Source: Lagopus muta (Eukaryota > Chordata > Aves > Galliformes > Phasianidae). Taken from it: a stretch of 64,000 nt of DNA. Below the pieces are notes generated by a model, which made no database searches, was not told the DNA's origin, and was given only the letters and a program-made list of their open reading frames with translations. Within the stretch, counting starts at the first letter, position 1. The number at the start of each line of letters is the position of its first letter. The position numbers were made by a program, and so were the translations under genes. The stretch covers positions 12,443,077-12,507,076 of the forward strand of contig NC_064438.1 in NCBI RefSeq assembly GCF_023343835.1, written 5' to 3'. Below are positions 1-64,000 of this stretch, piece by piece.

Positions 1-1143
1 TTTGATAAAAGCTGAGTTTCAGTTAAATGTCACTGTCTGCACCAAATTCTGTCTGGAAGTGTATGCGTATTGTTAAGCCCAGTTTCCTGGTCTGCTTCTG
101 CAGATAGATGCATGATACCTGCTCTGTGACGTAATGTGGTTTGCTACAAGAAGCAATGGCTCTGCAAGAGGGACACACTTTTTTTGACACGGTGAAAGTG
201 TTACTGGGAATAAATGGATGCATGAGGGGAAGAGGTGCACATCTCGTCAAGGTTACCTCTTGTAGATAGTGTGTGTAAAATCTAGGCTTAGAGTAGGGCT
301 TTATTAAGCCTGATACTCTTAAAAGTGCAGGCAGTTCACAGAAAGAAAGGGTAGTTTTGTTCCCCTCCCTCCCATTTCAAAGTATTTGATCTAGAAATAT
401 TGTGGCCAAATTTCAGCTATATTGTGAAAGCTATCATTGCTTTCATCATTATCAGAAGAATACAAAAAATATCCGATTTGTGTTCTAACTTTGCCTGAAG
501 CTACGACCAGATGTGAGTATTCAGCTGCACTGAGGCTTTGCAATAATTATTTCATTTTAAAATCAGACAGTTCTATATTCAGAAATAATTCACCTTTGAA
601 CTGAATCACTATTTAGCGTTCCTGGAACACTGAACAAAACGCTGAGCACAGTGCAGGAAGTTTCAGTGCATCACAAGATGACGTTACAGTTCAGAAGGCT
701 GTTTGCAGTCGTGATGGGGGATAGTATTGCTATAGCTTTAAGTTATTGGCATGATGTCAGGCTATCAAAATGTATCTTAATTACTAGAACTGTGGGGGTG
801 GGAGGAGAGGAGGAAGATAGTGAATTCAACAGTTTTGCCTAGAGACTGCACAGGCAAGGCTGCTATGCACTCATACTGCTTTTTCAGGTATTGTGGCAAT
901 AAGGCACAGGCCCCTCCTGAACTAAGGGAGGTAAACTGAATATCCTTTCTTCTACATAGCGCTCCCCTTCTCTGTAGCATGGTCCAAATCCTAGATTCAT
1001 TCCTTAAGTTTTGAAACAGAATCATCATGCGTTATATTACTATTGGAATCTTTATACTGACTTGTATTTTTAATGAGAATTCATAAAACTTGTACATTGG
1101 CATTGATCTAAGATTTGTAGAATAAACCCTACTGAATTCTGAA
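1..1143 (+). other. Possible 3' UTR end of an upstream plus-strand gene
   Basis: No coding exon is visible here. An AATAAA hexamer at 1121-1126 is followed, about 35-60 bases later, by a GT-rich stretch (around 1162-1187), which is the usual layout of a vertebrate cleavage and polyadenylation site on the plus strand. In vertebrates the gene upstream of LDHA in the same orientation is commonly GTF2H1, so its 3' UTR is a reasonable guess. That is inference from synteny; nothing in the sequence identifies the gene. The stretch could equally be plain intergenic DNA with a chance hexamer. Confidence 0.3.
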
Positions 1144-3745
1144 GTCTTCTCTAGTGCTTAGGCTGTGTATTTTCTGATGTCCTGTTAAACCCCAGTCTAT
1201 TCAGGCCTAAATTGAAATAGAACAGTGCATAGCACTAGCTCAGCCACCCCCTCGTGCTGGTAGAGCATATCAGGAGCAAAACAGTTATAATACATTTCCT
1301 CTTAAGTTGTTTCATTTTCAGAGGTTGAGAACTTCTGCCTCATGAGGAATCTACACCATTATTCTCTACAGCTGTGCCCGTTACTGATCACAAAAAGCAG
1401 ACAAGGCTCCATGGATTAATATTCTGCTTGTTCCTTATATCGATGTAGCAGCTGTTGTTCCAGGAATGCTCACAGGCTGCTTTGTCAGCCATTCGCATCC
1501 AAGCTTTCCTAATAACAGAGGATAACTTGAAGCAGATATTAACACAAGTCTGGCTTAGCTTATCTGCAGCCCGTAAATTTAAGCAATGAAAATACTTGGA
1601 CACACCACAAAAATACTGCACTTTTTCTCTCAACAAGAACTCTGCAACAGCCAAGGGAAGGAAGTGAAATTGTTTCCCTGGAGCCATTCCTACGAGTAGC
1701 TGCCTGCATGCTCAGAGCAGCTCTCTAGACGGTGACCTTCAACTTCCCAGCGAGGCAAAGCACCGTGCGACTTACTTCCTCCCTCCCCCTTGCAATAAGG
1801 TGCTTTTACAGCTGCATTGTCCCATATTTATGCTGTAACTACATCCTTACAGCTTCTATCCTGAGGTATTGTTATTAGCTAGAAAGCACACCTTATCCTT
1901 TACCAGATCTCTCAAACAGCACTTCATCCAGAAAGTCACTTCTGCAAGCAGCAGAGGTGACAGCAAGAAAGTCTGAGTTTCCCATTACCTCTCCTGTCTC
2001 TCTCAAGGTAAAACCTTACTCAAATGTCCCACTACCCGCAGGCAGCATGTGAAGGGGCTTTGGAGCCCAGTCTGAAGCACAGTTTCAGAGGTGAGACAGT
2101 TCTTAACCTGATTCCAGGCTCTAACCACACAGTAAAAGATGGTGATTGATAGAAATAGAACACAGCAACTTCAGTTTTTGACAGCAGTCAGACATCAGAG
2201 GATCTACAGAGGTGTTTGTCCATAAACTCTAACAGATAATGGCAGACGTGCTCCTGCAGTAGAGGTTAAAAAGCTGGGGAACCTTTAGATTGTCTATTTC
2301 CTCCATCTTTTTCAAGACACTGCATTTCCCTCGGCTACCTCCGAACACATCACTTCCAGAAAATAGCCCTCGTATGAAACACTGCAAACAAGGCAAATCA
2401 CCATTCTCCTTGCTAACAACCTAAACAGAAAATACCATGTCAAGGCTCCCATGGGCTCTCATCTGCTGCAGAAGGGCCAAACATGTCAGCAGCAGGGCAG
2501 ACAGACAGCACAGTGCTCACAAAGCACCCAGAGCCCTCCCTGCCATGGACCAGGGCTGTAGAGCCAATGCAGCAGGCACCCTGCAGGCAGTCAGAGCTCA
2601 AATGCGTACAGAGGCTCTTACCTTTGCACCCCTTCAAATGACACAAGGCAGGTTTAGGATGACTGAACTGCACAGTGTCATGGTAAGGCAGTGATGTGAA
2701 AGACAGAAGAACACAGCTGAGGCTGAAGCTCTTTGCTGGCATCCTCCCAGCCCACATGTCCTTAGCTGCTACCTTTCTCACACAACAACCATCCCCATCC
2801 CCTCCAAAAACCACACAGGGTCAACTGCACCCACAGCTATGCATTTCAATCCTTAAACAGCAAGGGAAAGTGCCCTGCCTTTAGCAATGCTCGTTGTCTT
2901 TTCTGCCCTATGACTACCAGTCCACACCAGTTTGACAGGTCTCCGACCACAGATTTCAGAGATGAGAGGGAAGGATGGAAGCATTTTGAGGCTATAGCTT
3001 CTGCTAAAACAAGATCCAAATACACTCCATCACTCCAGATACTAGCCAGTTCAGCAGGTTTCAGGTGAAGGGGCTGCTCCTCAGCATTGCACAAGGAGTG
3101 GTGCCTCAGGGGACTTGCATCCCCACTGCAGCATGAAGCACAGCAAGTTTCCTTCCTCCTGCCCCAGGCTACAACCTTCCCAACTCCAGCTGACTGGAGT
3201 AGCCAGGTAAGGGAGAGCTGATAACAGTTTCATTGGACACATGGCACATCCTGTGATCAGAATTGACAACTCTGACACCGCAGTCCACAGTACACACTTT
3301 CCATTAGGGACTCCTCCCATTTTTACCTTTGCCCAACTTCTGCTGATAATAAATTACAGAAATTAGCACCAAGTTGTAAAGTCACGTGCTCTGTAACTGA
3401 CAACCCCTGGGCCTGGGCATAGCCAAGCCACAGTCCCCTGCCTGCCACATATGCAGGCACCATGCTCTCCTCCCCTTGCAGTCACGAGCTGATCATCCAG
3501 TGAGCCAGCAGCAGATGGGGAGGGATGGTGCCATCAGGTTGGCTGTGTGCACGCGGCAGGGGCAAAGATTTGCTGTTTAGTTCTACCAACGCACGTCACA
3601 GCTGGTGAGCACCAAGCATCCTGCTTTGCAAGAATGGAGCATACAGAGCATGGCACTGTGAGAAATGCACTTTCTTTACAGCACTGTAGCACGGGCATCT
3701 GGACATGAGACAAAGCAGGCACCCTCCAACACTTCACACGGAGTA

Positions 3746-3895
3746 GATGTCCACACGTGTCTTGAATACCTCCTTAGAAGGAGACTCCACAACCTCTCTG
3801 GGCAACTTGTTCCAGTGCTCTGTCACCCCTACTGTTAAGAAAGTTCTTCTGTATGTTAGTACAGAACTTCCTGTGTTCAAGTTTCAGGCCAACTT
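3746..3895 (-). mobile_element. CR1 LINE 3' fragment, old
   Basis: The plus strand reads like the reverse complement of a degraded CR1 3' region. It contains the familiar phrases for short-fragment conversion of the ORF2 C-terminus, such as CTCTCTGGGCAACTTGTTCCAG and a following GTTAAGAAAGTTCTTCTG segment. It is strongly diverged and lacks the octamer tail, so both ends are approximate. Confidence 0.7.
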
Positions 3896-5823
3896 ATCTC
3901 AACAAAAGCAAACACACCACAGTCCAAAGACTAACACAGGAATTACTACTACGTTTTGTAATAGCCATTCTTAGGTGATTGGCACTGCTTTACACCAACA
4001 CACTGGAGTGATGGAACAAGAACCAACTGTGAGAGCTGGGATCCAAGCCTTAAACAAATGCCTGTTCAGCTATAAGTATGGGGATATCACTATTTAGCAA
4101 CGCAAGAGTCATTTTTCACAAGGAATCCCTACAGACGCAATCCTTCTCTCCTGTATTTCACACTCTTTATCTCAACGTGCAAAGTCTGGAGGAGATGCAG
4201 AAGAGGCAGCCAGCTTCTCTGCAGCCTTCCTGGAAGGAAGGGTGACCCATGGAACAGCACAGCCTTCATACGGGTCAGTGGCCAATTATGTTTGGAGACC
4301 TGCCAGATGCACCCCTCTCACTGAGCAAAGCTACTTCTCAGCAAGTCTACCACAGGATGCCATTTGAGTGCAAAACCAAGCCCCCTGGCCTGCAGCTGTT
4401 TGCTGTACACAAACAAACAATGACACAGGCTTATGAAGCACTGGCCTACATTCAGAAATAGCACACTTCCAGGGAGGCAGGCAGACACGCAAGTAGGAGG
4501 GGTGAGTGATGCTCATCTGACACACAGCCCCTCCCTGCATTTCCACAGATGCTGCAGGGTACAGCGTGAGCACTGCAGCACTGGCACTTGTGTGTGCAGC
4601 TCCTGCTTCTGAGGATCTGCAGCACGCATGGGCAGAGATGCTGTAGCACATACCAGCCCCTCAAGCAGCCTGTCAGCAGCTTGGATATGGCTTCTGCGAG
4701 GGAGGTTTGGAGGTACGGTGCTCACCCAGGCACAAGGGCTGCAGATTGCCCTGCTGCTCCAAGAAACCTTCGCCGACTCAAGCATCAGATACGACTGTCT
4801 CAGCATCAGTAAACCTGATAGTGAGCAGGCAGCCTTTCACTAGATAAAGTAGTGATTGTGAAGCTGCCGCTCATTACAATACAGTGGCTGGTTTTCCAAC
4901 AGCTTGTTCCTCTCCAAGGCTAAAATGGAAATCACAGGACAAGAGGAGCATCATGCTTCGTGCTTCTAACCAAGACTGTCCAATGCTCTTCCCATGAAAC
5001 ATCATGGAAACAAGGAATAGAGCTCACAGCACTGAGCAGAAGCAGCATGCAGTTTTGCTTCCCTCCTAGTCAGATTCCCATCAAATCCTAATGGAGACAG
5101 CATAACACAGAAACTGTGTTCAAACACTGATGTTTTCTGCTCCCTCCCTGCCCCAATTCAGAGCACATCCCTCACCAGCACACCGCAGCACTCCAACATG
5201 GACAGCAGCTGCTCAGCCTGGGGACACAGCATGCCAGGAACACCACCCTGCTGCCCTGGTGTTTGTGCTGCCGCCCAAATTGAAGTTCATTATTGCTCTC
5301 TCCCAAACATGCCTCTTTTTTCACTACGGGATGTTGATCTATTTGAAATCAGACTTTGATGCTAGGATCAGACGCCTTTCAGGCACACAGTGCTTCACTA
5401 CACAGCTCAGCTATGAGATGTGGCACTTAATGAACCTACAGGAGCATTTTACTCCCACCAGGAATGAACTCTTAATGCAAATCTCCCAGGTGTTAGACAC
5501 GCAGCAGATCAGTCAGTTCCTTAGTATCAGCCGCTTGTTCAATATCTGCCCCATTTATTGCTCAGGGCTCAATAATGCAGGCAGGGCTGGGCAGTCACAG
5601 CCCTGTGGAATTCTCAGCAGCAGGAAGTACTGCTAGAGTCCGTCTGTGGTTGATTGTTCTAAAAGATCAGCCTAAAACAAAGGTCAGGGCCCCCAGCCAC
5701 AAGGTCTCACCACTCAGCCCCATTTCTGCTTTCTCATCCCAGCACTAACAGGGCAATTTCTGTCTCAGTGTGTTCTGCGCAGCAACACCAGGACATAGAG
5801 TAGCTGAAATAACTCACTTTCAA

Positions 5824-5843
5824 CCCCCCCCCCCCCCCCCCCC
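5824..5843. repeat. Homopolymer of 20 C (20 G on the minus strand)
   Basis: Twenty consecutive C residues lie between AA and AAATAACC, in otherwise unremarkable DNA. The G-rich complement could form a G-quadruplex. The exact length is the kind of value that sequencing often gets wrong. Confidence 0.95.
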
Positions 5844-8800
5844 AAATAACCTGGATAAATATTTCACATTGCTCTCAGTTTCATTACTGCAACAGCAACT
5901 CTGCTCTATTTAAAAAGACTGTGCATAAGGGAGGCCTCCAGGCAGCGACAGAGGACCGATGGCACTGCAATCAGACAGCTGCACTGTTGTGTGAGCTGCA
6001 GACACTGGGCCCCATGCAGCTCTCCCACTGCCTGGCACAGTTTGCAACAAAGAATTTCAGCACCTGATTCCCACAGGATTCAGCACAACTACAATATATT
6101 CAGGTTCTTCAGAAGCCCCAAGGGCAGCCCTCCTTTGGATCCCACCTGGCAGGAGTCAACGTCCAAATGGGCAGCACAGGACCCAAATCACACACACTCA
6201 GTCTGTCCAGCTAAGCTGGAATCCACATCTACCAAACAATAGTGTCAGGAGAAAAAAAACAAACAAAAAGACATTGCAAAATATGATATGCCATTTCTCA
6301 AGCTTGCCATCAGCTATTCAGCATACTTATGCAATCAAAAGGAAGGTAGCAGTAAAGAGCTCTTCAGCTGTCTGTAGTCAGCACCCTACTTTTTTTTTTT
6401 TTTTAAATAGACTATTACCAAATTCAACCCCAAATTGGATGATTTCTCCCAAATGCAGACTGTTCTTTTATTTTTATTTTGCATTATATGCAAGATGGGA
6501 TCTAACTAAATGAAAACTTCAGTGGATCTAGGTCACTGCCGGAGGTTTGTTTTACAGCAAAATGCCTCAGAGGGAATGGCTAAGGGTTTGTTTTATTATT
6601 ATTATTATTTTAAATCTTCACTTACTTCCAAATCATACCTCAGGATACCCAATAGCAGACAAAGGGGATGAGATGAGGAGGAGGAATACCGATCAAGGCA
6701 AACGCCTTGTCAGACAGAGCTCTTTCTCAGCCTCATGGAAGATGGCTCCTCTGCAGGATTTATGTCTGTCACCCCTCACAGGCTAATTGTGAGATGGGCG
6801 AGAAGTCTCAAGAAGAGCAAGTGTTTAGCTTCTACTTGCAATGTGAGGACCTAAATGTGCTTAGGGGAATTGCCAAAGCCACAATGCTTAAAACCTTGTT
6901 TCAGGGGAACAGACATCCATTTCAGCTCTTCCCACAGAAGGAGCTGCAGTGAAAGTGCCACTGCTGCACCAAGGATAATCTTCTAGAGCATCTCTTAGAA
7001 CCACCTTCAGGCTTATTATTAGCATTATATGCTTTACAGAGGAACTGCCAAGGCAGATCTTTAACTTTGCAATATTTCTGTGCATGCTTGGAACCACTCC
7101 ATCACACAGTAAGATCAACCATCGGACTCCGTACATTCAATTATGTTGTTTTTTTCCCTGATTTATCTGCATGTAATAATAGCAGGAACAAGTGTCTGCA
7201 CAAAGTTCAAACCAATTTCCTTATTGAACACCTTGCACAACTGCTTATCCAGGAGGCATTTAACAATATATTTGGTCCAATTATGGGACTGACATAGAAG
7301 CATTTTCAGGTACCTCAGTATTAGCTGGAAAATCAATTTTCTTTTGACATTTCTTTATCAATGGAGATAGCAGCTATGATGTTTCACAGAAACCAGGAGA
7401 TGCTGTATCTTAAAAGAATAGAAATCACATGAAAAGTACTTTGCCTCCATTTGAGACCAAGAATTTTTCAGAGCTCCTTTATCAAAAGCAAATCACTTAC
7501 ATCTTACCAGAAAGGCATCCAGCTGTTTCATGAATCAGCCAATATTAGGCATCTAACAACTTTCACACACAGGTTCAAGATCATGAACCAAACAGCTTAC
7601 CACTCTGCCTGAGGTTTCTACAGTAAGTCAATCAGGAGACAAAGAGCTTCAAGAAAACACCGTGCAACAGATTAAAAAGACTCATGTTTAAAGGAAATGT
7701 TGGCTGTCCAGGCAAGAAACCCCAACCTCCAAGAACCTTCTCTCTGCAGGATACCTCCAACTAGACACAAGAATAGACATTAATACCATGAGTTACATAG
7801 TAAAATATTAGCTTTTTATTTCTCAAGACCCTAATTGAATGCCTCATGTCCAGCAGAAAAGCATAGGAAAAAAAGGATTTATATTAGAATTATCCAACTA
7901 ATAGTAGTCAGTTAGCTCCAGCCCCATGGACACCCAGCAGAACACAGTGCCAAATCTATTCATGCTGCCAGTTAATGTTTCTAAACATTTCTTTTTCAGC
8001 ACCCTGACTTCAACAGGTGTTTTGTACCAATGCTTTCCACATTATTAGACCTTCAAAGGATAAGATACCCAATATCTTAAATGGTTAAATACATAATTGC
8101 TTGTAGGCAGTAGAGCCACTGCCCCATCAAAATTATCAGCAAGTAAAACCAAATCACAATTATTAATCCCCAAGCCTCCAAGTTCTTTCTCATCTACAAC
8201 CAAATAATAGCAGCTAAAGTATAAAACGTAACGTTGACTTTTAATTTGTTTGCTTTTTTAATGACTTACCAACCTATATAGCTCGCATGCCTCTCCCACT
8301 GGTCCAGTCATTACCTCATGACTGGGTTGCTGCACATGCCGTGAGCCATGCCTCTGTAACACACATTTCCCTGGGACATGCAGCCATATCCACCAGCTAC
8401 TGCACAACTTAAACAACAGAGCCACTATTCCAGCGCCTCCTGGCCCACTTTGTCCACCAAGGTTTCTGCTTTTCAGTTTCCTTTCAGTGCTGCCTTGTCT
8501 GAAAAAATCCTGTGGCTTTGCCTAAAGCTCCATCTTCTGGAGTCTTGGAACTTTGTTGAAAGAGAAAACAGTACTAATTAAAAAGTAAAATAGTTTCTGA
8601 CCTGTGAAAAAGCAGCAAGAGCTGTGCAGTGGGAGCAGGGCTCTGCAATCTCCACATGGCTTGTAGGCACCTGCAAGGCCTGGCTCCACAGCAGCACATG
8701 GCTTGATAGACCTTGCTTTTTTTTTCTCCATAGCCCTTCTCAGGCAAAAAACCATTCCTGGTGGTTCATTTCCTGTCACCCTTCCTTCACATGGGCATGC

Positions 8801-9347
8801 AATTCATTTTGTTGCATGGTCAGAAACATGTAAAATCACATCCCAGAACCAGAAATCACTGGTGCAAGTCTGCATTTGCCAGTGCTTCTGCTTTTAAACG
8901 AATGTTTTAGCATTCACCTGGCTTCAAGCTATGAAAACACTTTTTATCCACACTGTTAACAAAAAAGGCTGCTAAAAAAACCATCTCTTCTCACAGATAC
9001 CTGCGTCTCAGTGGAATAGTGCACCACGAGATCTGAGCAAGGAAACTGGCACACAAGACTGAATTAGGCGTGCTTGCATGGCGTGGCACTTCCTGGCAAA
9101 ACTGAGACATTCACTTGGTCCTGAGCCAGGAGCAGAGCATTAGAGAAGCAGGGTTATGCAAAACCTCCCTGGAGATTCTTAGTCTAGAAGGGTTTGATTT
9201 TGAGCTTTTGGATAAATTCAATCCCACGACAGAACGCAGAAGCAGACCTGCAGATCTACATCCTGCCCCCCAAAAAACACAAGTCACTGCACCTGGTTCC
9301 CCCAGTAAAACTGATTAAATAGAGTTGCTTGTCCAGATCCAGACATC

Positions 9348-9367
9348 AAAAAAAAAAAAAAAAAAAA
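9348..9367. repeat. Run of 20 A
   Basis: Twenty A residues follow CAGACATC and end at TCACATTT. No element body or target-site duplication can be recognised in front of it, so it may be a simple microsatellite. Confidence 0.9.
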
Positions 9368-12300
9368 TCACATTTCAGGAAAGATTTCAGCTACAAGTTT
9401 GATTCTATACACAAGTCACCAAAGTGCTTTGATTCTCAATCCCCCCCCAGTCTCAAGGTGGGCACTGCCCATTATAGATGGAGATGAGGGCATTTCCAAG
9501 GCACGCAATCCACTCTGAGGACCCTGCAAACCTCAAGGCTGATCTCCAGGATCCACGACACAAAGAGGGCCCAGGCTTGCCAGCACAAGAACACAGCAGG
9601 TGAACGATTCTGGCTGTGTGCATGCAGGCTCCCTGTTTCCCTATCTATCACTGCAGTAGATCCATCTGTGCTATTTTTCTGTGGCTTGCAGCCAAGTGTT
9701 CAAGAGGATGAGTGCAGAAAGCGTCACTGCGCAGAGGCGTTCAGCACACACGGCTTTTGTCTGTGCTGAAACGACCTCCAGCCTCCCCCCAGGATTAACC
9801 ACTGTGTTTCAGGCAAATGTCAGGCAGAGCATGCTCCCCCACGGACTCAGCCTCCTACAGGCTCCCAAATGAGTGCTTGGGGAGGGGGGTGCTGCTGATT
9901 GCAGAGACCACTAATGCATCCAGGCTGAGCACAAAAGGCAAAGTCACTGCCCTTTGGCGCACAGTCTGGGAGGGAAGATAAAACATGTCAGTGCGACAGG
10001 TCAGAGACATCCCGCAGCCATCCTGCTGTGATCTTGGGAGCACTGCCAGAGGGAAGCCTTCATTTCTGGAGCATCCTCAACCCACTCTTGCTTTCAGAGT
10101 GCCCTTCTCCTCCTTTCTATCCTCCCTCTCAACTGATGCTGCATTCTGCTTGCTCCTGGAAAGAAATAGGGCGAACATAACCTGATTAACCAAGGGGACT
10201 TGGACAGAAGGGGGCGGGAAGTAGGGGATTAACGCAGAGAAATACAGAGCCCTTCCCAGCTGTGTTAGCTCTTGCCTATTCAATAATTAAAGTGCTTTGT
10301 GGTGACTTTGGAATTTGCTATGAAAGCTTCTCGTAAACTCTGTTTCAGCATGCACACATCAAAAGAAAGAGAACATTTGGTCTGACAAGCTGAGTTTTCT
10401 TTCCTACTCCAGGGTCAGTCAGGAGCTTAATAATCACTTGGACACAAGCCTATGGCTCCATTTTAAAACATAAGGGTCCCCCTTGCTGTTGTTCATCTAT
10501 CGACAGCTCAAATCCATCTTTTATTTGGCCAGCCATATTTGAAGCGTGGGTTGGAGGTTAACACAGACTTTCTCCCCTTCACATGCAGAAAAACCCTCAA
10601 GGCAAACAGCAGTTCCTACAGGTTTATTTGAATAAAGAACACATTAAATAGGCCCCGACTTCCTTCATTCTCTTTTTTCTTTCTAGCCATTCTTGTTTGC
10701 TTACCGTATAGATGTTTCAGGAAAGTGTTCCCATATGCAGAAAAAAAGCCTTTCCCAACCTTCACGGAGCTATTTTTGGCTACTCTTACTGCTTAAGAAC
10801 TCTTACTGAGGTCACACACCGAATTAACTGGCTGTCCGTAACCTTTCCCTAAAAGATATTGAACGCTACTGAGGGATTTTTGGTTTGTCTTTGCTCTAAA
10901 AAGAAAAAATAAAAAAATCATCCCCTAACATAATATCCTATTGACTCCAGATCTCCAAGTGTTCTGCTTGCAAGAGAACATATTTTAACAGGGGATGCAA
11001 GACAGATTATTGGTCAAAGAATGCACAACATTACTGCTAGGCATGTACAAACAGAAAGAAGAGAGTAAGGACGTATCTTTCACCTAGAAGATCCTAAAAA
11101 CGCATAGAGTACCTTCAGCTTTCACTTCTCAGGACCAAATCTGGGATAGAAAGACTGTTAAGTTCTACAAGCTGCAGAATGAGAGAGATTTTTCTTCCTC
11201 GTAACGCTGGGGGCACAAACAGCTGATAAGATGAAAAATGAAAGAACTCTGGACTGGCAGCAGTCAAACACACAGAAAGCTATTCCATGAGATACAGCAG
11301 ACACAGCTCCTTGTGTCTAACATGTAAATGCATCACATCACACCCTGGCCACCAGAGACCCAGGCTCTGCTCCACCTCTCATCTCACAAATTCTAATGCT
11401 GAAGTTTTCCTGCCTGACTCTCATTGCACTGCCCACAAATACTTCAGCCTGGAGGCCGAGAGAAGAAATGGGTGAAGCCCACCACCCCAGAGACCAGTTT
11501 ACAGCTTTCATGGGGCAAAGACAAGCTCCGAGGGAACTGCACATCCCTGTTGCTCTGCAAAAATTGTTCACTCTCACACAATAAGCAAAAGACCACGCAT
11601 GCCAGTATCTTTCCCCTTCTAGCATCAGAGCATTAAATATCAAAGGTCTTCCACAAATACACCATGAATCATGCACAGACTGTAGGAACAGAAGTGACAC
11701 ACAATTAGAAAAAAGGGATAAGAAGAAAGTAGTAGGTAGGGAGTGTTCAGGGGGTACAGTATTCAGAAACTGAACTCTCGCAAACACACACTTCACAGAA
11801 ATCACAATCCTATCTTCCAGTCTCTCACATTTTCTTTTCCATCAAACTGATGCATTTTAAAAGGGCACCTGCACTGAGATACTGCTGCTTAGGGCCAGAG
11901 CGACACAGGGTCTACAAATACAGCTGAGTCTGGATAGAAGTATGAGAAAAACCACAAGGTTGGAGAGAATCAGTGAGGAGTGGCATACCATGCATTTGCC
12001 ACACCCAGGACACAGGCTGATCCTTTTACCATTAGGCCCAAGCTAGAGAAACAACACATTCTGCAAGCATCAAGACTGCTTCTGCAGCAGCTCAAAATCA
12101 GGCACCCACTGTCTTTTGTAACACCCTCCTCTTTAAGAAAAACTTACAGAGTGCAAAACAACAGGACTATGCCCTGCAAATATTTGCTAAATATTTGTGA
12201 AGTTCCATCTAAACACATGAATCAAGGCACCACAAACCAGCAACTTCAGGCTCAGCACAGTGACGTAGAAATGATTTGTTAGCAGCCTGTATGCAAGCAG

Positions 12301-12769
12301 CAAGACTTCATTGCCTGTTAAAAATTTAAGCGCATATAAAAAGAAAAAAACAAATTGATAGGACTATGGGTCAATATTCACATAACATTCCTGAAAATAT
12401 CCAGTGTGCTAACACTAGAGGCACGTTTAGGAACCATTTTGCCCTTCTGTGGTTCCAATTCCACTTCTCAGCTTTGTTTTACCTCTTCAGTTAGCAAGCT
12501 TTTTGCTAAGGAGAGCCATTGCATGTCTGCACAATGCTGTGCCACTGCCAGAGCTGCTGGTACCTGCCTGGAGGACATTAAAAAAGCCTCTGTCATCATG
12601 TAAGGAAACAGAGTCAAAAGACCAGTCAGTGCTCTTCAGCCACACAGGTTGCACCTCTCACTATTCAGTCTCATCTTCCTTTGACAACACTGCCATATTT
12701 TAGACCTTCAGTACTGAGTCATCATGCAGCATATCATGTTTCAATTAAGAATTAGGGAGGTTTGAAATT

Positions 12770-12804
12770 AAAAAAAAAAAAAAAAAGAAGAAGAAGAAAA
12801 AAAG
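12770..12804. repeat. A17 run followed by a short GAA repeat
   Basis: Seventeen A residues are followed by three or four GAA units and another short A run. This is simple purine-rich sequence. The lysine/arginine-rich open frames across it are by-products of its composition. Confidence 0.9.
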
Positions 12805-13371
12805 TCTATGGAAAAATTTATGACCATCTTGAAAATAACCACAAATCAGCCCCCTCTTACTGCCACACCACACCACACTTTGAACCTCTACCTGAGGCAC
12901 AGCAGAACCTCAGAGCACACACCTATCTTTGCTGTAAAAAGAATGAGGTATACAGCAAAAACTCCTGTGAGGAAAGCACAGACCACATAATACCTATGGC
13001 AGTCAGCTAACATAGAACTACAACATACCTAGATGATGGGGTAAACTTCTAACAGGTAATGTAAGCTAGGAGAACTTGGTCGTTAAGAAAAAGTTGTGTG
13101 TCTTTCTTTCTTTTAGCTACCTTCTGCTTATAAAATAAAATTAAACAACAAAACATGAAAGCCTGGGAAGCAGAACTCCTTAAAAGATAACCTAACAGAT
13201 CTTCTGGAGCCTTGTTCTATTTCCACTCTAGCAGCACATTCTGCTGGGAGTACATATGATATAGATGGTATTTAAGAACCCTACCCCATAACCTCTCAGT
13301 ACAGTACCTACCTTCCACCATCTGCCCGCAGGGCTGCGTTCACCCACAGAGAGACCAACAACAACCACCAC

Positions 13372-13398
13372 AAAAAAAAAAAAAAAAAAAAAAAAAAA
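13372..13398. repeat. Run of 27 A, next to an ACC/AAC-rich stretch
   Basis: Twenty-seven A residues follow a short imperfect (ACC/AAC) repeat. On the opposite strand this gives a meaningless poly-phenylalanine/valine open frame. It is the longest homopolymer in the window. Confidence 0.9.
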
Positions 13399-16300
13399 GA
13401 CATAAAAGAGTACCTTATGCAGAGACAGTGAAGTCATTTCTCCCATCTCAGAACAGCAGAAGAGTTCAACTCTGTAACACAAGCCGCAGCCGCCCCCCAG
13501 GACTGCTATCATCCTAGGGCTGAGCCAGCCCAGCTGCAGCTCTTTTAAAGAGCCTCAGGTGTGGGGGACTGAAATGAAGGCAGCTGGTTGCCTGGCTCCA
13601 TTCTATTGATAAGTTTGCTGAACTGTAAGTTAAGCTTCATCTTTCTTCTCCCATAGCCCTTCCCAGGGAATGAATAATCATTTATTGTGTAGTCATTTGT
13701 AGGCACACACATTTTCCACATCTGCTGGAAAATGTACAAAACCAGAAGGTGATTATGTCCTGTTCTCTAGCTTTTCTACTCCAGGTACAGAACTGGATTT
13801 TATTTACCAGGATCCACAAAGAGTTACAGGAACTAAGCCATGTATTACAAGCTCCAGAAACCACTATGAGCTGTAAAAGTTGTATTTTTATAATTTTGTA
13901 ATTTTATAGCACTGATGTCTGAAGCAAAAGCTTTGAGGAGAAGCATCCTCCGTACTAAAGCGTGTCCCTCAGGAAAACATGGAACAAACTATTTTTGTTG
14001 TCTAGGACTTCCTTGCCCATCCAACTTTATGCTGCTGAAGAGTCCTGACTATGATGCTACTGTCTCCTAAACAGATTAAAGAGAGAAAGGGATGAGTTCA
14101 CGTTTTGCTTGTGCAGTTTCTGGAGGGCTGGTAGGGCAGCAAGTCTCTCCATCATGCCTGTATGTGTGTAATATTCAGACGGATTCTCAGTTTTCTACAC
14201 TGGTCATATGGCCCAGTATCTTCAACTACCAGATGCCAAGTTTCCAATAGGATAACTTGGCATTTTGTTTCATAGAAATGAGAGTTCTGCCATAGTCATA
14301 TTTGCATGGGAGAGAATGTATAACCTGCTGTAATTCTGAATGTGTCCAGGGTCAATCAGATATGCAAAATCTGGAATGCTGGAAAGTATCTTTGAGAAAG
14401 AGAATACTGTGATGAGACTTACTCTGCTGTCACTTAGCTTGCTTTTATTCATTGGCTCACACTAAGCCCACAGAACACTCAAGCCTGTTCATGTGTTCCT
14501 TGAAGGGTCCATTATCATCTTCTTTGCTGTCATCCCTCTTATGGAAGGAATAACAAATGACGTATGTTCTTCGTCGGAGGGGAGACCAACACTGTCCCAT
14601 TAAGTGCATTGTGTCCCAAATGGCAAGAACCAGTGGAAAAAAAAATTGCCTTTACAGGACTCCACAGCTCTTTACCCTGAGCTAGCCATCATGCTGGCAT
14701 GGGATGTACTGAGAAGGATCCTGGGAAAATCAAAACTGACAGCTGCAGAATATGAATATTAAAATAAAGGCAAGGAGACCTCTGCTCCAGATGGAATATA
14801 GGGACATGCCTCTGACCTTTTGCTGCTGAACCTGCCTGCCCTCTGGAATTGGCAAGCTGCAGTGGCAGCAGTCTGCAGCCCTCCTCTCATATCCCTTACT
14901 GGCTCCTTACTGTAATTTATAGAAAGTCTCCACTTACTGCAACCTGCCAGGCACTCAAAAACAGCATGAGAAACAGAAGGAGTTTTGCTACTGCCAGTTT
15001 AGAAGGCAGCAGTGAGGATGCGTTAAGGCTTACGCTCTTCTGACAATCAGTGGAAGGCAGGTGCTGAACCAGCTGAGACTTCCTGGCGACTTTGTTAGGC
15101 AAAGACTGAGTAAGGACTCCTACCCACCAGGCTGCCCTTACTCTGCTCTCTGATCATGTGGTTTATCTGAGCGTCCCATTTCCTGCAGCTCCTAAGCAAA
15201 TGAGTAAATATTCAATTATGTAAAAGGATGGATTTGGCTTGAAGAATTCTGCACAGTGACTCATGCTTCCATGAGTAAATTCCGTCCTTTAGAGAGCAAG
15301 ACAGTCATGTATTCTGTTTTGCCCAGTGACAGTTTGGGAAACTGCTACAAGAAAAAACGTTTTCTTTAGCTTTATATAGAATGCGTAATCCTTTGCCCTT
15401 GTGCTAGCAAACATAAATAGCCCTGTTGGGTGAACGGAATAACTGATGAAACTTGGAAGTTCTGAGTATTGAAACATCAGCTAGAAACCAGACTGCAATT
15501 TAAAAAACAAAAAAAGGTCCAACAACAGGACACTGGGGAAATAAAATCTTCAGAAAATGACAATTATTTACACAGGTCTCCATATATTTTGCCCTAGTGC
15601 ACACTTACAGATAGTAGGCTGCAGAAATACAGATGTATAAAACACCCGGAAATGAGAATTGCATCAGCTAGCACATCCCCCCACCCCACCCATTTGCCAC
15701 AATGACAGTGCAAAGAAAGAGAAGCAGCAAAACAGGAGATCTCTGCAATAGCAGCGCCCTTATTGTAACATGAATGCATGGAAACGTGGGAAGAGGGACC
15801 CAGTGGTGTTCAGACTGTGGCTAATCAGTTATGTGTAGTGATACCTGTGAGTGCAAGCCAAAGTGAAACTCATCCTTCAGCTTTTAGTTTTCTTAGGACA
15901 GTTCAAATAAAGCTGAGGAAGGGATAATCTTCCCTGGAAACACATTTCAAACATTTTCACCACTCTAGCTTCAGCACTTCCCACTACTGCAATGGAAGGT
16001 AACAGTGAAAAAATAACAGGAAGAATAAAATTCCTTATGTATACAAGCAAGGAAAATTGACCCCATCCCTACAGTCAAAGTCAGTCACTTAAAAATAAAT
16101 CACAACAAACCTTGCCTCCATCTTCCACGTGCAAGAACGATACTTTTCATTTGCTCATCTCATTCTGTGTTTTTCTTTTCATGAGTCTGTCAATCATGCC
16201 AGATGACTGCTCACCTCCTGAGCTTCCACTGCTGCTCCTAAGATCATAAAGGACACATAAAAAGAAAAATTTGGCATTTGCAACCTTCACATTTTTATAA

Positions 16301-16707
16301 GCCAGGCTAGTTAACACTAGCATATTAAAACCTGTAACTCATTTTTAACACAACAAGGCTTCTATCTGCTGACCATCACTGAAGACAAATTGGGACCATA
16401 ATGGTACTGAAACATCCTAGTCAGCTTGCTCTGACCAACTGTAGGCCCTCTGGTATTTGAATAGGCACTAGACAGCTAAGAGGAACCTGATGCTATAAGT
16501 TACCCTATGTTATAAATAATGGAGATTTGGTCTCAGTTCTGTTCTCAGTAACAAGCAGCACAAACACAAGCAAGTGAAGATTTTACTAGAGCCTATGCCC
16601 CAAAAACCAAATCCAATTTTATTTGCCTGAGCCACAGAATTAGAACAGTCCTACCATACCAACATTTTTATCTTAAAAACTTTGGTTTCACCATGACAGT
16701 AGTAACA

Positions 16708-16731
16708 ATTCTGTGATTCTGTGATTCTGTG
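16708..16731 (+). repeat. Three ATTCTGTG octamers, CR1-type 3' tail
   Basis: Three exact copies of ATTCTGTG lie in tandem. Octamers of the form ATTCTRTG are the characteristic 3' terminus of CR1 LINEs. The sequence in front is not clearly CR1, so this is either the tail of a very degraded or 5'-truncated copy, or a chance microsatellite. Confidence 0.6.
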
Positions 16732-17773
16732 AAAAGTACCATTTGATCTATGCTAGTTACATATTTAATGTACCCTATCCAGCCAGCCTTGTCTTATCTT
16801 ACATTCAGAATCTTTGGAAGCCAAATTTTTTATTGAGAGAAAACGTTTATTGGTGTTTTTCTGTCAGTTGTTTGTTTTCTGTCCTTCCAGACACTAACAC
16901 TTACAGTGTTGTGTAATGCTGATGTCTAGATGAGATGTTCACGCCCATGCACACACAGCATCAATGTGAATTCCTAGGATGCAGAACTTAACTTCCTAAT
17001 CTGCCTTTGAGACTGCTGACGGAACAAGGTGCTCAGCGAACCCCACGTAATACAGAACAGCACAGCTACATGCTACGGCTGCCTTTTGTTCTGCATGCAG
17101 GTGGCATTAGGGCTGCTCAGCAGCACCTTCCCCTCTGTCCCACAGCTCCTGCAGCCCACCCTGCTCACCTCACAGCAGTCACTCATCCCCCCAGCAACAG
17201 CAATGCACACAGCACTTCTGGTTTTTGCAACCAACACGTCCATTGGTGAAAGGGCCCGTCTTTATGGTGAGAACCAAAACTCTGTGTTTCTGGCTTGAGA
17301 CTGATGTACATCTCTCCTTATCCTATTTTTCAAGCCTTTCCAGATGTTTCCTCAGCTGCGTTTCTTGTTTCTTTGGTTTCACTAACAGACTCCCAAAGAA
17401 ATGAGGCACCGTCCCCATCAGGTCGCCATGGCAGAACATGGCTGGGATGTCAGTGAGGTGTCACAGCAGCAGCAAGTCTCTTCACTTGCGAAGTGCGAGC
17501 CTTACACACAATAAGATGCACCCACGGGCACATAAATGGCACGGGTCGCCGAGAGCGGTGGTGCAGGCCAACCCCGTACCATATGGCGGCACAGGGCACG
17601 CTGTGCGGATCCCCTCAGAGGGGCGCCCACACGGAGGGCAGCGCAGCGCTCACCACACCGCTCTCAGCCCCTCAGCGGGCGCGCGAACACTGACCGATAC
17701 GCGCCGTTCTGCCGCCGACCGCCCGCTCCGCTCCCCCTCCCCCGCCGCCCGCCGCCTGCCGCCCTCCGCCCCG

Positions 17774-17845
17774 ACGTGTCGGCGGGCACGTCCCCACCGC
17801 CGCGTCCCGCCCGCCGCACGTCAGCCGCCCGGCCCTTACTTAAGG
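17774..17845 (+). promoter_or_regulatory. LDHA: LDHA core promoter: two HRE cores, CRE-like site, TATA-like box
   Basis: In order, the sequence shows ACGTG at 17774-17778, an inverted copy (CACGT) at 17787-17791, CACGTCA at 17817-17823 and ACTTAAGG at 17838-17845. Mammalian LDHA promoters are known to carry paired hypoxia-response elements (ACGTG cores bound by HIF-1), a cyclic-AMP response element and a TTTAAGG TATA-like box in this same order. The arrangement therefore suggests conserved induction by low oxygen. The sites are seen directly; their function here is inferred. Confidence 0.7.
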
Positions 17846-17869
17846 CGGCGGCTGCCTCACCCGCCCCGC

Positions 17870-17905
17870 CACGACCGCCGCCGCGCTGCAAGGGAAAGAC
17901 ACCGG
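17870..17905 (+). other. LDHA: LDHA non-coding exon 1 (start approximate)
   Basis: A strong donor (CCGG|GTAGGT, GT at 17906-17907) lies about 60 bases after the TATA-like box. Intron 1 would run to the acceptor TTTCTTTCAG ending at 18726. The transcription start is placed about 25-30 bases after the TATA-like box and is only an estimate. Confidence 0.6.
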
Positions 17906-18735
17906 GTAGGTGCCGGCCGGGGCGTTCGCTGAGGGGGAGAGGTGAGGGAGGGGAGCAGCTCCGGGGAAGGTGCGGTGGGCGCTGGCTCCCGCGCGAGGCC
18001 TCGAGCCGCGCCGGCACCGCCGAGCACCCAGCTGCGATTCCTCTCCTCGCTGCCCGAGTGCCTGTGTGCCCTGCTGGGAAGCGAGAGCTTGGCACGTGGA
18101 GGTTACGGCCCTCTAAGCACGTCGATGGCTTAAAAAAAAAATTAAAGAAATAAAATTGAGACTGGAGAGCTGATAGCCGTACTCGGGAGTATTATTATGT
18201 TCCGGAGACACGAGGAGCAAGGTGCCTTATGCAGGATGCGGGTTCTGCTTGGAAACAAATCCATAAAGTAGACTTTGAGGAGCGCAGCGTTTCTGCGAAG
18301 GCCTTGCGAAGGTGTTGTGTAACTTCAGCTCCGAAAAGGCTTGAGACATAGAATACCGGTTTTTCAGGGCAGCGGGACTGGAGGTTGGCAGGCTGTACTG
18401 TCTGTAGAAGCACTAAAATGGCTTCCTTTACCTACATGTGACATGGATGGTCGCTGAGAGCATTCTGCTAATGCTGCTGGAGTGCCATCCAGCTATATAA
18501 TCAATACTTCTCAGGCTGTGTTTGCAGGAACAATCTTAAATGGTGGATTGGCAACAGCAGTTCAGCTTTTAACCGTTTGGTCTTATTGCCAGACACCTTA
18601 GGCATGTAATTTAGACGCATTTTCCTATTATCTTTTACCATCTTATTTTACCATCTGCTTGTTGTGAACATTCCAGTGTCTGGAAGCTCCCAAGCCTGCA
18701 GAAATAACGCACTGCTTTTCTTTCAGCTGTGCACC

Positions 18736-22971
<4,236 letters not shown>

Positions 22972-23600
22972 AGTTGTCCAAGCAATTCACTATTTGCAGT
23001 TTAACGGTTTAGTGGTTTGTCTTAATGTTGCACTTTCCAAGTAGGTCAAATCCTTCAATGTATTTCAACTAGAACACAAACTAAAATCGGAACAAATGAG
23101 TTTCCTAAAGATCGCAATGAGGAAACTATTCTAGGGTTTTCCCTGTCCTCAGACACTTATATTCTTAGCCATAGCTCCAGCCACCTAGTATTGTACAGTG
23201 AAGTGGTGTGACATCAATCCAGCATTCAAAGCAGCACTGCCTTGTCCTCACGTTGTCTAAACATAAGCCAGAACAATAACCAGCTAACTAACACAACGTG
23301 AAACCAAAGACTATTTTCTTGCAGTCACAGGATTGTCAAACTGATTGACAAACCTTCTCTGCCAGCTGAATAGCTTAAATATTTCACTGTTGGTAGGTCC
23401 AAATATTTTCCTAACACTTCTTTGGAACTTGTGTATACCTTTTTTTTAGAGGAACTTATTTTTGTGTACTGTATCAGACTAGTTGTAAATTTGTCTCCAA
23501 AGCACATTTAAAGAAAAGGTTAAAGTTTATATATGCAACAAGACAATGACCTGTAGTACCAGCTCCAACACCAAATAAACCATGAAACGTATTTCAGCCT
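22972..23600 (+). terminator. LDHA: LDHA 3' UTR and poly(A) site
   Basis: An untranslated tail of about 600 bases follows the TAA. AATAAA is at 23574-23579, with a T-rich/GT-containing downstream region near 23607-23640. No other plus-strand hexamer in the tail looks as good. The cleavage point is approximate. Confidence 0.75.
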
Positions 23601-24059
23601 CCTGAGTCTTTTTTGAGAGGGCATTCTGGTCCATCGTGTTCTTGGCCTTGGAGGCAGTACATCAACAAATGCAGAGGTCTTTGTTTTTCCTAGCATTCTT
23701 TTTCAGAAAAAACAACAACAAAACATTAAGGCTTCTAAGGTACTGTATGATACACTCTACAATGGCCATAACCTGAGGGTAGAACAAGGCAAGACATGAG
23801 AACCATTGCTAAGCTTACTTAGGAAAACAATCATTGGATGTCAGCAGCTACATCAAACAGCGGTGCCTTGAATTTTTGAGGTTTCCAGCTTTCATCTGTC
23901 ATAAGGGAGTTTACTTACAAACTCCAGCTGTGAATTATTCTCAATCAGGACACTGGCACATCTTCCAGCTATCGTAAGTAAAGTGAAAGAATAGTTAAGC
24001 TGATACCACATGAGCTAGGGCTGTTTGTAAAGAAAGTGCATTCAACACAATTCTATAGA
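23601..24059. other. Convergent gap between LDHA and TSG101
   Basis: About 450 bases separate the two gene ends, which point at each other. I see no exon, repeat or second LDH copy in it. In mammals LDHC and LDHAL6A lie at this place; here there is no room for them. Confidence 0.7.
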
Positions 24060-24297
24060 GGAAGAAAATATGCAACAAGTTTTATTCAGCTTAAGTCCAC
24101 CAGCACAAAGATTACAGGAAATAGAAAGTGCATTAATAAAAGCTAGTATTTACCAAAAAGAAAATATATTATTGATTCAAAATATTTTACAGTTGAATGA
24201 TGCAATAACTTATTCTGGGCACCTACTGATTAAGAGAAAGATCAAGAAAATGGCTGCTTCACAAGTAAATCTAACTTCCCAGTTAAAGTCTGAGAGT
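24060..24297 (-). terminator. TSG101: TSG101 3' UTR and poly(A) site
   Basis: After the TAA (24298-24300), the minus strand carries AATAAA at 24086-24081, with GT/T-rich sequence following it. This gives a short 3' UTR of roughly 240 bases. The cleavage site is estimated. Confidence 0.65.
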
Positions 24298-27200
24298 TTA
24301 GTAGAGATCACTGAGTCCAGCAGTCTTCCTTGCTTTCTGCATTAATGCTCTCAGCTGGAACTGCTTGCGAGACAGAAGACGTACATGCTGCAAAGAAATA
24401 ATAAGAAGAGCTGGCTGGTAAAAATGGTAACTCTATAGCGATCCAAGTTTTGAAAGCATGACCCAATGAGATGTCTGTTTTGGGGGAATATTAAATGTGT
24501 TGGTTCATTAAATGGCTTTTTCTTGGCTTAGAATGACTTGCTACCATATACAATCACTATAGTGTATTTTTATAATTTTAATAATCAGATCCTCACATTC
24601 CTATCAGAGAAGTCATATGTATTCTAAGGTGAATCAAAAGACAAATACAATTCCCATAGTATCATTTCCTTTAATAGAAGCTAAACAGAATTAGCAAGCT
24701 ACATAAAAACAAAGTATGTCTCTACTTAGGACGCCGTCCACTGAATGTTTAAAGCAAACCTAAGTGGAAATGAGGTGGAATCTCACCTGTTAGAAAGGGA
24801 CCTGACTGGCAACTCTGGTTACCACTCTTGGCCAGGGGACCAAGTGAAGAGTGTTACACTTCGACACACTGATCCTTCCACATCCAATGGCTACACTAGT
24901 TACTAGGACATTTTATGAAGTTCTAGTCTCCATGTTAAGTGTTCTTAATAAATTCAGAAGTTCAAAATAGAAATAGATATGAAAGAAAACTCTAAGCATT
25001 AAGAAAAACAGAGAAAAGGAATAAGTGACCTAAGTTCTTTACTAAAGGTGCAAAACGCGTGGGCTTCACAAGAACAGCTCTTCTTTTTCTTCTGTGAGCC
25101 TAACACTCCAGTGCCTGCTGCAAGAATGGCATCAACACACTGCAAGTGGAAAGCTGACAGTTCTCTAGTCACCTTTAAGACTGGTTTCTCCACAATCAGT
25201 AGCTCAGACCAAAGGAAAGTGTATACTGACATTAATAGTAAATAACCTCTATATATCTATAATGCTTTTAAATTAGCCCATCCTAATCCTGATATTCTTT
25301 TGAGACTCATGTTTCAACCTATATGCACTTACTGTATTTCTTCAGCAAGGACATCATTAACATCAAAAAGCTGAACATAAGAGTTCAAAGTACTTACACA
25401 CATTTAAAGTGCACATATTAAGAATATCTCAAGAAGCCTACCTTTAAAAAGACATCTAAATCTATCACTCCACGCCTCAATGCTTCCCCAAGATAAAAGA
25501 TGGTGTCTTCAATTGCATTTTCCTCTGCATACAAGTTCAGGATCTGCTTGTAAAGTGGTGCTGTAGGAATGATAACTTCATCTATGTCGTTATTTTCTGA
25601 TTGACTTTCCATTTTCTCCAAGGCAGAACTGAGCTCCTCATCCTTCTTTTTGAGAAGTTCGATGTTCTTGTCAACTTCAGCCTAAAAACATTGAAGATGT
25701 TTATTTCTGAACTCTCAAGAGCTGAATACCTGCTTCTGCCAAGATGACTTCAGAACTATGAAGAGTTTTAGAAACACTACTTGATTCTTTTTACTTCTAT
25801 ATTCACCTTCATCATGACTTTCGTAAAAGAACGAGCTAGCAACTTACAGATTTGAGATTCTACCATCGAAAAAGTAAATGCTCTTTTAGATTATAATGCC
25901 AATCTATTGCCATTTACCATTTTAAAGAAGGCATGCTAGCAGTCTGAGTATTTTGAAGATACCACATCAGGAAGAACGATGGTTTAAACTAACTAAAGTA
26001 ATAAAAGCAAAGTGGAAAAAAAAGGGTTTCTTTTGAGGTGTATGTTTTGGAGCAAGAAGTCCTAACTGATTTAGTCATGTCTTATATGGAAGGCAGCTCG
26101 TACATTTTTGCCTTTTTGTCACATATCAACAGTTCTATTATGTCCCTCATTTCCCCAATTACACGCTGCATTTACTGTGGTCACATCATGGATTTACACG
26201 ACACAATGGTACTTCCTGTTCTTTGTTCCTCATTCATAATTGCAAATAGTCACTTAAAAAAAAAAAAACACACAGAATTTGAACATGAAGCTGATTGTTT
26301 CAGAAACTGGTCATCAGTCCCAAAACCTTACCCCAAGCAGTAATGCAAGGAGCAGACACAGGATGTGGCAGTTAGGCCTTCATGAAAAAAACTCTGCAGC
26401 CATTTCTGAGCACGAGGAATAGCAAAGGTTCTTGTTTAGAAAAAATCTGAAGTTACAAAGGAAGCTGTGACTAAAATCAGTGTGTCTGCAGCATGACACT
26501 GAAATGTTCTCCATCACTACTGTCACGCACTATTAGCTAGAAAATGACAAAGTGAGTAAGTACTCCTATACCACTTATCATCTGGGGGGGGGAAAGCACT
26601 GATGCTGTTCCCCTGCTACAGTAACATTTCTAAGACATCAGACAGTGCATCTTAGGATCACTGGGATTTCCATCTTTCATCTGTCTAAACACATGCACCT
26701 CAATTTGGAAAGAAAATACACACTTCAAAAGCAATACACTCTCATGCTGATACAGATCAGCGTTTCAACTCAGCTTACCACTTCTTGATCCAGACGAGTT
26801 ACCATCTCTTCCAGTTTCTGGTGTCCTTTCTTCAGGTCCTCTTCCGTGCGCTTCAAGGCATTGAGTTCAGCTTGAGCACGATCCATTTCTTCTTTCATCC
26901 GCCATCTCAGTTTATCACTGACTGCTGAAATAAGGGAAGCTCTAATGGTGTCTTCACTGATTGTTCCATCTCTGCTGGGTCCTGTGCAAGAAAATTCACC
27001 AGCACACAATTAACTCTCAGATCTGCACCAGCTTCAGTACAAAGCCAGTTTGGAAAGAGCAGTGTACACAAAACTTCAACAAGACCACACACCTCAGAGA
27101 ATCCTTATAACATCCAAGGAATTTTTTGGATCTCCACTGCTGAACAGAACAAGACTGCATAAATCCATCTTTATTCCCTACGCCTCTTATATTATCCCTA

Positions 27201-30200
27201 TATGCTTTCTAGCACACAAAGCTTACATAAAGCCATGTATTTGGGAAAATAAATCTATGCAACTAACAAGAGTTACTATGAGAAAATTTACATTGTGCTT
27301 ACTAACCACCAATTTCTTCTGAAAATTAAGAAAGCATCACATGTTGACAATTACTAATGTTACTACTTCTTACATACAAATTGTACCAGCACATGTGTAA
27401 TTTCTTAAAGCTAAAATGAACTACTACTGAGAAAAGAGACTGAATAAATAAAGTACTGCAAAGATAGGCTCGTGAAAATACAAATGGCACAAGAGTTGAC
27501 CTGCTCTACAGTTCTGGCTTAAGCAGTTCAACCTGCTGCCAGTCAACATGACCATTTTTAGCATTTGGTCAAGTATCAGAATCAGCAGCAGAAGCTGTCA
27601 AACTGCACCACACGTATAAACTCAAGAATTTAGCACCACTACTTCTTATGGAAAGGAGTAAAGAACAGCATTTTGTGCACTGGCAAGTAAAACTTAAATC
27701 AAGCCAAACTTAAACCATGAGGGATAAAGAGTTCATTCACAGTTTAGGACTGTAACTGTAAGGCAGCCAATTGTAAACATACATCTTCCTAATCCAAACA
27801 AAAAGGTCTGATTTCACTTTAAGAACAGCATTAGCATGAATTCAGCTACTGTTTAATTTATCTAATGAATTATTCTCTATGCCAGAACCATCAATCAATT
27901 CTACTTCTTTTTGTCCTCCCCAGTCTCTCTCACTCGTGGATATTTTATGCAAAGTTCACTTCGTCATTAAAGCAGGACAGAAAAAAATCACAACACAACT
28001 AATGATTAAAGTTCACATGTAAGTGCCGACAGACCAGAAAAAGGTCTTTGCACATGGATCATCAGTTAGATTTTATATATCTTCCTAAAGAGCATGAACC
28101 CTTAGCATTTTCTGCCACTTCCATAATTAGTGCAGCTTGGGGAAGACTTTATGGCAGAGAGCCAGTAAATCCAGAGAGCACTGAAACCCTTAACCTTTAC
28201 CAGGCAGAGTCTGGTTTCAGAACTGACCTTAGAGAATCAGACTCGTATCTGAATCAGATCATTAGTGGCACACAACCGAACTGAATGAGAAAAAAAACTA
28301 TTTGAAAAAAATAATTTTAAAACTGAAGCAAGTCTGAGTATTTTTGTCCAACTCAAAATAAGCTCACTGAAGGAAACACTCCGGCACCATATATACAGCT
28401 TTGCAAGTTGTAGCTCCCTGTAAGCTCCCAATAAACTGGCACAGTAAACCATAGGGAAAAAAATATATATATCTGAATAGGAAAGAAACATTTGCAGTTT
28501 CAAGGAAAATAAGTTCACTGTAAATACACTGGATGACTATAGAGACATCTCCACATTTCATCTAGTGTGGGATAAACCACAGTCATGCACCTGCTACATC
28601 TTAGTTAGCTGCATCTAGTGAATCTGACTTGTGTTAAATTGCTACTACAAAATCTGGCATTACAACATGGTACCAGATGACCTAACAGAGGACTTCTGAA
28701 GTACTCTGTAATACCTGGCATATACTCCACCCCTCTTCATCTTCACTGAGAATGAAAAGGAAGAAAATAAATAAAATGTGACATCTATTTTAAATTAACT
28801 CTTTACACACAAAAGCAAAACAGGATTTGTTTTCAGAGAGAGACACTGTGGAAAGCCAACGTTCCCTAGAAAGGTTCCCAACACTTTTCTGTATGTCTGA
28901 CAATGAGAGCCTGCATGGACTATCAATCCTCAAGGACCAAACGACCCCACAACAGTGAGCAATACTTGGCTTTCTTGTAGGTTGTGTGGTAGCCACAACT
29001 CATGTCAGAGTGGAAACGACAGCTGAAATGACTTTCAGAGAACGCTTCTGTAATACACAAATCTGAAAGAACATGGACATGAAGGATGGGATCAGGCACA
29101 AAAAATAAGAATGATCATTTCTTGTAGTTTCCAAATTCTGTAACACAACAATTCCTCAAGTATTGTTAAGAGTAAAACTAAAGCATTCCCCTTCCTTTGC
29201 CAATCTATGAGCTTGCTTTGTTCCCAAGGCAAACTAAAACTTCAAGGGGGAAGAGCATATATAAATAACTGGGAGTTCACACATGAAATTACAAACCTGT
29301 GAATATTCTTTTAAATTACAGAGCAAGAGATTATAAACACCTTATACTCTGAAAAAAGACACAAATGTCTGTGTCCTTACCATGCAACTGTTTCAAAAGA
29401 ACTGTCCAATTGCAAAGTTATGCACCTTCCTACTAGAGAACACTTTCCAGTGGTTCCCTATCCATCACACATATCCATATTAGAAATGAGACAGAGCAGA
29501 ATCACAGAACGGCCAGGGTTGGAGGGGACCTCAAGGATCATGAATCTCCAACCCCCGCCACATGCAGGGCCGCCAACCTCCACGTTTAATATTAGACCAG
29601 GCTGCCCAGGGCCCCATCCAACCTGGCCTTGAATGTCTCCAGGGATGGACGGGGCATCCACAACCTCTCTGGGCAGCCTGTTCCAGCACCTCACCACTCT
29701 CCTAGTAAAGAATTTTCCCCTGACATCCAACCTAAATCTTCCTTCCCTCTACTTAAAACCATTTCCCCTTGTCCTGCTGTTATCAACCCTTTCGAAGAGT
29801 TGATTCCCCTCCTGTTTGTAGGCTCCCTTTAGGTACTGAAAGGCAGCAATGAGGTCACCCCACTGCCTTCTTTTCTCCAGGCTGAACAAGCCCAGCTCCC
29901 TCAGCTTGTCCTCGTAGGGGAGGTGCTCCAGTCCCCTGATCATCTTTGTGGCCCCTCCTCTGGACCCTCTCCAACAGCTCCCTGTCTTTCTTGTACTGGG
30001 GGCTCCAGATCTGGATGCAGTACTCCAGATGGGGCCTCACAAGAGCAGAGTAGAGGGGGACAATCACCTCCTGGCCACCCCAGAAACAATGCTAGTGTAT
30101 TTTGCTAGTACAGGATGACTGAGCAGCAGAATGGGAAAATATGAATCAATGCTCTTGGTTTCACTGCTGACAGGAGGTAAGAAGAAAGTAAAACAAGGAG

Positions 30201-33200
30201 CAACAGCAAAGAGGCAGAAAGCAATAGACCTAGGTAAAAGGCCTACCAAATATGCACTGAAAATCTCAGCTTCAGGACTTTCAAAATAAAGTATAAATAA
30301 TGAGTAAATAAAGCAAGTCCCATAGACAATTAAGTGAAGACAAAAGCGTTTTAAAAGGAAGACAACAAAGAGCAGTACAGACAATCAAAAGTCACCTACA
30401 GTTTAAGAGTGAAAGGAAAAAAAAACCCTTCGGTTGCTTATATACACAGTTTTTCAACATATTCATAGAGCAGACAGTGCACTGCACATAATCAGGAATT
30501 TTATGGGTTCCTGAGTGAAAAAAATACGAAGAACATAAGTGTCACCCAGAAGAAGACATCTTCTTCCCCATTGAAAAAAAAAAAGTCAATATTTTGGAAG
30601 GCTGGATTTAAGAACAATAAATTCCTTTTCTCACTGGTGCTCTTTATGCATCAATTACAGTGGGAAGCTTTGCTTTGATGAAATAGTTACTCACCAACAG
30701 TAGTCACAGGGGGCTGAGAAGGATAGTATGGAACATTAGTGGTAGGTGGGAATGGAACACCAGCTGGGTAAGGATAGTTCGGGAAGCTGCTTTGACAAAG
30801 AAACACAGGCTGAAGTTATTTAATTACTAGTAAAACTTGATCCATGTCACCATGTTAAATATTTATTCATATCACGTTTAAACTACAGGCCGAATTACAC
30901 TCTTTTCCTGTCCCCATTAACATCTCTCACAACTTGTAGTTCTGATACAATGTATGATCATATCATTTTAGCTGAAGCCCTACCTACTTATTTGCTGGTC
31001 AATCACGTAGATCATTCCAAATTCTCAACAGGCTGCCTTTCAATATCTAAACTGCCCTTCTAAAACCCAGAAGTACCCAAACCAAATTGTTTTAACTACA
31101 GACTGACAGAACATTCAATCTTAACAATTCTCAACATTATACGAAAATTTTACAGGAGACTTTGATTGAACTGCTTCAAGTAAAAGAGAACATGCTGCAT
31201 GCAGAACACACCATGAGCACTTCCAATAGGTACACTTAGGAGGAAAATGTCTGCCACACGACCTCTCTTTTTCACTCCTTAAAGCATGCTCCCAGTGCTT
31301 ACAGTTCCTTTGCTTTTCAATACCACAGTGTTATGTACTACAGCAACTCCTCATATTATCCTAACAGAATCAGGACATTAGGATGTCCATAATTAAATAA
31401 AAAGGTACAAACTAGAAAACAGGCAGCATTTATTTGTCAAGAAAGAATGCTATTTGCTAAGAAAGAACGCTAATATTGAGTGGCAGAGCTGATGCACAAG
31501 CTGCTCCTCTTCTAATCTCCAAAGAACACTGCAGAAAGCAACAGTTTATTTCAAACTATAATTGAAGTCACTACTATATTTCTGAGGAGTTAGTTCTCTT
31601 GGACTCATTTTCAGTTTTTAACCTCTATGAAACAAGACCTAGTACTGGCAAGAACAAAGCACATCAAGGTTCATCTTAATCCAGTCACTGCTTTGTTCAA
31701 TTATTTGAGTTGCTCATGACCCAACCAATGCTATCAATGCTGTTAAGAAAAAAAAACAACAACAACTTTTAGGAATGTGTATCTTTCTACAGCATATAAG
31801 CACAACCACTTTATAAAACTAACTATGTAAGTGAATCAAGAGAACATGCAGGAATTAGGTAATCATTTTTCAAAATGTAATTGTTACCCAGCTGTATGAT
31901 AACTGAAGTAAGCAACACTAAGAAAACGAAATCTTCCCAAACTTTCTCTTGGTCATTAACAAAGAGTTCAGTCCTCTCTTCTACACAAACAGCTATCATG
32001 ACAATTACATGATAAACACCAAGATCCAAATCCATGGTAATAAATAAATAAATGGAACAGAAATAAGACTAGATGCTGTTCAGTGAAGCCCCCCATTATG
32101 TCAGCGATGATGAGAAGTCCTCAAAGTGGCTCTTACCTTGGGTTTGTAGTGCTTCCTGGTGGATAGGGAGATATTCCTGGCATGCCAGGCACGTAGGAAG
32201 CTAAATAAAATAATGATTTTATGTATTTCTGCTTTTCAGAATTTTACCACATACAAAGATCACACTAGTGAGAAGCATTATGCTGTGATACTATGCTTCA
32301 AAATACTGAACAATATTTATTAAGATATGAATTTGAAAGAGCAGTAACTGTACTGAGTGAAGTATGCCTGCTTAAGGAAGAGTATCTGCAGGAAGGGAAC
32401 GCAAACAGGAGGCACGTAAAAGATGACAGACGTGACTCTGTTTTTAGATAATAGCTGAGAAAAATAAGATAACCTTCCCAATGAGCCACTGTTCTCTACT
32501 CTGCTCATTAAATAACAAGCACATTTAAGTAGCTTCAGAATAGACAAGGGTAACAGTCAGTTAGCTGTTTAACAACCCGATGTTATTCAGTGATTTCTTC
32601 CATTTAGAAATCTAAATAGTTCTAAAAAACTTTTACCAACAAACATGCCTTAGCAATTTTATGTTTCTTCTTAGAAAGCTGACAATTCTATTATAAAAAC
32701 TGCATTTTCAATGTATTTATTGCTGATTAGTAGTAATTATAGGAGCATTACATCAAATACAGGTGTTTTTTTCCCCCCTTTTTCTTATTTTTGTTGAAGT
32801 CTCCCTAGCTATTTTCACCTTCTAAAACTGCAAATGATTCAGGGTTTTTATTTCTCAAAGTGCACCTAGAACTTAAGACAAACTGTTTATAAAATAGATT
32901 TTTAAAAAAGACTACACTAGTAAAACCAAGTAGCTATTAATCATGTAAAATCCAGAAACACTGTTTCTAAAGTTACTTCCAATACACCAGCCTTCACTGA
33001 CTACAAAAGAACAAAGCAGTGATGTTTCAGCTGATGATCTCATCTTCCTTAAAGCACCATACAGGTCACAGTCCCCACCAAAACTATACTTGTAGTGACA
33101 CCTGCTGTTCTTGGAAAACTCAACAGCTTGTTCATTGAATCACCTGGTGCTCTTACAACACCAGACAAGCCATAAAGCCCCACGCACTTACCTTTAGCCA

Positions 33201-36200
33201 ATTATCTCTACCAGTCCCATTTAGTTACTCCTCTTTGGTCCCATTTGGTTATTTGTTTGTGGCTCTCCCTCGCCAATACAAGCATTAATTTTGCCCCCAC
33301 CTCCACACAAATTCTTCCAGTAGTTCAAGTACAGCACAAGTGAACTACTTGTGAATATCCATCAATGTAGAAAGCCATTTTAGAATGATATTTATCAACC
33401 ATTGAGGCAGAAAGCCTTTGGTACACACTCTGGAGAGTGAGGATTTGTATAAATCAGCAGCCCAGAGCACTTACTGGTTGGTGGGCCAGTTGCCTGGTAC
33501 GGTGGGTAGCTGGCTGAAACAGTGGGCCGAGAAAAGACTGGAGGCTCCTCAGCAAACACCACAATCATAACTTGAATCAGTTCCAGCAGGTCTGACTGGG
33601 GCTGCAAGGATACACACATGGCAAGTTGGTGCCATCTGCTAACAGCTGGTTTTACTGACTGTAACAACAGAATGGGACCATTCCACACGCACACATATAC
33701 ATGTATTTATTGCTATTTATGCTACGCAAACGCTGAACTACCACTCACGTTTATTACATTTATTCCTCCCAATCACTTTTGATAGAACTAAGCCTATTCT
33801 ACAGTTATGGCCCCGTCAGCACATTTCATCTTTTTAACTAAAATGTGAACTTTCAAAAATGTCTGAGGCCTGCACTGCTGGATTTAGTTATTAATACACT
33901 CAAAGCCCCAGCAAAGTCTACCTGAAGCAGTCATACAGCACTTCATCTTAATCTGAGATCAATTTCAGCCCTGAGATGCATTAAAGAATTTGTAGTTCAC
34001 CTTCAGTAAACATTCTGGTCTCATAGTAAATATTCTTATCTTCAGGTCAGCTCCCTACTAGGCAAGGAAGCCTATGCTGCACTGTTCAATCAGACGGGCT
34101 GTCACTAAAGGCACAATTAACCAGACAACAAAACCCACAGCATTCTGAATGTTAAGATATTAAAAATAACAAGCAGTTGTTTCAAAGGAAAAAAATATCT
34201 GGATTAGTATCTCAGAAAAAGAGAGTTATGTTTCTTGTTACAGATGGTACAACTATCTGAAAAAAGAAATTAAAAGAGTAAATTAACAAGCTGAATTTCC
34301 CTCTACTTACGTATTTCCATTCATGCAGGTAAGGAAGGTATATCTTTCCATTAGCATCAACATGCTTCCCAGTTTTTATTGTCATTGAGCTAGTGGGTTT
34401 AACAAAACAGATTGGGGGATTGAAAGGGTAGGTGTCCAGCAGCCACAAGCAAATGGGGATATTGTATATGTTACCTAGAAAGATGATTTGGAAGATTTTA
34501 GGAGTGCTGTCCTTTTATATTCAGATGTTTAAAGCATACATAAAGTACCGAAAAGAGTACTGAAATATAAACAGAAATTAGAGAGCTGCACAAGCACAGA
34601 GCAGCAGTGATATGCACTACAGTTTGGTTCCATAACAAAACTAGAGACAAATATTTAAAATATGACACCATGACAAGTGAAAGCTTTCACAAAAATGGTG
34701 ATCACTGAAGTAGTGTAACTGAAGCATTACGAATATACACAGCTTTTCACGTGATTCCGTACAATAAATATAACAAGCAATAAATATAACAAGCATAACA
34801 GTGACTATATTAATAATAAAGGCATACCTCTGTAAGGCACAGGAATGGTTCCACTGAGGCTCATCAGCTCTCTAGATGAACCGTCGTTAAAAACTGAAAG
34901 GGAGCAGAGGGCATTTTGAACACAAACCTATTTGCTGTGTCAATCTCTGTTCAGGTGATAGCCTGTCTACTTGTTAATGTACATTTTCAGAAGTCATGTG
35001 TGAACACACGTACACATACACAGATACACACTGTATCAACACAGCTTGAGAAGTTCTGCTCTTGCACATCTCCCTGGCAAATGGTTGCCTATAGTCAGAT
35101 AACTCCTTATGAGTAACACATTCCTGAGAGATGGTTTACTAATTATTGACAAACTACCTTTACTGCAAATAAAACTGCTTCCTTCTTTACAGCTGAAGTA
35201 ACACATGAATTTTCTCATTTCACCCTACCAACCAGCTGCTATTGGCTCTGTGCTCAAATCTTCCAAGGCAGCTTTGGAAGAGACAGGTAACAGAAATGAG
35301 CTTCTTGCTACAGCTCAATGCTATTCTTAATTCTTAATCTTCATTCAAACTTGCATACTTTAAAGCACTGTCACAACTGTTCATTTTTAGTGAAGTATTT
35401 ACATTAATTTACAATACTTTTAAAACAGACAGAACTGTACATGTATCTTTGCATCACAGCAAATCTGAACTTGTAAGATATCAGCAATCTCCAGGGCTCT
35501 CAGCGATAGGACATATCTGAGTGACCAAATAAAAGCTGACGAGGTGGAAAAACATACCACCTCCTGGCACCTTTCTGTATTACTGAGTCTATTTCAGAAA
35601 ATTAATGTCTGTTCCAGGAGAGTAGTGACATCAAAGTTCAAAAAGAACAACTTTAAATTCTAAATTCTAGCTTTAACTCCCTACTCTCCACAAAAACTAT
35701 CAGATACATCTTATACAATGAAACTGATAAGAAGAACTTGCTCAAATCCTTACCATATGAATCCATAACAGGTTTGAGGTCCTTGTACTGAGAAATGACA
35801 CTGTTTGTCTCCTGTATAGTTAGGTCTCTGTACTTATACTGGAAAACAAAAGAGAAAAGAAGTCATTAGAGCCTAAAGATGCAGTGTAAATTGCTTTTTG
35901 TTTCACAGAATAGCCTCTGTTTATGGAAGTTACCGATGGGCATTCTTCAGCACTCTTACTTTTGAGTGAGATTTTATTTTATTTTTTTTTTTTACATAAT
36001 CAAACCAAACACTCCATTAACACCTTGAACAAGGTATTAGGATGTTTTTATTCTTAAATAAGAGTTCACAGATCAAGTTCTGGGGAAAGTTATCACATTT
36101 CATTCATATTCTGCCATAATCAACATTGCATTTTAAGCAAAGGCAAGCTTGGGACAAAGCATTTATCAGAAGTTAGTTACCAGCATCATGCAAGGCACAC

Positions 36201-37665
36201 ATTAGAAGAGACCATACTACAAACACTGGTTTCATCCCCTTACATTCATCTCAGCACAGACCTGAAGTCTCAGAACTATGACCCACAGACAAGAGGAGAT
36301 GCTCCTGGCTAGCAGAGAGCTGTTTCACCACATGGTGTGGATCTTCACCCTTGTGGCCTTTCTTCTTGCTAATAACCACTAAAACCTAACAATGAAGCCC
36401 CCTGCCCACACTCAATGCATTTCCAAGGAAGACAACCATCAGGTGGCTCAAGGAAGGGATACTGTCTAGTCCACCAGCCGTGGTAGGAAGACAAAGGGCC
36501 CTGCACAAGGTGATGCCTGATACCCAACACTGCTTGCACTGCAAACAAAACAAATGAATTCTAACACTCTCCAAGAGCAGAGGAATGTAGATCATTACAA
36601 GACAATCTTTTTCTGGGTTCATTTAGCCAATAACTGAGATGTATAAGAAATGTTAAAACCTCTTTGGAAAGAGCAACACCCTGGTGACTTCTATAAAGAT
36701 AACTACAATTGATTCATTTAAACACAGTTTTTTTCCTCCTGAAGCCTCAGACAGCAAACACACCTTCCCCATTTTACCTATCAGGAAACAGAGCAGAGAG
36801 TCGAAGCTGTCCGGGATCAGCCAACAGGCAAATGCTGATATTTGTGTTCACTCAGAGTAAGGCCTTTTGCTGTATCACACACACACGGATTCCTATAGGA
36901 AGTACCACCAAGCTTCCCTCAATAGAACAGAGCATGTAACTACTCGTGGAAAATGAAGGCAAGTGGTGAAATAGTAACTTCGTTTTTCCATCAGGTGCAA
37001 AAAGTTCCCCCCCCTTTTCACTGAGCTGACAGGAAGCCAGATGCCACTTGTGGTTTAAGAAGGGCACGAGGTGGAGTGGGAAGAGAAGGCACAGCACTGC
37101 CTTACCTCCTTATGGCATGTCGCACCTCAGCCACTCCTTTAGGGAAGCCGGGTGAGTACAAAGACGCACACCTGCTTACCCCACGTTTGCGATCAGCATT
37201 CAGTCTCCAGCCGATGACAGAAGGACCAAGTGGAGGAAAGGACCTCCAACCGCGAGCAGCCCTTAGCCTGCCACAGCTCGCTTTTGGGCGGTACCAACAA
37301 TACGACTGAACGGTAAGAAAGCAAACGCCCCCAAGCCAAAGCCACGGCTCCTCGCAGCTACCCGGCCACAGGGATTTTGTTTTCAATCTGCTGGACGAGG
37401 CCCGGTTTCCAGCTGACTAACACCGTACCGCTACCGCACGGCTCGCACCGCCTCGATGACCAGCAGCCATTTACCTCACCGCGAGTTTTGTTTCCTCAAA
37501 CGTCACCCATTAGAAAACAACACCCCCCTCCGCCGCCCCGCCGCAGCCCGTGCCCGCACTCCGCCTCCCGGCCGCGTCCGGCGGAGAGGGAAGGGCCTCT
37601 CGAGGCGCCAGGCCGCCGCCTACCTTGGCGAGCATTTTCTTCAGCTGGCTCTCCGAGAACGCCAT
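24298..37665 (-). CDS. TSG101: Tumor susceptibility gene 101 protein, ESCRT-I subunit
   Basis: Binds ubiquitinated cargo and PTAP-type motifs in ESCRT-I, driving multivesicular-body sorting and membrane scission. Ten coding exons on the minus strand, 5' to 3': 37665-37624, 35838-35754, 34893-34828, 34474-34311, 33601-33475, 32200-32137, 30786-30695, 26981-26779, 25681-25442, 24387-24298. The total is 1173 nt (390 residues, the mammalian length), or 391 residues with the upstream NAGNAG acceptor. The UEV domain (exons 1-5, about residues 1-145) is a ubiquitin-conjugating fold without the catalytic cysteine. Exons 5-7 encode a Pro/Tyr-rich linker. Exons 8-9 (about 215-316) form a coiled coil rich in E, K and L. 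PTAP stands at 320-323, where self-binding is known in mammals. The C-terminal steadiness box ends in SDLY. The start is in a perfect Kozak context (GCCGCCATGG). All introns are GT-AG; intron 7 holds a CR1. Confidence 0.97.
29498..30080 (-). mobile_element. CR1 LINE, 5'-truncated, with ORF2 remnants
   Basis: A roughly 580-bp CR1 lies in TSG101 intron 7, in the same orientation as the gene. The minus strand encodes, in broken frames, the typical CR1 reverse-transcriptase C-terminal region: a VRPHLEYC...WSPQYKKD segment near 30050-29960, an [13 protein letters not shown] segment near 29900-29860, and [15 protein letters not shown] near 29690-29640. Its 3' end reads toward 29498 (revcomp of AGAATCACAGAACGGCCAGG). 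Frameshifts and stops make it inactive. Confidence 0.92.
30787..30792 (-). promoter_or_regulatory. TSG101: NAGNAG tandem splice acceptor, TSG101 exon 7
   Basis: On the minus strand the intron ends ...TTTGTCAAAGCAG before CTTCCC, giving two overlapping acceptors (AAG at 30792-30790, CAG at 30789-30787). Both keep the frame. The first adds one serine in the Pro/Tyr-rich linker. CAG is normally the stronger acceptor, so the 390-residue form is probably the main one. Confidence 0.7.
34762..34793. repeat. Exact tandem duplication of a 16-bp unit
   Basis: Two perfect copies of CAATAAATATAACAAG lie in TSG101 intron 3, and a third partial copy starts with CA. It is a short slippage repeat with no visible role. 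Confidence 0.9.
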
Positions 37666-37860
37666 GGCGGCAGCTGCCGCCCGCCCCCCCAACGCAGGCA
37701 GCGCCGCGAGCCCGCTTCCGCCTGGCACTGATGGCACTTCCGGGCGGGAACAGCGCCGCCCGGCAGCACGGCGCGGTACGACTACGGCCCTGCCCGCATG
37801 GGGCAGCGCCCCCTCTGGAGGCGGGACGAAGTGCCGGCTGCTGCTGCTGCCAGCTCGTCA
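37430..37860 (-). promoter_or_regulatory. TSG101: CpG island promoter of TSG101
   Basis: GC- and CpG-rich DNA surrounds the first coding exon (37665-37624) and extends about 200 bases upstream of it. An ETS-type core, ACTTCCGGG on the plus strand (37736-37744), sits about 70 bases before the ATG. No TATA box is seen, as is usual for a housekeeping gene. The transcription start cannot be fixed from the sequence. Confidence 0.75.
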
Positions 37861-37984
37861 GTGATTAAAAAAGGGCGTGCGGCATTTGGGGATGAAAACC
37901 ATTACCTAGAATCCCCAACACGAACACCTGGACTGTTCACGCTGGGATAACAAACGGAGGGAAATAAACACACAAACAAACTCA

Positions 37985-39403
37985 AGTCCGGCCCCAGCAC
38001 TGGGCACTTGTTTAATGTAGTGTTTAAGTCACACAGCTGCTGTTAGCACCCATTCTGCCCCACCAGAAAGGAAACTTTAGCATTCACTGAAAACCCACCT
38101 GAATTACCCAATTACTATATATGTATATAGTAATATATATATTATATATATAATTACACTATTTTTATCAATATAAAATCTTGGTTTATGCAGCGCTGGC
38201 TCTTTGTAGATACAAGTGGAAGGCAGGAAGGAATAATCTTTGGCTCTGAGAAGTATTCTACTTGTTCTCTGGAGGTTCCATTGCTATTTCAGAAGCCGTA
38301 GTTCAGCACACGCCCAGGGAATGACAGGCTGATGCTGCACATAGCAGCAGAGACACCCATGCTGCTCTGGTTCTGCAGCCCGATGCTCATCTATACCTGG
38401 GCTGAATGCAGTCTGCTCTCTCACCAGTGCAACCACACCAGAGTTTAGAACACAGAAAGCTCCTCACCTTAAAAAAAAAAACGTGCTTTTTCATCTAAGA
38501 ATTTGCATCTTTTTCCATCGTGTCTTTGGCCTTCCTGCAGAAGGATACAGATCCTGTTGCCTCCTCAAGGAGCTACCCTCTCCTCCTCAGTCGGGCAGCA
38601 AGTAGCTTTGGATCAGAGCTTGAACTCCAGCCACCTCCATGCTGCCCAATGGGCAGACCTCATTCCCTGCCTGGTGCCCATTCCCACTTCTCCTTTCAGG
38701 AAGGGCACCCATTCTGCTGCTGCACGGGACATACCAACACCTGCAGATACTTTCGTGCTCTGAACACCCTTAGAAAATAAGAGCTAACAAGTCACCCAAT
38801 GACAGAGACTCAGATATCAGTAAATATACAACAGAAATTCATACGCAATACTTCATGCTTTCACATTTTCTTTCCCCATAGTAATATGCAAGAATAGAGT
38901 CCATTGACATTAGACTGCCTGCAATAGGTTGCTGCCCTGCAACCATATTCTGGGCAAGCCCATACCAGCCCTCAGAAACCAGGAGGAGCTCTTGTTGGCT
39001 CTGCACACCAGAGCTTCCAAGGTGCTGGATAAGTTCTTGTCCTAGGCTGTGTCCTAATGAGGTGCACAGTGCTATGAAAAACCCAAGAATCAAGCCATCA
39101 TTAGCAGCAAAAACAAAACAGAATACAAAGAAAAAGAACCAGGCAAATGTTACCTGATCTTAGACAAAGTATTCTTGCACTTCACTCTGCCCATTTTGGC
39201 TACCGAAAGTGCACTTTTCAAGTGGGACATTCCTACCGGGCAGTGCAGTATTAAATTATTTCAACCAACAGTAAGTAAGGAAAACACTTTTGAAAGCAAG
39301 TTAAAAAAATTTGTTTTGCATAGAAAAACGTACGCACCAAGCAACCCTTCCTGCCTAGCAAAGCTTCAACTTGTGTGAGCAGATGCTGTAGCTTCCTTTG
39401 TGC
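37985..39403 (-). terminator. UEVLD: UEVLD 3' UTR with likely poly(A) site
   Basis: Downstream of the UEVLD stop, the best minus-strand signal is ATTAAA at 38016-38011. About 27-50 bases after it comes a strongly GT-rich stretch (revcomp of 37960-37984), the expected downstream element. This would end the UEVLD transcript only about 320 bases before the TSG101 start codon. An earlier site cannot be excluded, so the UTR length is tentative. Confidence 0.5.
38111..38156. repeat. AT-rich inverted repeats
   Basis: ATTACTATATA (38111-38121) and its exact reverse complement (38124-38134) are separated by TG. They are followed at once by further self-complementary TA-rich sequence up to about 38156. 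It could extrude as a cruciform in DNA or fold as a hairpin in the UEVLD 3' UTR. Confidence 0.85.
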
Positions 39404-42400
39404 TTACAGTTTCAGCTGCTGCTGAAGGTCATGAATCGATCCTGCACTGCTTTGCAGTTTCTCTTGTACCAGCGGATCTTCTTCTAGTGTGATCGTTTCA
39501 ATTACTCCACTGGTTCCAAGAACACATGGAAGGCTTAAGAATACTTCACTGTTTATACTGCAAAATCCCTAAAACACACAAAGAACACTGTCACACAAAC
39601 ACATATTTCTGCTCTGTTCTTACCTGAAAAGCACGAAGTAACTTTCTTAATTTTAACTAAGCAAGGACACTTCTTCACATGGCATGACTTTGTAAATCTC
39701 CAATTATTTTAGATTCTGTGCAACAGATTACAGCAACAGTAAAGTATTACTGCACAGGTAAAAAAAACTTTGGTGCCACAAGAATTATTTCCCAATGCAA
39801 AAAATATCAGACCTCTGCAATGCAGGCAAAGCTTATTCTACAAGATACAGTTTAAACAGTTTTCTGGGTAGAGCAAGCAGTGTTACTTTTTGTACGATCA
39901 GTTCTCCTGAGACTGAGCAAAATGATTGTTACAATACAGCCAAACAAAATCATCCAAGGAAAAATTTTCAAATATTGATCATGTATTCATTCTATAGAGA
40001 CTTTCCCAAAGTTACATCACTATAATTCACTAACAATATTGTCACACTATAATGGGATGATAATAGCAGGGTGGCAAAGACTTTGGCTACAGCAAATGAA
40101 AACGAGCCCAAATGCAGCACCATGGATACAGAAAGGAGGGAAAAGAGCTGCTTACCTTTGGAAGGCCTCAGGTAGGCAGGAATCTCCAGCAAGAGATGCC
40201 CTCCCCTGCAGAGCCAACCCTTCAAAGAGGTCTGGGAAGGGGCAGATCCTGGCTCCACCCCTTCTGGTCACTCAGACACACTGCATACACATGAGCTCCC
40301 CTGGGTTGGCCCTGCCTTCCCACCAGGTGCTCAATCACTGCTTCAAACTGTGACTTAGCATTTCCACTACAAGTACAGGTTTTGTTTCTTTATAGGAGCT
40401 GTATGTGAAATTTTACATTCTGTAGTTACTCTACAGTTTAAGAGACGTGGCATTCCTCTACTTTTGTGTTTCATTTGTAGACAATTACAAACTTGACTTG
40501 AAAAAATGATGAAATTAGCAGTATATCTGTTATAATTGATACAGTAAGAAGAGTTTTGCGCTCCATTTCCCTGCACTGAGAACCGTGAGGGGCATAGAAG
40601 CAGCCAATAATGGTTTCTATAACTTTTTTCCCTCCTCTGAAATGCCTTAAAACTTTAGTGAAGCCTCTTTGGATGAACTTAAAACTGTGGGCTAAACCTT
40701 GTATGACATTACATGTACCTTAATCATCTAAAGAATGCAAAAGCAGATAAACCTTTCAAAGCTGGTCAAATAAAGTACTGGCAGGAAATGCATTTGATAC
40801 TTTCCTAAGTGATACTGAACTCTTTTGGCCCCTGGAAAAATATACACCGAACACTTGGAAACTGTGACGCATTTCTCTTCATTTGCCAAACTGAGCTGCT
40901 CCTGGGGAGCTGGTCAGCAAACATGAACACATTTTCCCCCAAATGCTTCTATTTGTTTTGAAAACAATCTACTTCCAATGTTGGTTTCAGGTTAACGCAA
41001 CAACTGATCTGTACTTCATCTGGACTGGAATTAAAAAACTCCTGTTGGAAGACAGCAGTAACCATAATGCTACTTCCAAACAGCTGCTTTATGCAGCAGG
41101 TCTGTGCTGATACAAATTAACTATCACATCCAATGTAAATCACACCACTGTAGTGGCAACCAGAAGATATTAATAACACATTACCTTCGCAAGAGTGGAT
41201 ACAGAATGAACCTTCCTTTTATCTTTCAGGATACTGTCAGTTAAATCAGCAACTGAGAGCCCAACAGACCAGGATCTCTGACCTTTTCCCTTGAGAACTT
41301 CCACAGCTCTAAATAAACCAGGAAAAGGGGAAACATAGAATGTTTAGATTTTAATTAATCCTGTTTTGATTCATATGTTGAAACCTTATAGACAGGTAAG
41401 CCTACATAAGAACATGATTCTTCATTCTGAAAAATTACATAAGAAAATAATGAACTGCTAAAAGAATGTCTTCATATATATTTTACCCAGAGTAGTAACA
41501 ATTCTTTTTTCTGGCTAATTAAATCATGTAAATTGATCCAAATTTCTCCCTAGCTTTGAAGTTTATTGCTTTCACACAGTCTCTGAGAAGTGTGTTAGAA
41601 AGCTTGCCTCTCTTTTTCTTTTCAATGCATGCAATCTGTAATTGAACTGGCAACTCTGAAACTCTGGTGTATCTTCCACAAAGCTCATCATCTCATCCTT
41701 AGGGATCACTGTGGGCAAAATATCATTTAAAGCAGAAGAACATCAAGTGTATACGCTTGCATGGAAATGAATGACACACACACCTATGGGCTCCAGGAAA
41801 CTCAATGTGTGAACATTTTACAGCAAACTTCCTCCTGTTTGTGAGGAACTGAGGAAAAGAAAACAAAAAAAACCAAAAAACTGCAAACCAAGTGTTAAAG
41901 CATGAAGAAAAATGTGAAAGTTATTATAGAGTTACCTGTTAGCCACCTTTTCCCTGGAGTCATGAGCAGCAATTGTTTCTGTTTCATTTAGAACTGACTT
42001 AGAGCTGGTCCATGATGGTACTGGACAGAAACAAACACAGCATTAAGTGTACACCTAAGCAGCAACTAAAATAAGGATGAAAAAGGCTGGGGAGAGATTA
42101 AAAAAAGGATATTAATTAATTAAAAAGGAAGCTTCCAAACCTCCCTTTCCTCATAACAAGCCAAATGTAGGGTCTCTAGATTGCAGAAATAAAATGATAG
42201 CAGCACTCTTCCCAAGACACTTGCTTAAAAATGAATTGCTATGCAAAAAATGTCACATCAGCAGTAGCCTAACATATCTTACACCACACTTCCTTCCTCT
42301 TTCAATACCTCTAATCTGCATTGCTGCACCAAAACCAAAATATTTGAGGTTATATACGTATATTTTTTTAAACAGTGACAAATGCAAAACACTTTTGCAA

Positions 42401-45400
42401 CAACTCCAGGCCTACAGGCTTGGGCACAGACCAGAATCTTATTCTTTAGAACCACTATTAGTGAAAATCACTACCCTGCTCATTACTACCTTTAGTACGT
42501 TTTTCAATCACTCTGTCATTAATACCATTAGTTAAGTACTGTCGGGACATTAAATACTCATAATGAGTATCACTTTACCTTTGTCTTCCCCTTGTTCACC
42601 AACAATCCAAGCATCTTTTCCCAGCGTCTCTGCTTGCAAAAGCTTTGTGAGTATGTACTGAAATCTCTCAGTATCCAGATTGCCACCTACTCCAATAACT
42701 CTGCTTTTGGGAAATGCGCTCAGCTTCCATGATACATATGTCATAATTTCAACTATATGCGAAAGAGAAAAGATGTTGACAATAAAGGATCGATCAAAAT
42801 TCAGCCCATTTGCAAACTGTTAGTCAGAGTTACGTAACTCCAGAGCAACTCATTTACTTTAGAAAAGGAAAAAGCATTTTTTGAGAATATTTCAGTTTAT
42901 TTAAACCAAAACAGCAAGTCAGATGGGGAGATGACGGAGGAAACTCACAGCCCACATGAAGTTTTCAGAGAAGTCAAGTGAAACCTCAGGATGAGTCACT
43001 ATGCTTCCCTTCACCACAAATCTCACATACTTCTAAATTTAATGCACTCAGTGGTTCCCCTCCCCGATCCCCATTTGGCAAGAACTCTTTTCCCCATTTT
43101 CACAGGTCTAAAATATAAGAAGGCTAAGAAGCACCTGAAAAACAGAAAAGGGCTAAGGATGCCTTCAGCCTGTTTAAAGGACAGATAGGTTCACGTGTAC
43201 TTCTCTTGTAAGAGCATTTTTGCTTTTCTCTTTTCATAGTATTACTGAGCACACAGATTTAGACTTTTCCTTAAAATATAGCTGCAATATAGTCCATGAG
43301 TTTCATCACAGAACACACAACACATACACACATGCATCTACCCTTACTGCACAGGAGAAATGTAAAAAAACACTCACAGCTGACAAGACAACAGTCAGTG
43401 GTTGCTAATCTTGTAGATACAGTGACATTTAAGCTACATACAGAAATATGCAGAAATACATACCTTTCAAACAAATCAAAGTACACTATTTTCTTTTATC
43501 TTGGTAACAGTTAAAAAAACACTGTGTCCTGCTCAGTGCTGTAAAGGAAAACATCTTTCAGAGTAGCAAGAATTTCTGACTAAGAGTGCATATTCGACAG
43601 TAATGTGTTTTTTAAACAGCCCAAAGAGAAGCCATCACAGGGACAGAACATCAGGTGAAGGGCCAACACACCTGGCTGAGAAGCAACAAGCAGCACGGAG
43701 TTCTGACTGTAGTGCGATATTGCTGGGATAATTCCTCGGAACAAATCCACATTGCTCTGTATGACATCCAGGTATGTCTGAGCATTACCCAGAGAGTTCA
43801 CTGTAAGCACCACAACTTTTGAATCAGTTGAAGTTGAAAAATCTGAAAATATAAAGAAAATGTGTTTTACGAACGTGTGTAATTGTATCGAGTGCAAAAC
43901 CAAAACACTACTCTAAATGCTGAACTGCAACATCCAATTTAAGTTGAGGATTCTTTCCTTCCTATCTTGCCTCCAGCTCCCTGTCTGCAACATGGAGCAC
44001 TTCTGCAGCACCTGTAAACAGCTCTCCCACAGAGCTAGTTTTCCCACCTTCTAGTTGACAGACAGAAGAGAATGAAGCTTGGCCAAGATGACAGAGCACA
44101 GATCAGAAAACAGTTCTGACACAAGTTTCCCATCTTAATTTTCTCAGCAAGGGAGCAAAAAATACATTTACAGAAAAGATCCTTCATTTTTACTCCAACT
44201 TCTCCAACTTAAAAAAGAAAGGCAGAGACTTCATTTCAACAACATAGGAGCTTGCTATATCACAGCTACATATAAATATTTAATACGTAATGACAAAAAC
44301 ATAAACAGAAATTTGTGCCATGGTTACACAAGGAGAGCTTAGGAAAAGAATGCACAAGCATCACAATTTGCAAGATAAGATCAAAGGACGTAGAACCCGC
44401 AGTGCCAGGTGGAAACTGAACAATCAAGTAGAATACCTGGTGGAATGGGAAACTGAGATAAACTACGTTAGAGGCCCATGAAAGCCTCACTTCTTGTCTT
44501 GCAGAAGGTCTGAAGCATGAAAAAGCACCGTGGACAAACAAGAAGTGAGGATGAAAAAGGTCATTCTATTCGCTTCCATCTTCTATTGTAGAAGAGCTTT
44601 TTTTACCATCTCAGCCTCTGCAACTAAGCTTATCAAGGACTGTACTCATCACCACTAAGTATGGGGACATGATTATTGATTCTGCTGAACTGTACACTAG
44701 CAGCTAATTGACAACCAGCTCACAGAATCATCTGGTCTGGAACAGACCTTCAAGACCACGAGGTCCAGCCATCCATCCGACCCAGAGTCCCATCACGAAA
44801 ACATGTCCCTTAGTGACACATCCACATGTCTTTTGAACGCTTCCAGGGATGGGTTAAGAATTAATTTATTGAATACATAATGATAATGATTAAGAATTAA
44901 CCACTGGTCATAAACTGATGTTTAACAAACATCAGTTGAGGAAGGTAGTACTTTGAAACTCACATTATTTATCAGTCTTTCCAACACTGCTGTCAGGGCT
45001 AGGTCTAACTCCCTACATACATACCTCTCCTCACCTTGCCCACTGCAGCAGTGACACTGATGCACTAGATTGTTTTTCTACATTTCTGCATGTGTCCAAA
45101 TTCAGAAAAAGCCTTTTAACCCAGAAGCAGGCTCAGATACTTCTAACTCTATCAACAACAAAGCCTGAAACAGAAGCATTTCAAGCTTTACTGAGTCCTC
45201 CCTTACCAGTTTTTCCACAGGAAGATACAAAAAAGCAAGAAGCTATGAAAAGATAACACCCTTTTAGAAACATGCCTTGTATACTAGAGCTTCTATAGCA
45301 CCCAGGGTGCCCCGTTCTCACTGAGACAAACACAGGCACACACACTACAGCATCAGCTCCCACTCTAGCAATGACAGCCAGCACCTTTGCTGATCTCTAC

Positions 45401-46023
45401 GTTTGGCAAAGCAAAGATCTCCAAATCCATGGTTCCTCCTTTTGCTGCACCTTCAGAAAGATCCAGAAGAACCACCTTGTCAGCAACACCCTATATGAGT
45501 AAAAACAATACAGATCAACAATAAAACCTAACTTGTTCCTGCCAGTGGTGGGGAACTATAAAAATATATTTCTCCAGTTCAAAACAGTGTTTGTTGCACT
45601 GTGTGTACAGTAAGTTCCAACAAGCTACAGCTTAGGCAATGAACTCTTAATTATGGATTTTCATAATAAGAGCATTCCTAGTTTATCTGTCTGTATTTAC
45701 AAAAGCAGAATGAGAAAGCATAGCAGAAACTAACACTTCTGTGTGTCCATAAATTAACAGGACAGAAGAAGCAAATGATATAGGCAGTGGCAACAACGTT
45801 AAAAGTGCTGAGCTACTTCTGTATCAGACACTAAGAACTAGACTGGAAGGCCCTGTATTAATTAATCAGGTGTACAGTGACTTACATTAATTACATACCT
45901 TTGCTGCAACCGCCAGCACACATGCAATGCCGAGATCTCCAGCTCCAACCACAGTCACTTTGTTAAAGCACCCTCCGTTTTTCACTCCACCCATTTTACT
46001 CTTTGATTTTATGTCAGTCTCTC
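39404..46023 (-). other. UEVLD: UEVLD exons 6-12: LDH-like half
   Basis: Exons of 125, 106, 171, 174, 85, 124 and 165 nt correspond one to one with the LDHA coding exons of 126, 118, 174, 174, 118, 124 and 165 nt. The intron phases are the same (0, 1, 1, 1, 2, 0). The Rossmann GxGxxG is kept (190-195), and so are Asp324 and Arg327 of the NLDxxRF motif. The mobile-loop arginines (R99 and R106 of LDHA) are absent, N138 becomes Q296 and H193 becomes Q351. A normal lactate dehydrogenase reaction is therefore unlikely. Confidence 0.88.
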
Positions 46024-49000
46024 CTATAGTTAAAAGGGAAACACAAACTTAAGTGCTGATCCATACTACATCAATACAGCTACTGATGCTTTACAAAGGG
46101 TCGCATCACAAAACACAAACCTCTTCAAAACAGTGGTCAAGTCCGATAACGCAACAATTCTCATACAATTCATGGAGATTTGTAACAGAAATATGAAGAT
46201 TAATTGGACATATGTATTGCATGCACAAAGATTCAGTTACTAACATTAGGTAGGCTTTTATGTCAGGAGGAAGTTCTTTACAGAGAGAGTGGTGAGATGC
46301 TGAACAGGCTGCCCAGAGAGGCTGTGGATGCCCCGTCCCTGGAGGTGTTCAAGGCCAGGTTGGATGGGGCCCTGGGCAGCCCGGTCTGGTATTAAAAGTG
46401 GAGGTTGGTGGCCCTGCATGTGATGAGGGGGAGTGGGCATTCACGATCCTTGAGGTCCCTTCCAACCCTGGCCATTCTGTGATCCTTATGATATCAAGTA
46501 ATAAATAAAACATACGTTGCCTTAGAACTACAAATATATGAAGACATCTGCACCTTCAGTAATCCTTGCGATGTAGGAGAGAAGTTCTGATTGCCTGTCT
46601 GCATCAGAAGATGACAGTGAATACAAAGGCAGCTCCTCCTCAAATTTTGCAATCATTTCCTTGATTAATCCAATGATAGTTGATTTAGGCTGAAATATAG
46701 GAAGAAGACAAAACTGTTGAGGAGCTCTTTCATATCGTTTGGTACTTGGAGCAAACACACTGTCAAGTCAGTAGAAGTTAAAGCAATAAAAGCAATTCCC
46801 ATCCATGGGAATTTCTATAATAATCAGGAAAAATACCTCTCATCATTTTTAGAAAACCAGCTTTCAGTAAATCACCACCGTGGGCCTGACAGTTGCATTT
46901 AAGTACGTTATCTAGATGGAGAACATAAAATCATTTAGAAACAGCAGTGGGTTTTCAATCTCCATCCATTCATAATGTTATAGTCAGAAGAGACATCCCC
47001 AAAAGATAGGAATTTCTGTGGAACTTAACTGGAGATACTCCGTTTGTCAGGTATGCTATTCATTATTCACTGCAATATGGGGGAAAAGAGCCAAAAGGCC
47101 CAAAAGTAACAGAGACAATCCCCCTATTTTTTTCCCAGCTGAAAAGAGTTTTCCTTACGATCACCTATAATCTTCCTTGTAAACCCTTTGGATGGGCTGA
47201 AAGCTGTAATTTTATGAGGTGTAATATCACTTCTCTTAGCATAAGCATTCCATATTTAACAAGCAATGCAAAATACAAAAAGCTCCAACCAGACCCACTG
47301 CTCTGCACTGCTCTCCATGTAGCATTGTGCATTATTCCCAGACATCTCCCTCCTCTTACATGGCTCCAGTTCTGCAGATAGGGCAAATAAATCCTGCCGT
47401 GAGCATCCACATGCTTCCCCACTGCAATGCCCATGTTGGCAGTCGGCTTCAGGAAGCAAATGGGAGGAGCAAAGGGATGAGAGTCCAAAATCCACAGACG
47501 AATGGGTATATTATAGGAGTTACCTGTTCAATGTAAACCAAAAGCCATTACAAGCTTCCGCACTGAGAAGAAACGCCAAGAAACAGGTCTGTGTGCATTT
47601 CATAATAACAAAGAGAAAAGAAGCCAGACAAATAAATGTCCTGATTTGCACTTAAAGCATTTATGTCACTTAGGCTGGTTGACAAAAGCAGACTTGTCTG
47701 AATCATCTTGGAGCATCACCGATTAGTTGTAATTAACACAGGAATTTTTCCTCTTGTTGTTTTTCCACTGGCATTTTATCAGCCAACATGACCAGTTCTA
47801 TAGGCAAATAAACTTCTTGCTGCAATCTTTTATTTATTTTTATTTTTTAAGAACTCACGATAACCGATACAAAGAGGGATCTATTAAGAGCTTTAACTCA
47901 GCTTCAAAGGCTTTAAGTTCAGAAATAAATACTTATTAGTTCTTTTTAAGCACTCTCCATACACGTGTAGGGCTTTCAAAATTCAAGCAATCTCCATTGG
48001 AACCAAAATGTTTGACTACACTGTCTCACGCTACGTGACTTTTTTAAAATAAAGTGTTTACTTGACTTGAATCATAGAATGGCTTGAGTTGGAAGAAACC
48101 TTAAAAGTTGCCTGGTCCAACTCCTCTGCAATGACCAGAGACACCTACACTACATCAGCTGCTCAGAGCCCCATCCTGCCTGACCTTGACCTGTCTCATA
48201 GCACCTTATTTCAGTATCTATATGTACATAAAGAATAGAAATGGCTTCTGCCAATTCAGGCAAAATCCTAAGCCACTTTTAATGAAGAAGCAGTTCAAAG
48301 AGCAGCACAGGTTATACCAAATCCCCAAAGGCACAATTTGCAGACCTGTATTCACATTCTCGAGTATTTGATCCTAGCGTGTGTAAATTAGCCCTGAGCA
48401 CACCCAAAATGAGAAAGGATGCCTCATCTCATACATGTAAGCTTAGCACAGCCTCATCTAATAATTCAGAGGCATAGCTGGCATGTTGGAATCTGCCGTT
48501 CCACTTCATTTACAGCACATTTAGGAGCAAGCTTAATTCCCACTAGTTGCTGGAAATGAGGTGCAGCACCCTCCCTTCTCCCCTTTTCTCCAGCCTGACT
48601 CCCAGAGGAGAAAGGCCACTGCTGCCACTTCAGCCATGCCTCTTTCTCAGGCTCTCCACAGTGTGTCGCTGGGATGCACAGCAGGTAAGGAAACCGTACA
48701 CAGCAACTCCTACCATATTTCACTGGGACAGTGCCACTGAAATTCAGGAGGTCTTTCTGGGATCCATCCTTGAAGGCTGAAATTAAAACAAACAAACAAT
48801 CCTAATGCAGAATGACAACAATACACTCCTAATCACAGAACCATAGAATGGCCTGGGTTGAAAAGGACCACAATGATCATCTAGTTCCAACCCCCTGCTA
48901 TGTGCAGAGTCGCCAACCAGCAGACCAGGCTGCCCAGAGCCACATCCAGCCTGGCCTTGAATGCCTCCAGGGATGGGGCATCCACAGCCTCCTTGGGCAA

Positions 49001-49504
49001 CCTGTTCCAGGGATTCACCACCCTCTGTGTGAAAAACTTCCTCCTAAAATCTAACCTAAACCTCCCTTGCCTCAGTTTAAGACCATTCCCCCTTATCCAA
49101 ATGTGTCCCTAGAAACCAGAAGCATCACTCTTGGCACAGACAGTACAGAATCCCACCCTGCCCCGCAGTCACTGGTGTTTCCCCACAGAGCCGGGCAGGC
49201 AAGAGCCCACTCTCCCCTCAGAGTAGCGCATCCCTCCTTACTGTAAGTGTTCATGGAGAAGGAGAAGTTCGGGTGCGCCCTGCTGACAGCCGTCACTTCC
49301 TCTACGGTCAGGTCTCTGAACTTGTACTGGGAGCGGGAGACAAAAACCCAGACAGAAACGTTTCGTCTCGGCGGCCCCGCCTTCCCCTTTCGCTTTTCCC
49401 AACCGAGGACCGCCGTAGCGCCGTGCCGAACCCCTCCCGGCCCCGCGCGCCCCGTCCCGCACCTTGCCCAGCTGCTTCCGCAGCGCCTCCGCCGAGAACG
49501 CCAT
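39404..49504 (-). CDS. UEVLD: UEV and lactate/malate dehydrogenase domain-containing protein
   Basis: Fusion of an inactive ubiquitin-conjugating (UEV) domain with an LDH-like domain; the cellular role is poorly defined, possibly protein degradation. Twelve minus-strand exons: 49504-49463, 49326-49242, 48776-48714, 47523-47360, 46689-46554, 46023-45899, 45490-45385, 43842-43672, 42752-42579, 42020-41936, 41308-41185, 39568-39404. They total 1440 nt, giving 479 residues with no internal stop; all introns are GT-AG. Residues 1-150 align with TSG101 (RIYLPYL matches KIYLPYL). Residues about 180-479 align with LDHA, with GAGDLG at 190-195 as the Rossmann motif. The start [14 protein letters not shown] is in a good Kozak context (GCGGCCATGG). 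The LDH half lacks the catalytic His (Q351). The gene lies directly behind TSG101 in the same orientation. Confidence 0.95.
44721..44853 (-). mobile_element. CR1 LINE 3' fragment
   Basis: Diverged CR1 3' sequence in UEVLD intron 7, sense to the gene. The plus strand starts CACAGAATCATCTGGTCTGG and ends in the GCTTCCAGGGATGGG phrase. It has no coding content. Confidence 0.85.
46261..46485 (+). mobile_element. CR1 LINE 3' fragment, antisense to UEVLD
   Basis: The plus strand carries the end of CR1 ORF2 (AACAGGCTGCCCAGAGAGG, encoding [13 protein letters not shown]) and its 3' UTR, closing with GGCCATTCTGTGAT. It fills nearly half of the 530-bp UEVLD intron 5. It is the only clear CR1 in the window on the plus strand. 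Confidence 0.92.
48070..48190 (-). mobile_element. CR1 LINE 3' fragment
   Basis: The plus strand reads AATCATAGAATGGCTTGAGTTGGAAG and continues to a CATCCTGCCTGACCTTGA phrase. This is the reverse complement of a CR1 3' end, in UEVLD intron 3, sense to the gene. Confidence 0.9.
48831..49103 (-). mobile_element. CR1 LINE 3' fragment
   Basis: A well-preserved 270-bp CR1 3' end in UEVLD intron 2, sense to the gene. It includes the 3' terminal octamer region (CATAGAATGG on plus), the CTGGCCTTGAATGCCTCCAG segment and the GGGCAACCTGTTCCAGG segment. It makes up more than half of the 465-bp intron. Confidence 0.93.
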
Positions 49505-49640
49505 GGCCGCGGCCTCCCAGGCGGCCCCGCGCCTCCAGCCCGCCCCACCCCGTCCCGCCTTCTCCAGGCGCCGTGCGCGTTACGCGGCCCTGGAGCTCGT
49601 GGGTTTTGCTGGAAAGCCGAAGGTTCGCAATACGCCGTTG
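49350..49640 (-). promoter_or_regulatory. UEVLD: CpG island promoter of UEVLD
   Basis: A short, dense GC/CpG stretch covers exon 1 (49504-49463), the start of intron 1 and about 130 bases upstream. No TATA box is seen. No gene on the plus strand leaves from it, so it does not look like a shared bidirectional promoter. Confidence 0.7.
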
Positions 49641-51577
49641 GTAGCGACTCACCTCCAGGCTGAGGGGCTCGGCTACAGCTGCTGGCTGTTTTCTTTGGGA
49701 CTTGATAGAAAACGTGGCCAGTTATCAGAGGAAATAAGCTGTGTTTTCTCACGTGCTAAGAGAGGGTAAAATGAAGTGAGGAGCTCCTGCAACGCGGAGC
49801 ACACAGCTTGCCAGTTCTACTCGGTGCTACACAAGAGGAAAATAGCATCTCCTCTGTCTTGCAATGGCATCCTTTAAGTCTGACCCTTGGCTTAGCCTTG
49901 GGCATTCTGTATCTTTGTGCTAGCTCAGAGCACAGAGTTCTTGAGAACGTGAAACTACCCAATAAATTATTTCAGATAATTCCCCACATCAGAAAAAAAA
50001 ACCATGCAGTAACACAAGCGGTCTGAATTAGGAGTAATGGAAGAGGAATTGCAAGTTACACATATTACGTGCTTTGTGCAAAATGTACGCTTCTGGAATG
50101 GACCCGAGTGAACTCTTGCAGATACTGAAGGTCCCAAAATAAATAAAGACCAAGGGGTGGGAGCAAAAGTTTCCTCACCAAACCCATCACGTTGGCTTTG
50201 GCTCTGGCAATATCACAGGTAAAACATTTAGCTCGCTGTCCACCTCTGTCATCGCCTAAGAGATGGTAGACAAATGCCTTTCCTCAACTTAGGAACACGG
50301 AGAAACTGAGATGTTGCATTCAAAATATAAAAAAACTTAATGAAATGGGAAAAGGATATACATAAAAAAGACCCTTACAAAGAACTGGACAGAGAAAATC
50401 TCCAAAGCAAATAAATCACCAGTTCAAGAAAGCCATTTAGCAGCTAACCTAACAGAGGTTAGGACCAAACCAGGGATACATTTCATTACCTCAGCAACCT
50501 CCTGTGTTTGATTTCATTCTACTCAGTACATTAAGCATGGTAGTTGAAGGTTTTTTGGATCCCCAGATGTGTGGAAAAAAAAAGATGAGCGATTCCATAT
50601 GCACTTAAACTGGTAAGTAAAAGGCCATCTTTTGGATGACTGAACTGCAGTCCTGCCTTGTGGGATAAGATGTTATTTCAAATTCAAGCCACAACTAAAA
50701 GCTGCCCTCCAATAAGGAAAAGAATTAAAAAAAAATATCTGAGTAAAATAGTTCTATTGCTTCCAGAGAGGGACAGCTTCATCGGCTGGATTATGCTAAA
50801 TCAATGTAGAGTGACCTGCCTATTTTGCCTTAAGATAACAACTTACTAGAACGTTGAAGATGTATTAAAAATCTCAAGGGCGTTCCATTCAGGGTAAGAT
50901 TTCATGCCTGCAAAACAAGGTGCTGGTTGGCCGCTGATCAAACAACTAAGGGGCAATATAATGTTATTATTATATGGCTTTTTAAAAGCACAACAGAGTG
51001 CAAGCATCCATTTTTTTTTTTTTTTTTTTCAAGCAAAAGGAGGCAGATGGGCTTAATTTGAGGGAAGGTATTCATTTATCCATTTGCAATAGTTTGCAAT
51101 GCTAGCTAACCAGAGCTAGCACTGGCACTGACCTCCAGCTGACAAAGCAGTAAATGGTTCCATAGCAGACAGTGGTAGAAAAGGTGCAGGTTCTTCACAT
51201 GGGAAGAAGAGAATCTGAGAAAGATGCTGCTCATGAAACTGCAAGATGAAACACCATATATTTCAGGTGGAAGAGATGAAAGGCAGCTTGTATACTTGTT
51301 TATATCATTTTTAAGTTCATGTTCCTCCAAATATATATTATATTAGAAGCCTAAACCGTAGGAGATGCCAATCAATTTCAGCTCCTTTTTGAATGCTTAA
51401 GGGACTCCATTAATTTTTTTCTTGTGTGCTGCATGGGAACAAGAGCACAGTTTTTCTTGGAGAACATTCAGCCTAATGCTGTTTCATGTAACAGCTCAGA
51501 AGAAAACAGCAGGAAAAAAAATGTCTTCTATAAAGTAGACCAATGAGATGTAGCAGTAAAATGTTTAATGCCTGTAA
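49641..51577. other. Intergenic space between UEVLD and SPTY2D1
   Basis: About 1.9 kb of ordinary AT-rich sequence. I see no exon, CR1 element or RNA gene. It holds a run of 19 T (51011-51029) and small AT-rich repeats. Confidence 0.6.
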
Positions 51578-54500
51578 TTTATTGTCTGCAAAACTTATAT
51601 GCATTTGGTGTGCAAAAGTATACACTTTCTTGACAGCACCAGAAAACAGTTAAGCTATGTAAGTTTTTAAACCTGATTTGTCACATTGTGTAAAAAGACA
51701 TTGTGCACAATGGATATCCCCAAAGGAAATCATTGGCTAAACCTAGAAGCACCCTTATTTACAACTACCACTTTAATATTGCATTACACCCACTCACCAA
51801 AATAAATAGAAATACATTCATCACAACTTAAACACAGTCTCTCCATATATTTATTTTCTGACATGTTTTGGTCTCCAGAAACACGCTGTATCTAGAAATA
51901 GGCATCAGCTACTAGATTATGTTACAAAATGCAAAAAAAATAGAAAATTAGTTTTCCTGGACAATATTTTGGGCTTTACACAAAAATAAATCCAGATTTC
52001 CATAGAGATCTCATAAACTTCTTGAAAGATTTTTATTTTAAAGCACAGCACAGAGTTGCACACTAAGGCTTCCTGTGATATGCAAAACCCTGGCCTCCAA
52101 AAAGACTGCTGTAAAGTGAAATACAGCTCAAGCGTAAGTACAAGACATTTTCAAAAAGTAGTCATCAATAGAAAGTGCCCTTCGTTTGATTTAGCGTTAT
52201 CAGTACAGAAGTAGCTACTGTAATTGTGCAATCAAAGCCAGACCTGGAAGGGCTTTACGCAAAGGACGTCACCATCTCACACCACCAGGCTTAAGTACAC
52301 AGAATCTGAGATAGCAGAAACTGACCAACCTGTTCATACTCTACATTCATTAGTTTTTGACGCAATTTAGTATAAAAGGCACATCGTCAAGCAGTGAATT
52401 AAAAAAAGAAAGAATCTAAAATCCAAACCAGAATTTCATTAAACACAATTAAGTCATTAGCTCAACATCAGATCCTCATAAACCAATAGAAGAATTCTTC
52501 CAGTTTTTTTCTTAACCTCAAATTTGGATGCACTTTGGATGAGTACCAAAGTACTCTCGTGAAGATTAATAATGTTTAATCCGGCAAACAGCAAACATGA
52601 TTTTGAATACGAGGCCCTCCCAAGTCCATTTACAAATACGCAGCACATGCAAACCCAACAATAACCCAAACACTTGTACAAAATTTGAAAGCCACTGGTG
52701 TCCCGTGCCAATCATGAGAAAGTACTTGATTGTAAAATGACAAATGTGTTCTTGAGCAATTTTTCATACGAAACAAAAATCGAGCAATCATTGTGTGAAG
52801 TTAAACAAGTGTCTTAGGGAGGCTGGAAGAAGAGACCGCATTCCAGTCAGCACCTCAAAGACCAAAGTGCTTTAGATTAAGAAATTTAACCGACCGTGTG
52901 CAAAGCAATGAAATCATCAGGGTTTATTTAAGCTTCGGTTATCTGAAATGCAGATTTAATTCCAAACCGAATTCCAATTTCAAATTATTACGTGAGCATC
53001 TTTTGCTTCATAAGAGACTGTTTTCAGCCGGGCAGAAAATTGCTTGCAAGTGATAGTTGTCCAGGCTGACAGACCTAGGAGCCTTTCTCCAGCTAAACAA
53101 ACCAAAAAATCCACACCAAGCAAACAAACAAACCCACAGTCAATCATGGTCCCAGAGATCATGGCCATGTTTGGGGAATTCGGGGAACTACAACAGCAAA
53201 TGTGAGGTGGTCCCATTAAGCAGAGTGAATACAACGCACTTGCAGACAAGCACTGAGATTACACTATCTTGCATGGTCTCGAGTGTATACACTGAGAAAC
53301 ACCTTTTTGTTAGTTAATATACAAAGTTAAAAATACAGAGGAGCAGTGACAGTTACCATCCGTGCTCCTACACAACTAATACTGAATTAGTTTATAGAAT
53401 CCATCCCAATAGCTTACTCATGTCAGTGTTTCGCTAAGGCAGTGAAATGCTACACCATCAACAGAAAATGCCTCAAAAAAAGCAAATGTTTTTTCCTTCA
53501 TTAAGAGTTAGATGTGTTGATTCCAGCAGCCTCCAAGCTGTCTGAACTGTGTTCTGGAAGCAGCACTGTTTAAAAAAAATTGCCCTCTGAAGGAATCTTT
53601 AAAGGTTCCTTCACTATTTTTCTAAGTAATTTTTTCTTTTCTTCATTTTTCTTTCCCCCAACATATATCCAAAGCCCTTTTTGTACTTTTCTAAGTACTT
53701 CAAGTATTAAAACATAACAGCTTCAATAGCTATAGGTGAGGGGTTATCAGCGGGGTCTTACTGCTCACTGAACAGTGATACTGGTGAGCTTTGAAGGATA
53801 ACTTGGTGAATCAAAGCAGATGCAACACCAGCTTCGAGCTTCGGACTCTTCTTACAACCCCATGCTGATAAGTAAACAAACTCAGTTACTGAAGGAAACA
53901 GTCTTCAAATGCATAGTTAGAAATAATGTGCAAACATGGGCATTGGGTAACACAACTAACTCTCCTGACATGCATTTTGGATTTCTGATTTGATGAATTT
54001 AATCAAAAGTATTCACTGTGTCATACAAAGTGATCGACATCCAAGAGCTAGCTGCAAGTACTTTGGAAACGTGTTTTCCAAATAGCAGACCTGATTAGAT
54101 AAGTGACTGCTCCACATTTTAAATCATTTAACACACCTGATGCTTAACAGAAGAAAAAAACATGTGCACAGCACACAACCTGTAAAAGAACAGAGGCTTT
54201 TAGACAAATGCAAAGACTGACAGGGCAGGAAAAGAATTCCTAAGCATATGCTTCAGCTCAAAAGCACAAGTTACACACAAACACTAGAAATTCCTATTTT
54301 CAGGATGAGCATTTATCCTACTGAATGTGATTGGCATTGAAATTCCAGACACAGCAAAAGCCAGCCTAACCTTTTGGTGATATCTCTAACTGTACATTTT
54401 GCAAGTGACACGCACTTCTCCATTAGGAAACAAGACGATTCCAGTTCAGTTATTGTGTATGGGTCCTCAAATCAGAAAAATATACAGCACTTTATTGCTT

Positions 54501-55037
54501 TGAACATTTGTGGCAACGGCTGAATTCACACCCAAGCTGCTTCTGTATAGCAGATGATGTTTCAGAAACTTTGAGGCTTAACTTAGGAGACAGAGCAGGG
54601 TATAAAGCAATTTCTCTCTACATCTCAAAAAAATATCAGGGAACAAGCACACTACTCCCCCAGTGCTATTCCTTCCTTTCAAGTGAATGCAAAATTGGTT
54701 TACTTGTATATGGGCCCGCACAGTTCCACGTCAGTGCATAGCTAGTCAATATTTCTGCTGGCATCTTGAACTGATTTAATCAATGGAAACATTTCTTAAT
54801 TTTTCTTCTACTTAATAATATGCATTAGTGCATTAATTTCTCCATAAAAAAATCAACCCTTGGCAAGTATTAAAAATAAATATCTTATATAAGTCAAACT
54901 AAAGCCTTTATTTTTTCAGTTCTTTTATCCCTTTACATATTCTTTTGCCCTCTAACAAGCAAATGGAAACTGAAGAACAGGAGATGTATGGAGGCAGAGG
55001 GTAGCAAAAAATGAAAGAAGTCGACGCTGTAAGTCAG
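51578..55037 (-). other. SPTY2D1: Candidate long 3' UTR of SPTY2D1
   Basis: The stretch follows the SPTY2D1 stop codon, has no repeats and no exon. Minus-strand AATAAA hexamers lie at 54912-54907, 54496-54491, 52928-52923, 52037-52032, 51855-51850 and 51583-51578. Alternative polyadenylation is therefore possible, and the true end cannot be chosen by eye; the boundary given is the most distal good hexamer. Confidence 0.45.
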
Positions 55038-58000
55038 TTAACGGGTCCTCAGCTTCTTAGACTGTCTCTTGCGTTTTAGTTCTTCCTCTTCCCGTCTCAA
55101 TTCCTCAAGGTCTTCCTGAACACCGAGTCTCAAGCTGCCAAACAAGTTGAAATCCTTTACAAACTGCTCATCAAACATGAAATTTGACTTCTCCCCCAAG
55201 AAAAGAAATCCTAATATAATTGCAGCTGATTTGAGCAAAGGTATTTTAGATCAGTTCATAGGTTTTCTTCAATTACAGTAAGCATACAGCTTAAAGGAAA
55301 CAAAGAGCGTACCTAAGGAAATCAAGATGCTCTCACCACTAGAGCAGAATCAAATCTTCTGAGGGAGAAACAATTTAAAGTTTTCTTTAAAGAAAGTTAT
55401 CATTATTTAAAAAAGGTTTTACTAAGATCATTCTTTTTTTTGAAAAGAAGATGTTGGAACATGCATCAATTCCTGCCAACATAACTTAAATACAAGTCAC
55501 AGCAGACAGACTCAGTTCAGCTTTTCTGAGAACCACCTACACCTTTCTTTAGGCAAGAGTGAGAATGGATCCATCAAACAGAAGCAAGAGGCTTTGTGGC
55601 AGCTTACTGACAACAGGCATTATTCACGTAGCTACACGAACAATGCTGCCTCACCCTCAGAACCCACCTAGTTGCCCTGCCTCTGATGAACAGGCACAGA
55701 GAAGAGATGCTGCTGAGCACTGCATGTTCTAGCTGTGTCCTCATATAGCCTCTTCAGCTTCTGGGCAGCCTGCTGAAAGCCGTACTGAAAACAGCACCTA
55801 CAATCACTGACCTCCTCTTCACTTAAGAAAGGCTGGATGGCCTTGCTAGTTTGATGCTAGGAATAGGTGTGACAAAGCTCCTATTTTGTCATCAGCTACT
55901 GCCTGCTTTGTCTGCAGGCCTGCGAAGTACATTTGTACTTCCACAGTTCATTAAGAAGCAGCTTAAGGCAGTTTGCACCTCATTACTACAAGGTCGATAA
56001 CATGACCACCTATCATTCAGCTGTTCTAGGGTAACTGCTCCAGTTTAGGCTCTGCTTATGCCTATAACAAGCAGAGAGAAATCATCGTGAATTCAGGAGA
56101 CTGCAGTCATCCAAGTTCAGGCAGTAAAAAACCAAACACTTCAAAGATCTACATGATTGAAGTGTGGCTAGAAGCATCATTTTCCATTTCAATTTAGAAC
56201 TTAGTAATTTTAACAGGCTCTTTTGGTTAGAGAAAGCTCCTCATGCCAAGGGTCAAGATGCTTTTAACCAAATTCTCAGTGAAAAGCTAGCTGAAGACAG
56301 ATTGTTTTACTGAAGTTTCCTATCTGCCCTTTTTTATAATAGCATGTGTTAGAAGCTTAGTCAGGTGTTAAACTTTGCAAAATCCCACTGTAGGTCTTCA
56401 ACACAGAATTCAGTGAACAGTAATATCACTGTAAAATTCCATTTACTTCTCTGATTAAGAGACTACAGCATGAGCAGCAGCTGTCCCTAAGAGCAGGGAG
56501 AAATAAGAACACTGACTCTAACTTCCAGAAGGCTCTCAGTACTCAAGGCACTCTCTAGATAGCAATGTAAAAAAAATAAATCTCAGAAGTAAAAATTTGA
56601 CTTTACATTTCCTTTTGCTTATTAATAAATAGGTAAAAACCTTTTGTAACTCCTACAAGGCTTTGCAAAGTGTATTGCAGACATCTTCCCATCAGGCATG
56701 GAAAAAGCAGAAAGCAAATCACTTTGTGAATGCCAGGCTTTCTAACAGCCATGTAAGGAATGTGCAGCTCTGGAGGCTGAAACTAGTGCTCAAAACCAAT
56801 ATGAACATCAAGCCTTCGTTTCTGAAATCTCTGGTTATAAATGTGTGTCAGAGTATTCTTTTTATATCCATACACACAAAACACACATGAAGAGATTGTT
56901 AAGTTTCCTCCCAGCCCTCAGGAGCTAACAGTATCAATGTTTGGGACAAACCAAAGGGCTTAGCATTTCAACTGTAATTCAAATACTTTTACAAAAGTTT
57001 TGGGCATCAGTTGGTATAATTCTCACTGGTAAAGACTGTGATGCACTGGAATGAACATACAGGATTTATTTACTGTACTCACTATCCCACTGGCAAACTA
57101 GTTGGCTGAGCTTCTACCTAAGCTTTCTTATCAAAGATGGGGAGACTTAGCTGCTTTGCTATAAGTAGCAGCAGATATCCCCATGACTTGGGCAATAAAT
57201 AAACCTCCCACTTCCTATTTTAACTCAAGTCCATGCATACCTCCTGGCTTCTTCTTTCTGTTGCTCCCTCCAGCTGCTCTCCATGTAGCGTAAGGCATAA
57301 TCGCTTTCATCTTTATATCTGGAAATTAAACAGTAGCATTTAGACACTAAAAAAACACTATCATATACAGCTGAGGGAGGAATTCACATCCTGGTAGAAA
57401 GAAAACTTAGCTTAGATTGTAATGTTTTGAAAGAGTGACTATAAGTGTTTAAAATGTTTGCTTTCTTATATCTTGTTATCAGACAAAAGGAAAGTAATTA
57501 AATAAGCCAGAGTATTAATTTTGCAATGGTTTCTAGGTACACAGAGATGCCAACTTCAATTCTCACAGAACTGCTAACACCATTGCATTTAGCCATTCAT
57601 ATTCAGGCTGCAACACCTGATGTTTTCTTATAGCAGTAGCGTTCCAGAATTCATTTTAACACATGTTGATAGAAAAGAGTTGCTATGGGTTACATAAGTG
57701 ACAAGTTACAGAAGCTATATTGCTTTCCATTATGTCCCATTTGCATCAGACTTTCTCTTGCTTTCCAGAAAAGCATAGCAACAAAAAACCCCACATTTTT
57801 TAAGCCAGTAGTTTGCTTATTTCTAATAAATTAGCCCAATGACCTTATCTCTGTTGTTCCATTGCTCACTTTACAGTATATCAAAATTTACATTTTTTCC
57901 TACCTTTTCCGGTCATAGCCAAATATTTCCCGAATATGTTTTGATATTTCTTCTTGGGGTTCCCCTTCATCTTCAATAAAATCATCCATTTCAGAGTCAT

Positions 58001-61000
58001 ATTCATCATCTTCATCATCATCATCTATTTGTCTTTTGTAACCAACAGGTGGTCTCCCAATACCTAAATGAAAGGGATGTGGAAAAAAACATCAATGAAT
58101 AACACACATTTATCAGTACATTTTGTTGCTATGCTTTGGGCTTTGAGGTAGAAAACTGCTGCCTTGAGCTAATTAGAAATTCTTAAAGTCAGTAAAAGGA
58201 AACACTTCCTCCGCTAACATCAACTGCACCCCAAGGAAAATCACCAGACATAACTCCACATTCTTGTTCAAAGTTTTCTAGGTACTTATTTGCTAGAGTT
58301 CATGCTGCTTTCTCCTGTTCAGGAATCCATTTTTTGAACTACTCACTTGGCTGATAAGGTGAATCAGTGAAAACATGTAGGTATCAATCGCAGGTTTGCT
58401 GTGAATTAAGCCCCAGGCCCTTACCTCAAAGAATGTGAGCTAGGGTCAAAACAAATGAAGAGTTGCAAAGGCAAGAAAAACCCACAACATTCCATTGCTT
58501 AATGCATTCTTTAAAAGATAAATACGGTATTTTGTCTGAGTTTTCTTGGATAAAGATCATCACTGACCTCAACTCAGACATATCAGAAATATGGGACAAA
58601 CAACTAATTAAAAAATTAATTGCTACAGAACTTTGTACCTTGTGAGCGAAACGGAGGCCTATGCCCTTGAAGAGATCTCATTCCATTCATCTGTCCATTG
58701 CTGGGCCTCGTCACTAGGTTTTTGGAAGAAATAGTTTCTGATACGACAGTACACCTGGGCTTTACAGCTGTAAAGCCAGGTCGCCCAGGTCCTGCACTCG
58801 GGCTGACTCCTGGCCTTCCCGGCCCCGTTCCTGAGCTGCTGCCCGGCCGCCCAGGTCCTGCACTCGGGCTGACTCCCGGCCTCCCTGGTCCCGTTCCCAT
58901 GCTGCTGCCCAGTCTCCCAGGTGCTGTATTTGTGCTGTTGCCCGGCCTTCCCGGGCCGGTGCCTGAGCTGCCACCTGGACGCCCAAGTCCAGTGCTTGAG
59001 CTGCCACCTGGCCTTCCAGGTCCCACGCCTGAGCCGCTGCCCGGTCGCCCAGGTCCCATGCTTGAGCTGCTGCTTGGCCTTCCAGGTCCTGCGGCCGAGC
59101 TGCTGCCCTGTCGCCCGGGCCCTGGGCTTGAGACGCTCCCTGGCCTTCCTGGTCCCATGCCAGAATTGCTGCTTGATCGCCCTGGTCCTGCACTTGATCC
59201 TCCACCTGGATGCCCAGGTCCTCCCTTTCCTAAACTGCTGCTGGATCGTTTTGAGCTGGAGTTCATTTCATGCGGGAGGGCTGCAGCATTTCCTGGTTTT
59301 GTATGGACAGGCTTTTTCAGGCTGGATTCTTTAGCAGACGGTAACCTTTGAGCCCCATTGGCCATTGGCTTTGAGGATGGCACAGGAAAGCTTGAGCCAG
59401 ACTTTCCCATACCATTGACAGGTAATTTACTATGACTGCCAGCAGTAGGGGTTTTCAAGGAACTATTTTGTGAGGTTTTTACTTTTTCCATTTGACTCAA
59501 TTTGGAAGAAGATAACGACCGCGAGTGCTTGTCCGTCAATGCTGGTGCTTTGGATTTCTTATCAGTACCACTCAGAGAAGAGAGGCTGCTTTTTGGAGAG
59601 GCATGTTTATCTGCTGCACTTTTGCTAAGTTTTGCATCTGCACATTCCTTCAGGGAAGTTGTTTTTTTTGAAGAACTGGATATCCCTGTATTCTTAACCT
59701 CCTTCTCGGTTTTCTTTTTCTGCATTTCTACTCTCTTATTTTTGCGTTCCAAATACTCCCTCTCTCTCAATTCTTCCGCAGTTCTGGGTCTCTCTTCTAT
59801 CTTTTTCACTACTTTTATTTCTACCGGTTCATATTGTTTTTTTTCAGCAAGCCTTAAAAGATCTGCAAAGTTGAGAGGTGCTGGTGCACTTTTGGGTGGT
59901 GCCTTTGGTTTGACTGCAGCTTTGGATGGTTTCTCATCATATTCTTCTTGCTCATACTCCGATTCAGTTTGAGTAAATTCGAGTTGCTCTGCTTCATTTT
60001 CTGTTGCATACTCAGCCTCGGGGGCCTGAGAAACATTCTCACAAGTCCTCCTCCTCTTTTTAGACTTCTCTTCAACGGGAATACCGTTATAGCCATAAAA
60101 GTTATCCTTTGTTCGTGAAGCCATAGCTCTTGCCTTCCTGTCATGTTTCAGTTCAATTCGCTTAGCCAAGAGTCGTTCTTTCTTTCTTTTTTCTTCCAGT
60201 TCTGTAAAAGAAAAATCAGGAGAAAGTTAAACAAAAGCACTACTCTTTTATTTCAGGGTCTTCTAAACTGATAAACCATCTGAGACAATAAGATATCTGG
60301 CTAACAGCTATTCAGAATAGAGCAGAACACCATCAGAGGTCTGCCAACAGGGCAACGTGATCCATCTGAGTCAGCTGTTTTTACAAAAGTGAACTATTAA
60401 GCCAAATACAGCCCCTACCAAACCTGCTAAGCTGACTCAACAGAAGCAACTCTCCAGAATGCTACACAAACTACAAGAACTCCGTGGTAAAAAGACACAG
60501 GACATGGGATCTCTGAGGAGAAAGAGTTCTGACACTGACTAAAAGAATTTTGAGACTGTACAAAATTTACTATCAGATGTTTAAGAAAAGGTGAGGAAAG
60601 GGAGGGATGGATGGAGGAGTTTTAGGGCAAGGGAATATGCCCTGGAAAGTAGACTGAGGTGGGGAAGCAGGCAGTTACCGATGAGCAAGGTGCGGGTCAC
60701 TGCTTCTGTGTGACAGTGCCCTGTGCACCATCTCCACAGCCTGCCCTATATTGTTCCTAAATTGTTTTTACCTATTTCCTGCATGAGTAGGCTCTCCATC
60801 TTATGTGTCTTGTGTATGATCTGCTGATGTAATTCAGGCTGAACTCAATGGTGAAAAGATGAGAGGTCTGAGCACCGGATACTGGAGAGACAGGGAATAG
60901 GGGCCAAATACCATAAAGACTCAGGAGAAAGGGGCATCTCTGAGCATCAGTTCCTAGAAATCGGACGGGGAAACTCATGCTGTGCTTTAAATGGGTTCCT

Positions 61001-61725
61001 GTAAAGGTACCATCCCCAGCCTATGTTGTTCTATTTGTCAGTGGCCATGACTGACCACAGGATGAGTAAAAGCATGAGTATTTCCTATTCACACTCGATC
61101 TCGCCTTTGGCTGCACTTGGCAGCAGGGATAAGGAGCTGGCTCATGGCTGGCCCAGGAGAGGAATACTCTGGACTACCCAGTCCATCTCACTGTGTTGTA
61201 ACATAGCGGGCAAAAAATGTGTCTTAAAGCCTTTGCAATTTAAAACCCAAGCATTACTGAAAGAGAAGATTAAGACATCACCACAAACTGTTATCGTGTT
61301 TAGACAAACACGGATTTTCAAAATTAACAGAAATTCAGGATGGTTTCTTGCAATCTTTCCAACTTAATTACTTCCTGATGTCCAAGAGTAAATGCTAGCG
61401 AGCTGCTTAACATTTAAATCCTTAGGAAAGCATGTAAACATCCCTCGCAGTGACTTTTCCACTGGTGTTCCCTCAGCATCAGCAGTTATATGCATGAATT
61501 CCAAAAGCAGATGTAAAAGTCCATTTGCCAGAGCTCTTAATGGGATCAAAGCATCAAAGAGTCAGTGAATGTCTTCCACAGAATGTAGTTTAGGCTGCTT
61601 TAAAAATTACCTTTTTTCCTTTTTTCTTCTTCTTTCCTTCGGAGAAATGCTTGTACTGCTGCAGACTCAACACCCTTGACCTTTGGAACCTTTTTGGGAG
61701 GGCCAACAGCCAAACTGTATCTTTT
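55038..61725 (-). CDS. SPTY2D1: Protein SPT2 homolog, histone chaperone (exon 1 outside window)
   Basis: Nuclear H3-H4 chaperone of the Spt2 family, acting during transcription. Five minus-strand exons are present: 61725-61611, 60201-58639, 58063-57904, 57318-57241, 55134-55038. They total 2013 nt (670 residues plus stop). The visible protein starts KRYSLAVGPPKK at a phase-0 acceptor; the human protein has about 20 residues before this point, encoded by an exon beyond 64000. In order: a basic, charged N-terminal segment (KRKKERLLAKRIELKHD), a conserved LNFADLLRLAEKKQYEP motif, a long Ser/Lys-rich region, a GPGRPG repeat array (58775-59221), an acidic patch (DDDDEDDEYDSEMDD), and the conserved Spt2 C-terminal domain (ISKHIREIFGYDRKRYKDES onward) with a basic Arg/Lys-rich tail. 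No frameshift or premature stop is seen. Confidence 0.95.
58775..59221 (-). repeat. SPTY2D1: Coding minisatellite, 13.5 x 33 bp, in SPTY2D1
   Basis: Thirteen full 11-residue units of the pattern GPGRPGxSxSx and one 6-residue partial unit run without a gap. The first two units are the most diverged (GPGHPG, GPGRSS). The units at 58891-58859 and 58825-58793 encode identical peptides and look like a recent 66-bp duplication. The array is predicted to be disordered and basic. The repeat length (a multiple of 3, with few stop triplets) leaves several other frames open across it. Confidence 0.95.
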
Positions 61726-64000
61726 CTGCAAAGAACAAATGAGTATGTCAGAGAAATTAATAAGTATCTCTTTTCTTGAAATGGAAGGATTTCATATCAG
61801 TCAGATTTAAGCATAAATAAGCATAAAGTTCATTTTAAGCACAGATGGTACAGAATGATAATGCAATAGCTGCGTCAGCAATGGAATAAAATTATTTCAG
61901 GTCAGCCTTATGAAGTCTCATACAGCCTTATGAAAGTTACCTAAAAAATTATCCAGTAAAGATATCTACATCCAAATATTTCAGAGGCAATAAGCCGACA
62001 AGTTGGTAGCCTGATTTCCTATTGATTTCAACAGTTCTAACCTGATCCATTCAAACAGCAGCACATTACTCAAATTACTTGATGTTACTGATATACAAAG
62101 CTATACATTACCTTACATACACATACACTAAAAGCCAAGGTTCAGAGATGATTCTAAAATACAGCCAACACAGTTTGCAGGCAGGGTGGCTCCATACCAG
62201 CTCTTCATAGGCACTCTACTAACTTGTGAATGACCGACACAAAATTACAGGATGCAACATCCATCTACATCACAGCTGTAAAACCTGACAGGTTTCCTCA
62301 GCATATTAAAGAGCTTTTACAATCAACTTTTACAGTCAAGCCCAGCTATTGAAATCTATCTAAGCACTACCAGCACTTCGCTGCTACCTGAGAGCTGGTT
62401 TGGTTACCCTTATGGCCCTCAGAAGCCTCATTTTCTGCAATGCAGTCCTGATATACACAAGGAAATTGGAACAGACAGGCAAAGCAATACTCAGGCTTGA
62501 TTGAATTATCCAATTTCTACACAGTTTTTAAAAAGAAAGTCAAAACAGAGGACTTCCTAAAATGGTTTTAGGCAGAAGGAGCACTTCTAAATGAAAACTG
62601 CCAGACAGCAGGGGACACGCGTAGATTCATCTCTCCCATTAGGAAGCCTTATAAAGAATTAAAATGATGGGGAAGCAGTTTTTGGGCTTTGTTTTGCTGC
62701 ACTCCAACCGACAGTCCTATCCAGAAGTGGGTTTGTAAAGCAGCCTGACAGGCACGCTGTTTTCTCACTTCCATTAAGGTGAGAAATGGTGCAAAATTCA
62801 AGATTTCTGTTCTTCCTAGCAGTAGCATTTTTTGCTATTGATGCCCAGCTGAAAGCAAAGCTAAGTGTTTCATCAATGAAGATGGAAGTGAATGAGGTTC
62901 TGCACTGTGTACCACAACAGCTGTTGATAGAAATGAGCACTTTGGTTAGAAAAGGATTAAATAAACTGCTTCATTCTTTTTAAAAGCATTGGAACATACA
63001 CATACTCCGCAACTACTAAGAAAATAGTTAACTTTCAATGCAAACCAACGTGCATCAGACTCCAGGTAGAAGTGGCAACTAAGTCAGGACATGTCACTGC
63101 CTTATCATCCAGGCAGCAGCAGCTGCGCTGCTCGGGCTCAGCTATCTCTAGGGTGGTTAAATAACAGGGAAACAAACATTCTGCCTTTAGAGAGCAGGTC
63201 ACGCTACTCCAGAGCACTGTGCTACCCAAGCTGTGAGCAGCACTCACCCTGGCAGGCAGCAGGTCCAGCAGCTCACGGATAGTGCTGAGGCAGCACAGGC
63301 ACTGCTTGAGCCAAAGGAAAAAGGAAAGGCTGTGGAGGTGCCCTTCTTCAGCCACGCACCCTCAAGTACTTCCTGTTAGCCAAGGGTATTTTCCAGAGGA
63401 ACCAGCCTGTGTGAACTGTGCCATAACCACCTCCCCAGCAATTGCCCGGCACGACACGAGTGGTTGGCTCTGCACAACCTGATCTTGAAACACAGCACCT
63501 GCGTAAGCAATAGTTTTGCCGTGGACTCACACACCCAAGCTGAAGACAATTCCCACTTGTCCTATCACGTACAGGCAACTTCCATAGGCTGTCACATAAT
63601 TTATGCTTTGTCCTCTGTATGTTACCCCACTTCCCGTCTTTCCTTATCACACACCAAGACACGCAGCCTTCTGATGTGGGAATCCTGCTCCCCCCCTTAG
63701 ATATCCTTCAAGGTGCAACACGGCATCAGTTAACACAGCTAGCAGCTCGAGCACATCAAAGCCCACACACGACCCTGTGGGTGCTGCCCTGCAGCCAGTT
63801 CTGCTCAGCAGGCAGCCATCACCTTCACCTGCAGGTCAGACAGGAGCTCTGCTCTATGGCAGTGCTCCACGCTTCACAGCCACTCCTCATACTCCTCTGG
63901 AAGGGCTTCTCTTGCCTACAGACAAGTATTCAGGAGTTTGCAAGTTTCACAGGAAGGCATTGCAATGTGTATCAGTCCTCTGAAGAAATCCTGGATTTTA
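61726..64000 (-). other. SPTY2D1: SPTY2D1 intron 1 (runs off the window)
   Basis: Upstream of the exon at 61725-61611, no sequence encoding the expected MDFREIL start and no CpG island is found before the end of the window, so exon 1 lies beyond 64000. I see no CR1 or RNA gene in this stretch. A short plus-strand frame at 62786-62983 begins with a hydrophobic segment but has nothing else to support it. Confidence 0.7.

Follow-up and report, generated by a model that had tools for sequence, protein, structure and literature searches.

The DNA analyzed here is a stretch of 64,000 nucleotides from Lagopus muta (contig NC_064438.1, positions 12,443,077 to 12,507,076), hereafter called the window, which carries UEVLD together with TSG101 and LDHA. 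The models of the three genes are predictions from splice sites and reading frame. LDHA is on the plus strand (18736..22971), with seven coding exons of 126, 118, 174, 174, 118, 124 and 165 nt that encode 332 aa. On the minus strand, exons 1 to 5 of TSG101 (33475..37665; 42, 85, 66, 164 and 127 nt) code for the UEV domain, and further TSG101-like open frames are found below 33475. UEVLD, on the minus strand as well, has 12 predicted coding exons from 49504 down to 39404 and specifies a protein of 479 aa; its exons measure, in order, 42/85/63/164/136/125/106/171/174/85/124/165 nt. The lengths listed in a preliminary description of this DNA (11 exons of UEVLD, four of TSG101 and seven of LDHA) were exact in 22 cases out of 22, as were both ends of UEVLD (49504 and 39404).

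A parental counterpart was found for all 12 UEVLD exons, each of which lies on the minus strand. In the UEV half, exon 1 (49463..49504, 42 nt), exon 2 (49242..49326, 85 nt; gene model and match of intron phase and column), exon 3 (48714..48776, 63 nt) and exon 4 (47360..47523, 164 nt) pair with TSG101 exons 1 to 4. The final UEV exon, exon 5 (46554..46689, 136 nt), was missing from the preliminary list. An alignment with TSG101 exon 5 (127 nt) covers its first 24 codons, and each of these two exons is entered in phase 0 and left in phase 1. Over the five exons, phases are the same in the two genes, and lengths are equal except in exons 3 and 5. Since exon 5 pairs with TSG101 exon 5, UEVLD corresponds to TSG101 exons 1 to 5 followed by seven LDH coding exons, and the donor of exon 5 is the fusion joint. 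In the LDH half, exon 6 (45899..46023, 125 nt), whose acceptor region was compared with that of LDHA, encodes the NAD-binding GxGxxG motif and pairs with the first LDHA coding exon. The others are exon 7 (45385..45490; 106 nt, 118 in LDHA), exon 8 (43672..43842; 171 nt, 174 in LDHA), exon 9 (42579..42752; 174 nt in both), exon 10 (41936..42020; 85 nt, 118 in LDHA), exon 11 (41185..41308; 124 nt in both) and exon 12 (39404..39568; 165 nt in both, stop included in UEVLD), so that exons 7, 8 and 10 are shorter in UEVLD.

Exon 10 was obtained from a splice search and has a GT donor. Among 61 candidate exons in the intron, the 85-nt exon (42020-41936) came out clearly ahead, and an alternative 73-nt model with a non-canonical AT donor (41708-41636) was rejected. 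Passing from the 73-nt to the 85-nt exon raised the match to the UEVLD chain of the PDB from 417.5 to 425 bits, and the Pfam Ldh_1_C score from 38.6 to 47.3; the 85-nt length proposed earlier was therefore right. Results on the UEV half, TSG101 and LDHA are independent of this choice, and the trees, identities and scores reported for the LDH half use the 85-nt model, except where the 73-nt model is named.

The correspondence extends to the splice positions themselves. All 11 UEVLD introns agree in phase with the parental intron, and for 10 of them the column in the protein alignments is common as well. Column and phase are identical to those of LDHA for the six introns of the LDH half, and to those of TSG101 for the four introns that follow exons 1 to 4. 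Intron 5 has phase 1 in both UEVLD and TSG101, but the two positions are four alignment columns apart, in a gappy stretch. By a simple count, exact coincidence of randomly placed introns would have a probability of about 1e-15 for the six LDH-half introns and of 7e-10 for the four UEV introns; with clear sequence homology in addition, and no supporting point found for coincidence or convergence, the chance that the exon structure arose in such a way is vanishingly small.

At the nucleotide level, blastn between the genes at E 1e-3 returned three exon-exon matches and three transposon-like matches, which argues that the copying is old; exon 4 was the sole exon pair detected between TSG101 and UEVLD. 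Leftover half-copies were sought by tblastn of the window with LDHA, UEVLD (with the 73-nt exon 10) and TSG101 exons 1 to 5 as queries, and no match beyond the known exons was better than E 0.043. TSG101 and LDHA are the older neighbours of UEVLD. The inversion of the LDH copy proposed in the preliminary description restates the present orientation, in which UEVLD and LDHA lie on opposite strands: a single locus gives no polarity.

As previously proposed, the UEV half was copied from TSG101: 77 of 142 residues are identical, and the intron phases are common. Pfam families follow in the order UEV (150.6 bits), Ldh_1_N (83.5) and Ldh_1_C (47.3), all above their gathering scores. Over the 479 aa, just the UEV and the two LDH families appear at E 0.001, with no Pfam ESCRT-I core after the UEV; the arrangement that characterizes TSG101/Vps23, a coiled-coil and a C-terminal ESCRT-I core behind the UEV, is not that of UEVLD. 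Solved relatives of this half comprise seven TSG101 chains and two yeast-type chains. At the alignment position that we take to be that of the E2 active-site cysteine, a Tyr in TSG101, UEVLD has no cysteine and likewise shows a Tyr, within the aligned IYLPYL segment. Thr58, Tyr63, Tyr68, Trp75, Phe88, Lys90, Met95 and Ser143 of TSG101 are kept in UEVLD, whereas Val43 is replaced by Thr, Asn45 by Lys, Pro139 by Leu, Val141 by Leu and Phe142 by Tyr, and Arg64 is deleted.

The LDH half shares its pair of Pfam domains with vertebrate LDHA and LDHB, and its best solved match by phmmer is UEVLD itself (PDB 2i6t, 425 bits versus 236.8 for the top LDH). The entries 2i6t and 3dl2, which we take to be the LDH domain of human UEVLD (UEV3), are 69.3% identical to the window UEVLD (201/290), whose exon 10 segment is seven residues longer. 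Identity of the window UEVLD to six animal LDHs is 37.3-38.8%, versus 27.9-28.2% to two bacterial ones. A search with LDHA also brought up two bacterial LDHs in the genome contigs collection, which stand outside this analysis; in the viral contigs, no LDH was found.

The score of UEVLD against the NCBIfam L-LDH family TIGR01771 is 209, under the cut-off of 303.55, while LDHA scores 395.7. Arg105, Asn140, His195 and Thr246, presumably the catalytic positions of LDH, carry the standard residues in all eight LDHs compared, and are changed alike in the window UEVLD and in 2i6t (R105Y, N140Q, H195Q and T246R). In the window gene, exon 8 places a Tyr at the position of the substrate-loop arginine, exon 9 a Gln at that of the catalytic His195, and exon 11 an Arg at that of Thr246. 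Residues of the NAD fold, namely the GxGxxG of the Rossmann motif and the ribose-binding Asp, are retained. Judged by these residues, the LDH half looks catalytically dead.

Which LDH was copied is a more delicate matter. The preliminary description had the LDH half copied, and inverted, from LDHA itself, which would place the event after the separation of LDHA and LDHB. LDHA is indeed the neighbour, and all six intron positions of the LDH half are common to the two genes; however, LDHB presumably has the same exon plan as LDHA, and common introns therefore fail to single out LDHA. Identities point in both directions: the window UEVLD is 37.6% identical to LDHA, 38.7% to LDHB and 38.8% to an invertebrate-like LDH, and the human UEVLD of the PDB is 42.6% identical to human LDHA, 41.6% to human LDHB and 37.8% to the invertebrate-like LDH. 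The phmmer scores lean mildly to LDHA, with 231-237 bits for mammal-type LDHA chains against 223.1 for LDHB 1i0z and 208 for 6or9, but the score of dogfish LDHA 1ldm (224.3) is about that of 1i0z; the species of these chains are those we presume. None of eight LDHA-derived states, and none of four LDHB-derived states, is present in either UEVLD.

Trees were built without cyclostome, tunicate or amphioxus sequences, and UEVLD forms a long branch in them. The best-likelihood placement was outside LDHA, as sister of LDHA+LDHB, in four data sets out of four (AU 0.64-0.90), with weak branch support (SH-aLRT/UFBoot 78.9/67, 82.3/67, 61.7/45 and 21.2/37). The AU test did not reject UEVLD as sister of LDHA (0.31-0.48), of amniote LDHA (0.36-0.61) or of LDHB (0.24-0.48). 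With the 73-nt model, too, UEVLD branched close to the LDHA/LDHB split; of the four data sets, the one that combined animals with Drosophila favoured the LDHA-sister tree, by a margin of 0.03 log units. The trees leave LDHA and a source older than the LDHA/LDHB split unseparated. The earlier proposal, local copying of both neighbours followed by fusion, is supported for the TSG101 half and for an animal-type LDH with the LDHA exon plan; LDHA itself is no more than a candidate parent, given the near-equal identities of the window protein, the missing derived states and the undiscriminating trees. We regard descent from LDHA as a tentative reading, somewhat unlikely though well short of negligible.

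An older date was also considered, in which the fusion predates vertebrates, the shared introns go back to ancient animals, and the gene neighbourhood is either a remnant or coincidental. The window UEVLD is as close to the invertebrate-like LDH as to vertebrate LDHs, and a branch point beyond vertebrates and the invertebrate-like LDH was disfavoured without being formally rejected (AU 0.069 and 0.168; with the 73-nt model, a position outside or beside invertebrate LDHs gave 0.044 with 10 taxa and 0.095 with 11). No best tree, however, placed the LDH half outside animal LDHs, the outcome named beforehand as contrary to local copying. Moreover, of 45 vertebrate-type states, 14 are found in the window UEVLD and 16 in that of the PDB, against seven and four invertebrate-like states, that is, two to four times as often. 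Buljan 2010 (PMC2926785) puts the gain of the UEV in a single branch with vertebrate genes, and the name E2 variant 3 given to a tapeworm gene (PMC7204028), which would favour an older date, is an annotation. A pre-vertebrate fusion appears improbable.

We favour, with fair though not full confidence, an old fusion of a copy of TSG101 exons 1 to 5 with an LDH copy from near, and most likely before, the LDHA/LDHB split, giving a putative adaptor made of two non-enzymes. Splicing would link the TSG101 copy to all seven LDH coding exons. The joint lies between two splice sites: the donor of exon 5, in phase 1 like its TSG101 counterpart, and the acceptor in front of the first LDH coding exon. Transcription from the TSG101 copy may have run on, bypassing the start region of the LDH; with this region skipped, LDH leader sequence would consequently have turned coding. 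The LDH copy probably branched off in the vertebrate stem, from a source that would then have adjoined TSG101 and of which LDHA may be the surviving resident at that locus.

The product of such a fusion would be a double non-enzyme, its UEV half devoid of the E2 cysteine like TSG101 and retaining some of the peptide-pocket residues, its LDH half retaining NAD-fold residues but deprived of those that carry out the chemistry. The likeliest role predicted from sequence is that of a multivalent adaptor: oligomerisation of the LDH fold would present several UEV domains together. It is conceivable, if doubtful, that UEVLD is a redox-gated adaptor for ubiquitin or late motifs, and that a single pre-split LDH beside TSG101 persists in its LDH half as a living fossil: the dead LDH fold might still bind NAD(H), and the level of NADH might shift oligomer or conformation and so control cargo engagement by the TSG101-like UEV domains.

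The fusion is largely known already, and its TSG101 half is published: in the legend of Figure 4b and in passages of the text, PMC2926785 describes the duplication of the neighbour TSG101 and the joining of its exons to an LDH-family gene, with identical intron phases and a branch with vertebrate genes. Those passages cover the UEV side, with no discussion of the identity with LDHA exons, the age of the LDH donor or the catalytic losses. A shallow look at the literature did not meet these LDH-side points in print; UEVLD was absent from matches on pseudoenzyme, inactive and dehydrogenase activity, and the text of PMC3927616 contains no UEV, TSG101 or lactate. In PMC12513931 (2025), the order is given as UEV then LDH, and the function is still called unknown. 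UEVLD offers a clean example of how a new multi-exon protein can come from a copied neighbour through the joining of exons, and every parental splice position in it is still readable. Its LDH side seems less covered, and it raises the questions of whether the fused LDH predates LDHA and LDHB, and of why the same non-catalytic residues persist in two distant UEVLDs.

Of the three genes predicted from open frames and splice sites, LDHA is encoded by the plus strand and the other two, TSG101 and UEVLD, by the minus strand. The 12 exons of UEVLD run from an ATG at 49504 to a stop at 39404, measure 42/85/63/164/136/125/106/171/174/85/124/165 nt and encode 479 residues; TSG101 exons 1 to 5 measure 42/85/66/164/127 nt, and the LDHA coding exons 126/118/174/174/118/124/165 nt. 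The preliminary description had noted that UEVLD carries the exon plans of both neighbors, an observation upheld as sound and precise, with all 22 of its exon lengths matching the models exactly. GT donors and AG acceptors bound all 11 UEVLD introns and the four TSG101 introns across exons 1 to 5; a single LDHA donor, at the end of the second coding exon (19740-19745, plus strand), is GC (GCAAGT) and not GT, a rare but known type. Exon 10 of UEVLD was searched for among 61 candidate exons: 42020-41936 (85 nt, donor CAG/GTAACT) was better than 41708-41636, which has a non-canonical donor and was rejected. With the chosen exon, the score against the PDB UEVLD chain improved from 417.5 to 425 bits, and the Pfam Ldh_1_C score from 38.6 to 47.3. 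This exon is divergent, being 7 residues longer than that of human UEVLD and 85 nt long versus 118 nt in LDHA, which suggests that this active-site-adjacent segment is under weak constraint. Beside UEVLD, a long open frame of 536 codons with a run of GPGRPG-like repeats (58616-60226, minus strand) presumably resembles SPTY2D1, judging by its location.

In protein alignments, the six introns of the LDH half (UEVLD exons 6 to 12) share with LDHA both columns (41, 81, 139, 197, 236 and 277) and phases (0, 1, 1, 1, 2 and 0), and introns 1 to 4 of the UEV half (exons 1 to 5) agree with TSG101 in column and phase; the probability of such coincidence under random placement is about 1e-15 and 7e-10, respectively. 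Intron 5 has phase 1 as in TSG101, but is four alignment columns off. UEVLD exon 5, absent from the earlier list, starts in phase 0 at the alignment column of TSG101 exon 5, aligns over its first 24 residues with the start of that exon, and exits like it in phase 1; it is the counterpart of TSG101 exon 5, and there is therefore no additional linker exon. As predicted by the models, UEVLD is TSG101 exons 1 to 5 joined to LDH coding exons 1 to 7. The nearest AG before the LDHA ATG, separated from it by 9 nt, is taken as the first coding exon's acceptor; UEVLD exon 6 starts near the equivalent place, and reading continues straight through. By splicing to the acceptor that the LDH exon already had, the fusion would have recruited LDH leader sequence into its coding region.

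The UEV half is identical to TSG101 at 77 of 142 residues. Buljan et al. 2010 (PMC2926785) cite UEVLD to illustrate how a domain can be gained when a neighbor, here TSG101, is duplicated and exons are joined; the main idea of the preliminary description, local copying and fusion, was therefore already published for this half. A 2025 article (PMC12513931) describes UEVLD as a paralogue of TSG101 whose function is unknown and which may have pockets for ubiquitin and peptides.

For the LDH question, window sequence was combined with sequences taken from PDB alignments. The PDB listing shows molecule names only; we take 1i10 to be human LDHA, 1i0z human LDHB, 5k0z chicken LDHB, 1ldm dogfish LDHA, 2i6t human UEVLD, and two further chains Bacillus-type LDHs. 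Another LDH chain, 6or9, is termed invertebrate-like because it is the best match of an unverified Drosophila LDH sequence (489.2 bits versus 465.1 for the next). The LDH half of window UEVLD is 37.6, 37.7 and 37.3% identical to window, human and dogfish LDHA, 38.7 and 38.2% to chicken and human LDHB, and 38.8% to 6or9; with the bacterial pair, identity is 28.2 and 27.9%. For human UEVLD, the corresponding values are 40.9, 42.6 and 39.9%, 41.2 and 41.6%, 37.8%, and 26.6 and 25.3%. By these percentages the predicted LDH half groups with animal LDHs, with no lean toward LDHA in window UEVLD and a small one in human UEVLD. Phmmer bits lean mildly LDHA-ward (mammal-type LDHA chains 231-237, dogfish LDHA 224.3, human LDHB 223.1, chicken LDHB 220.9, 6or9 208).

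Trees were built from four data sets, of 10 and 8 taxa (window or PDB letters), and both again with the unverified Drosophila LDH. UEVLD was best placed in all four as sister of LDHA plus LDHB (AU 0.904, 0.82, 0.821, 0.64); the branch was weakly supported (SH-aLRT/UFBoot 78.9/67, 82.3/67, 61.7/45, 21.2/37). Placements as sister of all LDHA (AU 0.313, 0.385, 0.423, 0.478), of amniote LDHA (0.36, 0.359, 0.579, 0.609), of LDHB (0.315, 0.238, 0.42, 0.478) or of the window's own LDHA (0.128, 0.109, 0.15, 0.131) were not rejected. A position outside vertebrates and 6or9 obtained AU 0.069 (10 taxa) and 0.168 (11 taxa), and one next to the invertebrate LDH pair, as its sister, 0.112 (11 taxa); a tree that separated the pair was rejected (0.003, 9 taxa). 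Resolution is poor because the UEVLD branch measures about 0.9-1.0 substitutions per site.

Site counts were made over 285 alignment columns. At LDHA-derived sites (LDHB identical to 6or9), the LDHA state occurs at 0/8 in both window and human UEVLD, and LDHB-derived states at 0/4 in both. Of 7 sites with a different residue in each of LDHA, LDHB and 6or9, window UEVLD shares none with either isozyme, and human UEVLD shares one, with LDHB. At 45 sites, 6or9 departs from a state common to vertebrate LDHA and LDHB: window UEVLD carries the vertebrate state at 14 of them, that of 6or9 at 7 and another at 24 (16, 4 and 25 in human UEVLD); 75 of the 140 sites invariant among the animal LDHs used are kept in window UEVLD, and 74 in human UEVLD. 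These counts, from small numbers of sites, point to a chordate-line source dating from the LDHA/LDHB split or earlier. The earlier proposal of LDHA as parent is half right: the source is an LDH with LDHA's exon plan, though not demonstrably LDHA itself. The opposite strands of LDHA and UEVLD fit the inversion also proposed there, which they do not establish. A passage in PMC2570690 places the LDHA/LDHB duplication after the vertebrate-tunicate separation, with a single LDH in lamprey. If a Hymenolepis gene annotated as E2 variant 3 (PMC7204028) is truly a UEV-LDH fusion, a vertebrate-only origin fails.

Blastn among the genes (E 1e-3) matched exon to exon twice between LDHA and UEVLD and once between TSG101 and UEVLD, with three further matches among transposon-like pieces; a tblastn search of the window detected no extra fragment of LDH or of TSG101 exons 1 to 5, the best outside match having E 0.043. 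Related retrotransposon-like copies lie in TSG101 and UEVLD introns (29497-29774, 46260-46486 and 48836-49098), the last two being 75-86% identical to the first, and their peptides resemble a bird CR1 LINE tail, which points to a probably avian window.

The LDH half keeps the GxGxxG glycines, the ribose-binding Asp, Asp168 and Arg171. One loop residue is deleted, and Arg105 is replaced by Tyr, Asn140 by Gln, His195 by Gln, Asp197 by Glu and Thr246 by Arg, identically in window and human UEVLD. Lactate turnover requires His195 and Arg105, both replaced, so the LDH half is very probably a conserved non-enzyme; its score is well under the NCBI L-LDH cut-off (209 versus 303.55). Among positions that we presume to be PTAP- or ubiquitin-contacting in TSG101, the UEV half keeps Phe44, Asp46, Thr58, Tyr63, Tyr68, Trp75, Phe88, Lys90, Met95 and Ser143, and differs at Val43, Asn45, Pro139, Val141 and Phe142, with Arg64 deleted. 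UEVLD would be a dead LDH fused to a dead E2. Its likeliest role, judged from sequence, would be that of an adaptor whose UEV domains are displayed on an oligomer of the LDH fold, possibly under the control of NAD.
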